From: Pelatocladus maniniholoensis HA4357-MV3
GTDB taxonomy: Bacteria; Cyanobacteriota; Cyanobacteriia; Cyanobacteriales; Nostocaceae
NCBI GenBank assembly: GCA_019359115.1
Contig: JAHHHW010000085.1
Span: forward strand, 1 to 64,000
Reading direction: 5' to 3'
DNA length: 64,000 bases
Every line of letters starts with the position of its first letter. Positions within the stretch are counted from its first letter, which is position 1. Below are positions 1 to 64,000 of this stretch, in pieces. The translations under genes and the position numbers were made by a program. A model generated the notes under the pieces. That model had not been told where the DNA came from. It did no database searches and saw nothing but the letters and a program-made list of their open reading frames with translations.

Positions 1-63
1 CTGTTTTAAAGCCTTTTGTAGTTTCTCTATTTGCTGGGAAGTTAAATGATTTTTTGCTGGCAT
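1..63 (-). CDS. IS630-type transposase, N-terminal fragment (runs off window)
   Basis: Reading the minus strand from an ATG at 63-61 gives 21 open codons to the window edge, starting MPAKNHLTSQQIEKLQ. This matches the start of the helix-turn-helix DNA-binding segment of cyanobacterial IS630-family transposases, as I remember them. Only the first 21 residues are visible, so no DDE residues can be checked. The element lies next to a GH31 gene that has lost its 5' part, which supports a real insertion. The identification rests on a short stretch. Confidence 0.6.
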   Translation of the reverse strand, partial: MPAKNHLTSQQIEKLQKALKQ

Positions 64-125
64 TATTCCATTTTTTTACTGAATTCGGCTTTTTATTATA
101 CCCAATTTAAATGCTGAACAGCTTA
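1..125 (-). mobile_element. Right end of an IS630-like insertion sequence
   Basis: The transposase start (1-63), the short stretch after it and an in-frame stop at 115-117 precede the first codons that look like GH31. The junction therefore lies between about 64 and 125. IS630 elements insert at TA, and several TA dinucleotides are present here, so the exact boundary and the terminal repeat cannot be fixed without the other end. Confidence 0.5.
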
Positions 126-186
126 TTATAATTCCAGCGCCTATCTGATCGGTACACGCTTTGGCGACCTTGACTATTATTTCTTC

Positions 187-2406
187 ATGGCAGATACTCC
201 GGCGGAGCTGATAAACAGCTTTACTGAGATTGTCGGGCGATCGCGGCTAAAACCCCGATGGGCTTTGGGATACCATCAAGGATGCTATGGATATGAAGAT
301 CGCGGAGCTTTGGAATGGACTGTTCGCAAACATCGCGAGTACCAAATTCCGCTAGATGGTCTCCACGTAGATGTAGATGTACAGGATAATTACCACACCT
401 TCACCATCAATACAGGCAGATTCCCTGATCCCAAAGGGATGTTTGCTAATTTAAAAGCACAGGGTGTGAAGTGCAGCACGAACATTACCCCAATTATTAG
501 CAGTAATCAGAAATCGTACTACAAAACCTATAGCGAAGGCGTGGAAAAGGGCTATTTTGTAAAAGATCAGCGCTTCTTTGGTGATCTCAATCTGAACAAC
601 CCTGAAGACCTTAACAAAGGTTACAGCTACCAAAATTACGATCCTCCTGGACAGGAAAGCGTTTTCTTCGCACACGATCCGGAACACAACGCTAATACGG
701 GCAATCCTTATATTGGGGAAGTTTACTACGGAAATGACCGACTTACAGGACAAGAAATGGGTACGCCTGGTCATTACCCCGATTTAGGACGGCAAGAGGT
801 GCGTGATTGGTGGGGTAAGCAATATCAATATCTGTTTGATATGGGTCTAGAAATGGTTTGGCAGGACATGACGACACCTGCTATCCGTTCGCGCCGTGGA
901 GATATGCGGGGCTTCCCCTTCCGATTGCTAGTTACAGACGATTCTATTGTGGGAGAGGAACCCAAACTGACTCCAGCCATTAAGGTGTGGAATTTGTATT
1001 CGTACAATCTCCACAAAGCGACGTACTATGGTCTCAATCAGCTTGTCTACTCGGAGCAGTCAGATAAACCAGGACAACGCCGCAAAGATCGTAACTTTAT
1101 TGTCGGGCGCGGCAGTTTTACTGGCGCTCATCGCTTTGCCGCATTGTGGACAGGTGACAACTCTTCGACCTGGGATTTTCTGAAGATCAACGTATCCCAA
1201 GTTATGTCCCTTGGCATGACTGGTGTTACCATCTGTGGGCAAGATATCGGCGGCTTTGAACAAGAAAACGATGAACAACACTGGGTCGGCCCTGAACTTT
1301 TTATTCGCTGGGTCGCTGCGGGAGCTTTCCTACCCTGGTTCCGCAACCACTATATGCGTAAGGGGCGCAAAGAGTTCCAAGAAATCTTCATGTACGAAGA
1401 ATGGTTTAACCAACATCAAGGTGGTCACTTGCCGGAACCGCAAGATTTTTATCGTGCAGTTTTGCCTGCCTGCAAGTATTACATTGAATTGCGGTATCGG
1501 CTCCTCCAGGTTTTCTATGACGCCATGTTTGAGAACACATTTGATGGCTTGCCCATTTGTCGGCCCATGTTTCTCAACGATTCACAAGACAAGGCACTCT
1601 ACAATGACAAAATCGCCTTCCTCGACGACCAGTTCTTCGTTCGCCACGATATCCTTGTAGCCCCACTTCTAGATCCGCAGTCAGCCCAGAACGGCTATGG
1701 CAAACGGGATATTTATCTGCCTGCTGGCAGCAACTGGTATTCTTTTAAAGACAATAAACAGCCGCTTGATGCTGCTGTCGATGGTGGGACTACTATACGC
1801 GGTTTTGATGCAAGTCTGAGTAGCGACCCCAGACACATTCCCTTTATCGTTCCTATTTTCATACGAGCAGGTGCGATCGTACCCACTGTAGAGGTTGAAC
1901 AATATGTGGGAGAACGAAACAGCAAAGGTCTGCTCAATCCGATCACATTGAACATATATCCTGGTGAAAGTGGTCAATATACCATGTATTTGGATGATGG
2001 CGTCAGCCGTGCTTCTGAACCCAAGGAGTCAGCTATATACGATAACGATGAACTGGCCAACAGCGAATATCGCGAGGTACTAATTACGCACAGTCAAACT
2101 GGTTCAACACGCCAGATTACGGTGGAGCGTAAACATGACAATTATCAGCCCAAGGAAGACTTTTTCTTCGTAGCGATCTTACACGATTCATCTGAAACCA
2201 CAGAGAATTCAAGTCTCTTGAAGAAGCTGACAATAGACGGGCAAGAAATTGGCTTAATTACAGGCGGCGATCCCGGAGAACGGGCGTATCAACTTAGCGG
2301 TTCTGCCAAAAATGCCTGGTACTACAACGAAAACATTAGAATCAGTTTTGTCAAGGTGTTTGATAACAGTCCATCGCTGAAAATACAAGCAGAATACAAC
2401 GTTTAA
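187..2406 (+). CDS. Alpha-1,4-glucan lyase-like GH31 enzyme, 5'-truncated
   Basis: This is a GH31 catalytic region of 739 residues. The sequence shows GLHVDVDVQDNYHTFTIN, GQEMGTPGHYPDLGRQEVR, the nucleophile segment WQDMTTPAI, the acid/base segment WTGDN and PELFIRW. These strings and the C-terminal RKHDNY segment resemble algal and fungal alpha-1,4-glucan lyases (EC 4.2.2.13), which cut starch or glycogen to 1,5-anhydrofructose, more than ordinary alpha-glucosidases. Lyases are usually 1,000 residues or longer, so about 290 N-terminal residues are missing. The frame stays open and GH31-like back to codon 118-120 (LIGTRFGDLDYYFF), then meets a TGA at 115-117 beside an IS630 end. The ATG at 187 is therefore only the first internal Met, and this is probably a broken gene. 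Lyase rather than hydrolase activity is inferred from family resemblance. Confidence 0.75.
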   Translation: MADTPAELINSFTEIVGRSRLKPRWALGYHQGCYGYEDRGALEWTVRKHREYQIPLDGLHVDVDVQDNYHTFTINTGRFPDPKGMFANLKAQGVKCSTNITPIISSNQKSYYKTYSEGVEKGYFVKDQRFFGDLNLNNPEDLNKGYSYQNYDPPGQESVFFAHDPEHNANTGNPYIGEVYYGNDRLTGQEMGTPGHYPDLGRQEVRDWWGKQYQYLFDMGLEMVWQDMTTPAIRSRRGDMRGFPFRLLVTDDSIVGEEPKLTPAIKVWNLYSYNLHKATYYGLNQLVYSEQSDKPGQRRKDRNFIVGRGSFTGAHRFAALWTGDNSSTWDFLKINVSQVMSLGMTGVTICGQDIGGFEQENDEQHWVGPELFIRWVAAGAFLPWFRNHYMRKGRKEFQEIFMYEEWFNQHQGGHLPEPQDFYRAVLPACKYYIELRYRLLQVFYDAMFENTFDGLPICRPMFLNDSQDKALYNDKIAFLDDQFFVRHDILVAPLLDPQSAQNGYGKRDIYLPAGSNWYSFKDNKQPLDAAVDGGTTIRGFDASLSSDPRHIPFIVPIFIRAGAIVPTVEVEQYVGERNSKGLLNPITLNIYPGESGQYTMYLDDGVSRASEPKESAIYDNDELANSEYREVLITHSQTGSTRQITVERKHDNYQPKEDFFFVAILHDSSETTENSSLLKKLTIDGQEIGLITGGDPGERAYQLSGSAKNAWYYNENIRISFVKVFDNSPSLKIQAEYNV

Positions 2407-2414
2407 ATAATTCT

Positions 2415-2489
2415 AAAAACTCAATTTTTGAGTTTTTTGTTAGAGGCTAGCAACAGCCGTTATTATGATGGCTGTTGCTATTGCTTTTT
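2415..2489 (+). terminator. Two tandem hairpins after the GH31 gene
   Basis: The first hairpin pairs AAAAACTCAA (2415-2424) with TTGAGTTTTT (2427-2437) and runs into T residues. The second pairs AGCAACAGCC (2449-2458) with GGCTGTTGCT (2470-2479) and is followed by ATTGCTTTTT. They start about 9 bases after the stop codon, and both have the form of Rho-independent terminators. Confidence 0.7.
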
Positions 2490-2701
2490 GAGCGATCGCA
2501 GGTGCAATCCAAATCTGCTCTGACAAGTCTGTTTGAGATAAATAAAGCTACAATGCTTAACGGTACTCCTACCCAAAAAAGGAAATAACCTCAGTGGGTG
2601 GATTTATCCATCGGTTATGCAACCGTTAGAATCCTTTGCGCTTTCGCCAAAGGAGTGTCAAAATCTGTTAGTGAATACTTGACAAAAGCAGGAGTTAACC
2701 C

Positions 2702-3499
2702 TTGAAGAACGCTGAGTTTTCTGGAAAACCGCGAAACTCATCACCTCTGTCTGGTGAAGATATTCCAGCAGCTTTACGCGATACTCCTGATATAGCACCC
2801 AGGAGGCGTCTGTCTCTCTTGGTTTTGGGAATTGGGGGATTAATTGTTTTTACCGTGCTGGCTGTAATTAGTGGTTTTTTGTTCGCCTGGACTGCACCGA
2901 AAAAAAATCCAGTTTCTCAGCCTTCGCCTACTAATTCGACTTCTGCAACTACACAAAATAATAATACTGACCAAGTTCTTGGACATTTAGTATACACAGA
3001 AGCACCAGAATCAGAACTAGCAGCAATTTCCGCAGATGGACGGCAAAGAATGCGAAAATTAGCCGCCCAAAAATATCAGGAAATGGTAGCAGCAGCTAGG
3101 AGTGCTAATGTAATTTTGACACCTATTTCTAGTTTTCGTTCAGTTAAAGAGCAAGAACAATTATTTTTTCAGGTGGGTGCTCAACGTAATCAAACCCCAG
3201 CCGAGAGAGCGGCTTTAAGCGCTCCTCCTGGTCATAGTGAGCATCATACAGGTTACGCTGTGGATATTGGGGACGGAGCAGTGCCAGCCACTAACTTAAA
3301 TGAGAATTTTGAAAATACCAAAGCTTTTCAATGGTTACAAACAAATGCTGCTCGTTTTGGCTTTGAGATGTCCTTTCCCAAAAATAATTCTCAAGGTGTG
3401 AGTTATGAACCTTGGCATTGGCGTTTTGTAGGCGATCGCGACAGCTTAGAAACTTTCTACAAAGCCAAAAATATCAAGCCGACTCAAACGCCGCATTAA
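2702..3499 (+). CDS. VanY-like D-alanyl-D-alanine carboxypeptidase (M15B), membrane-anchored
   Basis: This is a 265-residue zinc peptidase that would trim the D-Ala-D-Ala end of peptidoglycan stem peptides. A cytoplasmic N-terminus of about 38 residues leads to one membrane helix (about 39-64, LSLLVLGIGGLIVFTVLAV) and a Ser/Thr/Pro/Asn-rich linker. The M15B domain follows with SEHHTGYAVD (first zinc His and Asp) and EPWHWRF (second zinc His). The start is TTG at 2702, supported by AGGAG about 10 bases upstream; no better ATG is available. It is a single gene with no evident partner. A second M15-type peptidase lies at 19186. Confidence 0.85.
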   Translation: MKNAEFSGKPRNSSPLSGEDIPAALRDTPDIAPRRRLSLLVLGIGGLIVFTVLAVISGFLFAWTAPKKNPVSQPSPTNSTSATTQNNNTDQVLGHLVYTEAPESELAAISADGRQRMRKLAAQKYQEMVAAARSANVILTPISSFRSVKEQEQLFFQVGAQRNQTPAERAALSAPPGHSEHHTGYAVDIGDGAVPATNLNENFENTKAFQWLQTNAARFGFEMSFPKNNSQGVSYEPWHWRFVGDRDSLETFYKAKNIKPTQTPH

Positions 3500-3745
3500 A
3501 GGAAAGGGGACATATCAATTAAAAATTGGCAAAAGGGTGTAGTGCCAACGTTAGCAAGTTTGATATATTCCTCTTCTAAGAGAGAATTTAATATCCTTTC
3601 AAGAAAATTCAGTATTTTTAAGATTACATCCTGTTAAAATATGTTTAAAAAACAATCTATCTGACTACTTACACCAGAAAGTCCAACATAAGTAATCTAA
3701 GAAGCCATTTGTAAAAGAAAAATCTAGGTGGTTAACTATTACAAA

Positions 3746-5230
3746 ATGACAGAACGAGCCTATTATGACTACATCGTTATTGGTGCGGGTTCGGCTGGGA
3801 GCATAGTTGCTTCAAAGCTTGCTGCTTATGATTCAGGTATGAGTATTCTCCTGATTGAAGCTGGGGGAACTCCAGACAACACAAAGATGTGGATACCAAG
3901 CGACTGGTTTGAAGTTTTACAGAAATGTCCAGAAATTGAATGGGGTTATCAGTCAGTACCCCAACCCAATTTAAACAATCGTGTCATTCAGCTAGCGCAA
4001 GCAAAAGTTTTAGGTGGGTGTGGGCTACATAATGCTATGGTCTACGTGCGGGGTAGCAAATCCGATTTTGACACGTGGGGCAAGGTAGCACCCGGCTGGT
4101 CATGGAATGATGTTTTGCCACACTTTCAAAAAATAGAGGAAACCATGAAAGTGTTGATAGGAGAAGCAGATGAGTTCATCAATGATTTGTTTACTGCTGC
4201 AAAGCAATATGGCTTGCCTTATAATCCCAACTACAATACCAGCAATAGTCAATATGGATACGCTCTATTTCAATTTAACATCACTAATTCACCCAATTTT
4301 ATTCGAGAAACCACATACAGCACTTTCCAGCCAGAACAATATCAGAATGTAACGGTGCTAAGTCAGGCTTTTGTGACGCGAATCTTATTTGAAGATACTA
4401 AAGCAATTGGTATTGAATATGTCAAAGAAGGTCAACAACAGCTTGCTTACATACAAAATGAAATTATTCTGAGTGCCGGAGCGATCGCAAGTCCAAAAAT
4501 ATTGATGCTTTCGGGTATCGGTGATGAAAACGAGTTAGCAAAATTTAATATTTCTGTAGTTGCGAATCTTCCAGAGGTAGGTCGGAATTTACATGACGAT
4601 ATTTTTGTCAGTGCTGGATTTTCTATTTCCCCAAACAAAGATGTACCATTCTATTCCTATAGTCTAGCCCCAGCCGTTATCTTCAGTCATACAGAAAATA
4701 GTAGTTCCGTTATTGATATAGAATCCTCAGTAGGTGTTGGAACACTAAAAGGTTTCCCAGGTTTAGAACGTTCTTTTTGGTTGTGGCCAAATATTATGCA
4801 CCTGAAGAGTACGGGAACTGTTAACCTGCGTTCCAGAGATCCTGATGACTCTCCTCTGATTGATCCAGGATATCTGACGAAACCAGGAGATATGCAGATG
4901 TGTAAAAAGGCACTTCAGTTAGGGATCGACATTGGCAATCAACCAGGCTTGAGCCAATGGCGGGAAAAGCAAATTGCTCCAGAACCGGGGGCAGATTTGG
5001 AGAGTTACATCAGAAAAACAGCCGATACGACACAGCACTATTGCGGGACTTGCAGGATGGGGGTTGATGAGAATTCCGTAGTGGACACAGAACTCAAGGT
5101 GCGCGGTACATCAGGATTGCGTGTAATTGACTCTTCGGTGTTTCCTTTGTCAATAACCGCAAATACGGCAGCAGCAACCATGATGATTGCTGATAAGGGG
5201 ACTGACATTATAATGAGTTCGTTACAATAA
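3746..5230 (+). CDS. GMC-family FAD-dependent oxidoreductase
   Basis: This is a glucose-methanol-choline oxidoreductase that oxidises an alcohol group using FAD. The N-terminus has the Rossmann motif YIVIGAGSAGSIVASKLA. The GMC signature is LGGCGLHNAMVYVRG, with Gly-Cys-Gly where Gly-Ser-Ser is usual. The C-terminus has HYCGTCRMG with the candidate catalytic His, and SITANTAAATMMIADKG. At 494 residues it is slightly shorter than the 510-560 typical of choline dehydrogenases. The frame also allows a GTG at 3728, six codons earlier. I prefer the ATG because the protein then begins MTERAYYDY as relatives do, although the AGGTGG at 3726-3731 is spaced rather far from it. The substrate cannot be inferred. 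Confidence 0.85.
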   Translation: MTERAYYDYIVIGAGSAGSIVASKLAAYDSGMSILLIEAGGTPDNTKMWIPSDWFEVLQKCPEIEWGYQSVPQPNLNNRVIQLAQAKVLGGCGLHNAMVYVRGSKSDFDTWGKVAPGWSWNDVLPHFQKIEETMKVLIGEADEFINDLFTAAKQYGLPYNPNYNTSNSQYGYALFQFNITNSPNFIRETTYSTFQPEQYQNVTVLSQAFVTRILFEDTKAIGIEYVKEGQQQLAYIQNEIILSAGAIASPKILMLSGIGDENELAKFNISVVANLPEVGRNLHDDIFVSAGFSISPNKDVPFYSYSLAPAVIFSHTENSSSVIDIESSVGVGTLKGFPGLERSFWLWPNIMHLKSTGTVNLRSRDPDDSPLIDPGYLTKPGDMQMCKKALQLGIDIGNQPGLSQWREKQIAPEPGADLESYIRKTADTTQHYCGTCRMGVDENSVVDTELKVRGTSGLRVIDSSVFPLSITANTAAATMMIADKGTDIIMSSLQ

Positions 5231-5269
5231 AGCTACTACCCAAGTGATGAAACCGACAAATGACAACTA

Positions 5270-5758
5270 TTAAATATGTAGTCCCATAATTATTAAATCC
5301 CGTTCCACACCATCTAATTCTGCAACTTTGGGTAAGTATCCCCAATTTTGAAAGCCGAATTTTTCAAACAGTTTTAAACTGGGATGGTTATGGGCAAAAA
5401 TAAAGCAGACTAAGTTTTTGATGCCTAAGCGAGGACTTTGGTTAATTGCTTGAGTTAGTAGTTGTTTTCCTAAACTGTGGCGATGATACGTAGGATCAAT
5501 GTAAATACTAACCTCAGCAGTAGCGTGATAGGCTGGTCGTCCGTAAAAAGATTGTAAACTCAACCATCCAGCCACTACGCCCTCGACTTCAATTACCCAA
5601 AGAGGACTTTTTGAGGGCGATCGCGCACTAAACCAAGTACGACGACTTTCCACAGACACTGGTTCTAAATCAGCAGTTGCCATGCGGCCGGGAACTGCGG
5701 CGTTGTAAATTGCCACTATTTTTGGCAAATCAGCTTCTGTCGCATGGCGGATACTCAT
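5270..5758 (-). CDS. GNAT-family N-acetyltransferase (phosphinothricin acetyltransferase-like)
   Basis: This is an acetyl-CoA dependent N-acetyltransferase. Sequence landmarks are SIRHATEADLPKIVAIYNAA at the start, a central AEVSIYIDPTYHRHSLGKQL acetyl-CoA loop (here HRHSLG, a variant of the QxxGxG/A pattern) and NHPSLKLFEKFGF near the end. This order is typical of the PAT/Bar subfamily. The frame opens at a TTG at 5770, but the ATG at 5758 has GGAA about eight bases upstream and fits the family start, giving 163 codons. It converges with the GMC gene, with about 40 bases between stops. The substrate is unknown. Confidence 0.8.
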   Translation of the reverse strand: MSIRHATEADLPKIVAIYNAAVPGRMATADLEPVSVESRRTWFSARSPSKSPLWVIEVEGVVAGWLSLQSFYGRPAYHATAEVSIYIDPTYHRHSLGKQLLTQAINQSPRLGIKNLVCFIFAHNHPSLKLFEKFGFQNWGYLPKVAELDGVERDLIIMGLHI

Positions 5759-5849
5759 TTGCTGTTCCAAGAAAAACTGAAAAACTGAAAAATATTTAAA
5801 GAATCATACACTGAACTACCCCATGCATAAATGTTATCCGCTCATTGAC

Positions 5850-5888
5850 ATACTCCCCACACGTCGCTTCATTATGTGTGGGGAGTAT
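5850..5888. repeat. Isolated perfect 13-bp hairpin
   Basis: ATACTCCCCACAC (5850-5862) pairs perfectly with GTGTGGGGAGTAT (5876-5888) across a 13-base loop. It lies between the divergent starts of the acetyltransferase gene and valS, so it is unlikely to terminate either gene. Hairpins with this ACTCCCC core remind me of the ends of IS200/IS605 elements, but no tnpA or tnpB is nearby. Confidence 0.6.
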
Positions 5889-5966
5889 TGTTAAGATCGC
5901 TCATAAAACACTCTCCAACACTGTGGCAAAATTTATTAAAGTCCTTCCGCACTTAGTTTTCCCAGC

Positions 5967-8966
5967 ATGACCGCAACAATGATTAATCTCCCTAGTCAGT
6001 ACAATCCCTTTACCACTGAAGCCAAGTGGCAAAAATTTTGGGAAGAAAATCAAATCTACAAAGCTGACCCCCAAGCAGGCGGTGAATCTTACTGCATCGT
6101 CATCCCACCACCCAATGTCACTGGTAGCTTGCACATGGGTCACGCTTTTGACAACAGTTTAATTGATAGCCTCGTGCGCTATCACCGCATGAAGGGAGAT
6201 AATGCTCTTTATCTGCCCGGAACTGACCACGCTAGCATCGCTGTCCATACGATATTGGAAAAGCAACTTAAGTCAGAGGGCAAAACTCGCTATGAATTAG
6301 GACGTGAGAAATTTCTAGAACGTGCTTGGCAGTGGAAGGCAGAATCTGGGGGAACAATTGTTAATCAACTGCGACGTTTGGGTGTGTCGGTAGATTGGTC
6401 GCGGGAACGTTTTACCCTAGATGTAGGTTTAACTAAAGCTGTTTTGGAAGCTTTTAACCGTCTTTACGAAGAAGGACTGATTTATCGTGGTAAATATTTA
6501 GTCAACTGGTGTCCTGAGTCACAATCAGCTGTTTCTGATTTGGAAGTGGACGCCAAAGAAGTTGATGGTCATCTTTGGCACTTCCGTTATCCGTTGACTA
6601 ATGGTTCTGGTTATGTAGAGGTGGCGACGACTCGACCAGAAACCATGCTAGGTGATACGGGGGTGGCAGTAAATCCCAATGATGAACGTTATCAGCATTT
6701 GATTGGAAAAACTCTCACGTTGCCTATTATGAATCGGGAAATTCCGATTATTGGCGATGAGTTGGTTGACCCCAGTTTTGGGACTGGTTGCGTGAAGGTG
6801 ACTCCTGCCCATGATCTGAATGATTTTGAAATGGGTAAACGTCACAATCTGCCGTTTATCAATATTATGAATAAGGACGGCTCTCTAAATGAGAATGCTG
6901 GTGAGTTTCAAGGACAAGATCGCTTTGTTGGTAGAAAGAATGTAGTTGACCGCCTGGAGGCAGATGGTGTTCTGGTGAAGGTGGAAGATTATAAGCATAT
7001 GGTTCCTTATAGTGAGCGTGGTAAAGTTCCGGTAGAACCTTTGCTTTCAACACAATGGTTTGTCGCCATCCGCCCGATGGCAGACCGGGCGCTGGAATTC
7101 CTCGACGAGAAAAATTCACCCCGGTTTGTGCCTCAACGCTGGCATAAAGTCTATCGTGATTGGTTGGTGAAGTTGAAGGATTGGTGTATTTCTCGGCAAT
7201 TGTGGTGGGGACACCAAATCCCGGCTTGGTACGCTGTAAGTGAAACGGGTGATGAGATTACCGATAACACGCCGTTTGTTGTGGCGCGGAGTGAGTCAGA
7301 AGCACGGGAAAAGTTAATATCACGATTTGGAGAAAATGTCAAGGTAGAACAAGAGCCAGATGTGCTGGATACTTGGTTTTCTTCTGGATTGTGGCCGTTT
7401 TCAACTTTGGGCTGGCCGGAACAAACCCCGGATTTAGCAACTTTTTACCCGAATAGTACTTTGGTAACTGGTTTTGACATCATCTTTTTCTGGGTTGCAA
7501 GAATGACGATGATGGCGGGACATTTTACCGGACAAATGCCATTTAAAGATGTTTACATCCACGGATTGGTGTTGGATGAAAATGGTCAAAAGCAATCCAA
7601 GAGTAAGGGTAACGGTATTGACCCGTTATTGTTAATTGATAAGTACGGCACAGATGCTCTGCGCTATACGATGATTAGGGAAGTAGCGGGCGCGGGTCAA
7701 GATATCCGTATGGATTACAATCGTAAGACCGACGAGTCGCCTTCTGTGGAAGCGTCCCGCAATTTTGCTAATAAGCTATGGAATGCGGCCCGGTTCGTGA
7801 TGATGAATTTAGATGGACAGACGCCACAGCAATTAGGAGAACCAACCAATACAGAGTTGAGCGATCGCTGGATTCTTTCGCGTTATTACGGTGTTGTGCA
7901 GCAAACGCGCAATTATATGGATAATTACGGTTTGGGTGAAGCTGCGAAGGGTTTGTATGATTTCATCTGGGGTGATTTTTGTGACTGGTATATTGAACTA
8001 GCTAAATCTCGCTTGCAAAAGAATGCTGATCCTGTATCGCGACGGGTTGCACAACAAACTTTAGCTTATGTGCTGGAAGGGATTTTGAAGCTACTTAATC
8101 CTTTTATGCCTCATATTACTGAGGAAATTTGGCACACTCTCACCCAACAAGGAGAAGATACTCAACAAAGTTTATCTTTACAACAGTATCCAGAAGCACA
8201 GACAAATTTAATAGATGCTGGGTTAGAAGAACAGTTTGAACTATTGATTGGTACAATCCGCACTATTCGCAACTTACGTGCCGAAGCGGATGTTAAACCA
8301 GGGGTGAAAGTCAATGTAAATTTGCAAAGCGACAGCTTCCAAGAAAGGCAAATTCTGACCACGGGACAATCTTATATTAAAGATTTGGCAAAGGTTGAGA
8401 ATTTAATGATCGCTGTTGGCGAGAATAAACAACAGGAAGAAAAACCTCGAATTGCTTGGAAGACTATCGCCTTAGTTCTCGCAGCAATTTACTTTTTCCG
8501 AATTGGTCTAGCGATCGCCGATGCGATTGATGATATTGCGTTGTTGGGAAATTTCTTTGAACTTGTCGGTTTTGGTTACGCTGCGTGGTTTGTCATCCGG
8601 TATTTACTATCTGCTGAGGCTAGACAAATATTCTGGCAACAGTTTCAATCATCTCAAAAAAGCCTACCACAATCAGAAGAATCACAACTGCCACAATCAA
8701 AAGAACAAGCGATCGCAGGCGTAGTTGGTACAGTACAAGTCTTACTCCCTCTTGCAGGTGTCGTAGACATTCAAGCTTATACCACCAAACTGCAAAAACG
8801 CCTTAGCAAACTGGAAGCGGATATTAAGGCTCTGACTGCTAGGTTAAGTAATCCTAAATTTGTTGAACAAGCTCCAGCAAATGTGGTGCAGGAAACACGA
8901 GACACTTTAGCAGAAGCTCAAAAGCAAGCTGAAATCTTGCGCGATCGCTTGCGTCAGCTAGCATAA
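5967..8966 (+). CDS. valS: Valyl-tRNA synthetase with inserted CAAD membrane domain
   Basis: This class I synthetase charges tRNA-Val. [15 protein letters not shown] (residues about 48-62) is the HIGH motif and [13 protein letters not shown] (about 540) is the KMSKS motif, followed by the editing and anticodon-binding regions. Between the anticodon domain and the C-terminal coiled coil (about 930-999), residues about 818-911 hold an extra domain with two hydrophobic segments ([20 protein letters not shown] and [16 protein letters not shown]). This matches the position and character of CAAD, the cyanobacterial aminoacyl-tRNA-synthetase appended domain known to anchor such enzymes in thylakoid membranes. 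At 999 residues it is about 100 longer than a plain ValRS. Membrane location is inferred from the domain. Confidence 0.95.
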
Positions 8967-8975
8967 CTATAAAGA

Positions 8976-9023
8976 ATTATGAATGATGAATTAGAAATTA
9001 TGAAATCTTTTATCATTCATAAT
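8976..9023. repeat. AT-rich inverted repeat after valS
   Basis: ATTATGAATGAT (8976-8987) is matched by ATCATTCATAAT (9012-9023). The surrounding AATTATGAA-type words recur over 8970-9045. It could end valS transcription, but it lacks a T-run, so I call it a repeat. Confidence 0.5.
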
Positions 9024-9056
9024 TCATAATTTGTAATTCATTATTTTTCTAAATTT

Positions 9057-9500
9057 ATGCTATATCTAGCCCAAGTACACAGAAACGAATTTTTAGATCA
9101 ACTCCAGTTACATTTATTAGCACGTCAAGAAGTTAATAATATATGGGTAAAAATTCCAGAAGAAGCTTTTATTCTCTTAGGAAAAGGCAAGACTATGACA
9201 GAAAAATTGCTTGTTTTAGTCGAACTTTCTCCAACAGGTGATATAGAAAAAATAGAAGAAGCTACTAACTGGGTAATGGATTTGATCGGTACTTACCTAA
9301 CCACAGGTATTACTCCAGATTTTTTGCGCCAAGAAGCAGAAAGGGCGGAAAAGTGGCGACAAAACTTGACTTTGCAAAACCAAGACTTAGCACGTCGTAC
9401 CCTGGAATTAGAAGCACGTCGAGAACAAATTCAAGCCCTTGAAGAAACTCTCAAACGAGAGAAAAACTTGGTTAATAAAGCTGAGACTTCTGGGGAATAG
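9057..9500 (+). CDS. Conserved-looking cyanobacterial hypothetical protein with coiled coil
   Basis: I do not recognise a named domain in this 147-residue protein. The N-terminal half (MLYLAQVHRNEFLDQLQLHL to about residue 75) looks globular with strand-like segments. Residues about 95-147 are charged and heptad-like (RQEAERAEKWRQNL, LEARREQIQALEETL) and should form a coiled coil. It sits 90 bases after valS on the same strand but is separated by an AT-rich inverted repeat, so cotranscription is uncertain. No membrane segment or signal peptide is seen. Confidence 0.65.
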   Translation: MLYLAQVHRNEFLDQLQLHLLARQEVNNIWVKIPEEAFILLGKGKTMTEKLLVLVELSPTGDIEKIEEATNWVMDLIGTYLTTGITPDFLRQEAERAEKWRQNLTLQNQDLARRTLELEARREQIQALEETLKREKNLVNKAETSGE

Positions 9501-9593
9501 GAACTTATCAATTAAAAATTAAAAATTAAAAATTGGTAAGAGGGACAAGGAGGACAAGGAGGACAAGGGAGACAAATAACAATTGACCATTGA

Positions 9594-10385
9594 CTAATAA
9601 ACTAACTTTAAACTGACCATCATTAATATAGAGTAAACAATAAATCGTAGTGGCTTTTGAGGTGCGATTTTACAGATTTTAGCGCCTACTAGAACTCCTG
9701 GAATTGAGCCTAGCCATATTGGTAGTACCAAATTCCAATCTACTGTGCCTAATGTTAAATGCCCAAGAGAAGTAAATAATAACAAAATAGCAGCTTGGGA
9801 GATATCTGTACCAACTAACTTTCGTGGGTCAAGACGAAAAAATGCAATTAATACCAATGCAAACATTGAACCAGAAGAGACACTGGTTAAACCAACAATA
9901 CAACCTAAAATAGCTCCAGTAGTTATTGTTTGTAAGCGTCCTATATTAGTTTTTAAATCATATTTTGGAAGTTCAGGTAGTTGCAATTTTGGGAAGAAAG
10001 TCAACAGCAACATTTGTATTAATGTCAGAATTGTAATTGCCATTATGGCAATACCTACCAAATGAAGCATAATGCTGTTCAAATGAACTTCTCCTGTCTG
10101 TCTAAGTAAGTGCAGAATTACTACCCCAAACAGTGAACCAGGAACACTTCCCAAGGCTAACCATTTTACTGCTTCCCCATCTAGGGTTTGCTGTTGGTAG
10201 TGCTTGATGCTACCAACAATTTTCATCAGTGTTGCAGCAACCACATCAGAACTTACTGCTATTACAGGTGGAACTTGAAAAACAAAAATTAACATTGGGG
10301 TGATCAAAGAAGCACCACCAACTCCTGTTAGACCAACAACAATACCAACTATAAAGCTGAATAGAGGTAAGAGTAAAAAATCCAT
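9594..10385 (-). CDS. TauE/SafE (TSUP) family membrane permease
   Basis: This 263-residue membrane protein belongs to the sulfite exporter TauE/SafE superfamily. It contains the paired repeat GIVVGLTGVGGASLITPMLI near the N-terminus and GLTSVSSGSMFALVLI in the second half, with about eight hydrophobic segments. Family members move organosulfur compounds or sulfite; the substrate here is unknown. It has no close operon partner. The neighbouring PAP2 gene diverges. A second TSUP gene lies at 11680 but is in a different branch because it is paired with DUF1634. Confidence 0.85.
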   Translation of the reverse strand: MDFLLLPLFSFIVGIVVGLTGVGGASLITPMLIFVFQVPPVIAVSSDVVAATLMKIVGSIKHYQQQTLDGEAVKWLALGSVPGSLFGVVILHLLRQTGEVHLNSIMLHLVGIAIMAITILTLIQMLLLTFFPKLQLPELPKYDLKTNIGRLQTITTGAILGCIVGLTSVSSGSMFALVLIAFFRLDPRKLVGTDISQAAILLLFTSLGHLTLGTVDWNLVLPIWLGSIPGVLVGAKICKIAPQKPLRFIVYSILMMVSLKLVY

Positions 10386-10512
10386 ACTCTTGTTTTATAG
10401 ATAAAATACATAAAGCCTATCAATTTACTGTATTTTAAGATGAATAGAAATAAAAGTCTAGAGTAAGAGTACGGAGTGACAAATAATACTAGCGCTTTTT
10501 AACACAATCAAC

Positions 10513-10542
10513 AAAAGCCGATTTCTTCTGAAATCAGCTTTT
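10513..10542. terminator. Orphan terminator-like hairpin between divergent genes
   Basis: AAAAGCCGATTTC (10513-10525) pairs with GAAATCAGCTTTT (10530-10542), with one mismatch and a short loop. It lies between two divergently transcribed genes (starts at 10385 and 10608), where neither gene should end. It may terminate a short unannotated RNA. Confidence 0.5.
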
Positions 10543-10607
10543 AGTTAGATTTATATGTCAGTATTTAAATAAAACTACATTAACTCCAGTGTAATACCGT
10601 ATTTGAT

Positions 10608-11363
10608 ATGTCAAAGCTAGAAAAATCACAACAAAAGACACCTGTAGAGTTTTTGCAACAGCTGTTAATTACTCATTGGCGTTCTCTATTGTTGCTATTG
10701 TTTGGAATATACTTACCACTGCAAGTATTTGGACTGCTGGCGTTGGAGGTGAGACAAAATGAAGGTGGTTTTCTCTGGGATTTGCCTATTCTAGTGGCAA
10801 TTCATTCCGTAGCACAGCCACAGCTAGACACAATAGCCGCCATTTTGACTAGATTCGGTTCATTTAGAACTATATTACCAATTTTGAGTGTTATGACTCT
10901 AATTTTATTAACGCAACGTCGTTGGCGATCGCTCAGTTATTTACTGATTACCGCTATTGGTAGCGCTACCATCAACCATACAGCTAAGGAATTTTGGCAC
11001 AGAGTACGCCCCCATCTATGGGATTCAGTCACACCAGAGTTTGACTATTCATTTCCCAGTGGTCATGCAATGACAAGTATGACGTTTGTTGCTATTTTGG
11101 TCGTTTTAACTTGGGGTAGTATTTGGTGTTGGTTGACGGTAACTTTAGGTAGCTTGTATTTGTTAACTATTGGCTGGACAAGGCTTTATCTGGGGGTTCA
11201 TTTTCCGAGTGATATTCTTGCAGGTTGGATGGTAGCGATCGCTTGGGCAATTGGTGTAAGTTCTATTATTAGACCTTATTCACAATCAGCAAATATTGTT
11301 AGTGAAAAGTCAGAGACTGAGACAACACTGCTTCCGCAAGAAGAATCAACCCTCAATAATTAG
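10608..11363 (+). CDS. PAP2-family membrane phosphatase
   Basis: This 251-residue integral membrane phosphatase resembles PgpB or undecaprenyl-diphosphate phosphatases. The three PAP2 motifs are visible in order: KEFWHRVRP (KX6RP), YSFPSGHAMTS (PSGH with the catalytic His) and TRLYLGVHFPSD (normally SRX5HX3D; Thr replaces Ser here). Five or six hydrophobic helices surround them, and active residues would face the periplasm or lumen. The last 25 residues are polar and look disordered. It acts on a lipid phosphate or diphosphate; which one cannot be told. Confidence 0.88.
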   Translation: MSKLEKSQQKTPVEFLQQLLITHWRSLLLLLFGIYLPLQVFGLLALEVRQNEGGFLWDLPILVAIHSVAQPQLDTIAAILTRFGSFRTILPILSVMTLILLTQRRWRSLSYLLITAIGSATINHTAKEFWHRVRPHLWDSVTPEFDYSFPSGHAMTSMTFVAILVVLTWGSIWCWLTVTLGSLYLLTIGWTRLYLGVHFPSDILAGWMVAIAWAIGVSSIIRPYSQSANIVSEKSETETTLLPQEESTLNN

Positions 11364-11667
11364 TAAGTGTCATCTTTCCGAGTTATAGCTGATTTTTAAG
11401 CATTTTTATAAAATTAAATTGCATTATTTTTTATTCACTTTGCTTTCTAATTAAATGTTTTATTTCTGATTTTTTTCATTTTTTTTATTAGTATAATTTA
11501 GTCCTAATCTTTACTAAAGTTTTGAGTATCAGTCAGAGAAATTGGTCAGAAACAAGATTTACCAATAAGATTATAATGAGCAAAATAAATTGCTTTGTTT
11601 TCATTGTCTTTCCAAGTAGAATCTTGAATATATTGCATTTGTAAATTTCTAATTCTTAAACTTTGAC
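11364..11667. other. AT-rich intergenic stretch
   Basis: This is very AT-rich, with long T and A runs around 11430-11500. I see no gene, repeat or clear hairpin. It presumably carries the promoter of the TauE/DUF1634 pair. Confidence 0.5.
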
Positions 11668-11679
11668 TTGCATATCAAG

Positions 11680-12528
11680 ATGTTATACAATTTGAATATT
11701 TTAGAATTCTCTTTGTTAGTTTGGCTGGGATCTTTTACTGCTGGTTTTGTTGGTTCGCTGACAGGATTAGGAGGTGGAGTTATCATCGTTCCCTTATTAA
11801 CTTCTGTACTTAGTGTCGATATTCGCTATGCAGTGGGAGCTTCACTAGTTTCTGTGATTGCTACAAGTGCTGGTTCAGCCTCTACATATATTAAAAAAGG
11901 CTTGACAAATTTGCGCTTGGGAATGTTTTTAGAAGTTGCCACAACTATTGGTGCTATTATTGGGGCTTTAATTGCAACGTTTGTTTCTACGAAAGTACTA
12001 GCTATTGTTTTAGCAATTGTTTTACTTTACTCTGCTTACCTTTCAGGACAACCGAAGTTAGAAAATCCAGAAAATGAAACAAGCGATCGCCTAGCCGATT
12101 ATCTCCAACTTAATAGCAATTATCCTACACCTGAAGGCACAATATCTTATCATGTGCATTCTGTACCCGCAGGGTTTTCCGTTATGTTGATTGCTGGTGT
12201 AATTTCTGGACTACTAGGTATTGGTTCGGGAGCATTTAAAGTACTAGCAATGGATCAAGTAATGCGTATCCCATTTAAAGTTTCCACTACTACTAGCAAT
12301 TTTATGATTGGTGTCACCGCCGCCGCATCAGCAAGTGTATATCTTGCGCGTGGGTACATCGATCCAGGCTTATCTATGCCAGTTATGTTAGGTATTTTAC
12401 CCGGTGCTTTCTTAGGAGCAAGAGTCCTCATCGGCGCAAAAACGCAGATATTAAGAATTGTTTTCAGTTTAGTCTTGGTACTAATGGCTGTAAAGATGGT
12501 TTATCAAAACATTTTTGGAGAGATTTAA
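11680..12528 (+). CDS. TauE/SafE (TSUP) family permease, DUF1634-linked
   Basis: This integral membrane permease is about 282 residues. GFVGSLTGLGGGVIIVPLL in the first half and GVISGLLGIGSGAFKVLAMD in the second are the duplicated TSUP motifs, separated by a hydrophilic loop (about 125-160). The frame opens at a TTG (11668), but the ATG at 11680 (MLYNLNILEFSLL) is more natural. The next gene, 83 bases downstream on the same strand, encodes a DUF1634 protein. That pairing is common and suggests the two work together in anion or sulfur-compound transport. The substrate is inferred only at family level. Confidence 0.85.
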   Translation: MLYNLNILEFSLLVWLGSFTAGFVGSLTGLGGGVIIVPLLTSVLSVDIRYAVGASLVSVIATSAGSASTYIKKGLTNLRLGMFLEVATTIGAIIGALIATFVSTKVLAIVLAIVLLYSAYLSGQPKLENPENETSDRLADYLQLNSNYPTPEGTISYHVHSVPAGFSVMLIAGVISGLLGIGSGAFKVLAMDQVMRIPFKVSTTTSNFMIGVTAAASASVYLARGYIDPGLSMPVMLGILPGAFLGARVLIGAKTQILRIVFSLVLVLMAVKMVYQNIFGEI

Positions 12529-12611
12529 AAATATTCAAAATTTAGAATTTTTAAAACAGTGCTGGCATAAATTTGGCAAACTGCATCATCAAATTTCAGG
12601 AATAGCTTAGT

Positions 12612-13100
12612 ATGTTTAAATCAAATACCAGTCAGTGGTCAGCATCAACACAAACAGATAGAGAAATCATCCCTCTACCATTGCACTCAGATGAAACTGA
12701 AATAGAAGGTAAAACTCACCTTACACCAACATCGAGTGAACTAATCCTAGAAAAAGTACTCAGCAATCTGCTCAAATACGGTGTTTTGCTTGCTAGTACT
12801 GTTGTGTTATTTGGTGGCATATTATATCTAATTCGTCACGGGTCTGAACCCGTAGATTATCATATTTTTCACAGCGAACCATTAGAGTTTCGATCCATCA
12901 CAGGTGTAATCACAACTATTTTATCTGGTAGTCACCGTGGCATCATTCAACTAGGACTATTGCTCTTGATAGCCACACCTATTTTACGGGTAGCGGTTTC
13001 TTTGTTATTTTTTGTCAAACAAAGAAACTGGACATATGTGACAATTACCACCTTAGTACTAGCTGCTCTAATTTATAGTCTCGTGGGAGCTTATATTTAG
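12612..13100 (+). CDS. DUF1634 membrane protein, partner of TauE/SafE
   Basis: This 162-residue protein has a soluble N-terminus of about 50 residues and three hydrophobic helices (about 57-75, 115-135 and 143-160). LLKYGVLLASTVVLFGGILY and RGIIQLGLLLLIATPILRV are the segments I associate with DUF1634. It follows a TSUP permease at 83 bases on the same strand, the usual context of this family. Its function is unknown; an accessory subunit of the permease is a reasonable inference. Confidence 0.82.
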   Translation: MFKSNTSQWSASTQTDREIIPLPLHSDETEIEGKTHLTPTSSELILEKVLSNLLKYGVLLASTVVLFGGILYLIRHGSEPVDYHIFHSEPLEFRSITGVITTILSGSHRGIIQLGLLLLIATPILRVAVSLLFFVKQRNWTYVTITTLVLAALIYSLVGAYI

Positions 13101-13182
13101 AAACAAGTATTAAATTATATTAGTTTAGTATTATATTACACTTTTATATAAAGATGTTTTAGACCTTGTCTCAATTGTTGTA

Positions 13183-13225
13183 AAGATGTGCTTACTCTAA
13201 TTTTGTGAGCATCTTGATTTTTTTA
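13183..13225 (+). terminator. Terminator hairpin after the DUF1634 gene
   Basis: AAGATG plus GCTTAC (13183-13195, one bulged base) pairs with GTGAGCATCTT (ending 13215), followed by GATTTTTTT. It is 80 bases past the stop. The rest of 13101-13449 is AT-rich with one further small hairpin near 13245 (AGTCGT/ACGACT), and I see no gene. Confidence 0.65.
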
Positions 13226-13449
13226 TCTTTGATCTTCATAGCACAAGTCGTCTTTGTACGACTAAAATTAATCAAACAGTCTGCTTAAACAGAGTTTTGG
13301 CATAGAATTTAACTTTTTTAAACTTCGCGAAAAATTGGAGACGATGTACCCTGAAGTCTGGCCTGCACAAAAGGCGAAACATGTTGCTGTATAGAAGTAA
13401 ATTAGAACTTGTTTTTACCTACTAACCACCTGTTCAATCACTAACCAAT

Positions 13450-14727
13450 TTAAAATCTCTGTCCAGCAAAAATTGATCGTACTTCGCCGTTGCGGCGGAT
13501 GATTGCTTCTTTGTTTGCAACATCTACTAGTGTCCAACCACTAGAACCGATGCTTTCACCAATATCAACGCGCTGAGTCACACCATTGACTTGAAATAAA
13601 GCAGCAGATTTGAATTTATTCTCTGACTCTAGCAATCCCTCAAGGATATATGTAGAAGTAGGAGCAGATGCAACAGCTGTCGTTGTCACTTCTGTTTTTA
13701 CTGGTGTTGGCTGTTGGTTGGTGGTTGGTTTGGTTTCTTGTCTGACTGTAATTGGTGCAGTTTTCATCTCTATGGGTTTCAGGCTTGGTTGCACTAGTGC
13801 TAAGGTGTTCGCAGGTTTAGTTGATTTTATGCTAGTTTTGGGAGAAGGTTTGACGACAGATGTAGGTTTTTTAGGTGTATTTGTTGTCTTTTGATTAATA
13901 GCAGATGGCATTGGTGGCAAAGTTGTGCTATTGCTACCAGAAACCTTGGGAGGTACATAGCGCATAGGTAATGGCGCTTGATAAACAGGGATATAGATGC
14001 GCTCAACAACGTTTGTGGAACGACTCGGAGTCGGAGATGTGTTGTTGGCGGTCAAAACTGGTGGTAGGTTAGCAGGAGGTTGGTCATTCCTGACATAAGC
14101 TAAGGCTGTGCGGTTTGTTGTGACTGCGGGTGTCAGTGCAACATTGACAGGCTTAATATTAGTTTTGGCTTCTTGTCTGTCTATGGCTGCAAGCGAACCC
14201 AACATATAATTCACGAAATCTGCTTCTATTTCTGCTTTTGTGGGTAATTTTGCTTGCGGTGCTTCTAAAGTTTGCTGGAAAGAGGTGGATTTGACGCGGT
14301 TGAGTAAACCAGAGTTCGTTAACCAGACAATGCTGGCGATCGCTAATCCTAAGCTTGTTCCCACGTTCAGCATTTGACTGAACCAGTGTCGTGATTTTGG
14401 GCGTACTCTCTTCACAACTTTGCTGACAGGAGCAGTATTTACTACTACTGCATTGTGGTTGTTTCTATAGTGCGACACTGTTTGTAGGCTTCGCCACGGT
14501 TTCTCTGGCAAGACAATTGGCGGTATCTTTACTGTTTGTAGATGCGTGTGTGTTTGCTGCACTATGTGTGAAGGTAGATTGGGGCTACCATCTAAAATCG
14601 AGTCTATCTCGGCAAATAGATCATCCATAAAACCATCGGCGTAGGTTTCTATCGTCCAAGGTTCACTGGCGATTAATTCATCTGATGGTTCTGGAATAAT
14701 AAGATTTGTGCTGGCTTGTTGAGACAT
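13450..14727 (-). CDS. Single-pass membrane protein with GspC/PilP-like C-terminal domain
   Basis: This is a 425-residue protein. Residues 1-118 are hydrophilic and cytoplasmic, about 119-140 form one membrane helix (LGLAIASIVWLTNS), and about 145-350 are rich in Pro, Thr, Lys and Asn and look disordered. The last 70 residues form a small globular domain (YILEGLLESENKFKSAALFQ ... SIFAGQRF). Its pattern of strands, GxxV/ALF and terminal AGQRF, resembles the periplasmic domain of secretion and pilus proteins such as GspC/PilP. That assignment is a resemblance from memory, not a firm match. It lies downstream of mnmG on the same strand, 226 bases away, with its own leader. Confidence 0.6.
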   Translation of the reverse strand: MSQQASTNLIIPEPSDELIASEPWTIETYADGFMDDLFAEIDSILDGSPNLPSHIVQQTHTHLQTVKIPPIVLPEKPWRSLQTVSHYRNNHNAVVVNTAPVSKVVKRVRPKSRHWFSQMLNVGTSLGLAIASIVWLTNSGLLNRVKSTSFQQTLEAPQAKLPTKAEIEADFVNYMLGSLAAIDRQEAKTNIKPVNVALTPAVTTNRTALAYVRNDQPPANLPPVLTANNTSPTPSRSTNVVERIYIPVYQAPLPMRYVPPKVSGSNSTTLPPMPSAINQKTTNTPKKPTSVVKPSPKTSIKSTKPANTLALVQPSLKPIEMKTAPITVRQETKPTTNQQPTPVKTEVTTTAVASAPTSTYILEGLLESENKFKSAALFQVNGVTQRVDIGESIGSSGWTLVDVANKEAIIRRNGEVRSIFAGQRF

Positions 14728-14953
14728 AACGATTTTCAGTTTTAGCTTCGTCGGGGAACTAATGAATTGTTAGCCCTGTGTACTGATCTGGGAGCAAACA
14801 CCTATTACCCCGTCTCAGTTAGACGAGTTGATGAGGGATTTGGTATTAAATTCGACTTGTAGTCAGGAGGATGTATGATCATGTTCAGTATATACTGATG
14901 TCATCGATCATACTAAACTATACCCTGATATACCCCACAACTATACTCCCGCT
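14728..14953 (-). promoter_or_regulatory. Leader of the GspC-like gene with a 14-bp palindrome
   Basis: This stretch contains the perfect palindrome TCAGTATATACTGA (14885-14898), flanked by the looser repeat ATGATCAT/ATCGATCAT, and a small hairpin CGTCT/AGACG near 14812-14826. It is a candidate operator and 5' leader for the minus-strand gene at 14727. I match it to no known riboswitch. Confidence 0.4.
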
Positions 14954-16891
14954 TCATAAAGTTTTTTGGGAAGCCAAAGCTGAAAATTCAGTATCCGTCT
15001 TTGTTCTACGCAATTCTAAATAAATTAACAAAGCATTAATATCTGCTGGATTTACACCACCGATACGTGCGGCTTGACCAATTGTCAAGGGTTTTACCTT
15101 AGTGAGCTTTTCCCGTGCTTCTTTAGAAAGGGTATCAATTGCTCCATAATCTAAATCAGGTGCTAAGTGACGATTGGCCTGACGAGCAATCTGCTCAATT
15201 TGATTTTGCTGTCTAGCTAGATAACCAGAATACTTGATATCAATTTCTGCACCTTCTGTTTCAGCACGGTCAAGCTTGGGATTTGCCAGTCCATAGGTGT
15301 TGAGGTCTAAATAATGAAAGCCTGGGCGCCGTAACAAGTCAGCGAGGGTAATCGAACCTTTAATTGCTTGTCCAGTTGCTTGTGCGATCGCTTTGCCAAT
15401 TTGATCATGTTCTTTCACCCGGATGCTGTGCAAACGTTCTTTTTCGGCGGTGATATTTGCTTGCTTGCGGCTAAATAATTCCCAACGGCGATCGTCAATT
15501 AAACCAATTTCTCTTCCCAATGGTGTTAGGCGTTGGTCAGCATTATCAGAACGTAAAATTAAACGATACTCTGACCTACTAGTTAACATCCGGTAAGGCT
15601 CCCGCAAGTCTTTTGTACACAAGTCATCAACCAATGTACCGATGTAACTTTCTTCACGCGGGAACACAATCATCGCTGCTCCACGCACAAATCGCGCCGC
15701 ATTAATTCCCGCTACAATACCTTGGGCTGCGGCTTCTTCGTAGCCAGTTGTACCGTTAATTTGTCCTGCACAAAACAGTCCTGCTACCTTCTTTGTCATC
15801 AGAGTGGGAAAACACTGAGTTGCAGGCAAATAATCATACTCAACAGCATAAGCTGGACGTAGCATGATACAGTTTTCTAAACCAGGCAGACTCCGCAACA
15901 TTTGCAATTGCAAGTTTTCTGGTAATCCTGTAGAAAACCCTTGAATATAAAGTTCTGGTATATCTCTACCTTCCGGTTCGATAAATATTTGGTGGCTTTC
16001 CTTGTCAGCAAAGCGCACAATCTTATCTTCAATACTAGGACAGTAGCGCGGCCCTTTTGCTTCTACCCAACCACCATACACTGGTGATAAATGTAGATTT
16101 TCTCGAATCAGACGATGGGTTTCGGCTGTTGTCCGCGTCATGTGACAAGGCATTTGTTCTCTTTCTATCCACACTTGGGGGTCAAAGCTAAACCAACGCA
16201 CATCTGTATCCCCCGGTTGAGGTTCCAATTTACTGTAGTCTACAGACCGTTTGTCAACTCGTGCAGGAGTACCCGTCTTCAAGCGACCAGTCTCAAAACC
16301 CAAGCGTTGCAGAGTTTCGGTTAACTCAACAGCAGCAAATTCCCCAGATCTTCCGGCTGACATCGACTTGTTACCAACCCAAATTTTGCCACCCAAGAAC
16401 GTACCAGTTGTGAGAATGACTGCTTTGCACTGGAACCCTACACCAAAATAAGTCTGAACGCCGATAACTTCATCGTTAGCACCCAGCACTAAATCTGTAA
16501 CCATCCCCTCACGCACAGTTAAATTTTCTTGATTCTCAACAATTCCCTTCATCACTGCTGCGTATTCCCGCTTATCAGTCTGAGCGCGTAAGGCCCACAC
16601 CGCAGGTCCTCGCGAAGAATTGAGAATCCGCTTTTGCAAATAGGTGCGGTCTGCTATTTTACCTATTTCTCCGCCGAGTGCATCTACCTCATGGGTCAAC
16701 TGAGATTTGGCAGGTCCACCCACTGCTGGGTTACAAGGTTGCCAAGCAATTTTATCTAAGTTGAGTGTCAACAGCATGGTACGGCAACCAAGGCGTGCTG
16801 TCGCAAGTGCTGCTTCACAACCAGAGTGACCAGCACCAACAACAATGACATCAAAAGCCTCTTGGAAATCTATAGAATTGTGCATGGTCAT
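14954..16891 (-). CDS. mnmG: tRNA uridine-5-carboxymethylaminomethyl(34) synthesis enzyme MnmG (GidA)
   Basis: This FAD enzyme works with MnmE to put the cmnm5 group on wobble uridine of several tRNAs. The N-terminus has [20 protein letters not shown] (FAD-binding). [20 protein letters not shown] and the segment [20 protein letters not shown] are MnmG/GidA signatures, and the helical C-terminal domain that contacts MnmE and tRNA is complete. At 645 residues it is the usual length. Two Met codons (16891 and 16885) are possible starts. MnmE is not in this window. Confidence 0.97.
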
Positions 16892-17336
16892 AATTAGAAA
16901 ACACTAGGCCTTAAGATTCTGATCAATTTTAACTGATACTGTATTTTCAGATTTCTATGGATAAAAACGGTTCTCTATTTCTTTCCTCAACTAATAAATT
17001 TAATTTTGTGCAACTACTGATTAGCATTGCTGTAATCCTCATCAACCTGAGTCAATAACAAAAAAACTCAATTCTAAGATCTTCTAAGCTTCATCATAGA
17101 GATTGCTTATTGTTTTCCATAAGACCTCTGTGAAAACTAATGTAGAGACGCGCCAATAGCGCTGTAGCTCATGGCTTCGCTAAGGCGCGTCTCTACAAGG
17201 ATTTTGGGTAACGCAGAATTAATTTCTGGAGATGTCTATAAGAATGTAGAGTTTTGTCAATACTTATCTGCGGTAAATACTTATAAGAAATATTTACAAA
17301 GTTTAATAATATAGTATTATCCCTTCATAAGTATTT
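16892..17336. other. Intergenic region between mnmG and ndhD, with one palindromic repeat
   Basis: This separates divergent genes, so it should carry both promoters. The only structured element I see is the TGTAGAGACG palindromic repeat at 17141-17197, listed separately. The rest is AT-rich. Confidence 0.5.
17141..17197. repeat. Palindromic repeat of the TGTAGAGACG family, copy 1
   Basis: TGTAGAGACGCGCC (17141-17154) is a perfect inverted match to GGCGCGTCTCTACA (17184-17197). The same outer arms recur at about 27708, 32064, 32420 and 33738. Confidence 0.85.
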
Positions 17337-17348
17337 TTGCTCATCAAT

Positions 17349-19034
17349 ATGATAGGCGATCAATTTCCCTGGCTCACTACGATTATCCTATTCCCACTTG
17401 TGGCTTCCCTAGCTATTCCCTTCGTGCCTGATAAAGACGGTAAGTATCTGCGGTGGTATGCCTTGGGTGTGGGTATTGTGGACTTTTTCTTGATGTGCTA
17501 TGCCTTTTGGCAAAATTATGATCCTACCAGTGCATCTCTTCAACTTGTAGAAAACTACACCTGGATACCCCAGTTGGGTTTAAACTGGGCAGTTTCAGTG
17601 GATGGGTTGTCTGTTCCACTAGTACTTCTAGCAGGATTGGTGACGACGCTGGCGATTTTTGCAGCATGGCAAGTCGATCGCAAACCTCGCCTTTTCTATT
17701 TCCTGATGTTGGTGCTGTATTCTGCACAAATAGGCGTGTTTGTTGCCCAGGACATGCTGCTGTTATTTATTATGTGGGAACTAGAATTGGTTCCTGTTTA
17801 CCTGCTTGTTTCTATTTGGGGTGGACAAAAGCGTCGCTATGCAGCTACAAAATTCTTGTTGTACACCGCAGCAGCTTCGATTTTTATTCTAGTAGCAGGG
17901 CTGGCAATGGCTCTCTACGGCGATCATATGACCTTTGATATGGTCGAATTGGGTATGAAGGATTACCCATTAGGACTTGAACTATTGCTTTATGCAGGAT
18001 TATTGATTGCTTTTGGCGTCAAGCTAGCTGTTTTCCCCATGCATACTTGGCTACCTGATGCTCACGGTGAGGCTTCTGCACCTGTGTCGATGATTTTGGC
18101 AGGTGTTCTTTTGAAAATGGGTGGATACGGTTTGATTCGCATCAATTTAGAACTTCTGTCTGATGCCCATGTTTATTTTGCGCCAATTCTGGCTTGTCTG
18201 GGTGTTGTCAATATTATCTATGGTGCTTTGAATTCCTTCGCGCAGCCCAATATGAAGCGTCGCTTGGCGTACTCATCAGTATCTCACATGGGTTTTGTGC
18301 TGCTGGGTATTGCATCGTTTACAGATTTGGGAATCAGTGGGGCGATGCTACAAATGATTTCCCACGGTTTGATTGCAGCAGTCCTATTCTTCCTTGCAGG
18401 CGTGACGTATGATCGCACTCACACATTAATCATGTCAGATATGGGCGGTGTGGGTCGAGCGATGCCAAAAGTATTTGCATTGTTTACTGCTGCTGCGATG
18501 GCTTCTTTGGCGCTTCCTGGGATGAGTGGTTTTGTGGGCGAACTTGCAGTTTTTGTTGGCGTTACCACTAGCGATATTTACAGTTCGACTTTCTGTACCG
18601 TCATGGTTTTCTTGGCAGCAGTAGGAATAATCCTCACACCAATATACCTCCTCTCAATGCTACGACAGGTATTTTATGGTTCTGATGTTGCTCCTGCATG
18701 TGGAATTACGGATGCAAGTTTGCAAAACCAAGACAATGATGAAGCGGTTTGTTTTGGTACTAACTGCGTTCTACCTACTGAAGCAAAATTTAGCGATGCT
18801 AGACCACGGGAAGTATTTATCGCTGTTTGCTTTTTACTTCTAACCATCGGTATTGGTGTTTATCCGAAACTGGCTACGCAGATGTACGATGTCAAAACTG
18901 TTGCAGTCAATACTCAGGCACGCCAATCTTACGTCCAAATCTCTCAAACCAATCCCCAAATATTTGCTAAGGGCTTGTTATTTCCTAGATCTACACAATC
19001 TAATATAGTTTCCGTTTCAGGAATATTGAAATAA
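17349..19034 (+). CDS. ndhD: NAD(P)H-quinone oxidoreductase subunit 4 (NdhD)
   Basis: This proton-pumping antiporter-like subunit of cyanobacterial NDH-1 acts in respiration and cyclic electron flow in thylakoids. It has about 14 hydrophobic helices. Visible landmarks are [17 protein letters not shown] (conserved Glu in helix 5), [20 protein letters not shown] (Lys and HTWLPDAH) and [20 protein letters not shown]. The frame opens at a TTG (17337), but the ATG at 17349 ([16 protein letters not shown]) is the likelier start, giving about 561 residues. No other ndh gene is adjacent, as is common for ndhD paralogues. The subtype (D1 or D2) cannot be settled here. Confidence 0.95.
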
Positions 19035-19094
19035 TTTGGTTGCGATCGCCTTAATAGTTAATATTTGCCGAGGACAGGGAAAATATTCCAAAAT

Positions 19095-19130
19095 ATGGAA
19101 GAGGAAATCAAACCTCTTCCATTATTTTTT
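19095..19130 (+). terminator. Rho-independent terminator of ndhD
   Basis: ATGGAAGAGG (19095-19104) pairs perfectly with CCTCTTCCAT (19113-19122) across an 8-base loop, followed by TATTTTTTT. It is 60 bases past the ndhD stop. Confidence 0.88.
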
Positions 19131-19185
19131 TAATGGGAGCAGGGAACAGGGAGCGAGAATTAATCTACCCATAGAATTATGAGAT

Positions 19186-20064
19186 ATGAAACGATTTTGG
19201 AAAAAAACTGTTTTTTTTACTATTGTTGCCCTAATTATTTTTAGTCTAGTTGCTAGTAGTGGAACAAAAAATAAAATCCTCAGTCAAGATATTCGTAATT
19301 CGGAAAGTTGCATTATTGCTGGTTCACTCAACAAGCATCAGCAATTAGATCAATTTTGTACTAGCACACTCAATAATATAAATATCCCTACTCCCCAGAC
19401 TACTCCTATTCCTAATTTAAAGTTTACTAATAAAGAACGGTTTTTAGCAGCCATTACAGATAAATTATTAGCAATTCCCCAATCAGGGACTTATGAATAT
19501 ATTTTATTACGTGCCTATGGAGCAGTTTTTGTTAATCATAATCCAGAGATCCAACTTCCTTCTAAAGTTGTATTTGCTGATGAAAATGAAACAAAAAAAT
19601 TTCAATCTACTCTGAGTATGGGTAAAGTTAATGGGACTAACAACTGTTATTTACAAAAAGCAGCAGCCGATGCTCTAAATCAGGCTAAAGCACAAGTTAA
19701 TATTCCTTTAAAATCGGGTTATAGCGATAGTGACTGTACTCGTACTTTTACTACTAATTTAAGGTTCTGGAGAAAATACGCTAACAATAAAACATTGGCA
19801 AGAGTTCAACAAGGTCAAGAAACAAAAATTTTGGGAACAGTTGCACCTCCAGGCGCATCACAACATTTGTGGGGATTAGCAATTGATTTAAGAATTGCAA
19901 ATGAAGCTCAAAGACAGGCTTTAAATCAAAATGGTTGGTTTCGGACTGTGGAATATGATGTACCCCATTGGACTTATATTGGTCATCCACTAGAGAAATT
20001 AGATGAGTTTGGGTTTGAAAATAAAGTGATTGGTGGGGTTAGTTATTGGCTAACTCCTTTGTAA
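19186..20064 (+). CDS. Secreted M15-type peptidase (VanY-like)
   Basis: This 292-residue protein has an N-terminal signal or anchor segment (about 7-26, KTVFFTIVALIIFSLVASS) and a C-terminal M15-like domain. PPGASQHLWGLAIDLR carries the SxHxxGxAxD zinc pattern and VPHWTYIGHP supplies the second zinc His. The middle region (about 85-200) contains three or four Cys and is not one I can name. It probably acts on cell-wall peptides in the periplasm. It is more divergent from classic VanY than the protein at 2702, so the exact bond cut is uncertain. The ndhD terminator separates it from that gene. Confidence 0.75.
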   Translation: MKRFWKKTVFFTIVALIIFSLVASSGTKNKILSQDIRNSESCIIAGSLNKHQQLDQFCTSTLNNINIPTPQTTPIPNLKFTNKERFLAAITDKLLAIPQSGTYEYILLRAYGAVFVNHNPEIQLPSKVVFADENETKKFQSTLSMGKVNGTNNCYLQKAAADALNQAKAQVNIPLKSGYSDSDCTRTFTTNLRFWRKYANNKTLARVQQGQETKILGTVAPPGASQHLWGLAIDLRIANEAQRQALNQNGWFRTVEYDVPHWTYIGHPLEKLDEFGFENKVIGGVSYWLTPL

Positions 20065-20186
20065 AAATTCAGCAGTATACGGAAATCCCAACCCCAAGGT
20101 AGATAAATTTTAACTGTTTTAATTAGTTATTATGTAAATAATAGAAGAATGATATAGCAGTCATATTATTAGTTTGAATTGGAGAA

Positions 20187-21053
20187 ATGAACTTTTTTAA
20201 CGTAGACGCACTAGCAGCTTACCGCAGGCTACCACAAAGTACACATAGACGCGATCGCGGCTTCTCAAAGAGTAGGACACCAAGGAATGAAAAAATTTCT
20301 CATTTGCCTAAAAAATTAAATAAAGGTCTTTCTTTGATCTTGGGTTTGGGAACTGCTGCTAGTGTAGGTTTATCTGCTCCTAAACCTGCTGAGGCTATTC
20401 CATTTCAGGATTTAATTGTTCCAGGAATTCAATATTTTCAACTTTCTAATTTATCAACTAAGGAAAAGGTTAAATTAGGCAGCAATATACATCAGCAGGT
20501 ACGCAGTAATTACAGACTTGGTACGAATGCAAATATTACCAGGATTGGTCAAAAATTAGTGCGTTCCAGTAGCTGTTCTCAAACTCCTTTTAAATTTTAT
20601 GTAGTTCAAGATCCAAGCATTAATGCTTTTGCAACCACAGGTGGTTATGTTTATGTCCACAGTGGTTTGATTAATGCTGCGGATAATGAAGATCAGTTGG
20701 CGTCGGTGATGGCGCACGAAATTGCTCACATTTGTAATGATGACTTGATTGGTAAACTCAGACAAGCACAAATAGCTCAAGGTGCAGCTTCACTTGCTGG
20801 CTTAAATGGAAGTAAATTGGCTGCTGTAGCTTATAAGTTGTCTGTAGACTTGCCTAATAGCCGTGAAGCTGAGTTTAATGCTGATGCTAAGGGATTGCAG
20901 TATTTGCAACAGGCTGGGTATGATCCGAGTGCTATGCCTGCTTTCTTAAAGAAATTGGTGAATCGTTCTTCTGCACCAGCGTTTTTGAGTACTCACCCAA
21001 ACCCACGAGAACGGATTTCTGTTTTAGAAAGGAAAATAGCTGATAATCGTTAG
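20187..21053 (+). CDS. M48-family zinc metalloprotease with unusual N-terminus
   Basis: HEIAHICNDD (residues about 177-186) is the HExxH zinc site, and SREAEFNADAKGLQYLQQAG supplies the third ligand Glu. This pattern belongs to the M48B (BepA/YfgC/LoiP-like) periplasmic proteases that handle outer-membrane protein quality control. A hydrophobic segment (about 47-62, LSLILGLGTAASVGLSA) followed by Pro-Ala-Glu-Ala looks like a signal peptide, but about 45 residues precede it. That extension is encoded by DNA containing the words TAGACGCGATCGC and GCGGCTTCTC, which also occur in intergenic repeats here (near 26404 and 37520). The true signal peptide start may therefore be further downstream. Confidence 0.82.
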   Translation: MNFFNVDALAAYRRLPQSTHRRDRGFSKSRTPRNEKISHLPKKLNKGLSLILGLGTAASVGLSAPKPAEAIPFQDLIVPGIQYFQLSNLSTKEKVKLGSNIHQQVRSNYRLGTNANITRIGQKLVRSSSCSQTPFKFYVVQDPSINAFATTGGYVYVHSGLINAADNEDQLASVMAHEIAHICNDDLIGKLRQAQIAQGAASLAGLNGSKLAAVAYKLSVDLPNSREAEFNADAKGLQYLQQAGYDPSAMPAFLKKLVNRSSAPAFLSTHPNPRERISVLERKIADNR

Positions 21054-21075
21054 GTTGCTGTAGATGGCGATCGCC

Positions 21076-21399
21076 TCATTTTTCCTGCTCATGATTACTG
21101 GAGTTGTGCAAAACAACTTCATAATGTTCAACTGTAGGAAACGACTGATAAAAGTGATGCAGTAAGGAACGCCACTGTTGGTACTCTGGCGATTGTCGAA
21201 AGCCAATGGTGTGATCTTCCAATTTTTGCCAGCGTACCAGCAGAATATAGCGGTTCGGAGTTTCTATGCAACGTTGCAGTTCATGAGAAATATATCCTGG
21301 TATGGAAGCAATGATAGTTGAAGCTATTTTGAAGGTAGTTTCAAATTTTTCAGTAGTTAAACCAGGTTTAAGATCAAGAATTGCGACTTCTAGTATCAT
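21076..21399 (-). CDS. ABM-domain (antibiotic biosynthesis monooxygenase-like) protein
   Basis: This small dimeric alpha-beta barrel protein is 107 residues from the ATG at 21399; a GTG at 21414 would add five. MILEVAILDLKPGLTTEKFE, a central SIPGYISHELQRC and NRYILLVRWQKLEDHTIGF follow the usual ABM order. Members include heme-degrading and quinone-modifying enzymes as well as many of unknown role, so no substrate is proposed. It converges with the M48 gene 22 bases away. Confidence 0.8.
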   Translation of the reverse strand: MILEVAILDLKPGLTTEKFETTFKIASTIIASIPGYISHELQRCIETPNRYILLVRWQKLEDHTIGFRQSPEYQQWRSLLHHFYQSFPTVEHYEVVLHNSSNHEQEK

Positions 21400-21622
21400 G
21401 TTGTCAAATATCACTCAATAGCGATCGCTCTGTAACTGTAACTAACAATCTCATCAACAAGTTTACAGTTTACCAGAACGAACACCCACAGGAGAGAACA
21501 GAGATGGAACGCGATCGCGTTGCGTTAATACTCAATAATGTATCTTATCAAGTTAGCAACAAAGATAATATAAAGTAAGACAAAGTCTTAACTTTAACAT
21601 TACTTAAAAAAGGTGGAAAAAA

Positions 21623-21883
21623 ATGGGCCGTCTCAATCCTTACTCTTTACAAATGCAAATTACCCAGATGTTTGAACAAGGACAATCATTTTTCGCAACA
21701 ACGAAAGTACAAGAATGGTTAAAAGAGCGTAATCATAATCCTGCTGATTATGAAATAATTTTCCACAAAAAACCTGCTCCTCCAGGATCTAAAGAAGTCA
21801 TGGTGGTAGAAATTGAATTGCGACGCAAAGATGGACAACCTGTAGATTCTTGGTTGCAAGAACAAGCTAATTTACATGCCTAA
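21623..21883 (+). CDS. Small conserved-looking hypothetical protein
   Basis: This 86-residue soluble protein (MGRLNPYSLQMQITQMFEQG ... SWLQEQANLHA) has no family I can name. It has a good ribosome-binding site (AGGTGG about 10 bases before the ATG), balanced composition and no membrane segment. It lies 23 bases before the GFA-domain gene on the same strand, so the two are likely cotranscribed. Confidence 0.7.
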   Translation: MGRLNPYSLQMQITQMFEQGQSFFATTKVQEWLKERNHNPADYEIIFHKKPAPPGSKEVMVVEIELRRKDGQPVDSWLQEQANLHA

Positions 21884-21906
21884 AACCTAGCATTTATTTA
21901 TATCAC

Positions 21907-22296
21907 ATGACAGCCAATATCCAAGAATCAGCCACTTATCAAGGTGGATGCCATTGTGGCGCGGTACGTTTTCAAGTTGTAGTTGATAGACACAAAGCAG
22001 ATGACTGCAACTGTTCTATTTGCAGAAAAAAAGGATTTTTGCATTTAATTGTGCCACAAAATAAATTTACCTTACTACAAGGCGATGATGTATTAACAAC
22101 TTACACATTTAATACAGGAGTCGCCCAGCATAAATTTTGTCGCATTTGTGGAATACACTCTTTTTATATTCCTCGCAGTCATCCCGACAGTATTGATGTT
22201 AACATCCGTTGCCTAGATGGTGATGTAGTAACAAAGTTTGAAATTGTACCTTTTGACGGCGCAAATTGGGAGCAGAATATACACAAGTTGCGGTAA
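21907..22296 (+). CDS. GFA-family (CENP-V/GFA domain) zinc protein
   Basis: This 129-residue protein belongs to the family named after glutathione-dependent formaldehyde-activating enzyme. GGCHCGAVRFQV, CNCSICRKKGFLHL and KFCRICGIHSFY give the paired Cys motifs that bind two zinc ions. Most members have unproven function; formaldehyde activation should not be assumed. It follows the small gene at 21623 closely. Confidence 0.88.
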   Translation: MTANIQESATYQGGCHCGAVRFQVVVDRHKADDCNCSICRKKGFLHLIVPQNKFTLLQGDDVLTTYTFNTGVAQHKFCRICGIHSFYIPRSHPDSIDVNIRCLDGDVVTKFEIVPFDGANWEQNIHKLR

Positions 22297-22913
22297 GTAA
22301 TTCAAATGTGACTATAGCATTCCTAAATCATTCGCTCCAGACAAGATCCCCGACTTCTGCCAGAACTCGGGGATCTAAGCTCTGCGACTATTTAACTTAG
22401 GAGTAATAATTTTCTTTATGTATAGATAGATAAAGATTGATGGAAGATATATATTCTTGTTGCATATATCTTGTCTTTTCATGATTATTAATGTTATCTG
22501 TAAAATTAGCTGGACAATAGTAATAATTATTCTGTTTTTTGAACAGATACCTGTGTGACATAAACATTCGGGTTATCTATTCTGTCTACAACACTTGGTT
22601 TTACACATCAATCAAGATGATGTGTAAGTTTTCAATAGAGAATGTAGATTTTACGAACTTCGTAATACCAATTCTCTGTGAAGCTGCACACTATTTTGAC
22701 CCCTCGCAACCTCCCTTTGGTAAGGGGAGGTGCCGCAGGCGGTGGGGTTCTTTCTATGCGTCTTCATATAGAAATGGTATAACAACATTCTTGATTTTTT
22801 ACTGGATAATTGTAACTATTACAAAATATTATATGAACAAGCACTGTGGCAGATTTGGAAGATTGAAGTTATTTTGAGAAGATAAAAAATCTATCAACTA
22901 AACTGGTTGTAGT
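22297..22913. other. Intergenic region with two dispersed repeats, no convincing gene
   Basis: 22312-22390 is one copy of an approximately 80-bp repeat that recurs inverted at 49519-49595. 22698-22762 holds a G/C-rich repeat (CCTCCCTTTGG, AAGGGGAGGTGCCGCAGGCG) typical of cyanobacterial intergenic repeats. An open frame over 22539-22877 runs through this repeat and is not protein-like. Confidence 0.6.
22312..22390 (+). repeat. Dispersed approximately 80-bp repeat, copy A
   Basis: The core words are ATTCGCTCCAGACAAG, TCCCCGACTTC and TAAGCTCTGCGA. An internal hairpin pairs AGATCCCCGA (22344-22353) with TCGGGGATCT (22367-22376). The reverse complement of 49519-49595 carries the same words in the same order. 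Confidence 0.75.
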
Positions 22914-24041
22914 ATGTCAGACCAATTTATCAAGCTAAGTCCAGAGCAAGAGAATTTAATTAAAATTTATCAACACAAGTGGAAAAATATCGCTCTTTCA
23001 ACGAAGCGAATTGACCGGAAAAAAGCTGCGGAAACAGTCAAAGAAATTTACGCTTTTTGTGGTCTTGCTATGCCCAAAATAATATTTTGTGAAAGTCCTT
23101 ATGAGGCTATGAGTAAGACTTTACCAAGCTCTGAGTATTTAATTATTTTACCTTTAATTCAAAAATTGTTGCAATTACGTTTAAGTATATTAAAATTATT
23201 TCCCGAACAGGCAAGGTTTTACCAAAATCATCTTGCTATTGAAAGACCTGATGATGTGAATGTACACATTCATACGACTTTATATTATCGATTTATTTCA
23301 TACATGAAATCTTTAGAACAGCAGTTCCAAATTGATTTAGGATATCTCACGGAATTAGAAATCGAAGTCAACCTATCAGAATTATATCACCAACTGCAAG
23401 TTGAATTGGGTGAACAATATGATACTAACTTCATACCTGCTGCTACCTTTTGTAGCTACTGTAGTTGGCTAGATTTTTGGAAATCTGCATTAAATTACAC
23501 TGGCGATCAAGAATTATTGCAGCTATTTCAATCTTTAGCTAAATCTTGTGGTTGGATTTTTCCTTATAAAAGAGTAGCAGTAGTGTGCGATCGCCCCACA
23601 AAATTATGCTTTGACAGTGACAACCACCTCCATGCAGAAGGTGAAACTGCCATCGAATTTGCTGATGGGTATAAATTTTATGCCTATCATGGTGTCACCT
23701 TACCGGAAAAATACGGTAAGCTACATCCCCAGCAATGGCAAGCAGAATGGTTGTTAAAAGAAGATAATGCCGAACTACGACGGGTATTGATTCAAGGTAT
23801 CGGCTATGCTCGGATAATCGAACAATTACATGCAGCTGAGTTAGATCAACATCAAGAATATACATTATTAAAAATAGAGAACGATGTCGATGTAGAACCA
23901 ATTTATCTATTAAAGATGACTTGTCCCAGCACAGGATATATTCATGTGTTACGTGTACCACCCCATGTACAATCAGCACAAGAAGCCATTACTTGGGCGA
24001 ATTGGGGAGTTGCACCAGCAGAATTTGCCGTGCAAACTTAA
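22914..24041 (+). CDS. DUF6745-type protein
   Basis: This 375-residue soluble protein is helical in the first two thirds. The last third reads FPYKRVAVVCDRPTKLCFDS, HAEGETAIEFADGYKFYAYH and GVTLPEKYG. I associate that block with DUF6745, found in many cyanobacterial proteins, sometimes next to leucine-rich repeats. Function is unknown. No membrane segment or catalytic motif is visible. It converges with the kinase gene: only 12 bases separate the two stop codons, so 3' ends overlap or a shared structure ends both. Confidence 0.65.
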   Translation: MSDQFIKLSPEQENLIKIYQHKWKNIALSTKRIDRKKAAETVKEIYAFCGLAMPKIIFCESPYEAMSKTLPSSEYLIILPLIQKLLQLRLSILKLFPEQARFYQNHLAIERPDDVNVHIHTTLYYRFISYMKSLEQQFQIDLGYLTELEIEVNLSELYHQLQVELGEQYDTNFIPAATFCSYCSWLDFWKSALNYTGDQELLQLFQSLAKSCGWIFPYKRVAVVCDRPTKLCFDSDNHLHAEGETAIEFADGYKFYAYHGVTLPEKYGKLHPQQWQAEWLLKEDNAELRRVLIQGIGYARIIEQLHAAELDQHQEYTLLKIENDVDVEPIYLLKMTCPSTGYIHVLRVPPHVQSAQEAITWANWGVAPAEFAVQT

Positions 24042-24053
24042 TTTTCAAAGATT

Positions 24054-25913
24054 CTATCCAAAAGAAGTCGCCACAACTCGAAAACCACATATCCGTAATC
24101 CTCCATCCGCTTCGTTCCAGCTACGACTGGCGCTACGACAAAGTTCTGGACTAAAACTCCAAGAACCACCCCGCAATACCCGACGATGCATATCTCCACC
24201 TACTTCCCATACTGTTCCATCTTTGGGAGCGCCATCATAATTTTTATGCCAAGGATCAGCACACCATTCCCAAACTAACCCATGCATATCATATAAACCA
24301 AAAGCATTTGCCACACCAAAACTACCCACAGGTGTGGTTTCTTTGCGGTATTTACTTCTGATTTCTGGAGATTCGCCGCTACTACAATTAGCTAACTCAC
24401 AAGTAATTGTTTCACCAAAATGGAAAGGTGTTTTTGTCCCAGCACGACAAGCATATTCCCATTCCGCTTCGCTAGGTAAGCGATAATGTCGCTTTGTTTT
24501 TTTCCACAACCGCGCGCAAAATTCTACTGCTTCGTGCCAAGATACATTTTCTACTGGTCGATTAGCACCTTTAAATTTAGAGGGATAAGGATTCAAAGAT
24601 TGTTTGACTTTGGGTAAAGCTGCAACTGCTTTCCATTGTGCTTGGGTGACAGGATATTTACCGATAAAAAAGGGTTCGACGGTGACTTGATGTTGCGGAC
24701 GTTCATCAGCATCACCTTCCTCTTCAGTTGCACCCATTAAGAAACTACCGCCAGAGATGGCTACCATTTCCATAGTCATCCCATTTCCCAGCTCTTCTGT
24801 ATAGTAATTGGTAATGCGATAATCACGCTTAATTTCCCTACCTCTAGAGTCTACAGTAACTGTGTCAAATTCAAAAGCTTCTAGAGCCGGAAATCCAGGT
24901 GTAACTAATTGTGGGATGGTTGTCGGTAATGGGGTTGGGTGGGGTGTGAAAATTTGGGTTGTCGCAGATACAACAGATAATAGAGAAGATGATTTTTGAG
25001 AACTTAAATCTTTGAGAACTTCTGTTGCTGATTGATATCTTTCTGAGGCTAAATGTTTCAGCAATTTATCTAAAATATTTCCTAAGTCTTCGTTAATTGT
25101 AATGCCTTTTTCTTCTAGGACTTGTCGCCATAACCATTTACAACTCATGGGATCAAACAGACGATCATAAATCTGGCCGTAAGCATCCCTTACAGGTAAA
25201 CATCCAGTAATCAGACGCGCACAAGTCACTCCTAAAGCATACAAATCACTGGCATGACAAGCAAATCCTGCCATTTGTTCACTGGGTGCATAACCAAGTG
25301 TGTATAGAACTGTAGCTTGTCTGGCTAAACTTGTTTGTGTGACTTGTTTAGCACCACCAAAATCTATTAATACTAGTTTGCCATCGCCTTGACGACGAAT
25401 AATATTTTCAGGCTTAATATCGCGATGAATGACGTTACGCGAATGGATAAAATCTAGAACTGGTAATAAGTCAGCTAAAATTTCTCGGATTTTTTCTTCA
25501 GTAAAAGCTTGTTGATAAACTTCTACAAAAAGAGTATTTCCGGGAATAAATTCTTGTACTAGATACAAGCTTGTACCTTGTTCAAAGTAAGCTAGCAATC
25601 TCGGAATTTGTAGGTGATTTTCTCCTAGTTCATATAGCCGAAAAGCCTCTTCTTTAAATAGTTCTGCGGCTTTGGTGCGTTCCGATGTACCATGAACTTG
25701 AGGAAAAAATTGCTTGATCACACAGGGAGCATTAAGTCTATCCACGTCTTCTGCTGCATAAGTTCTGCTAAACCCACCTTCGCCTAATAATCTCAATACG
25801 TGGTAGCGGTTGCGTAAAAATTCGCCAAAGTTGCTTTGTCCGCAACTAATGCAAAACCTATTGCCATCAGCATTGAAGGGATTTGAGCAATTGGGATTTT
25901 GGCAGATTAGCAT
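24054..25913 (-). CDS. Serine/threonine protein kinase fused to FGE-sulfatase (SUMF1-like) domain
   Basis: This is a 619-residue protein. An N-terminal four-Cys ribbon (CQNPNCSNPF ... FCISCGQ, residues 4-26) is followed by a Hanks-type kinase domain (about 35-290) with GEGGFSRTY, HRDIKPENI and DFGGAK. A Pro/Thr linker leads to a formylglycine-generating-enzyme-like domain (about 380-615): ISGGSFLMGATEEEGD, NVSWHEAVEFC, RLPSEAEWEYACRAGT and the ending RVLRGGSWSF ... CGFRVVA. In cyanobacteria such kinase-FGE fusions are frequent, and the C-terminal GGSW-to-GFRVV segment is the part diversified in some DGR target proteins. No reverse transcriptase or template repeat is in the window. It is a signalling protein with unknown ligand. 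Confidence 0.88.
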   Translation of the reverse strand: MLICQNPNCSNPFNADGNRFCISCGQSNFGEFLRNRYHVLRLLGEGGFSRTYAAEDVDRLNAPCVIKQFFPQVHGTSERTKAAELFKEEAFRLYELGENHLQIPRLLAYFEQGTSLYLVQEFIPGNTLFVEVYQQAFTEEKIREILADLLPVLDFIHSRNVIHRDIKPENIIRRQGDGKLVLIDFGGAKQVTQTSLARQATVLYTLGYAPSEQMAGFACHASDLYALGVTCARLITGCLPVRDAYGQIYDRLFDPMSCKWLWRQVLEEKGITINEDLGNILDKLLKHLASERYQSATEVLKDLSSQKSSSLLSVVSATTQIFTPHPTPLPTTIPQLVTPGFPALEAFEFDTVTVDSRGREIKRDYRITNYYTEELGNGMTMEMVAISGGSFLMGATEEEGDADERPQHQVTVEPFFIGKYPVTQAQWKAVAALPKVKQSLNPYPSKFKGANRPVENVSWHEAVEFCARLWKKTKRHYRLPSEAEWEYACRAGTKTPFHFGETITCELANCSSGESPEIRSKYRKETTPVGSFGVANAFGLYDMHGLVWEWCADPWHKNYDGAPKDGTVWEVGGDMHRRVLRGGSWSFSPELCRSASRSWNEADGGLRICGFRVVATSFG

Positions 25914-26521
25914 AGCCGAGCCAGATATTACATCTTTTCGAGAGTAGACCCAATACTATCTATATTGAAAACAGATGCGTGGACAAATAACCACCAAAAT
26001 TAGACCATCTGTAATATTGCTCGCACAAAATATCATACAGATGAATAAATCCTTTATTTATTTGTTTATCTGTGCCTTAGAACCTTTTAAATATAAATAA
26101 ATATGAGCGCACGGTTTTCCGTTATGAGAAGGATAATAACGGAAGCGATCGCTCTTGTCAAGCGGTAGATTGGGGATCGGGGAAGGTAGGGGTCCCCTCT
26201 GGGGAACTCGGGGCCCCCACTCCCTTGGGGGGAGTGGGGATTAGGGGCGAAGGGGTAATGGGGATTGGGGATTGGGGATTGGGGAGAATGACTAATGACC
26301 AAACAAGGCAAAAGTCACTCATTCAAAAGGCACTTCCTAAGAAAAAGTGCTGGTACTAAGCCCCTAAATTTATTTATGGAACGATCAGGAAAACATTTAT
26401 TACTCTCCGAGAAGCCGCTACGCGTCTATGAGATGCTCCCGCACCGAAGTTGCTATGTCCGTGGTTATTTCCCCTCAATTTATTTATGGGGATTATCTTT
26501 TTACTTTTTACTTTTTACTTT
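25914..26521. other. Repeat-rich intergenic region
   Basis: 26165-26285 is made of G-rich short tandem repeats, ending in copies of GGGGATT. 26352-26530 carries words shared, inverted, with 42424-42560. 26500-26530 is a CTTTTTA tandem run ending inside the potC-like stop. The only reading frames here are made of this repeat DNA. Confidence 0.65.
26165..26285. repeat. G-rich short tandem repeat tract (GGGGATT heptamers)
   Basis: Three clear copies of GGGGATT close the tract (about 26260-26283), preceded by related GGGGATCGGGG and GGGGGGAGTGGGGATTAGG stretches. The same heptamer is found at 34665-34680, at 50878-50902 and, as coding sequence, at 28612-28680. Confidence 0.8.
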
Positions 26522-27355
26522 TTACTTTTTAATATTGCCTATTTTTTCCGAAGAAGCGCGAATTAATTCGGCGATCAAGGCGACTGTTGCTGAGATAAAG
26601 ATTAAGATGACGCTCAAAGCATTAATGTCGGGTTTGACTCCTGTTCTAATGCGGCTAAAAATTTCCATTGGTAGAGTGTTGGAACCACTACCAGCAGTAA
26701 AGGTGGCGATGAGAAAATCATCTAAACTCAGGACAAACGCTAACAGACAACCAGCGATAATACCAGGCATTAATTGAGGTAATAATACTTTAAGAAAAGC
26801 CTGTAATGGTGTAGCTCCTAAATCTAAAGCGGCTTCTTCTAAGTGGGGATCTAGGTTAGTCAATCTTGCTGAAACAACTAGACTAATATAAGCAAGACAA
26901 AATACTACGTGGGCTGCGACAATAGTCCATATACTTAAAGAAATGCCAAGTAGGGGAATAGCAACTGCTGCGAGAAACACTAAGGTAGCTACTGCGATCG
27001 CAATATCGGGAATAATTAACGGTAGATAAGAAATTCCGCGATATAATTCTTTACCCGGAAATTGATAGCGCGCCAAACCTACCGCCATAAGGGTTCCTAG
27101 CACTGCTGAAATACCTACAGCACTTAAAGCAACTATTAAACTATTTTTTAAAGCCAACAAAATTTGCTCATCACTCAAGAGTTGGCGATACCAATCTAGG
27201 GTGAAACCTTGCCATGCAGCACTGTAAGGTGAATTATTAAAGCTATAAAACCCAAGTACCAATATTGGTAAGTACATAAATATAAACATTAATAGCGAGA
27301 AAACCGCTTGCCAAGATAAGACACGCGGTTTTTTTTGTGATTTGGATATATTCAC
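26522..27355 (-). CDS. potC: ABC transporter permease, PotC-like (spermidine/putrescine type)
   Basis: This 277-residue inner-membrane permease has six hydrophobic helices. The EAA loop motif is AALDLGATPLQAFLKVLLPQ, and SLDDFLIATFTAGSGSNTLP is characteristic of PotC/PotI proteins for polyamine uptake. FMYLPILVLGFYSFNNSPYS marks a normal N-terminus. The ATPase, PotB-type permease and binding protein are not adjacent: upstream lies a 500-bp cluster of nested repeats, then a histidine kinase. It must work with subunits encoded elsewhere, or the operon was broken. Polyamine specificity is inferred from resemblance. Confidence 0.85.
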   Translation of the reverse strand: MNISKSQKKPRVLSWQAVFSLLMFIFMYLPILVLGFYSFNNSPYSAAWQGFTLDWYRQLLSDEQILLALKNSLIVALSAVGISAVLGTLMAVGLARYQFPGKELYRGISYLPLIIPDIAIAVATLVFLAAVAIPLLGISLSIWTIVAAHVVFCLAYISLVVSARLTNLDPHLEEAALDLGATPLQAFLKVLLPQLMPGIIAGCLLAFVLSLDDFLIATFTAGSGSNTLPMEIFSRIRTGVKPDINALSVILIFISATVALIAELIRASSEKIGNIKK

Positions 27356-27546
27356 GTTTGATATTTTGATTTTTATCTATTTTATTAGCGCAAAAATAGC
27401 ACATCTGAAGATAAAAGTCAATAAAAGATAATTTTGGGGTTGTACTAGACGCGATATATCAGGTCTCTACAGGGTTTAAATATTAATCAATTTGTCTTAT
27501 CCGAACCGTATTGCCTACACCTCGATCCCCGATCCCCTACCCCAAA

Positions 27547-27855
27547 GCAGGATGGTTTCATACGAAAAAAGAAAAATATGGAAGTCTGTATTTCTCGTTT
27601 TGAAGCATAGATTTTTACCCCTCTCCAAACCTCTCCCCTTATTAAGATACAGCTGGCGAATCAGGGGTATCACCCCTCATTGAACGATTTTTCGTTATCC
27701 CAACAGATGTAGAGACGTAGCAATGCTACGTCTCTACAAACCAATTTGTGGGTGAACGAGGGGTCAGACCCACCATTCGCCAGCTGTATCTTATTAAGAG
27801 GAGAGGCTTTAAAAGAAGATTTTAATTTTTTTCTGCTTGTATGAAACCACCCTGC
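27547..27855. repeat. Nested MITE-like inverted repeats (three levels)
   Basis: The outer arms are GCAGGATGGTTTCATAC (27547-27563) against GTATGAAACCACCCTGC (27839-27855), with one mismatch. The middle arms are a perfect 24-bp inverted pair, 27638-27661 and 27775-27798, with core ATACAGCTGGCGAAT; the match continues into flanking CCTCTCC/GGAGAGG. The inner element is a TGTAGAGACG palindrome at 27708-27738. This layering suggests successive insertions of small mobile repeats. Confidence 0.8.
27708..27738. repeat. TGTAGAGACG-family palindrome, copy 2
   Basis: TGTAGAGACGTAGCA and its inverse TGCTACGTCTCTACA form one almost uninterrupted perfect palindrome. It is identical in its core to copy 5 at 33738-33768. 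Confidence 0.85.
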
Positions 27856-27862
27856 CAATCCC

Positions 27863-30800
27863 CTACCCCAAAGGGCTACACAAATCTGCGATCGCTAGGA
27901 GTAATTGATCTATATCGACTGGTTTGGCAATATGGGCTTGGAAACCTGCTGCTAATAGCCGTGAGCGATCGCTATCTCCAGCATAGGCAGTTAAGGCGAT
28001 CGCTAGAATGTTTCCACCCTGTTCTGGAGGTATGGCTCTGATTTGCTCAATCAAACCGTAGCCATCGACTTCAGGCATCCCGATATCACTGATTAATAAG
28101 TCATGCTGCAACTGTGCTAAAGTTGTGAGAGCTTGGTTTGCCGATCTGGCAACAGTTACTATCGCTCCATACTCTTTTAATAAAAATTCCAGAAAATTCC
28201 GTGTGTCGGTATCATCATCAACTACTAGTATCCGCAGTCCAGCTAGATACGAAGAGCTAAATTTATCTACTTCTTTTTCTGTGTCTGTTTCCTCAACACC
28301 TGCTTGTTGTTCTATGAGGGGCAACTTTAGAGTAAATGTAGCTCCTTGCTCTTCTCCTGGACTATCTGCTGTAACTACACCGCTATGCAATTCGACTAAG
28401 TGGCGCACTATTGCCAATCCTAATCCCAAGCCACCAAATTTTCTGGTTGTACTGCTATCTGCCTGACGAAAGTATTCAAATACGTAGGGTAGAAACTCCG
28501 AAGAAATACCTGTACCTGTGTCTGTAACTGCTATTTGGGCATAGTTCACGATTGGGCATTGGGCATTGGGCATTGGGGTTGATAGTTGAATTTTATTAAC
28601 CATCCCGATTCCTGATCCCCGATTCCTGATCCCAGATTCCTGATCCCCGTTCCCTGATCCCCAATCTCCAGTCCCCAGTACCTGAGACAATCGCACCTCC
28701 ACCCTACCACCACTAGGTGTGAATTTGACGGCGTTGGAAAGTAAATTGCTGACGACTTGCTGTAAACGATTTGAGTCACCCTGAACACAGATAGGGGAAG
28801 TGGGGGGAGATATATACTCAAGTTGAATTTTTTTAGTTTGTGCAGCTGATTGTACGGTTTCTAATGCAGCATTAATTACTGTTGTCAAATCGACGGTGGC
28901 TAAATTTAGGCTCAGTTTACCTCGGAGAATACGGGAAACGTCCAATAAGTCATCAATTAGTTGAATCTGTAACTTGGCATTTCGTTCGATAGTATCTAAG
29001 GCGCGATCTGTGGCTGTTGGATCTAGCTTGCGGCTTCTGAGTAATTTTGTCCAACCTAAGATGGGGTTGAGAGGCGATCGCAATTCGTGGGAAAGAATAG
29101 CTAAAAACTGATCTTTAATGCGGTTGGCAGTTTCTGCTTCTGCGCGAGCGGCTTGTTCTAACTCTAACAGGCGAGCGCGTTGTTGTTGTATTTGTTTTTG
29201 ATCGTCAATATCAGTACAAGTGCCGAACCATTTAATAATGTTTCCTTGATTGTCTCTAAGGGGATAAGCTCTAACTAAATGCCAACGATATGTACCGTCA
29301 CTTGCTCTTTTGTAACGCTGTTCGTTTTCAAAGGGAATTCCGGTTTGTAAAGATTCTTGCCAGCGTTGGATAGTAGATTCCAAATCATCTGGATGCAGTA
29401 GTTTCTGCCAACCAGTTCCAACAGTTTCTTCGAGAGTGAGTCCCGAATAATCGCACCATCGTTGATTTGTATAATCAGTGACGCCTGCTGCATTTGATGT
29501 CCAGATCATTTCGGGTATCGCTTCACTCAGCATTCTGTAGCGTTCTTCACTTTGACGTAATGCTTCCTCTGTGTGCTTACGCTCGGTAATATTTTGGGTA
29601 GTTCCCATCATCTGTACTGCTTTGCCTGTATAATCGTACAAGCACCGACCTTTGGCTGCAATCCAATGTATACTACCGTTAGGCCAAATAACGCGGTACT
29701 CTACATCATAGTCAACCTTGGCTTCCAGAGTTTGCATGACTGCTTGATGAGTAAACTGGCGATCATCTGGATGCAGAGAATCTAAAAATATCTCGTAGCT
29801 CATTTCTGTGTTGGCTGCAAGTCCAAATAGTTGCTTGCATTTTGCTGTCCACACTAAATCATTGGTGGTGAGATCCCAAAACCACATCCCTAACTCTGCT
29901 GCGGCGGTGGCTAGGCGGATGCGTTCTTCACTTTCGCGTAAGTCTGCTTCTGTTTGTTTGCGTAGACGCGCAGCGACTTGCCGTAAGGCATCGCTAATGT
30001 TAGTGGTGGCACCAACTATTCTGATAATATCATGTTTGTGATCTCGTACTGCTAATCCTCGATCTTCGACCCACAGATAGTGACCATCTTTGTGACGGAC
30101 TCGATATTGAGTATAAAAACGGTCTCCTTTAGCTAGACCTCCTGCAAAGTCTTGATCGACTTGTTGGATATCATCAGGATGGATGTGCGATCGCCACCAT
30201 GCTGATGTTGGTTCAGTTTCTTCTAGTGTGTAACCTAAAAGCTCAGTCAAACCTTGAGTTCTTTGTACAGTATTACTTGTGCTATCCCAATCATAAATTA
30301 GGCAGTTCACTGCTGCTGCTGCTAATTCAAACCGTTCATGACTCTGACGTAAGGCGGTTTCTTTCAGCCGTTGCTCAGTAATATCTTCACAGAAACCCAG
30401 AATTCGTTGTGCTAAACCTTGAGTTGTTCTCCGCAATACTGTGTCATAGCAACGTAACCAACGCCATTGATCATTTGCATGTCGATATTGAAATTCAAAA
30501 CTAACTACTTCACCATCAGTAACACAGTTAAGGCGATCATAATGAGTGGGAAGTCGAGTAAAGTCTTCAGGGTACATGCGCTGCAAAAGCGATCGCAGCC
30601 CTGTTGTTTGAATTTCTTGTTGAGTATAACCCAGAATTTGAGTAACGTGATTGTTAATGTAAATGACACGCTCGTCAACAAGGTCATAAATATACAACGT
30701 ACCTAAGCTACTACTAGCAATTCTTTGAATTAAATTAGGATTTTCCTTCAGCGCTGTTGCCAAAGCAACTTCATTGTGATCTAAAACCGATGCTAGATTT

Positions 30801-31243
30801 GATGTTGTGATAATCTCAGTAAAAGTTGTAACAATACTATAAGGTATAGTTGCTCCTGGTAAAAACAAAGGTTGTGAGTTCACCAGTAGCCAGACAAGTT
30901 CACCATAAGGCTGATATAATCCCATGACCACATTCAAACAGGGTTGACCTGTTGTCAGGGCGACCATAAATGGATGATTGTCTTGAGTAAAAGGAGAACC
31001 ATCTTCACTAATGGTTCGCCAGGATTCATCCAGCCAACTACGCCCGATTAGTTGCTCTGCTTTTAGTCCTAAAATCTTCTCAGATAAAGGATTACAAGCC
31101 TGGATGCGACCATCGACAAGCTGAAGCAGCATCGCCTGCTCTTGATTTGCTATCATCACAGTTGTAGATAGTTTAGATGCTTGCCTCTGCTGAGACAATT
31201 TGTCATCCGTTAGCGGTGGTAGAAACTGCTCAAAGTCGGGCAT
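27863..31243 (-). CDS. Hybrid sensor histidine kinase with five PAS domains and a receiver
   Basis: This is a 1126-residue soluble sensor kinase. Five PAS/PAC units span about residues 25-700, for example YINNHVTQILGYTQQEIQ and YTNQRWCDYSGLTLEE, each ending in a PAC-like ITE/ITER segment. HisKA follows with FLAILSHELRSPLNPILGW (phospho-His), then HATPase with NLLSNAVKFTPSGG (N box), DTGTGIS (G1) and GGLGLGLAIV (G2). A C-terminal receiver has LRILVVDDDTDTRNF and LLISDIGMPEVDGYG (phospho-Asp). Between the N and G1 boxes about 45 extra residues, rich in Gly, Asp and Asn, are encoded by GGGGATC-type repeat DNA (about 28545-28680). No membrane helix is seen, so it senses a cytoplasmic signal. The cognate regulator is unknown. 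Confidence 0.93.
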   Translation of the reverse strand: MPDFEQFLPPLTDDKLSQQRQASKLSTTVMIANQEQAMLLQLVDGRIQACNPLSEKILGLKAEQLIGRSWLDESWRTISEDGSPFTQDNHPFMVALTTGQPCLNVVMGLYQPYGELVWLLVNSQPLFLPGATIPYSIVTTFTEIITTSNLASVLDHNEVALATALKENPNLIQRIASSSLGTLYIYDLVDERVIYINNHVTQILGYTQQEIQTTGLRSLLQRMYPEDFTRLPTHYDRLNCVTDGEVVSFEFQYRHANDQWRWLRCYDTVLRRTTQGLAQRILGFCEDITEQRLKETALRQSHERFELAAAAVNCLIYDWDSTSNTVQRTQGLTELLGYTLEETEPTSAWWRSHIHPDDIQQVDQDFAGGLAKGDRFYTQYRVRHKDGHYLWVEDRGLAVRDHKHDIIRIVGATTNISDALRQVAARLRKQTEADLRESEERIRLATAAAELGMWFWDLTTNDLVWTAKCKQLFGLAANTEMSYEIFLDSLHPDDRQFTHQAVMQTLEAKVDYDVEYRVIWPNGSIHWIAAKGRCLYDYTGKAVQMMGTTQNITERKHTEEALRQSEERYRMLSEAIPEMIWTSNAAGVTDYTNQRWCDYSGLTLEETVGTGWQKLLHPDDLESTIQRWQESLQTGIPFENEQRYKRASDGTYRWHLVRAYPLRDNQGNIIKWFGTCTDIDDQKQIQQQRARLLELEQAARAEAETANRIKDQFLAILSHELRSPLNPILGWTKLLRSRKLDPTATDRALDTIERNAKLQIQLIDDLLDVSRILRGKLSLNLATVDLTTVINAALETVQSAAQTKKIQLEYISPPTSPICVQGDSNRLQQVVSNLLSNAVKFTPSGGRVEVRLSQVLGTGDWGSGNGDQESGIRNRGSGIGMVNKIQLSTPMPNAQCPIVNYAQIAVTDTGTGISSEFLPYVFEYFRQADSSTTRKFGGLGLGLAIVRHLVELHSGVVTADSPGEEQGATFTLKLPLIEQQAGVEETDTEKEVDKFSSSYLAGLRILVVDDDTDTRNFLEFLLKEYGAIVTVARSANQALTTLAQLQHDLLISDIGMPEVDGYGLIEQIRAIPPEQGGNILAIALTAYAGDSDRSRLLAAGFQAHIAKPVDIDQLLLAIADLCSPLG
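28545..28680 (-). repeat. Short tandem repeat DNA translated in frame inside the histidine kinase
   Basis: On the plus strand this reads as runs of CCTGATCCC and GATTCCTGATCCC followed by three copies of TTGGGCA, the same style as the intergenic tandem repeats of this genome. In the kinase frame it gives GDWGSGNGDQESGIRNRGSG and continues to NAQCPIVNY. It contains no stop codon and keeps the frame. Confidence 0.75.
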
Positions 31244-31614
31244 TTTTATATATTTGGAATATATACAAGATTTTAGTTTAAGTTTATATCTAACGATTTA
31301 GATTTTATTACATAATTTTCTATCTTTGGAATGAGGATAAACAATCTTTATTATTTATTTGTTTTATTTTGTTTTGAGAATTGAATTGCTAGTTGCTAGT
31401 CAGTAGAGATTGATTTTTGGAATTATCTCATGCTTGCAGCAGTAAACTATCATGACTAAACCCGTTTATATAGAAATGAGTAGTTTATATTTGTTGAGAA
31501 AAATCAAGCAATAACGGATAACTAATCATTTACTCTTAACTACCGTCTCTGAAATTTATATCAATATACATAAACCGAGATTACTCCTGACGAAGGAGCA
31601 AATCCAGGTTTTGA
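31244..31614. other. AT-rich intergenic region
   Basis: This lies between the divergent histidine kinase and a small acidic protein gene. It is AT-rich, and a TTGCTAGT direct repeat near 31388-31400 is the only pattern I see. It presumably holds both promoters. Confidence 0.45.
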
Positions 31615-31668
31615 TTGACTAAAGTGGTCGTAGTAACGAATCGATTTAAAAACGAAAGAGATTTTACT

Positions 31669-31998
31669 ATGAAAGACCAACAAAAAAATCAAATTAATCA
31701 ACCAGTGAGTAAAGATTGGCATTCCAAAGAAGAACAAGATGTAAAGGAAAAAAATTTAACAGCAAATCCTGGCGATCGCATTACTGATGAGCCTGAAACA
31801 ATCGAAGAAAAAAGCCAACAGATAGCTGTAGATTCTCCTGACATTACAGGAGACCAAATCACTGTTCCTACCTATTTTGTAGTGGAAGAACCAGATGGAG
31901 AGCAAAAAGCACTCCACCACGTTAAGGATGCTGAAGAAATTTCTGATGTCATTCGAGAAGCAAGAGTTGATGAAAATGGTAATAGAGTTTGGTGGTAG
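31669..31998 (+). CDS. Small acidic hypothetical protein
   Basis: This 110-residue protein is very rich in Glu, Asp, Gln and Lys, with no hydrophobic segment. The first 60 residues look disordered, and the C-terminal part (TVPTYFVVEEPDGEQKALHH ... VDENGNRVWW) looks folded. I do not recognise a family. The frame opens at a TTG (31615), but the ATG at 31669 with AAAGAG about nine bases upstream is the better start. It could be a stress-related hydrophilic protein by composition only. Confidence 0.6.
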   Translation: MKDQQKNQINQPVSKDWHSKEEQDVKEKNLTANPGDRITDEPETIEEKSQQIAVDSPDITGDQITVPTYFVVEEPDGEQKALHHVKDAEEISDVIREARVDENGNRVWW

Positions 31999-32031
31999 TT
32001 GATTTTAGTGCCAACGATGAATATAGCGGTT

Positions 32032-32125
32032 CTCATTTGAATCAAATACACCGCCATGAACAATGTAGAGACGTTACATGTAACGTCTGGGCGCAGCGTA
32101 TTGCACACAACCGAGAAGCGCTATA
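32032..32125. repeat. 94-bp MITE-like element with TATAGCG ends, copy A
   Basis: The left end TATAGCGGTTCTC (32032-32044) is inverted at the right end as GAGAAGCGCTATA (32113-32125). A second element with the same ends lies at 60663-60757. This copy carries a TGTAGAGACGTTACATG palindrome (32064-32088) inside it. Confidence 0.7.
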
Positions 32126-32419
32126 TCAATTCATCATTAGCTATTGGAAATAAAGATTAACTAAATATAGGGACGGCTTGAGATATTGTTTCGGTTACAT
32201 ATGTCTTCTCTCTTTTGGTAAAAGTGAGGGAAACTAAGATGGATTTGGAGTATTTATCTGAAGCTGTTCTCTTCAATTGTTTAAGGAGTAAAAAAATAAT
32301 TTTCAGATTTTATTTCAGATTGTATTAAAAAATAAATAAAACTCATTTAGATAATTCATCTGTGCTTTGAATTTAGATGACTATTGACCAATAAGGTTGG
32401 TGTTAAACCCACAATTTTT

Positions 32420-32471
32420 TGTAGAGACGCGTAGCAAGATCCCCCAGGGTAATTTCTTTCGTGTCTCTACA
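32420..32471. repeat. TGTAGAGACG-family palindrome, copy 4 (diverged)
   Basis: The arms TGTAGAGACGCG and CGTGTCTCTACA enclose an unrelated central stretch of about 27 bases. It lies about 110 bases before the Gfo/Idh gene. Confidence 0.7.
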
Positions 32472-32585
32472 CACCAATTTTCTAAAAATCCTTAACACCA
32501 AGCCTATTAGACTATTGACGAATTATAAAAACTCAAATACAAACATAAGAACAGACTATAAACCAATAAAATGGAGACAAAAATT

Positions 32586-33710
32586 ATGGCATCTATTTCA
32601 AATAAGAAAAACAGTAAAGTACGCTATGCTGTGATTGGACTGGGTTGGATTGCTCAAGAAACAGTTTTACCTGCTTTTGAAAATGCAGAAAACTCTCAAT
32701 TAGTAGCATTATTTTCTGATGACCTAATTAAGCGTCACGAACTGAGTGAAGAGTATGATGTTCCTGCTTTTACATATGAAGAATACGAAGCATTTTTGAG
32801 AAGTGGGGCTGCGGATGCAGTTTACATTGCTCTACCGAATCATTTACATTGTGAATATACTGTCAAAGCTGCCAATGCAAGAGTACATGTACTTTGTGAA
32901 AAGCCTATGGCAGTCACAGAACAAGAATGTGAGGAAATGATTAGTGCTTGCCGTAATAATAATGTCAAATTGATGATTGCCTATCGCTTGCACTTTGATC
33001 AAGCCAATATGCAAGCAGTAGAAATAGTTAATTCAGGAAAAATCGGTAGTCCCCGCATTTTTAACTCTGTCTTTTCTCAGCAAGTAGCCGAAGGTAATGT
33101 GCGCTTAGAGCCAATTTCCAATGGTGGCGGTACAGTTTATGATATGGGAATTTATTGCATAAATGCCGCTCGTTATCTTTTTCAAGATGAACCCATAGAA
33201 GTAGTTGCATTTTGTGGAAATAATAGTGAGCAGCGCTTTGAAGAAATTGATGAAATGACAAGTGCTATCCTACGTTTTCCTGATGATAAATTGGCAACTT
33301 TTACTTCTAGTTTTGGTGTTGCACCAGTTTCTACTTTGCAGATATTAGGAACAAAAGGCGATCTACGAATGGATTCTGCATATTCCTATCAAGGAGAACT
33401 GAAGCAACAAATTACTATTGATAACCAAACTCAAGAGCAATCTTATCCTGCTGGTGATCAGTTTGCTGCCGAAATTGTTTACTTTTCAGACTGCATACTC
33501 AATGGTAAGAATCCAGAACCATCAGGAGACGAAGGTTTAGCAGATGTTCGTATTATTCGTGCCATTATCGCATCGGCGCAAACAGGTAAAACTGTAGAAC
33601 TGCGTGAGTTTACAGAACAAATAAGACCAACAATTGAACAGGTAATTCAAATTCCAGCCAGCGAAGAACAACCAGATTTAGTTCATGCTGCTGATCCATC
33701 GGGGAACTAA
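32586..33710 (+). CDS. Gfo/Idh/MocA-family NAD(P)-dependent oxidoreductase
   Basis: This is an approximately 374-residue sugar or polyol dehydrogenase. The Rossmann fold starts at RYAVIGLGWIAQETVLPAFE, and CEKPMAVTEQECEEMI is the conserved EKP motif. The C-terminal alpha/beta domain follows (GGGTVYDMGIYCINAARYLF, with the usual Gly-Tyr/Asp segment). It resembles glucose-fructose oxidoreductase-type enzymes. The frame opens at the ATG at 32571, but GGAGA within that first codon stretch is ideally spaced (9 bases) for the ATG at 32586, which I take as the start. The substrate is unknown. It is a single gene flanked by repeats. Confidence 0.88.
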   Translation: MASISNKKNSKVRYAVIGLGWIAQETVLPAFENAENSQLVALFSDDLIKRHELSEEYDVPAFTYEEYEAFLRSGAADAVYIALPNHLHCEYTVKAANARVHVLCEKPMAVTEQECEEMISACRNNNVKLMIAYRLHFDQANMQAVEIVNSGKIGSPRIFNSVFSQQVAEGNVRLEPISNGGGTVYDMGIYCINAARYLFQDEPIEVVAFCGNNSEQRFEEIDEMTSAILRFPDDKLATFTSSFGVAPVSTLQILGTKGDLRMDSAYSYQGELKQQITIDNQTQEQSYPAGDQFAAEIVYFSDCILNGKNPEPSGDEGLADVRIIRAIIASAQTGKTVELREFTEQIRPTIEQVIQIPASEEQPDLVHAADPSGN

Positions 33711-33737
33711 TTAGGTGATTCCAATCGCATTACACAT

Positions 33738-33768
33738 TGTAGAGACGTAGCAATGCTACGTCTCTACA
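33738..33768. repeat. TGTAGAGACG-family palindrome, copy 5
   Basis: It has the same core as copy 2 (27708-27738): TGTAGAGACGTAGCA joined to its own reverse complement. It lies 28 bases after the Gfo/Idh stop codon and could act as its terminator stem, though no T-run follows. Confidence 0.8.
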
Positions 33769-33891
33769 TGAATATCGAACCAATTTTTAATTTTACATTT
33801 TTAATTTTTAATTCCAAAGGTGGGGTTGGCTGAAAAATATTAGTTAGAGTATAAATGTGTCTACGGTAAGGTTGAGTATTCAGTATAAGCA

Positions 33892-34662
33892 ATGAAAAGC
33901 CAAATCCTAGCCATAGCCACATTTATAGCTACAATTAGTTTTAATCAAATTGTCTTAGCTGCAAATTCAGAACACATCAGACAGTTATTAGCCAGTAAAC
34001 AGTGTGAAAATTGTGACCTTAGCGGCGCAGGGTTGGTAATGGCTGACTTGAGCAATGCAAATCTCAAAGGAGCTAACCTCAGTGGTGCTAATCTTAGCCG
34101 TGCTAACCTCAGTGGTGCGGACTTAGCTGGTGCAGACTTGAGTGGTGCTAGCTTATTTGGCGTGAATCTCAGTGGTGCTAAGTTAACTGGGACAATTCTC
34201 ATGGGTACAGACTTGAGAAATACTTATCTCATCAATGCAGATTTGACAGGAGTGAATCTCAACGGCGCCAACTTGCAAGGTGCTTATGGTATCCCATTGC
34301 AAATTGCCAAACCAGAAGAGTTCTATGCTTGGGGTGTTACCGAAGCGCAAAAAGGTAATCAACAACGGGCTTTGGAATATTTTAATCAAGCGATCGCACT
34401 CAAACCAGACTATGGTGGTGCTTATTTAGCTCGTGCTACTGCTCGTTACCAATTATTCGATAAACAAGGTGCTTTCCAAGACGCCCAAGCAGCAGAAAAA
34501 TTATTTACAAATCAAAATGACCGTGATGGAATACAAACAGCACAAGTTTTTATTAAACAACTACAAACACCCCAAACAGCACAACTAGATCGTGGTAAAC
34601 CCAGTTTTATGGACTTTTTTGGAAGTGTGACTTCAGTGTTATTTCAGTTTTTACCTTTTTAG
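33892..34662 (+). CDS. Exported pentapeptide-repeat protein with TPR tail
   Basis: This is a 256-residue protein. A signal peptide (about 1-23, ending QIVLAANS) is followed by about 17 pentapeptide units of the A(N/D)LSG type (about 44-135; for example NLSGANLSRANLSGADLAGA). These form a right-handed quadrilateral beta helix. The C-terminal part has at least one TPR (ALEYFNQAIALKPDYGGAYL, about 163-195). It should act in the periplasm or lumen. Pentapeptide proteins with signal peptides are common in cyanobacteria and have no general function, so none is assigned. Confidence 0.85.
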   Translation: MKSQILAIATFIATISFNQIVLAANSEHIRQLLASKQCENCDLSGAGLVMADLSNANLKGANLSGANLSRANLSGADLAGADLSGASLFGVNLSGAKLTGTILMGTDLRNTYLINADLTGVNLNGANLQGAYGIPLQIAKPEEFYAWGVTEAQKGNQQRALEYFNQAIALKPDYGGAYLARATARYQLFDKQGAFQDAQAAEKLFTNQNDRDGIQTAQVFIKQLQTPQTAQLDRGKPSFMDFFGSVTSVLFQFLPF

Positions 34663-34664
34663 AG

Positions 34665-34740
34665 GATTGGGGATTGGGGACAAGGAAGATGGTTTGTAGT
34701 GAGGACTTTAGTCCTCAAAAAAGGACTAAAGTCCTTACTA
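34665..34740. repeat. Heptamer tract plus GGACTTTAGTCC hairpin repeat
   Basis: GGATTGGGGATTGGGGA (34665-34681) is followed by an inverted repeat in which GTAGTGAGGACTTTAGTCC is matched by GGACTAAAGTCCTTACTAC. A shortened, inverted relative lies at about 57436-57475. Confidence 0.7.
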
Positions 34741-34775
34741 CGAACTTAATATAGTTTGATTTATTCTTGATTTAG

Positions 34776-35969
34776 TTACAAAAACTCAGCAATTCTGCTG
34801 ACAGCAGTTTCTAATATAGCTGGCTCGTGTACCAAAGCAAAACGAACATAGCCTTCCCCAAACTTGCCAAAACCAGTACCAGGAGAAGCAGCCACTCCAG
34901 TTTTCTCTAGTAGCTGGGTACAAAATTCTACAGAATTTTGACTCCACGATTCCGGTAATTTTGCCCAAACATACATTGTGGCTTTGGGTATAGAAACTTG
35001 CCAACCAATGCGATGTAAAGCATTAACAAAGACATCCCGACGCTGACGAAATCTCTCAACAGAAGCTTTGACTAGATCTTGTGGTCCAACCAAAGCCGCG
35101 ATCGCACCGTTTAAAATACCACGATACTGATTAAAATCAACTGCTGCTTTTACTTGACGCAAAGCACGAATCAATTCAGCATTACCAATGGCGTAGCCAA
35201 TCCGAAAACCGCCCATGTTATAAGACTTGGAAAGTGTGAAAAATTCTATGGAGACGGTTTTTTGGGGATCTGCTTGCAGGATTGAGGGAACCCAACCTTC
35301 CCCGATTCCCAATCCCTGATTTCCATTTTCCTCGAAGACTAAATCAACATAGGGAAAATCGTGAACTAGAACAAGATTGTGCTGCTGACAAAAGGCGACT
35401 GCTTCTTGAAAGAAAGATAATGGTGCGATCGCACTGGTAGGATTATGTGGATAGCTCAACACCATCATCCGTGCTTGTGCTAATACAGGTGTGGGAATAT
35501 CAGCAAATACTGGTAAAAAATCATTTTCTGGACGTAATGGCATGGGGTATACTTGACCACTAGCTAAGTAAACTCCCCCAGCATGGGAAGGATAACCCGG
35601 ATCAAGTAACAGAGCAAAATCTCCTGGATTGAGGATTGCTAAGGGTAAATGGGCTGTCCCTTCCTGAGAACCAATCAGTGGTAGTACTTCTGTTTCTGGA
35701 TTTACAGCAATGCCAAATTTTTGCTCGTACCATTGCGCCGCAGCTTGACGAAAGCCTTGAGTAGCGTGAAATAACAAATAGCCGTGGGTACTTTGATTAT
35801 ACAAAGATTGAGCGATCGCATCTACTACATGGGATGCAGCTGGCAGATCCGCAGATCCCATAGATAAATCTATTAATTGCCGTCCGGTAGCCAAAGCTTT
35901 CGCCTTGGCTTTATCCATATCGGCAAATACATTAAATTGTAACGGCTGTAAACGTTTTGCAAATTGCAT
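34776..35969 (-). CDS. Class I/II PLP aminotransferase (LL-DAP/aspartate aminotransferase-like)
   Basis: This is a 397-residue fold-type I aminotransferase. LDPGYPSHAGGVYLASG, SYPHNPTSAIAPLSFF and TLSKSYNMGGFRIGYAIGN (with the PLP-binding Lys) are the family landmarks, and the C-terminal PGTGFGKFGEGYVRFAL carries the substrate carboxylate Arg. It resembles cyanobacterial enzymes annotated as LL-diaminopimelate or aspartate aminotransferases; which one is uncertain. After HDFPYVDLVFEE the segment NGNQGLGIGEG is encoded by GATTGGGAATCGGGGA-type repeat DNA (about 35293-35330), an in-frame insert before the PLP Lys. A thioredoxin gene 69 bases upstream on the same strand may share its transcript. 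Confidence 0.88.
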   Translation of the reverse strand: MQFAKRLQPLQFNVFADMDKAKAKALATGRQLIDLSMGSADLPAASHVVDAIAQSLYNQSTHGYLLFHATQGFRQAAAQWYEQKFGIAVNPETEVLPLIGSQEGTAHLPLAILNPGDFALLLDPGYPSHAGGVYLASGQVYPMPLRPENDFLPVFADIPTPVLAQARMMVLSYPHNPTSAIAPLSFFQEAVAFCQQHNLVLVHDFPYVDLVFEENGNQGLGIGEGWVPSILQADPQKTVSIEFFTLSKSYNMGGFRIGYAIGNAELIRALRQVKAAVDFNQYRGILNGAIAALVGPQDLVKASVERFRQRRDVFVNALHRIGWQVSIPKATMYVWAKLPESWSQNSVEFCTQLLEKTGVAASPGTGFGKFGEGYVRFALVHEPAILETAVSRIAEFL

Positions 35970-36038
35970 TTGAGTATTTGTCCTTTGTCATTTGTCTAAA
36001 ATACTAATGACCAATGACCAATGACCAATGACCAATGA

Positions 36039-36368
36039 CTAGTTTAGGTGAGTATCTAAGAAACTAATTAATTTCTCTTTACCGATAACTCCTTCAGCAG
36101 ATGCCAAGATATTATCACCTTGGAACAGCCTGAGAGCAGGTACTCCTTCTACCTGGTATTGCTTAACAGTAATTGGATTAGGGTCAATTTCCATTTTCAC
36201 TACTTTTAAGCGATCGCTATAGGTATTAGCAGCAAGGTTCACTAGTGGCGCCATCAATTGACAAGGACCACACCAAGAAGCCCAAAAGTAAACTAATACT
36301 GGCTCCTCGGCTTGCAAAACTTCGGTTTCAAACTCAGCATCAGTTATGATTTTGACACCCTTACTCAT
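36039..36368 (-). CDS. Thioredoxin-family protein
   Basis: This is a 109-residue single-domain thioredoxin. WASWCGPCQLMAPL holds the redox-active WCGPC site, and VEGVPALRLFQGD has the cis-Pro. The length and fold match soluble cytoplasmic thioredoxins that reduce target disulfides. It lies just upstream of the aminotransferase gene. AGGAGACGGGAAT precedes the ATG as a plausible ribosome-binding site. Which cyanobacterial thioredoxin type it is cannot be told with confidence. Confidence 0.92.
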   Translation of the reverse strand: MSKGVKIITDAEFETEVLQAEEPVLVYFWASWCGPCQLMAPLVNLAANTYSDRLKVVKMEIDPNPITVKQYQVEGVPALRLFQGDNILASAEGVIGKEKLISFLDTHLN

Positions 36369-36644
36369 TCCCGTCTCCTAATGGTGGTATCGTTATCAGT
36401 TGACACACAAAATTACTCTATCCCAAACTAGTCAATCATCCATAGCCAATATTTAATAATTATTCTCACTATAAACTATTTATATTTATTAACAAACACA
36501 CATTGACAAAAACTATAAGATATGTATTAAAACCATATAGCTCAGAATTTTGAATCATTTTCCCCGCTCCCCACAAAGCACCTGACGCAAAATCCCACAT
36601 CTATAAAAAGGTGTGGGACCAATTTCAAAAGTATGATCAAAGTG

Positions 36645-37433
36645 TTACATCTGGTCTAATTGCTTGCGTAACGATTCTAACTCAGCATCAACCACTTCAT
36701 TGTTAGATTTAGAAGTGTTTGATTGCTCAGTGTTAGTGGTAGATCCTTGGGCTGGGAGTGCAGGAGGAGTAGGAGCAGGAGCCAGGGAAGCTTTGAGAGC
36801 TGCCAATTCATCGTCTACGTCGCTACTAGATTCCAAAGCTGCAAATTGATGTTCTAAGTCTGTACCAGCTAACTCTGCTGCTGATTGGGCGCGGGCTTCT
36901 TGCATCAAGACTTTTTCTTCCATGCGCTCAAAAGCTGCCATAGCGGAGGAAGTATTCATACCTCGCACCATACCTTCGAGTTGCTCTTGAGCTTTAGCAG
37001 CAGTGATCCGAGCTTTAAGCATTTCTTTTTTAGTCTTAGCTTCGGAAATTTTGCTTTCGAGCTGGATAAGGTTACGCTTGAGATTGTCAACTTGAGCTGT
37101 TTGCTGCTCTAAGCTGGCTTTGAGAGCAGTTCCTGAGTCGGTAAAAGTCTTTTTGCGCTCTAGAGCTTGGCGTGCTAGATTTTCGTCACCTTTTTGCAGT
37201 GCAAGTTGGGCATTGCGTTGCCACTTATTGATTTCATTTTGAGCTTCATTGTACTGTTTCTCAGTGCGTTTTTGAGCCGCGATCGCTTGAGCTACTCCCT
37301 GGCGCAGCTGAACTAAGTCTTCCTGCATTTCCAGGATTGCTTGTTCCAGCATTTTTTCAGGATCTTCGGCTTTACTGACTAAATCATTGAGGTTGGCGCC
37401 GACTACTCGCCTAATACGATCAAATAATCCCAT
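36645..37433 (-). CDS. vipp1: Vipp1/IM30 thylakoid-membrane ESCRT-III-like protein
   Basis: This is a 262-residue PspA/IM30-family protein. An amphipathic N-terminal helix (MGLFDRIRRVVGANLNDLVS) is followed by the long coiled-coil hairpin to about residue 215. A Pro/Ser/Thr-rich linker then leads to a final helix (NEVVDAELESLRKQLDQM, about 244-262). The extra C-terminal helix separates Vipp1 from PspA. Vipp1 is needed for thylakoid biogenesis and membrane repair and forms rods and rings on membranes. Its paralogue lies 355 bases upstream on the same strand. Confidence 0.9.
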   Translation of the reverse strand: MGLFDRIRRVVGANLNDLVSKAEDPEKMLEQAILEMQEDLVQLRQGVAQAIAAQKRTEKQYNEAQNEINKWQRNAQLALQKGDENLARQALERKKTFTDSGTALKASLEQQTAQVDNLKRNLIQLESKISEAKTKKEMLKARITAAKAQEQLEGMVRGMNTSSAMAAFERMEEKVLMQEARAQSAAELAGTDLEHQFAALESSSDVDDELAALKASLAPAPTPPALPAQGSTTNTEQSNTSKSNNEVVDAELESLRKQLDQM

Positions 37434-37788
37434 AATTTTGTTTTTCCTTTGAAAGATTTACGCGCGACTTTGGCAATTAGTTTGACTTGAAAATAGGGAT
37501 CGGGGATTCTCCTTACGGAGACGCTTACGCGTAGACGCGTCAGCGGCTTCTCATAGAGTACGGGGATTGGGGGATTAGGGTAGAAATCTTCAGAGTCATA
37601 TTTTTATTCGTACGCAGTTCATGAAAACTACTTATTTAAATTTAATCTTTTCAGACTAATTCAGTTCTCATTCCCCTTCCCTCTTAACCCTTCACCCTTC
37701 ACCCTTAGTCTTTTCCCTTTCATCCTTCATCCTTGATAAACCCTTATTCTTAAGATATGCTTTTAACTTACAAATTGCCCAATCGTGC
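37434..37788. other. Repeat-bearing gap between pspA and vipp1
   Basis: 37495-37580 holds repeat words (CGGGGATT, GTAGACGCGTCAGCGGCTTC) also seen at 20260 and 26404. 37670-37740 is a C/T-rich stretch (TTCACCCTTCACCCTT). There is no gene. The vipp1 promoter should be close to 37434. Confidence 0.5.
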
Positions 37789-38493
37789 TTAATTCTCACT
37801 TTGGGGTAATTGCTGTGGTGTTGATTGTGTATTTACCGTACTACTAGGTAATTTTGCTTTCATCTGTGACAGTTCGGTATCTACTTCAGATTCAAGGGCT
37901 GCAAATCGTTTTTCCAATTCATCTGTTCCCGTAACAGCAATTGCTTCTTTTTGGGCTTCTAATTGGAGAACTTTTTCTTCCATGCGCTCAAAAGCACTCA
38001 AGCTGCTTGTACCAGAAACGCCTTCTAGCAAATCTTGAAGTTTCACGCTAGCTTCAGCAGAACGAGCGCGAGCAATATACATATCTTTTTTAGTTTTAAG
38101 TTCGGTAATCTTTAGCTCTAGCGATCGCATATCTTTTTTGAGCCGAGCAACAACGCTACTTTGCTCTTCTACTTGATTATAAAGCCCTGTAGCTGTTTCT
38201 TCGTAAGCACGGCGCTTCGTGAGGGCTTCGCGTGCTAGAACTTCGTTACCTTGTTGTAATGCTAATTGGGCGCGACGATACCATTCTTCACTTGCGGATT
38301 GGGCTTGCGCTGCTTGGCGTTCTGTACGTTTTTGGCTAGCGATCGCGGCGGCGATCGCCTGTCGCAGTTGTACCAAATTATCCTGCATTTCCAAAACGGT
38401 TTTTTCCAGAATTTTTTCTGGATCTTCCGTAGACCCAATCAGACTGTTGATGTTAGCACGAATTACCCGCCCAATCCGATCCATTAGTCCCAT
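37789..38493 (-). CDS. pspA: PspA-like phage-shock/IM30 family protein
   Basis: This is a PspA/IM30 paralogue without the extra C-terminal helix. The amphipathic helix MGLMDRIGRVIRANINSLIG, the coiled-coil hairpin (about 25-185) and FERMEEKVLQLEAQKEA are as in the family, and the tail ends in a short Ser/Gln-rich stretch. An ATG four codons earlier (38505) is possible. However, GGAGGG encoded within that stretch is spaced correctly for the ATG at 38493, which also gives the family start MGLMDR. Such proteins protect the cytoplasmic membrane under stress. Its upstream region carries a 273-bp minisatellite. Confidence 0.88.
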   Translation of the reverse strand: MGLMDRIGRVIRANINSLIGSTEDPEKILEKTVLEMQDNLVQLRQAIAAAIASQKRTERQAAQAQSASEEWYRRAQLALQQGNEVLAREALTKRRAYEETATGLYNQVEEQSSVVARLKKDMRSLELKITELKTKKDMYIARARSAEASVKLQDLLEGVSGTSSLSAFERMEEKVLQLEAQKEAIAVTGTDELEKRFAALESEVDTELSQMKAKLPSSTVNTQSTPQQLPQSEN

Positions 38494-38759
38494 CTCGCCC
38501 TCCATCTACGTTTTAAGGGTAGTTCAAAAGCCACATAAGCAAAAAGTAAAAATAAATAATTAATATTTTTTTTATTTTTACTTTTACTTACCTTTCCCCT
38601 ATTCTCCTACACCCTATCCTGAATAGACTTCTTGCAGAAGTATGGATGTAGTCAACTTCTAACAGGATTTTGGATTTTAGATTTTGGATTAGGAAACTCT
38701 TTGGTGCATAAGAGTTCTGTAAGTCCATCTGTCGCATTCTTTTATCAAATTGGTATTAG

Positions 38760-39032
38760 TTTCTGGGTTCGCCGAAATGATTTCTGGGTTCACCGAAATG
38801 ATTTTTGGGTTCGCCGAAATGATTTCTGGGTTCACCGAAATGATTTCTGGGTTCGCCGAAATGATTTTTGGGTTCGCCGAAATGATTTTTGGGTTCGCCG
38901 AAATGATTTCTGGGTTCGCCGAAATGATTTTTGGGTTCGCCGAAATGATTTTTGGGTTCGCCGAAATGATTTTTGGGTTCGCCGAAATGATTTTTGGGTT
39001 CGCCGAAATGATTTCTGGGTTCGCCGAAATGA
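38760..39032. repeat. Minisatellite: 13 tandem copies of a 21-bp unit
   Basis: There are thirteen uninterrupted units of exactly 21 bp, built on TTTCTGGGTTCGCCGAAATG plus A. The only variation is C/T at the fourth base and G/A in TTCGCC/TTCACC. The array lies between the 3' end of the SPOR-like gene (39061) and the pspA start (38493). It is free of stops in several frames because of its unit length, so open frames across it are artefacts. The rest of 38506-39060 shows no gene. Confidence 0.95.
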
Positions 39033-39060
39033 TTCTTTTCTGGGAACCAAAGCTTATTAG

Positions 39061-40302
39061 CTACTCGACTTTGGCTGTAATTCCCTGACTTTGTAAAAAT
39101 TGCATCTGTTTTTTGACTTGTTCTTTAGTTTTGAAAGCTCCCAGATAAATTAATTTTTTATCTTTTGATAAATAAGCATCAGGAACTACTTGCCTGACTG
39201 TGGCGAAGCTTTTTTCATCTTTATTATTTATAATGATGTGAAAAAATCCATCCGTCGATGGTTTTATTCCTGGATCATCGATATTTTGTAGACTTGGTGT
39301 TGGTTTTGGCGTGGTAGGAATCACACCAGCAGCAACAGTTGGTGATGCGATCGGCGAGAATGTTGGTTGTGCTTCTGTAGTCGTCTCAGGTGCTATTGTC
39401 GGATTTTGAGTAACTTGACTAGATTCTTTTACAAGTGTTGGCTTGGGTTTTGGTGTTAAACCAACAACATCATCGGGATTTTTAACTTCAGGAAATTCGC
39501 TAGTTTCTAGATTGGGAATTTTAGGGATGGGTGTAAGTTCTGGTTGTGCGACTGCGGTAATTTTTGGTTGGTTGTTTGTTGGTGGTTGGTGATTCGGGGT
39601 ATTTTTTTTAAATAAACCACCGAAACTCAAACTCGGCAAACTTTTCAGATTAAATACTGCATAACTAAGGCTAAGACTTGCCATCAACAGCAGTAGCATT
39701 GAGCCTATACCCAAAGGTGAGAGCAGACTGTCATGAGAATTCTTACGCTTCTGGGTTGGTGATTGTTCTTCTGTTAAACTTCGCAGCAGTGCTTCTGACG
39801 ATTCTAAATAGTCATTAGGTGGTTTGGGAATGTCGTCTGCTTTGACGATATTCTCACTCTCATCTGTTTTAATTAACGCAGGCACAATACTAGCGGAATT
39901 TGGTACAGGTGCAGAGTGAATAGTGGAAGTGCGCTGTTGCTGTGTAGATTCTTCCTTGACTGGTCTTGGTACTTGTACTTGTTCTTGGGTGTCTGGTTCA
40001 GATGTTTGTGTTGCGGTGGTGGAAAACTGTGGTAAGGATATTTCCTCACTACAGTTGGTGACTGGTGATGGGGTTTTAACTTCAGTTGTAGAAGTGGCAA
40101 TTATCTGTTGAAATTTACTACTGATGGGACTACCCATACGAGTTTGACTAAGTGTCTTGTATGTAAATCGTGTACGTCGATAACGTGCCAACTCTTGATC
40201 CAGTTGTACTTCTAAACTCGCCAGTGCTGCTGCAAGTACTGGCTTTAACTCAGGTGTTTTGGAGGATTTTGCACCCGAATCTACCACAGGGTTTTGACTC
40301 AT
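39061..40302 (-). CDS. Single-pass membrane protein with SPOR-like C-terminus
   Basis: This is a 413-residue protein. A cytoplasmic N-terminal half (1-195, Ser/Thr/Gln-rich after an initial helix) precedes one membrane helix (about 198-218, IGSMLLLLMASLSLSYAVF). A long Pro/Thr-rich extracytoplasmic linker follows, then about 60 residues ending IYLGAFKTKEQVKKQMQFLQ. That ending (strand, then LGAFxxxEQAxxxxxxLQ, then a final strand) is the pattern of SPOR domains, which bind denuded septal peptidoglycan. This suggests a cell-division or cell-wall role, but the domain is short and the call is from pattern alone. The DciA-like gene diverges 174 bases away. Confidence 0.65.
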   Translation of the reverse strand: MSQNPVVDSGAKSSKTPELKPVLAAALASLEVQLDQELARYRRTRFTYKTLSQTRMGSPISSKFQQIIATSTTEVKTPSPVTNCSEEISLPQFSTTATQTSEPDTQEQVQVPRPVKEESTQQQRTSTIHSAPVPNSASIVPALIKTDESENIVKADDIPKPPNDYLESSEALLRSLTEEQSPTQKRKNSHDSLLSPLGIGSMLLLLMASLSLSYAVFNLKSLPSLSFGGLFKKNTPNHQPPTNNQPKITAVAQPELTPIPKIPNLETSEFPEVKNPDDVVGLTPKPKPTLVKESSQVTQNPTIAPETTTEAQPTFSPIASPTVAAGVIPTTPKPTPSLQNIDDPGIKPSTDGFFHIIINNKDEKSFATVRQVVPDAYLSKDKKLIYLGAFKTKEQVKKQMQFLQSQGITAKVE

Positions 40303-40476
40303 TGCCTATCTGCCTCAAACCTAGACTGCCAGATTAATCAAAAGGTAAACTAAAAAAGCCAAGTGCGATCGCCAATCGTTTCATTAAAAATATCTGTGTA
40401 CCAACACTATCGTACATTTACATATATTTTGATGTGATGCATCAACCAAATTTAATTGTGACGCTCATAAACTAGG

Positions 40477-41028
40477 ATGTCGTTGAAATCTGTTAATGAT
40501 ATCTTAAATGTTCTCCAACTAGAGACCAAGCTACAAGAGCAACCATTTCAACGTTTGCTTAAATGTTGGTCTGAAGTTGTAGGAACAGCAGTAGCAGCCC
40601 ATACTCGTCCATTGTCAATTCAGCGTAACGTGTTGTGGGTGGCAACTTCTAGTGCTGCTTGGGCGCAAAACTTGACTTTTGAACGTCAAAGGCTACTTGT
40701 AAAATTAAATGCACTACTTCCTAATCCTTTAGTGGATATTCGCTTTTCGACTGCTGAGTGGCACTCTAGCAAACAAGTTGCTAATCAACCAAACTCATCT
40801 GTAAATCCCCAGCATCCAAGTTACCTTGGTAAACAAATCGCTACAGAAAATCATGTCAACTCCAGTGCTGGTGATGCTAATACAACTTTTGCAGATTGGG
40901 CAGTGACAATACAAACGCGATCGCACCATTTACCCCTTTGTCCTCAGTGTGAATGTCCCACACCCCCCGGTGAACTCCAGCGTTGGGGTGTTTGTTGTTT
41001 ATGTGCTGCTAAAAAGTTTTCTCGTTAA
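40477..41028 (+). CDS. DUF721/DciA-like protein with C-terminal zinc-ribbon
   Basis: This is a 183-residue protein. Residues 1-100 (LLKCWSEVVGTAVAAHTRPL, VLWVATSSAAWAQNLTFE) match the DUF721 family, whose best-known member DciA loads the replicative helicase in bacteria lacking DnaC. A C-terminal segment has CPQC and CCLC about 17 residues apart, which could bind zinc, as in several cyanobacterial DUF721 proteins. dnaA, dnaN and an oriC-like region lie about 10 kb away, consistent with a replication link but not proof. It ends 3 bases before the stop of the convergent CHAT gene. Confidence 0.8.
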   Translation: MSLKSVNDILNVLQLETKLQEQPFQRLLKCWSEVVGTAVAAHTRPLSIQRNVLWVATSSAAWAQNLTFERQRLLVKLNALLPNPLVDIRFSTAEWHSSKQVANQPNSSVNPQHPSYLGKQIATENHVNSSAGDANTTFADWAVTIQTRSHHLPLCPQCECPTPPGELQRWGVCCLCAAKKFSR

Positions 41029-41031
41029 AAA

Positions 41032-42072
41032 TTAAATTGTTAAATTCACCAAATTTAACAAATCGTGCCAATTAGCACCTAGCCATGCAGTAATTTTTGT
41101 GAGATGTGGCTGAAGTTTGGCGATCGCATCGGCAAACCCTTCAGCTTTCTTGGCATATTTCAAGGCTCGGTTTAATGCATCACCTATTTCATCTTTATCT
41201 GGCTGTAACTTATTTAACTCCTCCTGTGCATCAGCAAAGGCATTGTCAATTTTACGACGGTCTGAGCTTTCTAACTTCGCTAATATTTCACGTAAGGCAT
41301 TGAGTTCTGCTTGTATGTTGACGCTTGCAGGTGCAGGTAAACTGACTTGTTGAAAATTGACGTTTGCAGTGCTACTATCTCCCGTGATAATTGCGCTACC
41401 AGTGGCATTACCCCCAATAGAAACTGAACGGTTTTGTCCGCTTTTATTGTCATGATTCACACCATTATCTTTGTCAAATTTGGCTGGATTTGTTGCCTGT
41501 ACTGTCTGATAACGCCGTCGCCTCATTTTGATTGTTGGGGTTAAATATTCTGGAATTCCTTGCAAATCAATGGAGGTACAACCCATTTGAAAACAATCCT
41601 CATAATTCCTGAGTGCTGCTAAGGCAGTATAAAATCCGACGCTAAACTTAATCGCCGCTCTATCTCCAATCGCCTGATTCATCCCCACCACGCAATCAAT
41701 GTATTGATGAATTGCTGTAGCTTGTTCTTCGCTGTAGCAGGCGTTGAGTAAAACACACTCAACTTGTGACTCAAACAAATCAAATAGCTTTGCCAGGGCT
41801 TGGGTACTGACAAGTTGCACGTGTCCAGAATTATCTTCCAAAGCTAATCTATCAGTACCAGAGCCATGTCCAGAAAAGTGAACAATTGTTGGTTGATGGT
41901 GAGACAAAAAGCGGGTTAAATCATCCACTCGTACCGCAGATTCAGTGATGATTTGAAATTCCTCTCGATTTGGAGAGAGTTGCAGTGTGTTTTTGATTTC
42001 CCGCACCTCCTCATCTAAGCGCAGATTAATTGTGTTTTTAGGGTTGGCGGAGAGGATGAGGATTTTTTTCAC
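41032..42072 (-). CDS. CHAT-domain caspase-like protein with motif linking it to the STAND neighbour
   Basis: This is a 346-residue protein. The CHAT protease domain (1-175) has the catalytic His in IVHFSGHGSG (His69) and Cys in VLLNACYSEE (Cys112). After a basic, Asn-rich linker comes RSVSIGGNATGSAIITGDSS (about 215-234), then a helical region (250-346) with charged coiled-coil and a more hydrophobic end (ITAWLGANWHDLLNLV). The Gly/Ala/Thr motif is closely similar to residues 5-31 of the STAND NTPase encoded upstream. CHAT proteases in bacteria often act as effectors of defence or death systems. I infer that this is an effector controlled by the STAND protein. Its own substrate is unknown. 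Confidence 0.82.
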   Translation of the reverse strand: MKKILILSANPKNTINLRLDEEVREIKNTLQLSPNREEFQIITESAVRVDDLTRFLSHHQPTIVHFSGHGSGTDRLALEDNSGHVQLVSTQALAKLFDLFESQVECVLLNACYSEEQATAIHQYIDCVVGMNQAIGDRAAIKFSVGFYTALAALRNYEDCFQMGCTSIDLQGIPEYLTPTIKMRRRRYQTVQATNPAKFDKDNGVNHDNKSGQNRSVSIGGNATGSAIITGDSSTANVNFQQVSLPAPASVNIQAELNALREILAKLESSDRRKIDNAFADAQEELNKLQPDKDEIGDALNRALKYAKKAEGFADAIAKLQPHLTKITAWLGANWHDLLNLVNLTI

Positions 42073-42187
42073 AGTGTTATTTGATTTTGATATGGTGATG
42101 TGTTGCAGGAAATTAAGGAGAGGATTTTTGCAGTACCATACAGATAGAAAGGGGATAAAAAAGATAAACTAAGCTATTAGACCCAAA

Positions 42188-42424
42188 ATGCAACAAATTA
42201 GTACCAACGAATTACCTGAAAATCTCCAAAAACTATTAACAGAAGTACAACGTACTAAAACACCCTTAACTGTTACCCATGAAGGCAAACCATTAGTAAT
42301 TATATCTCCTGCGACAATTCAACCTAAACGTGCAAATTTTGGAGCAATGAAAGGAAGCGGAGAAATTTTTGGAGATTTAATAACTCCAGCAGTTTCCCTT
42401 AGGACTTGGGAAGTGCTTCATTAA
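42188..42424 (+). CDS. Phd/YefM-type antitoxin-like protein, no visible toxin
   Basis: This is a 78-residue protein. MQQISTNELPENLQKLLTEV and TPLTVTHEGKPLVIISPA follow the Phd/YefM antitoxin fold (N-terminal DNA-binding strand-helix region), and the tail would bind a toxin. The usual partner (PIN or RelE/Doc toxin) should follow downstream, but only repeat DNA is present (42425-42765). It is either an orphan regulator or the remains of a toxin-antitoxin pair. It lies on the opposite strand between the CHAT and STAND genes. Confidence 0.72.
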   Translation: MQQISTNELPENLQKLLTEVQRTKTPLTVTHEGKPLVIISPATIQPKRANFGAMKGSGEIFGDLITPAVSLRTWEVLH

Positions 42425-42765
42425 GAAGTAAAAAGTAAAAAGTAAGAAGTAAAAAGTAAAAAGATAATCCCCATAAATAAATTGAGGGGATTTGTAATGA
42501 ACGTCTTATTTCTCGCGGCACTTTCCGCTTGAAATAAATGTTTTTATTTCGTTCCATAACCGAAGTTGGGGGCTATGGCTAACGCCACGCTACGCTATCA
42601 AACCATTTTCCTTTTTCTTTATGAGTGCCTTTTAACTTTTTACTTTTGCCTTGTTCAGTGAAACTTTTACTAGATACCCACATCTGGCTTTGGTGTTTCT
42701 TGGTTGCAAACATTAAGCTAGTCCAGTAGGGTGTGTTGTCGCGCAACGCACCATTTTCAAGGTTT
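42425..42765. other. Repeat-filled gap, no gene
   Basis: 42424-42465 consists of AAAAAGTA/AAGAAGTA tandem words. The following GATAATCCCCATAAATAAAT and GAGGGGA words are shared, inverted, with 26471-26527. A further AAATAAATGTTTTTATT to GTTCCATAA stretch (about 42530-42560) matches 26373-26402 inverted. I see no gene; a toxin partner for the Phd-like protein would be expected here. Confidence 0.65.
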
Positions 42766-45700
42766 CTACCAATAAACCGAGTTTCGACTTCGCTCAACTC
42801 TCGACGGTTGAGGGTTGAGCGAAGTCGAAACCCGACTTGTTGAGACTACGAATGATTTACTCCTCCTCCTCCTCGTTCTCCCCTCCTTCAACTCACGATG
42901 CTGCTGCTCGGCATGAACCGTTAAAACCTTCGCCAGCAATTCCACCTGACAATCGTCACTGGGGCATTGTTGCGTAGCTTTCAGTGCCTGTCCCCAGTTT
43001 TTCAAGTCCGCTGCGGCTTCGGCAATGTCTCTTAAGGCTGTGGATCTTCTGCCATCGGAATCCTGAATCTGGTTGGCAGAGGCGATCGCTTTTTCGAGCA
43101 AGGGAGCGGCTTTTTCCGGTTGCTTGAGCTTGCCAATGCCTTCGGCAATGACTCTTAAAGCATAGGCTTTGTCTTCGGAATCCTGAATCTGGTTGGCAGA
43201 GGCGATCACTTGCTTGAGCAAGGGAGCAGCTTTTTCGGGTTGTTGAGCTTCTCCATAGGCTTGGGCAATGGCTCTTAAAGCATAAACTTTGTAACGGGAA
43301 TCCTGAATCTGGTTGGCAGAGGCGATCACTTGCTTGAGCAAGGGAGCAGCTGTTTCGGGTTGTTGTAACTCTCCAATGGCTTGGGCAATGGTAATAAAGG
43401 CACTGGCTTTGTTATCGGAATTCTGAATCTGGTTGGCAGAGGCGAGTGCTTTTTCGAGCAAGGGAGCAGCTGTTTGGGGTTGTTGTAGCTCTCCAATGGC
43501 TTGGGCAATGGCTCTTAAAACTCTTGGTTTGTCATCGGAATCCTGAATCTGGTTGGCAGAGTCGAGTGCTTTTTCGAGCAAGGGAGCAGCTGTTTGGGGT
43601 TGTTGTAGCTCTCCAATGGCTTGGGCAATGAGACTTAAGGCATAGGCTTTGTCATCGGAATTCTGAATCTCGTTGGCAGAGGCGATCTCTCCCTCAAGCA
43701 AATCAGCAGCTTTTTCGGGTTGGTTGAGCTTGCCATAGGCTTGGGCAATGGCTCTTAAAACTCTTGGTTTGTAAAAGGAATCCTGAATCTCGTTGGCAGC
43801 GAGTGCTTTTTCGAGCAAATCAGCGGCAATTTCTGGTTGTTGAGCTTCTCCATAGGCTTGGGCAATGGCTATTAAGGCAAAGGCTTGGGCACTGGCTCTT
43901 GAGCCTCTTGCTTTGTCTTCGGAATCCTGAATCTGGTTGGCAGCGAGTGCTTTTTCGAGCAAATCAGCGGCAATTTCTGGTTGGTTGAGCTTGCCAATGG
44001 CTTGGGCAATGGCTCTCAAGGCATACGCTTTGCCACGGAAATCCTGAATCTGGTTGGCAGAGTCGAGTGCTTTTTCGAGCAAATCAGCGGCTTTTTCGGA
44101 TTGGTTAAGCTTGCCAATGGCTTGGGCAATGGCACTTAAGGCATGGCCTTTGTCTTCGGAATTCTCCATCTGGTTGGCAGAAGCGAGTGCTTTTTCGAGC
44201 AAATCAGCGGCTTTTTCGGGTTGTTGAGCTTCTCCATAGGCTTGGGCAATGGCTATTAAGGCATACGCTTTGTAACTGGAATTCTCCATCTGGTTGGCAG
44301 AGGCGAGTGCTTTTTCGAGCAAGGGAGCGGCTTTTTCGGATTGGTTGAGCTTGCCAATGGCTTGGGCAATGGCACTTAAGGCATTGGCTTTGTCTTCGGA
44401 ATCCTGAATCTGGTTGGCAGAGGCGAGTGCTTTTTCGAGCAAGGGAGCGGCTTGAGCAGAATTTTCATCCTTAGCAAAGGCGACAGCCGCTTTTGATTGA
44501 TACTCAGGACCCGTCCGCTGACTCACATCAGTCAAGTTCCAGCGAATTTGAGTCAATTGCCCCGGACTTGTATAATTCAACCAACCCCAAAACCCCAGCG
44601 CCAGTAAGAGGATACTCCCAATCCCCCCCAAACTCAAGTAAATTCGCTGCTTACCACCTTGACGTAGTGCTACGCTAGCTTGAATAAATTCTTGCTCCCC
44701 TTTGCTCAGTTCTTCTCGGCGTTGTTCCAGCTTTTCTTCGGCTTCTTTTAACACTGCACCCCGCAACAATGCCCCTTCATCCCGTTGCATTTTTTGCCAT
44801 TGAAGCATTGCGAACCGCAGCCTTTCTTGCCAAGCGCGAAAGCTACGGTCTGCATTCATCCATTGTCGCAGTTCTTCCCAATTACGAATCAACGCTTCAT
44901 GAACAACTTCCACAGTTTCTTGGTTAGCAGCATTTTGACTGGTGACGACTAATCGATCATCCGCTAACTGTGTCACCAATTTCCAGCGTTCTTCACCCAA
45001 TTCGGCTTTCGTCGCCACTCGTCGCGTATCTTGTCTGTCTTCACCCGGTTGCACTAATTGGATGAAAATCCGCCGTACCTGTTCTTTCTGGGCTGTACTA
45101 TACTTACCATAATTCTGATCTGCATGACGAGCCAACGCACCTTGTACTTTACCTATGTGCTGATAAGCTGTATGAGTTAACTGTTTACCCTGGCGCTGCT
45201 TCCACAATTGGGTTAACGCAAACTCCAAAAGAGGTAAATTTCCTGGTTCATCTTGCACATCATCCAAAATGCGTTCCACCAGTCCGCCTTCAAATGTTAC
45301 CCCCAACTTTTCAGCAGGTTTTGCAATCACTTGTGAAAGTTCATTATGATTCATCGACCTGAGCTTAATATCAGCTTTTAATACATCTCCAAAAGGGGGA
45401 TATGATAGAGCATTGCCTAAGAAATCTGCCCGCATGGTTGCAACTAGCACATTAGTCTTGCCTGGGGAAGATTGAAAGCAGGCTAATAAGATATCTAAAA
45501 AACTATGGCGAGTTTTTTGATCCGCACACAAAGTATAAAGTTCTTCAAACTGGTCGGCAATCAACAAAACCCGATGATTGGGATAATTCCGTTGAATTTT
45601 GGAGAAAACATCTTGAAGAGGAACGGAACCATTAGCAAAGTATTCAGCTAACTGACGAGCTTGAAACATTTGCTCAGTAGCATTTTTATCCGGCTCGTAA

Positions 45701-46125
45701 AGGGGAACCAGCGACTCAGCCAGAGCTTGGAATGGTTCTGAACCGGGACGAAAATGGGTAAACTTCCAGTAACCTGCTTTTTGCAGCTTTGGCACTAATC
45801 CCGCCAACACCACGGAAGATTTACCGCTTCCCGACGCACCCAACACAGGTATAAAATTACGGTTTTGAGTCGCCGCGAATAGTTCTTCTACAAATACCTC
45901 ACGTCCAAAGAAAAACTCCGCATCATTGGGACCAAAGGGAAACAAACCGCGATAGGGACAGGGAAGGGTTTCGTCCGTAGCAACCGTAGATTCAATAGGT
46001 ACTACCGTTGTATTTTCACGGTAATTGTAGTTGATGATAGTGATAGTAGCAGTGTTGCGATCGCCAGTAATGATCGCACTGCTGTCAGCACTCCCTCCGA
46101 CTTTGGCACTGCGGTCTTCTGTCAT
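42766..46125 (-). CDS. nSTAND NTPase with membrane helix and 12 near-identical helical repeats
   Basis: This is a 1119-residue STAND-class protein. Residues 5-31 carry AKVGGSADSSAIITGDRNTA, similar to a motif in the CHAT protein. CPYRGLFPFGPNDAEFFFGR introduces the nSTAND1 module, with Walker A VLGASGSGKSSVV (96-103) and Walker B-like VLLIADQFEELY (about 185-197); the helical STAND region continues to about 480. One membrane helix follows (about 492-515, LSLGGIGSILLLALGFWGWL). Then come 12 TPR-like repeats of about 40 residues (about 555-1040; unit AAPLLEKALASANQIQDS plus AIAQAIGKLNQPEK). The DNA repeats are nearly identical. The last 25 residues are encoded by a palindromic repeat (42781-42831). 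It probably senses a trigger through the repeats and signals to the CHAT protein. Confidence 0.85.
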   Translation of the reverse strand: MTEDRSAKVGGSADSSAIITGDRNTATITIINYNYRENTTVVPIESTVATDETLPCPYRGLFPFGPNDAEFFFGREVFVEELFAATQNRNFIPVLGASGSGKSSVVLAGLVPKLQKAGYWKFTHFRPGSEPFQALAESLVPLYEPDKNATEQMFQARQLAEYFANGSVPLQDVFSKIQRNYPNHRVLLIADQFEELYTLCADQKTRHSFLDILLACFQSSPGKTNVLVATMRADFLGNALSYPPFGDVLKADIKLRSMNHNELSQVIAKPAEKLGVTFEGGLVERILDDVQDEPGNLPLLEFALTQLWKQRQGKQLTHTAYQHIGKVQGALARHADQNYGKYSTAQKEQVRRIFIQLVQPGEDRQDTRRVATKAELGEERWKLVTQLADDRLVVTSQNAANQETVEVVHEALIRNWEELRQWMNADRSFRAWQERLRFAMLQWQKMQRDEGALLRGAVLKEAEEKLEQRREELSKGEQEFIQASVALRQGGKQRIYLSLGGIGSILLLALGFWGWLNYTSPGQLTQIRWNLTDVSQRTGPEYQSKAAVAFAKDENSAQAAPLLEKALASANQIQDSEDKANALSAIAQAIGKLNQSEKAAPLLEKALASANQMENSSYKAYALIAIAQAYGEAQQPEKAADLLEKALASANQMENSEDKGHALSAIAQAIGKLNQSEKAADLLEKALDSANQIQDFRGKAYALRAIAQAIGKLNQPEIAADLLEKALAANQIQDSEDKARGSRASAQAFALIAIAQAYGEAQQPEIAADLLEKALAANEIQDSFYKPRVLRAIAQAYGKLNQPEKAADLLEGEIASANEIQNSDDKAYALSLIAQAIGELQQPQTAAPLLEKALDSANQIQDSDDKPRVLRAIAQAIGELQQPQTAAPLLEKALASANQIQNSDNKASAFITIAQAIGELQQPETAAPLLKQVIASANQIQDSRYKVYALRAIAQAYGEAQQPEKAAPLLKQVIASANQIQDSEDKAYALRVIAEGIGKLKQPEKAAPLLEKAIASANQIQDSDGRRSTALRDIAEAAADLKNWGQALKATQQCPSDDCQVELLAKVLTVHAEQQHRELKEGRTRRRRSKSFVVSTSRVSTSLNPQPSRVERSRNSVYW
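42781..42831. repeat. Palindromic repeat overlapping the 3' end of the STAND gene
   Basis: GTTTCGACTTCGCTCAAC (42781-42798) is inverted as GTTGAGCGAAGTCGAAAC (42814-42831), with one or two mismatches toward the loop. It is translated as the residues around STSRVSTSLNPQPSRVERSR at the very end of the protein. Confidence 0.85.
43000..44460 (-). repeat. Twelve 117-141-bp tandem coding repeats in the STAND gene
   Basis: Each unit contains words such as TCTGGTTGGCAGAGGCGA, TTTTTCGAGCAAGGGAGC and GGCTTGGGCAATGGC with few changes. Most units are 120 bp. Two lack one codon, and one (about 43790-43925) has an extra 7-8 codons (RASAQAFA region). Homogeneity at the DNA level points to recent duplication or gene conversion. 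Confidence 0.9.
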
Positions 46126-46808
46126 ATCAACCTCGTTTATTGATTGCGTAAGGCTTGTACTGATTTAATACGTCACATCAATATGTAGTAGTCGTAAAAT
46201 CTACGTAAGCATTCAAAGGACTACTACAGTACAAACAGCTTTAATTACGCAAAACTTCACAAGTTGAATTGAAACAAACCCCTCACATGGCGCATACTAG
46301 ACAAATTTCACCAATAAGAAGAAAGTCGTTACCAGAAATAGCTTTCACTGGTAAGTATAAACTCTACATAGTCATTACACCATTTTTTAGCAAATTCAGA
46401 GTGGTCAGTAAATAAATTAAAAAAGCGAAGATTAAATAAAATCAAGAAAGTACGGTTATGTATGCTACCTTTTCTATTTATCTACTATGCCAGAATATAT
46501 AAAAAATCATCTTACACTATATTCTGGTACTAAATTAAAAGTCTTAACACCTCAATAACTTTTATTTTACCCTTGATCCCCAACCTGTTTTATCTAAAAT
46601 CAGACCTATTTCAATTTATTTGGTTGTGTGTCGTATTGTTAACAAAATAGTTGACAAACATAACACGAAGATAAAAAAAATCTAAAGCAATATCCTTCTT
46701 GGGGATCGCTATAACCCATATATAAATATGCTTTTTGGTACAAAACAGCATTAATAAGTGTATGCAAAATTAGATTATGTCAACAAGCCTTAGAAGGCAC
46801 CATAATAT
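46126..46808. other. 683-bp intergenic region, AT-rich, no gene seen
   Basis: It contains one 10-bp inverted repeat (CCAGAATATA at 46490-46499, TATATTCTGG at 46518-46527) and a looser TACCAG/CTGGTA pair near 46329-46352. It should hold the promoters of the divergent STAND gene and the small Cys-rich gene. Confidence 0.5.
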
Positions 46809-47102
46809 ATGAAAAACATTAAATACTTAACTTCTGCCTGCAAATATTGTCGTTATTACCAACCAGAAGGGCGTCGTGGTGGTATGTGTCAACAGTTGGG
46901 AGCGCCAGTACAAGCTTCTTGGAAAGCTTGTTCCTTTGCTCTACCACCATTTGCTCCCTCTTGGGAAAAATTGGAAGATGTTTGGAGCTTACCAGATGCT
47001 ACCCCAGCCTTAATTTCAGATATCACTAAATCTGTGACTCTTAAAGACGAAGTAGCTAGCTGTACTTCTGAACATACAAAAGCAAAAGTTATGATACATT
47101 AG
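46809..47102 (+). CDS. Small Cys-rich cyanobacterial hypothetical protein
   Basis: This is a 97-residue protein. ACKYCRYYQPEGRRGGMCQQ and KACSFALPPFAPSWEKLE hold four Cys that could bind zinc or an Fe-S cluster. I remember similar short proteins as widespread in cyanobacteria, but not their function. The C-terminal third is variable-looking, with another Cys near residue 84. A strong hairpin terminator lies about 220 bases downstream. It is not in an operon. Confidence 0.7.
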   Translation: MKNIKYLTSACKYCRYYQPEGRRGGMCQQLGAPVQASWKACSFALPPFAPSWEKLEDVWSLPDATPALISDITKSVTLKDEVASCTSEHTKAKVMIH

Positions 47103-47319
47103 CTTTCTACTACTGATCTGAGATCAGTTAACTAGTAGAAGCACAAGTTCTATAATTTTTTATACATCAATCAAGGTAAAATGAAACTCAGACCCCTTTA
47201 CAGTCAACTTTTCAAATAGTGGTGTAAAAAAAGTGAACGGCAGAGGGTTGAACTTTGCTAATTCCAAGATAAAATTTGCTTTTTAATGATTATGGGTCTA
47301 GACCAACCTTGATATCTAC

Positions 47320-47352
47320 AAAAATCGCTCCTTTGATAGAGGAGCGATTTTT
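47320..47352. terminator. Bidirectional terminator hairpin between convergent genes
   Basis: AAAAATCGCTCC (47320-47331) pairs perfectly with GGAGCGATTTTT (47341-47352), 9-base loop, with A-run and T-run on the two sides. It can end both the small Cys-rich gene and the minus-strand protease-TPR gene. The remainder of 47103-47425 holds no gene. Confidence 0.9.
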
Positions 47353-47425
47353 AGTGATTGGTTATGGGTCAATAAGGGTAGTTGGTTTTCCTACTTCCCC
47401 TTTCCCCTTTCCCCGCATTCCCTTT

Positions 47426-49420
47426 TTACTGTTCTAGTTTTCTAATCTGAATGAGTGTATCCTCGTAATAATTATTATTGTTTTGTTGCCGATAAAGCTC
47501 TGCGGCTTGTTTAAAATCAGCAAGAGCGCCTTTTTTATCTCCTAAATCACGACGTGTTAGCGCTCTATTGTAGTAAGCATTGGCATATTGAGAATTAATT
47601 TTGATGGCTTGATTAAAATCAGCAAGTGCCTGTTGCAAATTTTTCGAGTCAAAGTAGGCTATACCCCTGTTATAATAAGCTTTGTCATAGCCTGGTTTAT
47701 AGTTGATTGCCTGATTATAGTCAGCGATCGCTCCTTGTTTATCTCCCAAATCAGAGCGAGTTAAACCCCGGTTAAGATAAGCATTGGCATATTTAGGATT
47801 TATCTTGAGAGCTTGATTGTAATCAGTTATAGCCCCTTGTTTGTCTCCTAATTCATAACGGGTTAATCCCCGGTTGTAGTAAGCTTTGTCATAGTTGGGA
47901 TTAAGCTTGATCGCCTGATTAAAGTTATTTAATGCTCCTTGTTTATCTCCCAAATCATAAAGGGTTAAACCCCGATAAATATAGGCGTCGGTATAATCGG
48001 GTTTGAGCTTGATAGTTTGATTGAAATCATCCAGCGCTTTTTTAGTGTCTCCCTTTTCAGAAAGAGCTACTCCCCGATTGTAGTAGGCAAGAGCATAGTT
48101 AGGATTAATCCTGATTGCTTGGTTGTAATCATCAATCTCCCCTTGTCTGTCTCCTAATTCATAGCGGGTTAAGCCACGATTGTAGTAGGCTTTGTCATAA
48201 TTGGGATTGAGCTTGATCGCTTGATTATAGTCAGCGATCGCTCCTTTTTGATCACCGGATGCAGAGCGAGCTAAACCCCGATTATAGTAGGCTTTGTCAT
48301 AGTTAGGATTAATCTTGAGGGCTTGATTATAATCCGCCATCGCCCCTTGTGTATCTTTCAATTGATAGCGTGCTAAACCTCGGTTCAGGTAAGCATCTTC
48401 TGCGTTGGGCTTAATTTTGAGTGACTGGTTATAATCAGCGATCGCCGCTTGGTATTGTTGCAATTCATAGTAGATTAAACCCCGATTGTAGTAAGCATCG
48501 TCATGTCTGGGGTTGATCTTCACAGTTTGAGTATAGTCAGCGATCGCTCCTTGTTTATCTCCACTATCAGAGCGGGCTATACCCCGGTTATAGTAGGCAT
48601 TAGCATATTTAGGATTGAGACGAATTGCTTCAGTATAATTGGCGATCGCTCCTTGATAGTCTTTATTGCGATAACTATCATAAGCTTTGATAAAAAAGTC
48701 ATCTGCTTTCGGCGCAGTCGGAGTAGTATTATTTCTAGTGTATGAACGCCCGCCTACATCGATCCCAACAGCTACCATTTTTTGCAAAGCAACATTGATG
48801 GTTGTACCTATACCAACTTCTTGCTCATCAGCCCTACCATGAACACCTACCAATTCCCCTTTTTCATTCAGTACAGGGCCACCACTCATCCCATTGAGAG
48901 TCTTATTTTCATATATTAAGTTATAACCATCACGCTGGGCTGCACCGTTAGCATTTATCTGTCCCTTGTTGAAAGAAAAGTAAGGATTAGAAATAGCTGC
49001 TGTTTTGGCTGGAAATCCACCTACATATACAGTTGTGGTTGCTGTTGCTTGATCAGAGTTACCGATTTTGGCAACATTGTAAGGTCTGCTACTACTAAAC
49101 TCGACAATTGCCAAGTCTAATCCTTGCAAGTGTTTGACATTGCTAACTGCATAATTTTGTTGATCTGGTGTAATTACTTGATATTTTTTACTCTCTTTGA
49201 CTACGTGATAAGCAGTTAAGACTGTATAACTGTCACCGGAACGTCTAATAATCACTCCCGAACCTGTAGCGGGAGGAATTTGATCATCCACAATCTGTAC
49301 TGTAATCTCTTTACCTATGTTTTCTATGTCTTGAGAAGATAGAGCAACTGCGATGTGTGATTGCGTCAACACAATAGACGCGCCTATCAATACAGATGAA
49401 AGACTGTAAAAATACTTCAT
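47426..49420 (-). CDS. Exported trypsin-like serine protease with 12 TPRs
   Basis: This is a 664-residue protein. A signal peptide (1-26, ending HIAVALSS) is followed by an S1-like protease domain (about 30-220) with the triad LTAYHVV (His), GLDLAIVEF (Asp) and NGMSGGPVLN (Ser). Twelve consecutive 34-residue TPRs (about 240-645) follow, of the form AYYNRGLTRYELGDKQGAIA. It would act in the periplasm, with the TPRs binding partners or substrates. Protease-TPR fusions are common in Nostocales. The TPR DNA is repetitive but less uniform than in the STAND gene. Nothing in the neighbourhood fixes its role. Confidence 0.88.
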   Translation of the reverse strand: MKYFYSLSSVLIGASIVLTQSHIAVALSSQDIENIGKEITVQIVDDQIPPATGSGVIIRRSGDSYTVLTAYHVVKESKKYQVITPDQQNYAVSNVKHLQGLDLAIVEFSSSRPYNVAKIGNSDQATATTTVYVGGFPAKTAAISNPYFSFNKGQINANGAAQRDGYNLIYENKTLNGMSGGPVLNEKGELVGVHGRADEQEVGIGTTINVALQKMVAVGIDVGGRSYTRNNTTPTAPKADDFFIKAYDSYRNKDYQGAIANYTEAIRLNPKYANAYYNRGIARSDSGDKQGAIADYTQTVKINPRHDDAYYNRGLIYYELQQYQAAIADYNQSLKIKPNAEDAYLNRGLARYQLKDTQGAMADYNQALKINPNYDKAYYNRGLARSASGDQKGAIADYNQAIKLNPNYDKAYYNRGLTRYELGDRQGEIDDYNQAIRINPNYALAYYNRGVALSEKGDTKKALDDFNQTIKLKPDYTDAYIYRGLTLYDLGDKQGALNNFNQAIKLNPNYDKAYYNRGLTRYELGDKQGAITDYNQALKINPKYANAYLNRGLTRSDLGDKQGAIADYNQAINYKPGYDKAYYNRGIAYFDSKNLQQALADFNQAIKINSQYANAYYNRALTRRDLGDKKGALADFKQAAELYRQQNNNNYYEDTLIQIRKLEQ

Positions 49421-49518
49421 ATTTATAACCTTACTAAGGTCTTTTTATTTACATATTTGCATTAAATAAAATTCTGTTGATGTAGGCAAGATATTTATAA
49501 CAATCCTAATTTATGAGA

Positions 49519-49595
49519 ATCGCAGAGCTTATATCCTCGACACTCATGCGAAGTCGGGGAGCTTGTCTGGAGCGAATAATTTCGGAATACTGTAG
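49519..49595 (-). repeat. Dispersed approximately 80-bp repeat, copy B (inverted)
   Basis: On the minus strand it reads ATTCGCTCCAGACAAG, CTCCCCGACTTCG, TAAGCTCTGCGA, the same order as 22312-22390. It lies between dnaN and the protease-TPR gene. Confidence 0.75.
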
Positions 49596-49661
49596 TTTCC
49601 TAGAACAAAGAAAATAACTAGGTAGTTACCCCGTCAAAGACAAATGAAAGCTAAGATACAT

Positions 49662-50831
49662 TTAATTACGCAACTGTACAGGCATAGCTAAATAAGTCAT
49701 TTTTAAACCGCCCAAAGGAGTAAAAATCACTGGGGTGAGTTCTGTATTCATCTGCATCAAAATTTCGGAAGCTGGCAAAGCTTTTAAGCCTTCCATTAAA
49801 TATTTAATATTAAAAGCAATATCTATATCTTCTCCTAATATGTGGGCTGGCATTGATTCCATTGCACTACCCACATCCTGAGATTCCACAGATAAGGTAA
49901 TTTCTTGAGCATCGCCATTAACGCTGACTTTCACCAAGTTATTCTTTTGGTCTGCGAGTACAGCAATTCGTTCCAAACTACTCAATAATTGCTTTCTTTC
50001 TAATGTCAATTCTCTTTGAAATTGTTTAGGAATAAGTAGACGGTAAGCAGGATACTGACCTTCTAAAGTACGGCTAGTTAAGCGTTGATGCTGCCATTCA
50101 AATACAACTTGACCTTGATCAAAATATAAAGCCACAGGTTCTTCAGATTCAGAATTATGAGCCAACATCCGCTCTAGTTCACGCAAGGCTCTTGCTGGTA
50201 CTGTCACCTCTAAACTATCTTCACTACTAGCATCTGGACTCTCATTTGTAGTTTCTACGACTGCGAGGCGATGTCCATCAGTAGCGGCGAATTCTAGGGT
50301 ATCTTGCTTAACTGTCAAATGTACACCAGTTAGTACTTGCTTGGTTTCATCTGCACTAGTAGCAAATAATGAACCCCGCAAACCCTCAATTAGTGTAGTC
50401 GCACTGAACTGCATAGGTTGAGCATTTTCAATTACGGGTAATTCTGGAAACTCTTCGCCTCCCATTGCTCGCACCTGATAACGTCCGCTCTTAGGTGTGA
50501 GTGTGACAATTAAACCGCTATAGTCTGGTAAGTTCTCGGCTGTAGAAGATGATTCATCGTCCAGAGTAATTTCTCCCTCTGATAAACGAGAAACTATATC
50601 ATTGAGTAATTTCGCAGGTAGAGCGATCGCCCCTGGTTGTAAAACCTCAGCACCGAAACTCGTCCGTATACCCAAACTCAAATCAAACGCTGTTAGGCTA
50701 ACTTGATTTGTTTCAGCATCAGCCTGCAACAGCACATTCGCCAGAACTGGATGAGTAGGACGAGAAGGAACAGCACGGCTGGTTAGTGAAAGGTGAGTAC
50801 TGAGATCGCTTTGATTACAAACGAGTTTCAT
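49662..50831 (-). CDS. dnaN: DNA polymerase III beta sliding clamp
   Basis: This is a 389-residue processivity clamp; it dimerises around DNA and tethers polymerase III. The three repeated clamp domains are evident in order: MKLVCNQSDLSTHLSLTSRA at the start, ATDGHRLAVVETTNES in the middle and LGGLKMTYLAMPVQLRN at the end. Length is normal for cyanobacteria. It lies downstream of dnaA on the same strand, with the origin region between them. Confidence 0.97.
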   Translation of the reverse strand: MKLVCNQSDLSTHLSLTSRAVPSRPTHPVLANVLLQADAETNQVSLTAFDLSLGIRTSFGAEVLQPGAIALPAKLLNDIVSRLSEGEITLDDESSSTAENLPDYSGLIVTLTPKSGRYQVRAMGGEEFPELPVIENAQPMQFSATTLIEGLRGSLFATSADETKQVLTGVHLTVKQDTLEFAATDGHRLAVVETTNESPDASSEDSLEVTVPARALRELERMLAHNSESEEPVALYFDQGQVVFEWQHQRLTSRTLEGQYPAYRLLIPKQFQRELTLERKQLLSSLERIAVLADQKNNLVKVSVNGDAQEITLSVESQDVGSAMESMPAHILGEDIDIAFNIKYLMEGLKALPASEILMQMNTELTPVIFTPLGGLKMTYLAMPVQLRN

Positions 50832-50877
50832 GATCAGGGTTAGCTGGTGTGCTTGGATATGGTAGCACCCTTGGGCA

Positions 50878-50902
50878 AGGATTGGGGATTGGGGATTGGG
50901 GA
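50878..50902. repeat. GGGGATT heptamer repeats beside oriC
   Basis: Three and a half tandem copies of GGGGATT lie directly before the first DnaA box at 50907. Confidence 0.8.
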
Positions 50903-50904
50903 TT

Positions 50905-51110
50905 ATTGTGGAAAACTTGTGGAAAAACTGGGAACTTTTTCCACAGGGTAATTATGCTCACCAGAGTTTTCCACAGAATCTTTATGAGTTTTCCACAGAA
51001 TCTTTATGATTTTTCCACAATCTAATTTATTCTTAATACTTTTTTATAGTTTACTTAATAATTTTAGTTATTAATTAATACTTTATTGTCTATTGTTAAT
51101 TACCCCCCTT
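50905..51110. other. oriC: Chromosomal replication origin (oriC)
   Basis: There are six exact copies of the DnaA box TTTTCCACA within 113 bp. Two are inverted (50907-50915, 50918-50926) and four direct (50937-50945, 50967-50975, 50989-50997, 51011-51019). They are followed by an extremely AT-rich stretch (51020-51105, for example TTAATAATTTTAGTTATTAA) that would serve as the unwinding element. It sits between dnaA and dnaN, the classical position. Boxes of this TTTTCCACA form are known from cyanobacterial origins. Confidence 0.88.
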
Positions 51111-51136
51111 GTCCCCCATCCCCGACACCCGATATC

Positions 51137-52510
51137 CTACTTGGGGCGGCTTGTCAGATTAATGCGATCGCTCAGTTGGCGTAGTGTTTGTGCCAAGTTT
51201 TTATCTGTTTCTTTTAATTGAATAATTTTCTCACAACTGTACATAACTGTTGTGTGGTCTTTCCCACCAAATTCCTCTCCTATTCTAGGCAAACTTAAAT
51301 CCGTGTGCTGCCGCATTAGATACATTCCTATCTGACGAGACCAACTAATTTCTCGCCGTCGTGAGTTGCTTTTAAGGTCTTCAATGGTAACATTAAACTC
51401 ATCAGCAATGATAGTCAAAATTGTTTCTGGGGTTGCTTCTACTTTTTGAGTAGGAGGTTCCAAAACTGGTGCAACATTTTCTACCGTCATCGATAAACCC
51501 CAAATGGAAACATATGCTAGCGCCCGAATAAATGCTCCTTCCAATTCTCGAATATTTGAGGTGTAATTAGAGGCAATATATTCAATTACATCCTCTGGTA
51601 GACTGATATTTTCATACTCGGCTTTTTTTTGCAGAATAGCCATTCTAGTTTCTAAATCTGGCGGTTGAATATCAGCTATCAAGCCCATTGCAAACCGAGA
51701 ACTGAGACGTTCTTGCAGCCGAGGAATTTGATTAGGAGGGCGATCAGAAGCAATCACAACTTGTTTGCCAGCTTCATGTAAGGTATTAAATGTATGAAAA
51801 AATTCTTCTTGGGTATATTCTTTACCCTCAATAAACTGAATATCATCAACTAAAATCAAATCTGCTGCTCGGTAGTGTTCGCGAAAACTTTGCATACTGT
51901 CTTTGCGAATAGCAGTGATTAAATCATTTGTAAACTGTTCGGTAGAAACATAGAATATTTTTGAATCTGGGCAAATTTCTAAGCGATAATGTCCGATCGC
52001 CTGCATGAGATGAGTTTTACCTAAACCCACACCACCGCACAAAAACAAGGGATTAAATTCTCTACCAGGTGATTCAGCAACCGCCAAAGCAGCAGCATGA
52101 GCCATACGATTATTGGCTCCGACTACAAATCGTGAAAAGGCATATTTGGGATTGAGTTCAGTCGTTTTCAGCCGATTTTTGACAGCATTTTCGGCAATAT
52201 TACTCTGAAATGGTAATGATAAAGATGCTTCTTTGTCTGTAAACTGAGACACATCATCACCTTGAGCAACAGTAATATAAATTACCACAGGATAACCCAG
52301 AATATCCTGAACAACATCAGCAATTGTCTTAATGTAGTATTTTTGCAGCCAATTACGAGCAAAGGGGTTGGGAGTACAAATTACTAAATAGTTATTTTCT
52401 AATCGTTCAGCGCTAGCAGTTCTGATCCAAGTTTCAAAGGTGGGACGGGATAGTTCTAGCTGCAAGCGTTCCAAAACCTGACTCCACAGACTATCTATGG
52501 GAATTGCCAT
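51137..52510 (-). CDS. dnaA: Chromosomal replication initiator DnaA
   Basis: This is a 457-residue AAA+ initiator. Domain I starts [20 protein letters not shown], followed by a short variable linker. Walker A is [20 protein letters not shown] and Walker [16 protein letters not shown]. The DnaA-box-binding helix-turn-helix contains [19 protein letters not shown]. All are intact, and the length is usual. It binds the TTTTCCACA boxes lying just downstream of its own gene. Domain III Arg finger regions are also present ([10 protein letters not shown]). Confidence 0.98.
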
Positions 52511-52726
52511 TATTTACCACCTTTGCTGCTAACCGTCACAATAATATAAGCAAGCACCAATCTAACAGTTATCAGTGATCAGTTATCAGTTAGCAGGGTC
52601 AATCCAAAATCTAAAATTGTTGAGTTCACACCATAAATTTGATAACTGTTCACTAATTTAATGTTTAGATTCCCCCAGTAGGCAATATCCTATCACTCAC
52701 AGATTCAGATGGAGAAGTAAGCACGG

Positions 52727-54205
52727 ATGAAGAATGCAGACAAGAATTTGCAACAGAGAAATCTTAATACTGAGTTAAGTCAATACTACTCGGTTAAGAA
52801 AATCGACCAACCTAAAATCTCTGTAGAGAAGCGAAATTTACGGTCTCTAGATTCCCAAAATCGCAGCGAAAAATCCTTAACCGAGCAGTATTGTGAGTTA
52901 AGTAAGTTAACAAATAAAGTTTCACAACAGGTGGAGATTGTTAGACACGGGGATGCGGAGAGTGTGTTTAATAAATTCTCCGCGTCCTCGCGTCAGTTCG
53001 TCCCCGCGTCAGTTCGTCCCCATGTCTTTGCGTCTTATATGCGGTTCCTGTTTGTAGCTAGCGTAGCATTTATATCTATAACTGGTTGTAATCGTAACGT
53101 AAACATACCGAGAAATCAAACACCTAATTCTCAAGTGCCAAACCCGATTAGCGCCCCTGTTCCTGCTCCTCCTGCGATTTTGCAATCATCTGGAGATCCT
53201 AACTTTGTGGTGAATGTGGTGCAAAAGGTAGGGCCATCTGTGGTTCGCATTGATTCTGCTAGAACAATAACATCATCAAGATCGGATGACTTCGGCGATC
53301 CATTTTTCCGGCGATTTTTTGGAGATGAACCACAGCCTCGACAGAGAGTCGAGCGGGGTAGTGGTTCTGGTTTTATTATCAGTGCCAATGGTCAAATTTT
53401 GACCAATTCTCATGTTGTTAATGGTACTGATACGGTAACGGTAAGATTAAAAGATGGTCGTACTTTTGATGGACGAGTCATAGGGGAAGATCCAGTTACT
53501 GACGTTGCTGTAGTGACGATTGATACGAAAGATTTGCCAACTATAGCTTTGGGTAATTCTGAGAGTTTGCAGCCAGGAGAAGCAGTAATTGCGATTGGTA
53601 ATCCTTTGGGTTTAGACAATACTGTCACTTCTGGAATTATCAGTGCTACAGGACGTTCTGGTAGTGCGATCGGGGCTAGCGATAAACGTGTTGATTATAT
53701 TCAAACTGACGCTGCGATTAATCCTGGTAACTCTGGTGGACCTTTACTGAATAGTCGTGGAGAAGTCATTGGTATGAACACCGCTATCATTCGTGGCGCT
53801 CAAGGATTAGGTTTTGCTATTCCCATTAGCACTGCTCAAAGAATCGCTAAAGAATTAATCACTAATGGAAAAGTAGATCATCCCTATTTGGGTATTCAGA
53901 TGGTGACGCTGACACCCGAAATTAAAGAAAGAATCGGGAAATTAGGTATTAATATCAATACAGATAAAGGGGTTTTATTGATTGATGTGATCAGACGCTC
54001 TCCCGCAGCCAATGCTGGACTACGAGAAGGTGATGTGATTCAAAGTATCAATAACCAGTCTGTGAATGAGGTTGAACAAGTGCAAAAATTAGTAGAAAAC
54101 AGTAAAATAGGAGTCCCGTTGCAATTAGAAGTACAACGCGATGGACGCAATTTGCAAGTTGCAGTTCGACCTGCTGCTTTGCCTGTTCAGCGTGAAAGTC
54201 TATAA
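52727..54205 (+). CDS. HtrA/Deg-family serine protease (lipoprotein-like)
   Basis: This is a Deg protease with trypsin-like and PDZ domains. [20 protein letters not shown] (His), [12 protein letters not shown] (Asp) and [20 protein letters not shown] (Ser) form the triad. One PDZ domain follows ([15 protein letters not shown] ... [16 protein letters not shown]). [17 protein letters not shown], starting at an ATG at 53039, is a lipoprotein signal with the Cys at the lipobox. About 104 residues precede that Met. Part of them (about 52950-53036) is encoded by repeat-like DNA (GCGTCAGTTCGTCCCC twice), so translation may really begin at 53039, giving about 388 residues as usual. It handles misfolded periplasmic proteins. 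def follows 35 bases downstream. Confidence 0.88.
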
Positions 54206-54240
54206 AATTATGAATGAAAAGATTTCATATGGGAGTTTAA

Positions 54241-54777
54241 ATGATGAGCGAAATGCTCTCAATTATTCAATTAGGTCATCCTATACTTCGTAAAAAAGCA
54301 GCTGAAGTTGAAAATATCCAAGACCAAGCCATTCAGCAGCTGGTTGACAATTTAATTGTTACAGTTTGTGAAGCTAACGGTGTAGGTATTGCTGCTTCTC
54401 AGGTTGCTCAACCATATTGTGTCATGATTGTGGCGTCACGCCCTAATCCCAGGTATCCTCATGCTCCACAGATGGAACCCACAGCTATGATTAATCCCCG
54501 GATCATTGCTCATTCTAGTACTGTGAGTAAAGATTGGGAAGGTTGCTTAAGCATTCCTGGGATCAGGGGTCTAGTACCAAGGTATGAATCAGTAGAAGTT
54601 GAATACACAGACAGAAATGGCAAGATACAAAGACAATGGTTAACTAATTTTGTGGCTCGTATTTTTCAACACGAATATGATCATTTTGATGGTATAGTGT
54701 TTTTAGACCGCTTAGAAAGCAACTTAGATATTGTTACGGATCAGGAATACCAAAAATTAGTAATTAATAATATTTGA
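54241..54777 (+). CDS. def: Peptide deformylase
   Basis: This is a 178-residue metalloenzyme that removes the formyl group from nascent proteins. The three motifs are complete: GVGIAASQVAQP, EGCLSIPGIRG (metal-binding Cys) and FQHEYDHFDG (HExxH). It starts 35 bases after htrA on the same strand, probably cotranscribed. Two adjacent ATG codons are possible starts. Confidence 0.95.
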   Translation: MMSEMLSIIQLGHPILRKKAAEVENIQDQAIQQLVDNLIVTVCEANGVGIAASQVAQPYCVMIVASRPNPRYPHAPQMEPTAMINPRIIAHSSTVSKDWEGCLSIPGIRGLVPRYESVEVEYTDRNGKIQRQWLTNFVARIFQHEYDHFDGIVFLDRLESNLDIVTDQEYQKLVINNI

Positions 54778-54872
54778 CAAAAAATAATTCTAAAGAGCTA
54801 TACAAAAGGCGGAATTTTAAGTTAAATTTAATTTGATGTTAACCTTTTGGCTTTGAGGTAGCTATTGGGTAA

Positions 54873-56054
54873 ATGACAAAAACTATTAGTAGTCGCGAGG
54901 GGTTAAGTCAACCGCTGCAACCATCTTCTGGCTTAATCTTTGCTCATCAGCAAAGCGATGAAGTTCATAACCATAAGGGTGAAGTATCTACACGGTCAAC
55001 AGCACAATCAATGCTTGGCAAGCTCAAAATTACTCATGTAACTCAAGGCCGCGTGCGAATCCGTGCCACTGACGTCAGTCATAACTCGATACTAGAAAGT
55101 TTATCCCGGCAATTACGGCAGCATCACGGTGTAACGGAAGTTACGACTAATAATAAAACCAGCAGTTTGCTGGTTAAATTTGATGAAACTAGGCTGTCTT
55201 TGCCACAGATGTTGGCAATACTGCAAGAGTTTGGCATTCAGCAATATCAAGCTGTCTGTGATTCAGAAAATAATAGTGATCCATTCGCTGCTTGGAAATC
55301 TGTAGAATTTTGGAAAGAGCAAGGACTTTCGTTTATTCCTTTATTTGCAGGGTTAGGAGTGACAGGGGCGATAGGAATTAACGGGTTGGCAGCAATTCCG
55401 GTATACATGATTACAGCAGACGCTACCCGACGTGTGATTGACTATATAGAACCTCAATTATTGGGATCTAAAAAGAATAAAAAATTGAATACAGCTTCTG
55501 CAACGCAATCAATAACAAAACATCAAGTGACACCTCAAATATCTTTAGCAAAAGTGGAGCAAATTACAACTGTCAAACGAGAATTATTGCCAGCAAAAAA
55601 TGTGGACAATGCAAAGATTACTTACAACATTGTTCATGCAATTCCGGGGCGTATTAGGATGAGCGTACCAAAACTAGCTCATGACCGAAATTACGCAAAA
55701 CGCTTGGAGAGATTGCTTGAAGCTGATCCCCAAGTTACAAACGTACGTATCAATTGTGATGCAGCATCAGTGGCGATCGCCTATCAACCGAACAATATCA
55801 AAGCGTCTCGCTGGGTTGATTTGATGCAACTAGCACAGAAGGAGACGACTGCACCACTGCAAACGACTAAGCAACCGCAAGTAGACGCGGTAACACAAAG
55901 ACACACAGAAGCACAGCAGCAAAAAAAATTCCAGACAACAAAAGTGGAATCAACACCAGAGATAACTGGTTTATGGGCTAATTTCAAAGCTCCAGCTTTG
56001 TCTTATGCTCTCGCCTTTATGGCGAACTTTCCTATTAATGCAGCCCCGGACTGA
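54873..56054 (+). CDS. Protein with two HMA-like domains and a membrane segment
   Basis: This is a 393-residue protein. The first HMA-like domain (about 50-128) begins KITHVTQGRVRIRATDVSHN. A hydrophobic stretch (about 155-185, FIPLFAGLGVTGAIGINGLA) may insert in the membrane. The second HMA-like domain (about 250-330) reads IVHAIPGRIRMSVPKLAHD and VRINCDAASVAIAYQP. Both have the beta-alpha-beta-beta-alpha-beta pattern of heavy-metal domains but lack CxxC, and the conserved feature is PGRIR/QGRVR. I associate this with the HMA_2 family. The tail is low-complexity (Gln/Thr). It is the first gene of a five-gene same-strand cluster ending at 61432. Confidence 0.72.
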   Translation: MTKTISSREGLSQPLQPSSGLIFAHQQSDEVHNHKGEVSTRSTAQSMLGKLKITHVTQGRVRIRATDVSHNSILESLSRQLRQHHGVTEVTTNNKTSSLLVKFDETRLSLPQMLAILQEFGIQQYQAVCDSENNSDPFAAWKSVEFWKEQGLSFIPLFAGLGVTGAIGINGLAAIPVYMITADATRRVIDYIEPQLLGSKKNKKLNTASATQSITKHQVTPQISLAKVEQITTVKRELLPAKNVDNAKITYNIVHAIPGRIRMSVPKLAHDRNYAKRLERLLEADPQVTNVRINCDAASVAIAYQPNNIKASRWVDLMQLAQKETTAPLQTTKQPQVDAVTQRHTEAQQQKKFQTTKVESTPEITGLWANFKAPALSYALAFMANFPINAAPD

Positions 56055-56069
56055 GGAGGGAGGAAAGCA

Positions 56070-57380
56070 ATGGTTGGATCGATATTACGACTGGTATCTA
56101 CCCCAGAAAAAAAAACCCAAGTAAGAGTCACGCAGCATACTGATCACACTGAGCAGAAATCACCCCAAGAAGTCTACAGCATTACCTATGCAATGTCAGG
56201 ACAAATCGGGTTGTGCGTACCTCGTATTTCCAGAGATTCTAGATATCTGGAACGACTTGGGAAGCTACTGAAAGCAGAAGCTTCAGTTACAAATGTGCAA
56301 ATCAATAGTACTGCTGCATCTGTGGTAGTGACTTACAACTCTAGAGAAATGTCGGATGATGAGATGCGATCGCATCTCACTAATCTGATTCAATCTGCTG
56401 CACAAGAGCCAGTAACGATTCAACCAGGAAATTCCTACTCCAAAACTAGTCAAATACAAAGCGGACAGATTAAGTCTACTGAACTTGAACTGACAAAAGA
56501 AACTTATAGCATTACCTATGCAATGTCAGGACAAGTCGGGTTTTGTGTTCCTCGCATTTCCAGAGATGATAAATATCAAGAGCGTCTTGTAAAGTTGTTG
56601 AAAGCAGAGGCTTTGGTTACGAAGGTGCAAATAAATATCACTGCTGCGTCTATTGTGGTAATCTACAAATCTGGAGTCATGTCAGATTATGAGATGCGAT
56701 CGCATCTAGTGAATCTGATTGAATCTGGCAGAGAACAGCCAGTAACGATACAACCAGCGAATTCATACCCAATAGTTAACCAAACAGAAAATGTACAAAA
56801 ACAAGATCAGGAGAAATTACCAGTTCTCCCTGCATCTTCCCATCCTCTGGTTACAAGATGTTTTAATACCACTGCTGTTAAGGAAATGGCAGTTGCAACA
56901 ATTACAGAACGCAAATTTGTATTTAGCAGAAACTTGCCTCAAGTAAGTATAAACAAGCAAGCATCCTCCGAAATTCATAACGGTGAAAACCAGAGTTCTT
57001 GTTTATCTACAGCAAAAATCCTGCCAGAGTCTTCATCTGGCCCTGACTCTGCTTTGCTTCCCCAGAAAACAGAACACAAAGCAAAGCAGCCAGATCACAA
57101 AGTAGCTTATAGCATTGCTCACGTCATTCCGGGAAGAATTCGTTTTCACGTGCCTCGGATCGCTCGTGATCCCAAATATGTGCAATGCTTAGAGGCTTTA
57201 TTAAAAGCAGATCCAACAGTCATCGGCGAACGAGTCAACCGTGCAGCAGGATCAATAGTCATCACTTACAAATCTGCGGTGAAAGCCAATACCAAAGATT
57301 GTGATCGCAGTGTTTTGGAAGCTGCAATATCCCATTTAGCAAATCTGCTGCAATCTGCTAGTGATGTAGCAGTTGCTTAA
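56070..57380 (+). CDS. Protein with three HMA-like domains
   Basis: This is a 436-residue soluble protein. Domains 1 and 2 (about 36-112 and 147-225) are recent duplicates (YSITYAMSGQIGLCVPRISR and YSITYAMSGQVGFCVPRISR; the DNA is also closely similar). Domain 3 (about 348-430) is the canonical form (SIAHVIPGRIRFHVPRIARD). All lack CxxC. In domains 1 and 2 a single Cys follows the motif, and PGR is changed to SGQ. A Ser/Lys/Gln-rich linker separates 2 and 3. The gap to the previous gene is 15 bases, and GAGGAGGGAGGAAAG is a strong ribosome-binding site, so the two are one operon. Confidence 0.72.
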   Translation: MVGSILRLVSTPEKKTQVRVTQHTDHTEQKSPQEVYSITYAMSGQIGLCVPRISRDSRYLERLGKLLKAEASVTNVQINSTAASVVVTYNSREMSDDEMRSHLTNLIQSAAQEPVTIQPGNSYSKTSQIQSGQIKSTELELTKETYSITYAMSGQVGFCVPRISRDDKYQERLVKLLKAEALVTKVQINITAASIVVIYKSGVMSDYEMRSHLVNLIESGREQPVTIQPANSYPIVNQTENVQKQDQEKLPVLPASSHPLVTRCFNTTAVKEMAVATITERKFVFSRNLPQVSINKQASSEIHNGENQSSCLSTAKILPESSSGPDSALLPQKTEHKAKQPDHKVAYSIAHVIPGRIRFHVPRIARDPKYVQCLEALLKADPTVIGERVNRAAGSIVITYKSAVKANTKDCDRSVLEAAISHLANLLQSASDVAVA

Positions 57381-57688
57381 CTGCAAAGAACCCAAAAGCA
57401 GGAATTTTTCAACAAAATACAGGCTTGAAGACACTGTTTGTAATAAGGACTTTAGTCCTCACTACAAACCATCTTCTCGTCGCCAATAAACCTCTTTGCA
57501 GGTTAAAGGGGAAAGGATTTTTCAATTCCTTTATACCAATTCACTAAAATCAAGCAACAAATGCAAACTGTAAAACTCAGATACCATCTGATTTTCTGAA
57601 TTTTGAATTTTGAATTGGTATTAATCCTTACCCCGACTTCTGCAAGAAGTCTAATTGTTCACCAATATTTTTTTATGAGAGAGAAGCA
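57381..57688. other. Repeat-bearing gap upstream of the P-type ATPase
   Basis: 57436-57475 is an inverted relative of the GGACTTTAGTCC repeat at 34686-34740. 57535-57625 contains an ATACCAATTC to GAATTGGTAT inverted pair and simple TTTTGAATT words. No gene is seen. Confidence 0.55.
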
Positions 57689-59923
57689 ATGGTACAAGTT
57701 AAGGTGGGTCTACCATCCTCCGCAGGTCAAGTTTCACAACTGAATTTGACCCAAAAGCATGGAAAAGCCCATTTTATAGAATATAAGGGACATTCACGCA
57801 CTCATCTTCCCAAAGTAGACTATACTGTTATCCATACAATTCCGGGAAGAATACGGTTACGAGTACCTCGCTTGCGTCATAATCCAGACTACGCACAGCG
57901 CCTCCAAGTTCTGCTAGAAGCAGATGCGTTAGTCACATCCTTGCGACTCAAGCCAGCTGCTGCATCGGTTGCGGTTACTTATAACCCTAAAACAGTTTCA
58001 GAATTTAAGCTACGCCATCATCTAGGCCATGTATTTCAATCCGCAGCAGAAGTTGTGGTTTTAAAGCCAACAACCCAAAAAACCACAAAAGAAACACAGA
58101 CATCTTGGCCTGGATTACAACTTTCTGGCGCTGCTACTGCTTTGGCTGTGCTGGGTGGCCCATTGGGTTTAACCATTCCGCCGATTTTGATGGTAGGAAC
58201 CATTTCTCTTGCTACCTTGCCTGTTCTTCAACGTGCTTGGAAAGGAATTACACTAGAGAGAAAACTAAATATAGACTTTTTGGATTTGATTGCGATCGCC
58301 ATTACGACAATCCAAGGTAGATTTCTCGCACCAGCATTAATGCTGAGTTTAATTGATATTGGTGAAAAGATTCGCGATCGCACAGCTCGTTGTTCAGCAC
58401 AGCAAACTTTAGATTTGCTCAGTTCCCTGGGACAATTCGCCTGGGTAGAACGAGATGGTGAAAAACAACAAATACCCATTCACGAAGTGCAGCGTGGCGA
58501 TATTGTCATTGTCTATCCAGGAGAACAAGTCCCAGTTGACGGGACAATCTTGCGGGGGAAAGCGCTACTGGATGAACAAAAACTAACTGGCGAATCCGTA
58601 CCTGTATTCAAAACCAAGGGACAAAACGTCTTCGCTTCTACCTTGGTACGGGAAGGACGCATGTATATTTTGACAGAACGAGTTGGCAATGATACACGTG
58701 CCGGGAAAAGTCTCCAGTTGATGGAGCAAGCTCCTGTCCACGATACCCGGATGGAAAACCATGCAGCTACAGTAGCACAAAAAACAGTATTGCCAACTTT
58801 GTTACTAGGAGTAGCAGTATTTGCCCTGACTCGCAACCCAGCCAGAGCCGCCAGTGTCCTGACTCTAGACTTTGCTACAGGAATTCGGGTATCTGTACCA
58901 ACTACTGTTTTGGCAGCTCTTACCCATGCAGCAAAACGCGGTGTTTTAATCCGCAGTGGTAGAGCGCTAGAGCAACTGGCACAGCTAGATACCATTATCT
59001 TTGATAAAACTGGTACACTCACTCAAGGGGAAGCTGCTGTTGTTGGTGTCGAAAGTCTCAATCCTGCCGTCTCTTCTCTAAGAGTGCTGCAACTAGCTGC
59101 AACTGCTGAACAGCGTCTAACTCACCCTGTTGCAGAAGCAGTCATGCGCTATGCCGAAGCTCACAAAGTTGAGATGTTACCGCGTAGCAAATGGGACTAT
59201 CAGCTAGGCTTAGGGGTAAAAGCAGAGATCGACGGCGAAACAGTTTTTGTGGGTAGTGAACGTTTCCTGCGTCTTCAAGAAATAGACATGTCCGGCTTGG
59301 AAGGACATCAAAAACCTGATTCGGCAATTTATGTTGGCAGCAATGGTCAAGTTTTAGGTATAATAGAATATAGTGACTTATTGCGTCCCGAAAGCCGCGA
59401 AGTTATTAGCAGACTGTTAACGGTGGAAAATGTGGAAGTACACATGCTCACCGGAGACAATCAGCAGACTGCTAATGCTGTAGCCGCACAGCTTGGAATT
59501 GCCCCAAGTCATACTCACGCCGAAGCTTTTCCTGAGCAAAAAGCAACAGTTGTCCGTGAATTACACGAACAAGGCAAGACAGTTGCATTTGTTGGCGATG
59601 GCATAAATGATTCACCTGCTTTAGCATATGCTGATGTTTCCGTTTCCTTCGCCAACGGTTCCGATATTGCTCGTGAAACAGCAGATGTGGTACTGATGCA
59701 CAATAACTTGCATGGGTTACTAGAAGCGATCGCGATCGCTCGCCAAACCAAGCAATTAATTCAGCAAAATACGGGTATTATTGCCATTCCTAACTTAGCT
59801 GCTTTGATGGTAGCCGTATTTTTTGGGCTGAATCCTTTAGCAGCAACAGTAGTTAACAACGGTTCCACAGTTGTTGCGGGAGTCAATGGTTTACGTCCAC
59901 TTCTCAAACCAACAAATGTTTAA
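57689..59923 (+). CDS. P1B-like P-type ATPase with N-terminal HMA-like domain and altered CPC motif
   Basis: This is a 744-residue membrane ATPase. An HMA-like domain (about 45-125, VIHTIPGRIRLRVPRLRHNP) precedes the transmembrane helices. It has the actuator motif KLTGESVPVF (about 300), phosphorylation loop IIFDKTGTLTQGEA (about 437), LTHPVAEAV (the P1B-type HP motif) and GDGINDSPALAYADV (about 636). The transmembrane metal-site position, CPC in most P1B pumps, here reads TLDFATGIRVSVPT (about 392): no Cys and an Asp at the start. The ion moved is therefore not predictable from sequence. It is in the same-strand cluster with HMA-like proteins and DUF5132, pointing to a dedicated transport complex. 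Confidence 0.86.
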   Translation: MVQVKVGLPSSAGQVSQLNLTQKHGKAHFIEYKGHSRTHLPKVDYTVIHTIPGRIRLRVPRLRHNPDYAQRLQVLLEADALVTSLRLKPAAASVAVTYNPKTVSEFKLRHHLGHVFQSAAEVVVLKPTTQKTTKETQTSWPGLQLSGAATALAVLGGPLGLTIPPILMVGTISLATLPVLQRAWKGITLERKLNIDFLDLIAIAITTIQGRFLAPALMLSLIDIGEKIRDRTARCSAQQTLDLLSSLGQFAWVERDGEKQQIPIHEVQRGDIVIVYPGEQVPVDGTILRGKALLDEQKLTGESVPVFKTKGQNVFASTLVREGRMYILTERVGNDTRAGKSLQLMEQAPVHDTRMENHAATVAQKTVLPTLLLGVAVFALTRNPARAASVLTLDFATGIRVSVPTTVLAALTHAAKRGVLIRSGRALEQLAQLDTIIFDKTGTLTQGEAAVVGVESLNPAVSSLRVLQLAATAEQRLTHPVAEAVMRYAEAHKVEMLPRSKWDYQLGLGVKAEIDGETVFVGSERFLRLQEIDMSGLEGHQKPDSAIYVGSNGQVLGIIEYSDLLRPESREVISRLLTVENVEVHMLTGDNQQTANAVAAQLGIAPSHTHAEAFPEQKATVVRELHEQGKTVAFVGDGINDSPALAYADVSVSFANGSDIARETADVVLMHNNLHGLLEAIAIARQTKQLIQQNTGIIAIPNLAALMVAVFFGLNPLAATVVNNGSTVVAGVNGLRPLLKPTNV

Positions 59924-60062
59924 AAGTTGGTTGTTGATTGTTGCTTGTAAACTATCAATAAAATTAAAAATCTCTATCGACAGCAAGATGAAATATTCAT
60001 CTCAAATGAATTAAGATTAGAGGTTTTAATAGAAAGTTCAATTCACGTGAGGTTAATAAATA

Positions 60063-60359
60063 ATGGCACCGAAAATTACTGACTTTGTAGAAGATGCTGG
60101 CGCACCTGGAATTATTGCAGGTATTGGTGCGGTCATTTTAGCACCCGTTGTGATTCCAGTAGTAGCAGGAGTTGGTAAACCAATTGCTAAATCTTTGATC
60201 AAAGGTGGACTTGTTCTTTATGAAAAGAGCAAAGGAGCTTTTGCAGAATTAGGCGAAAATTGGGAAGACATGGTAGCTGAAGCTAGAGCAGAACTTGCTG
60301 AATCTAAGCAACTGCCAGCTGTTGAAGCTGCTGATAATATATCTGACAATGGTGCATAA
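60063..60359 (+). CDS. DUF5132 small membrane protein
   Basis: This is a 98-residue protein. A hydrophobic Gly/Ala/Val segment (about 13-48, GIIAGIGAVILAPVVIPVVA) is followed by an acidic helix (GENWEDMVAEARAELAESKQ). I associate it with DUF5132. The same order (Gly/Ala-rich membrane helix, then a D/E-V/M-VAEAR helix) is seen in mycobacterial PacL (DUF1490) proteins that scaffold P-ATPases; that similarity is from memory. It follows the P-type ATPase by 139 bases on the same strand. A GAGG site lies close upstream of the ATG. Confidence 0.75.
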   Translation: MAPKITDFVEDAGAPGIIAGIGAVILAPVVIPVVAGVGKPIAKSLIKGGLVLYEKSKGAFAELGENWEDMVAEARAELAESKQLPAVEAADNISDNGA

Positions 60360-60494
60360 CACGCTTGTTGGGTAAAGTTTAAAGGGCAAAGGGAAAAGGA
60401 AAGTTTTTCACTTTAGCCCTTTAACAATTTTGGCTTTTGGACTTCGTCGTAAGCGCTCAGTCGAACGATTTTGGATTGAATCCATTGAATTTGG

Positions 60495-60546
60495 GAGACT
60501 GCGATTCAAATCGCAGTCTCATAGCTAAAGTCTGCTTAAGCAGACT
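60495..60546. repeat. Two adjacent perfect palindromes
   Basis: GAGACTGCGATT pairs with AATCGCAGTCTC (60495-60520), and AGTCTGCTTAAGCAGACT is self-complementary (60529-60546). Together they could fold as a double hairpin in the mRNA between the DUF5132 and HMA-like genes. Confidence 0.8.
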
Positions 60547-60662
60547 ATTAGACATCTGGTGAAAAAGAATATAAAAGCCTTATGTAGTCAGGGTCGATAT
60601 CCCATTTCTGGAGAGGTCTATTTGATTGATTGAGTCGTCTTTATACGACTTGTGCTATTAGC

Positions 60663-60757
60663 TATAGCGGTTCTCGCTCAGATGAGGTACATTCTCAAAG
60701 TTGAAATGATTTATCTATGAAGTCTAGCTATACTTCATTAGCATAGGAAACGCTATA
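60663..60757. repeat. 95-bp MITE-like element with TATAGCG ends, copy B
   Basis: The left end TATAGCGGTTCTC (60663-60675) is inverted at the right end as GGAAACGCTATA. Its length and ends match the element at 32032-32125, while the interior differs. Confidence 0.65.
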
Positions 60758-60847
60758 AGGGTTTAAACCCTTAGTGATATATTGAAAAAATCGGGATGCT
60801 CCCTTCGATTGAAATAAATTTTGTAATTACTCAAGGAGAGTGGTTAC

Positions 60848-61432
60848 GTGTTGAAAAATGGTAATGGCACTCTTACTCAGATGCCAAAAACAATGTCGGA
60901 AAAAATCATCAAAAGACGCCCTAAACCAATACTGACAAAAATTGTTAGTAATACTCCGGGTAGGTTACGTTTGCGAGTTGCTCATTCCCATCGTCAAAAG
61001 GAAGAAATGCAACGTCTCGCCAAAACATTAGAAGCAAATCCTAGTATCAATAATGTGCGGATGAATGTTCAGCAAGGGAGTATTACCATCCAGCACAATC
61101 GGGACGATGAGAGTTTCAAAAATGTTCTCACTACCCTATATGATTTAGGGATAATTTTTGCTGATATTACAGGTGGAAAATCTGAAGCAGCAGCAGGAGT
61201 ATCAGATTCAATTGTTGATTTGAACAAGCGAGTCCACGATGCAACCAAGGGTTTAATTGACTTACGAATCATTATGCCCATAGGACTTGCTACCCTTTCG
61301 ATTCGCCAGTTACTCATCAAAGGTTTGCAATTAGAAATTATTCCCTGGTATGTGTTGGCATGGTATGCATTTGATAGTTTCATCAAGCTGCATGGTACAA
61401 CAAGCCAATCAACATCTACGAGTGAAGAATAG
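60848..61432 (+). CDS. HMA-like domain protein with C-terminal hydrophobic segments
   Basis: This is a 194-residue protein. An HMA-like domain (about 35-100) shows KIVSNTPGRLRLRVAHSHRQ and NNVRMNVQQGSITIQ, again without CxxC. Two weaker hydrophobic stretches follow (about 140-160, LIDLRIIMPIGLATLSI, and about 165-180, EIIPWYVLAWYAFD). The start is GTG at 60848 with AAGGAG about 10 bases upstream. It is the last gene of the HMA/P-ATPase cluster. It is likely a membrane-attached accessory protein; function unknown. Confidence 0.72.
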   Translation: MLKNGNGTLTQMPKTMSEKIIKRRPKPILTKIVSNTPGRLRLRVAHSHRQKEEMQRLAKTLEANPSINNVRMNVQQGSITIQHNRDDESFKNVLTTLYDLGIIFADITGGKSEAAAGVSDSIVDLNKRVHDATKGLIDLRIIMPIGLATLSIRQLLIKGLQLEIIPWYVLAWYAFDSFIKLHGTTSQSTSTSEE

Positions 61433-61737
61433 GTTCAATTAAGTTTATTAGCGGGTAAGATGCCCGCACTACAAAAATTCTATGCGCTGCTATCGTATAT
61501 CAGTTCTTATATGAATGGTGTAGATGTAGGATTGCATATTATAGATAGCAGAAAGCAACGGATTTAACTCAAAGCATCAGGTAAGAGCAAATGTTCCTTC
61601 AGAAAGTTCTGGAGGAAATAGTTATTATTTGTATTCATGGTTCATAAATATTCTATTTTATTCAGTAAGATATTTAAGGAAAAATTTTAAACTCTTATAA
61701 TAAAGAGATTTAACCATAAATTATCCGTCAGCAAAAT
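61433..61737. other. Intergenic region before dhaK
   Basis: A GCGGGTAAGATGCCCGC inverted stretch (61452-61468) is followed by AT-rich sequence that should hold the dhaK promoter. No gene is seen. Confidence 0.5.
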
Positions 61738-62811
61738 ATGAAAAAACTTATTAACAATCCGCCTGATTTTGTGCGCGAAAGTTTAGAAGGTATGGCGATC
61801 GCTCACCCAGATTTAATTAAAGTCAATTTTGATCCTAATTTTGTCTATCGAACTGATGCACCGATCAAAGGTAAAGTAGCAATTATATCTGGGGGTGGTA
61901 GTGGACACGAACCGATGCACGCTGGTTTTGTGGGAATGGGAATGCTCGATGCTGCTTGTCCTGGTGAGGTTTTTACTTCGCCTACCCCTGACCAAATGCT
62001 CGCAGCAGCAAAAGCTGTAGATAGTGAAGCAGGTATTTTATACATCGTGAAGAACTACTCCGGCGATGTGATGAATTTTGAAATGGCGACAGAGTTAGCT
62101 CGAAGTGAAGGTATCCAGACGCTGAATATCTTAATCGATGATGATGTTGCAGTCAAAGATAGTCTTTATACCCAGGGACGACGGGGTGTCGGAACTACAG
62201 TACTAGCAGAAAAAATCTGTGGTGCAGCAGCGCAAGAGGGATATAATTTACGACAACTAGCTTCTTTGTGTAGGCGCGTCAATTTACATGGACGAAGTAT
62301 GGGTATGGCCCTGACTTCCTGTACAACACCAGCCAAAGGTACACCAACGTTTACACTTGGGAACCAAGAAATGGAGATCGGTATCGGGATTCACGGTGAA
62401 CCCGGAAGGGAACGCATGAGTCTAAAATCAGCAGATGAAGTTGCTGAGATGTTAGCGCTATCAATTATTGAGGATGCATCTTATACTCGGACACTACGAG
62501 AATGGGACGAAAAAACAGGCGAATGGCAAGAAGTGGAACTGGTAAATGCAAATTTTGTCAAAGGCGATCGCTTGCTAGCTTTTGTTAATAGTATGGGTGG
62601 TACGCCGATTTCTGAGTTGTATATCATCTACCGCAAACTCGCAGAAATTTGTCAACAGCATGGACTACAAATAGTGCGAAACTTGATTGGTGCTTATATT
62701 ACTTCCTTAGATATGCAAGGTTGCTCTATTACTCTACTCAAGCTAGATGACGAGATGATTCGCTTATGGGACGCACCTGTAAAAACCCCAAGCTTACGGT
62801 GGGGAATTTAA
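61738..62811 (+). CDS. dhaK: Dihydroxyacetone kinase subunit DhaK
   Basis: This is a 357-residue substrate-binding subunit. [20 protein letters not shown] and [15 protein letters not shown] are family landmarks, and [13 protein letters not shown] includes the His that binds dihydroxyacetone covalently as a hemiaminal. DhaK works with DhaL (ADP-binding) and, in phosphotransferase-dependent systems, DhaM. None of these is adjacent: the next gene is on the opposite strand. dhaL must be elsewhere, or this protein acts alone on a related substrate. Confidence 0.92.
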
Positions 62812-62848
62812 CTCAACTATATAAAACTCTTACCAATGACAAATGACA

Positions 62849-64000
62849 TCAATCTTTAAAACCCGTATACAACATCAGAACTCTACCATTACCTGTGTAT
62901 CTGCCAGGAAGTTGATCTTTAATCAGCTTTTTAGTTTGGCTTCCTCGTGTTTCTTCTACCCATATTTGATAGCTATCATTATCAAAATACACTTCAGCCA
63001 CACCAATGAAGGAAGCAGAAGCATTAGTAATACGGAAAAGAGGATCTTGGGGCTTTTGTTCACCAGCAGCATAAAATAGTCCACCCAAAAGTTCAGTTAA
63101 GCCACCGTTTTTAGTTTCAATTTTTGTCTTACCTTTCTCTGTTTTAAAACCGAGAATCCACAGTTTTGCTCCATTATTAACTATATTAGTCTCTAAATCA
63201 CCTTCAGGATTGACTTGGCGTACCCAAATATCTTGAGCAGGATTTAAAAACCTCAGTTTATCCATAACAGCATCATCAATAAATAAATCTCCACTACCGT
63301 TACTTTCTAAACTTAGGTGACTAATACTACGATAAACAACAGTTCTCTTAGCCACATTCTTCCATCTCAACTTAGAACCAAAATCAACAAAGAAGTTTTC
63401 AACAATCAGTGTTGGTTTACTACCGTTATCTGCGACTATTTCTCCTTTCCCATTCATTACTCCTCCTGTACTAATAAATCTTTCTAGTTTTCCTCGTAGT
63501 CGCAGAGAACCGTCAATGATAAATGTTCCTTTCCCACCAGGTACTACTACTGTTGTGGCGCCAGAATCAATTGCCTTTTGAAAAGCCGCTGTATCATCTT
63601 TATTATCGTTAGCAATTGCGCCAAACTTCTCAACACTCACCCATTTTTTCGGATCATCCCATTTCAACTTGGGAAACTTTTTAATGGGAAGTTGCAGTGA
63701 CTTTGATGGTGAAGGAAATTGTGAAATTATGGGATGGGATGTATATTCCTTCAAATTGGAACCTGTAACTATCTTTTTTCCTTCTCTTGTATTATTTAAG
63801 AGAATTTCTTTATATCCAGAAGAGACGACATTTCTACCATAAATAAAACCAGCCGAAGAAATTCCTGGAAGTTTCTTAGCGCGATCGCGACCAACCACTT
63901 TAGCATTTACTAGGGTCAAAGTACTACCAGGATCGACACCTCCATTGGGATCAATACCATTGATAATTGCCGATACAGAATTAATGCTATTAAAACCCTC
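62849..64000 (-). CDS. Pectate-lyase-superfamily (beta-helix) protein, 5' end beyond window
   Basis: The frame is open from the right window edge (EGFNSINSVSAIINGIDPNG) through 384 codons, so the N-terminus lies outside; a TTG at 63919 is not a real start. VSVEKFGAIANDNKDDTAAF and QKAIDSGATTVVVPGGKGTF are the typical opening of pectate-lyase-3/GH28-like right-handed beta helices, and strand-rich repeats follow (ENFFVDFGSKLRWKNV, NNGAKLWILGF). Catalytic residues cannot be assigned. It could be an exported polysaccharide-binding or cleaving protein. It converges with dhaK, 37 bases apart. Confidence 0.78.
   Translation of the reverse strand, partial: EGFNSINSVSAIINGIDPNGGVDPGSTLTLVNAKVVGRDRAKKLPGISSAGFIYGRNVVSSGYKEILLNNTREGKKIVTGSNLKEYTSHPIISQFPSPSKSLQLPIKKFPKLKWDDPKKWVSVEKFGAIANDNKDDTAAFQKAIDSGATTVVVPGGKGTFIIDGSLRLRGKLERFISTGGVMNGKGEIVADNGSKPTLIVENFFVDFGSKLRWKNVAKRTVVYRSISHLSLESNGSGDLFIDDAVMDKLRFLNPAQDIWVRQVNPEGDLETNIVNNGAKLWILGFKTEKGKTKIETKNGGLTELLGGLFYAAGEQKPQDPLFRITNASASFIGVAEVYFDNDSYQIWVEETRGSQTKKLIKDQLPGRYTGNGRVLMLYTGFKD

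Follow-up and report, generated by a model that had tools for sequence, protein, structure and literature searches.

A cyanobacterial gene cluster of CxxC-less HMA-like proteins, a P1B-6-like ATPase and a DUF5132 protein probably belongs with ferrosome-type systems

Introduction

Ferrosome (fez) operons, said to have been described by Grant et al. 2022 and Pi et al. 2023, reportedly include a P1B-6 ATPase, FezB. FezC, a further component of the fez system, is reported to be a DUF4405-like cytochrome. HMA-like domains with basic residues replacing CxxC, known as CoBaHMA, are cyanobacterial, were described around calcyanin, and are in some cases carried by P-type ATPases. A third group consists of small membrane proteins paired with metal pumps. 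According to two reports (PMC9374683, PMC13043812), CtpC, a P1B pump, is clustered into patches of the membrane by PacL1 (DUF1490), genes for the related DUF6110 proteins mostly accompany those for P1B6 ATPases, and P1B6 ATPases carry an ‘HN’ motif in M6. CoBaHMA and DUF5132 were not mentioned in the literature searched, and the passages searched on ferrosomes and cyanobacteria contained no report of cyanobacterial ferrosomes; neither result establishes absence from print. Here we compare a five-gene cluster of a filamentous cyanobacterium of the Nostocaceae with these systems.

Results

Five genes encode seven HMA_2-type domains. The window, that is, the whole 64-kb stretch of DNA analyzed, contains five + strand ORFs at 54873-61432, which encode proteins of 393, 436, 744, 98, and 194 aa. 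Protein and genome profile scans placed seven HMA_2-type domains in the cluster (two in ORF1, three in ORF2, one in the ATPase, and one in ORF5), and a motif scan showed that all five proteins lack CxxC. The composition described in an earlier note, at least seven CxxC-less HMA-like domains over four same-strand proteins plus DUF5132, is thus confirmed by the ORF, profile, and motif scans. Of these domains, to which the note ascribed the signature PGRIR or a derivative of it, 5 of the 7 keep GRxR; the first two domains of ORF2 have lost the arginines and read GQIG and GQVG.

ORF1 (54873..56054, +) has HMA_2-type domains at 55014-55205 and 55620-55811, separated by a single hydrophobic stretch (residues about 151-175), and a two-domain HMA protein occupies this position in 20/20 sampled same-family loci. 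ORF2 (56070..57380, +) has no hydrophobic segment by Kyte-Doolittle. Two of its three domains are weak in the genome scan (24.4 and 21.3 bits), and the gene is variable, the second HMA protein being missing or shortened in several same-family loci. ORF5 (60848..61432, +, GTG start) combines one HMA_2-type domain (60938-61363 by Pfam) with a conserved C-terminal tail predicted as three helices in a structure model of low confidence (pLDDT 66.0); the model had no PDB match at E ≤ 0.001, copper chaperones being among the weak matches. All 20 sampled same-family loci have such an HMA-plus-tail protein here. The Pfam HMA_2 cut-off (30 bits) is exceeded by ORF1, ORF2, and ORF5, and ORF3 is borderline, with 28.4 bits in the protein scan and 29.7 bits, or 30.1 with neighbors, in the genome scan.

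ORF4 (60063..60359, +) matches DUF5132 with 65.8 bits against a Pfam cut-off of 25. One hydrophobic helix (residues 17-35) is followed by an acidic Ala/Glu-rich tail; ORF4 has zero Cys and zero His and no metal-binding C-terminal tail like that of PacL. A Pfam scan gave no DUF1490 match to ORF4 at E ≤ 1.

The ATPase is P1B-6-like and lacks CPC. ORF3 (57689..59923, +) carries an N-terminal HMA-like domain at 57827-58009 and keeps the catalytic motifs TGES, DKTGT (the phosphorylation motif, with D439; 59003..59017, +), HP, and GDGIND. CPC is absent from M4, being replaced by LDFATGIRVSVPT (58856..58906, +), so that the altered P1B-like ATPase claimed earlier is borne out. D394 in M4 is invariant in 31 aligned relatives, as are H49, R54, and R56. 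The M6 segment (59852..59869, +) reads NNG(ST) where P1B6 pumps have ‘HN’; many relatives show IHNG here. With neither CPC nor CxxC, a plain heavy-metal exporter was rejected, and NCBIfam names stop at the subfamily level, which leaves the metal unsettled by them.

In the phylogenetic tree, the cyanobacterial ATPases form a single clade (100/100), whose sister clade (joined at 99/96) consists of ATPases from fez-type operons in other phyla, one of them from Rhodopseudomonas sp. Both fall within a P1B-6-like clade of 42 rows (support 94/95, not starred), with canonical pumps and KdpB outside; the references were E. coli CopA, ZntA, and five pumps of the source genome, two of them KdpB-like and one with SPC in M4, rather than named P1B-4, P1B-5, or FezB sequences. 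On this sequence evidence, ORF3 belongs among P1B-6-like pumps, apart from the canonical P1B pumps. The M4 consensus is DFxTGIR in cyanobacteria and DYxCxLK in the fez-type ATPases, and the transported metal may therefore differ. However, feoAB-linked cyanobacterial members share the DFxTGIR of the window, so the M4 difference does not decide the metal.

HMA_2 and DUF5132 co-occur across the phylum. Co-occurrence across genomes had been suggested in the earlier note as a check, and HMA_2 and DUF5132 were found together in 32/194 cyanobacterial genomes, HMA_2 alone in 1, and DUF5132 alone in 0 (Fisher p 8e-36, uncorrected for relatedness and counting same-genus genomes separately). DUF5132 is present in 101/145 Nostocaceae genomes, the family of the window. 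Among 20 same-family loci, hand-picked from the family survey and all with strong DUF5132 matches, gene order is kept in 19, and the remaining one lacks the ATPase only. In further cyanobacterial orders and in other phyla, these partner genes are again found together, at different genomic positions. Of 36 DUF5132 regions (the window and 35 others, drawn from 41 DUF5132 places with five left out), 7 had neither HMA_2 nor a P1B ATPase in the stretch read.

Phylum-wide co-occurrence and kept gene order led us to reject chance clustering. A recent mobile island was likewise rejected, given that the order is kept behind def (dnaA-htrA-def region) in 18/20 same-family loci and that the GC content of the cluster (0.38-0.45) lies inside the range of the whole window. 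The gene row is broken by gaps of 308 and 488 bp, and promoter-like sites at the locus (14 versus 14.9 in shuffles) are not in excess. With genes that stay together, co-occur phylum-wide, and include an ATPase with intact catalytic motifs, the cluster fits the “dedicated membrane transport platform” proposed earlier.

Relatives of the cluster adjoin iron genes. In 14/33 cyanobacterial genomes with HMA_2, from 10 genera, an HMA_2 gene has FeoA no more than 10 kb away (0.47 expected; same-genus genomes counted as separate); in the other 19/33, no FeoA was seen at this distance. Cyanobacterial relatives adjoin feoA, feoB, feoC, ferritin, or DUF2202 genes, and one orthologous same-family cluster sits directly behind feoA-feoB. 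The window’s cluster is not beside iron genes, the only FeoA match of the genome being on another contig. Two P1B-6-like ATPase paralogues of the source genome are near CAX (Na_Ca_ex) genes, neighbors that could point to calcium.

DUF5132-like genes adjoin fez-type ATPases in other phyla. Among 84 non-cyanobacterial loci with an ATPase ORF, a DUF5132-like gene is present in 80 and a separate HMA_2-like gene in 75, counts made with both the DUF5132 profile and the fez-side profile described below, and with queries that came in part from these loci. Further genes are DUF2202 (39 loci), DUF4405-like (29), FUR (18), FeoA (9), and FeoB (9). Run against the 3340 ORFs of 85 non-cyanobacterial loci, the DUF5132 profile gave 41 matches at E ≤ 0.01, of which 39 adjoin the ATPase by the script’s rule, a rule met by 190/3340 ORFs; 0/1900 shuffled sequences matched at this threshold. 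The individual fez-side matches are weak and below the Pfam cut-off (18.2 of 25 bits in locus L094; E 0.088 in L120). A profile made from the fez-side matches, whose members had themselves been selected with the DUF5132 profile, ranked 36 DUF5132 ORFs first when run back on 1869 cyanobacterial ORFs.

Discussion

Among P1B-6 ATPase systems of the ferrosome (fez) type, the locus probably represents a cyanobacterial lineage, one that would most likely move Fe(II). At the level of sequence, this reading is suggested by the P1B-6-like ATPase, the HMA_2 proteins, and a DUF5132 family that also matches small proteins beside fez-type ATPases. As in the fez-type operons compared here, a DUF5132-like small protein adjoins the ATPase, and relatives are tied to iron genes. 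The cluster departs from them in its larger number of HMA domains (seven, partly decayed), in its M4 motif, in an ATPase clade that is sister to the fez-type one, and in the lack of a DUF4405 cytochrome gene (no match at E ≤ 1 in the five window proteins), a gene that is not universal among the fez-type loci either, being found in 29/84. A described system of this composition, which the note named as a reason to give up its reading, exists in part: fez-type operons match the composition and PacL-CtpC platforms resemble it. Some other bacteria use a fez-like kit for iron-storing membrane compartments, so the cluster probably handles iron, and for the substrate that the note had left open the neighbors of its relatives provide a lead.

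Among the alternatives, a PacL/CtpC-type efflux platform without a compartment fares best, although we regard it as unlikely. DUF5132 would then cluster and stabilize a pump expelling a non-iron toxic metal (such as Zn, Cd, or Mn). In PacL-CtpC and DUF6110-P1B6 pairs (PMC9374683, PMC13043812), the partner of the P1B-6-type pump is likewise a small membrane protein that has an acidic region rich in Ala and Glu, and the HN motif of M6 has its place where the window’s pump reads NNG. A Rhodococcus DUF1490 protein aligns to the DUF5132 profile over its full length, weakly (E 0.012 at Z 3340; hhalign probability 26.8), and the ATPase of this pair branches basally in the P1B-6-like clade; no HMA_2 proteins are annotated beside the pair. 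In contrast to the window’s pump and DUF5132 protein, however, the same sources give CtpC a CPC motif and PacL a metal-binding tail, and Fe(II) uptake and ferritin-type genes adjoin relatives of the cluster. PacL-CtpC appears more distantly related to the cluster than the ferrosome/fez platform.

Harder to sustain is a CoBaHMA-type system for calcium or lipids, in which the pump would move Ca2+ or act with anionic lipids; we consider it improbable. The HMA-like domains of the window resemble CoBaHMA domains in lacking CxxC, in keeping basic residues (His/Arg), and in that one is carried by a P-type ATPase. The CAX genes near two P1B-6-like loci of the same genome would suit such a system, as would HMA_2 and DUF5132 modules attached to SERCA-like ATPases in 11/33 HMA_2 genomes. 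The window ATPase, however, is P1B-type and not SERCA-like, links to iron genes are found among relatives from several phyla, and both the operon and the placement of its ATPase speak for P1B-6 systems more than for carbonate formation. Finally, that the genes share no function and stand side by side by vertical descent near dnaA-htrA-def is very improbable: the place behind def and the two gaps would agree with it, but the same partners meet again elsewhere in the genomes of further cyanobacterial orders and of other phyla, and the phylum-wide profiles of HMA_2 and DUF5132 are nearly identical.

Under the ferrosome-type reading, DUF5132 would gather the ATPase into a membrane patch, by analogy with PacL and CtpC. 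The CxxC-less HMA-like domains, with their conserved His/Arg patch, would not hold metal by thiols and may instead serve for docking to one another, to the pump, or to something anionic, for example phosphate or the head groups of lipids. Driven by ATP, the pump would carry a divalent metal from the cytosol, with Fe(II) the most likely one, either across a membrane or into a membrane-bounded store. Since many relatives adjoin Fe(II) uptake and iron-storage genes, storage or buffering seems a better fit than mere detoxification. The host may possibly form a true ferrosome-like organelle. It is tempting to speculate further, and we do so only tentatively, that oxygenic cyanobacteria form ferrosome-like iron-storing compartments or iron-loading patches in which a multiplied HMA-like scaffold docks on anionic lipid or phosphate via His/Arg, not thiols.

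If the ferrosome-type reading is correct, a widespread locus would gain a role in the handling of iron, which limits photosynthesis and nitrogen fixation, and the ferrosome kind of system would extend to oxygenic phototrophs. DUF5132 and the YtxH-like fez gene would then be united in a single family of membrane proteins that gather pumps, to which PacL may also belong.

A five-gene cluster without CxxC motifs

The cluster comprises five ORFs on the plus strand (ORF1 to ORF5, positions 54873 to 61432) and is flanked by genes that, from their translations, we take to be dnaA, htrA, and def on the 5′ side and dhaK on the 3′ side. Pfam searches matched HMA_2 twice in ORF1, three times in ORF2, once in ORF5 and, slightly below the cut-off, once in ORF3, which also has P-type ATPase domains; ORF4 matched DUF5132. 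NCBIfam names ORF3, at the subfamily level, a heavy metal translocating P-type ATPase. Consistently with the earlier note, which described HMA-like domains devoid of the CxxC metal site, a motif search found CxxC in none of the five cluster proteins. The missing motif is a family trait: of the 111 proteins annotated as HMA or DUF5132 across 36 DUF5132-centered regions, the window included, only 5 contain any CxxC. A PGRIR-type signature, ascribed by that note to every domain, was recovered in part: GRxR is present in five of the seven HMA_2-type domains but gone from two ORF2 domains.

The gap between the DUF5132 gene and ORF5 (60360 to 60847) is a patchwork of dispersed repeats, one piece of which (about 60655 to 60757) gives a long hairpin fold (z −2.7) and has 95 to 100% identical copies on seven other contigs. 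The dhaK gene (61738 to 62811; identity read from the sequence) lies behind the cluster in several Nostocaceae genomes (loci L058, L060, L063, L064, and L070), and a second, dhaL-like gene follows dhaK in five Nostocaceae loci.

Conservation in cyanobacteria

The supposed association of HMA_2 with DUF5132 held up across 194 cyanobacterial genomes: DUF5132 occurs in 32, HMA_2 in 33, and both in 32, the single genome with HMA_2 alone having an HMA_2 score under the cut-off. The 36 regions read around DUF5132 (the window and 35 others) contain an intact P1B-type ATPase with an HMA-like N terminus in 21 cases, a broken or partial one in 2, a SERCA-like ATPase in 3, and HMA proteins with no ATPase in 3; in 7 of the 36, neither a P1B-type or SERCA-like ATPase nor an HMA protein was found in the stretch read. 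Within Nostocaceae, 101 of 145 genomes carry DUF5132, spread over 47 of 56 genera. In all 20 loci picked by hand from the list of family genomes with DUF5132, the gene for the two-domain HMA protein precedes that for DUF5132, which precedes that for the ORF5-type protein, all on one strand; the ATPase is present in 19 of these loci, and def lies directly upstream in 18.

Outside Nostocaceae, a second small protein family (N terminus like MSLIHWDKSV), weakly similar to DUF5132, recurs in the clusters (loci L059, L061, L071, L074, L075, L076, L078, L079, L080, L082, L085, and L086). On the Gloeothece verrucosa plasmid Cy782201 (L093), genes for the ATPase, DUF1345, DUF5132, and an HMA2 protein are followed by an SDR gene and a YegS-type lipid kinase gene. 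In two relatives of one genus, a short opposite-strand gene run separates the HMA gene from that of the ATPase (L061, 7423 to 8810; L062, 10326 to 11718); two genes of the run read as toxin-antitoxin-like.

The ATPase and its paralogues

The catalytic motifs of ORF3 are intact. Membrane segment M4, which reads CPC, SPC, or CPH in canonical pumps, is DFxTGIR or near it in the cyanobacterial ATPases and DYxCxLK in most relatives from fez-type operons (operons resembling those of ferrosomes, whose ATPase is FezB). D394 of M4 and, in the HMA-like domain, H49, R54, and R56 are invariant in 31 ATPases from five phyla. M6 has NNG or HNG where the published P1B6 HN motif would stand.

In a tree of 49 sequences that contained no named FezB, P1B-4, or P1B-5 reference, and of which 7 rows were flagged as long-branch and 16 as odd in composition, the cyanobacterial ATPases form one group (support 100/100), joined via Deinococcus and Methylobacterium to the clade of fez-type ATPases from other phyla (99/96). 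Priestia and a DUF1490-linked Rhodococcus pump are basal (94/95, not starred); CopA, ZntA, three other pumps of the window's genome, and KdpB-like ones fall outside the P1B-6-like clade.

The same genome holds further relatives. A P1B-6-like paralogue on contig C30 (L056, 7992 to 9980) lacks DKTGT, TGES, and GDGIND and is apparently a pseudo-ATPase; its region also holds a CAX (Na_Ca_ex) gene, a SERCA-like ATPase, and a DUF5132-like gene. On contig C35 (L053, 4031 to 15232), two more P1B-6-like ATPases with HMA_2 domains are followed by two genes that read as universal-stress-like and then a CAX (Na_Ca_ex) gene. SERCA-like ATPases with an N-terminal HMA_2 occur in 11 of the 33 HMA_2 genomes (loci read: L054, on contig C83 of the window's genome, L072, L087, L089, and L213 to L219). 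The next same-strand gene is metK (SAM synthetase) in 11/11, with a small opposite ORF between in L218, and a DUF5132 protein lies directly 5′ in 5/11, fused to an ORF5-type tail in four of those five.

Relatives in other phyla

Scanning the M4 region against 84,980 species genomes gave 117 relatives, the best 80 of which were retained; by record titles, these 80 are mostly Alphaproteobacteria and Campylobacterota and include Rhodopseudomonas sp. BR0M22, a congener of the published ferrosome maker R. palustris. Together with five plasmid-record loci they make 85 loci, 84 of them with an ATPase ORF. Among these 84, a DUF5132-like gene accompanies the ATPase in 80, a separate HMA-like gene in 75, DUF2202 in 39, a DUF4405-like gene in 29, FUR in 18, FeoA and FeoB in 9 each, and FeoC in 5. 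In epsilonproteobacterial and alphaproteobacterial operons, HMA_2 and FUR score above the Pfam cut-off; DUF2202, with 21.2 of 22 bits, and DUF4405, at E 0.0036, fall short of it. A plasmid copy from Cereibacter is surrounded by FeoA, FecR, and a pair of TonB siderophore receptors.

A single hydrophobic segment and a conserved, acidic and Ala-rich tail characterize DUF5132. Its profile, run on 3340 ORFs (60 to 400 aa, all frames) from the 85 loci, gave 41 matches at E ≤ 0.01, 39 of which adjoin the ATPase by a rule that just 190 of the 3340 satisfy; a shuffled-sequence control gave 0/1900 at that threshold. Pfam values were under the cut-off for the Azospirillum small protein (YtxH, E 1.9e-4; DUF5132, E 0.0026) and weaker for those of Sulfurovum (YtxH) and Rhodopseudomonas (DUF5132), each at E 0.09. 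The alignment of Rhodococcus DUF1490 (PacL family) to the DUF5132 profile (E 0.012) is only suggestive of kinship between the two families; PacL, DUF1490, DUF6110, and P1B6 are treated in PMC9374683 and PMC13043812.

Evidence for and against iron

Cyanobacterial relatives outside Nostocaceae adjoin feoA, feoB, feoC, ferritin, and DUF2202 genes. Of the 33 HMA_2 genomes, 14, representing 10 genera, have FeoA no more than 10 kb from an HMA_2 gene, versus 0.47 expected under random placement. One Nostocaceae genome (G078) has the order divergent P1B-6 ATPase, feoA, feoB, two-domain HMA, P1B-6 ATPase, DUF5132, HMA, dhaK, and in two more of the family, both of one genus, a P1B-6 ATPase is divergent from feoA-feoB. 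DUF2202 is found in 8 of 194 cyanobacterial genomes, adjoining the cluster in three of the eight (G008, G111, and G172). FeoB appears to be split in two loci: L059 (6799 to 8274) encodes a membrane portion that lacks the GTPase domain, and in L085 (13684 to 15866) FeoB_N is a protein of its own, with a 484-aa ORF of a FeoB-like group behind it.

Against iron count the 19 of 33 HMA_2 genomes in which no HMA_2 gene has FeoA within 10 kb, the CAX genes near two P1B-6-like loci of the window's genome, and the unlikeness of the cyanobacterial M4 to that of fez-type ATPases, although feoAB-linked cyanobacterial members have the window's motif. The sole FeoA match of the window's genome is on a different contig.

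A probable variant of a known platform

Ferrosomes, FezB, and FezC are treated in PMC10979944; C. difficile ferrosomes require FezA and FezB, both Fur-repressed, according to PMC12574912, and ferrosomes are also mentioned in PMC12748827, PMC13052382, and PMC9160268. As known here from sequence, the cyanobacterial cluster and fez-type operons have three kinds of genes in common, the gene order is kept within Nostocaceae, and relatives neighbor iron genes. The cluster very probably belongs to the ferrosome (fez) kind of P1B-6 platform, and the evidence leans toward its handling iron; that it makes ferrosome-like compartments is doubtful. In such a platform, DUF5132 would gather the pump in the membrane, the basic HMA-like domains would dock onto an anionic partner or one another, and the pump would move Fe(II) from the cytosol outward, possibly into a store.
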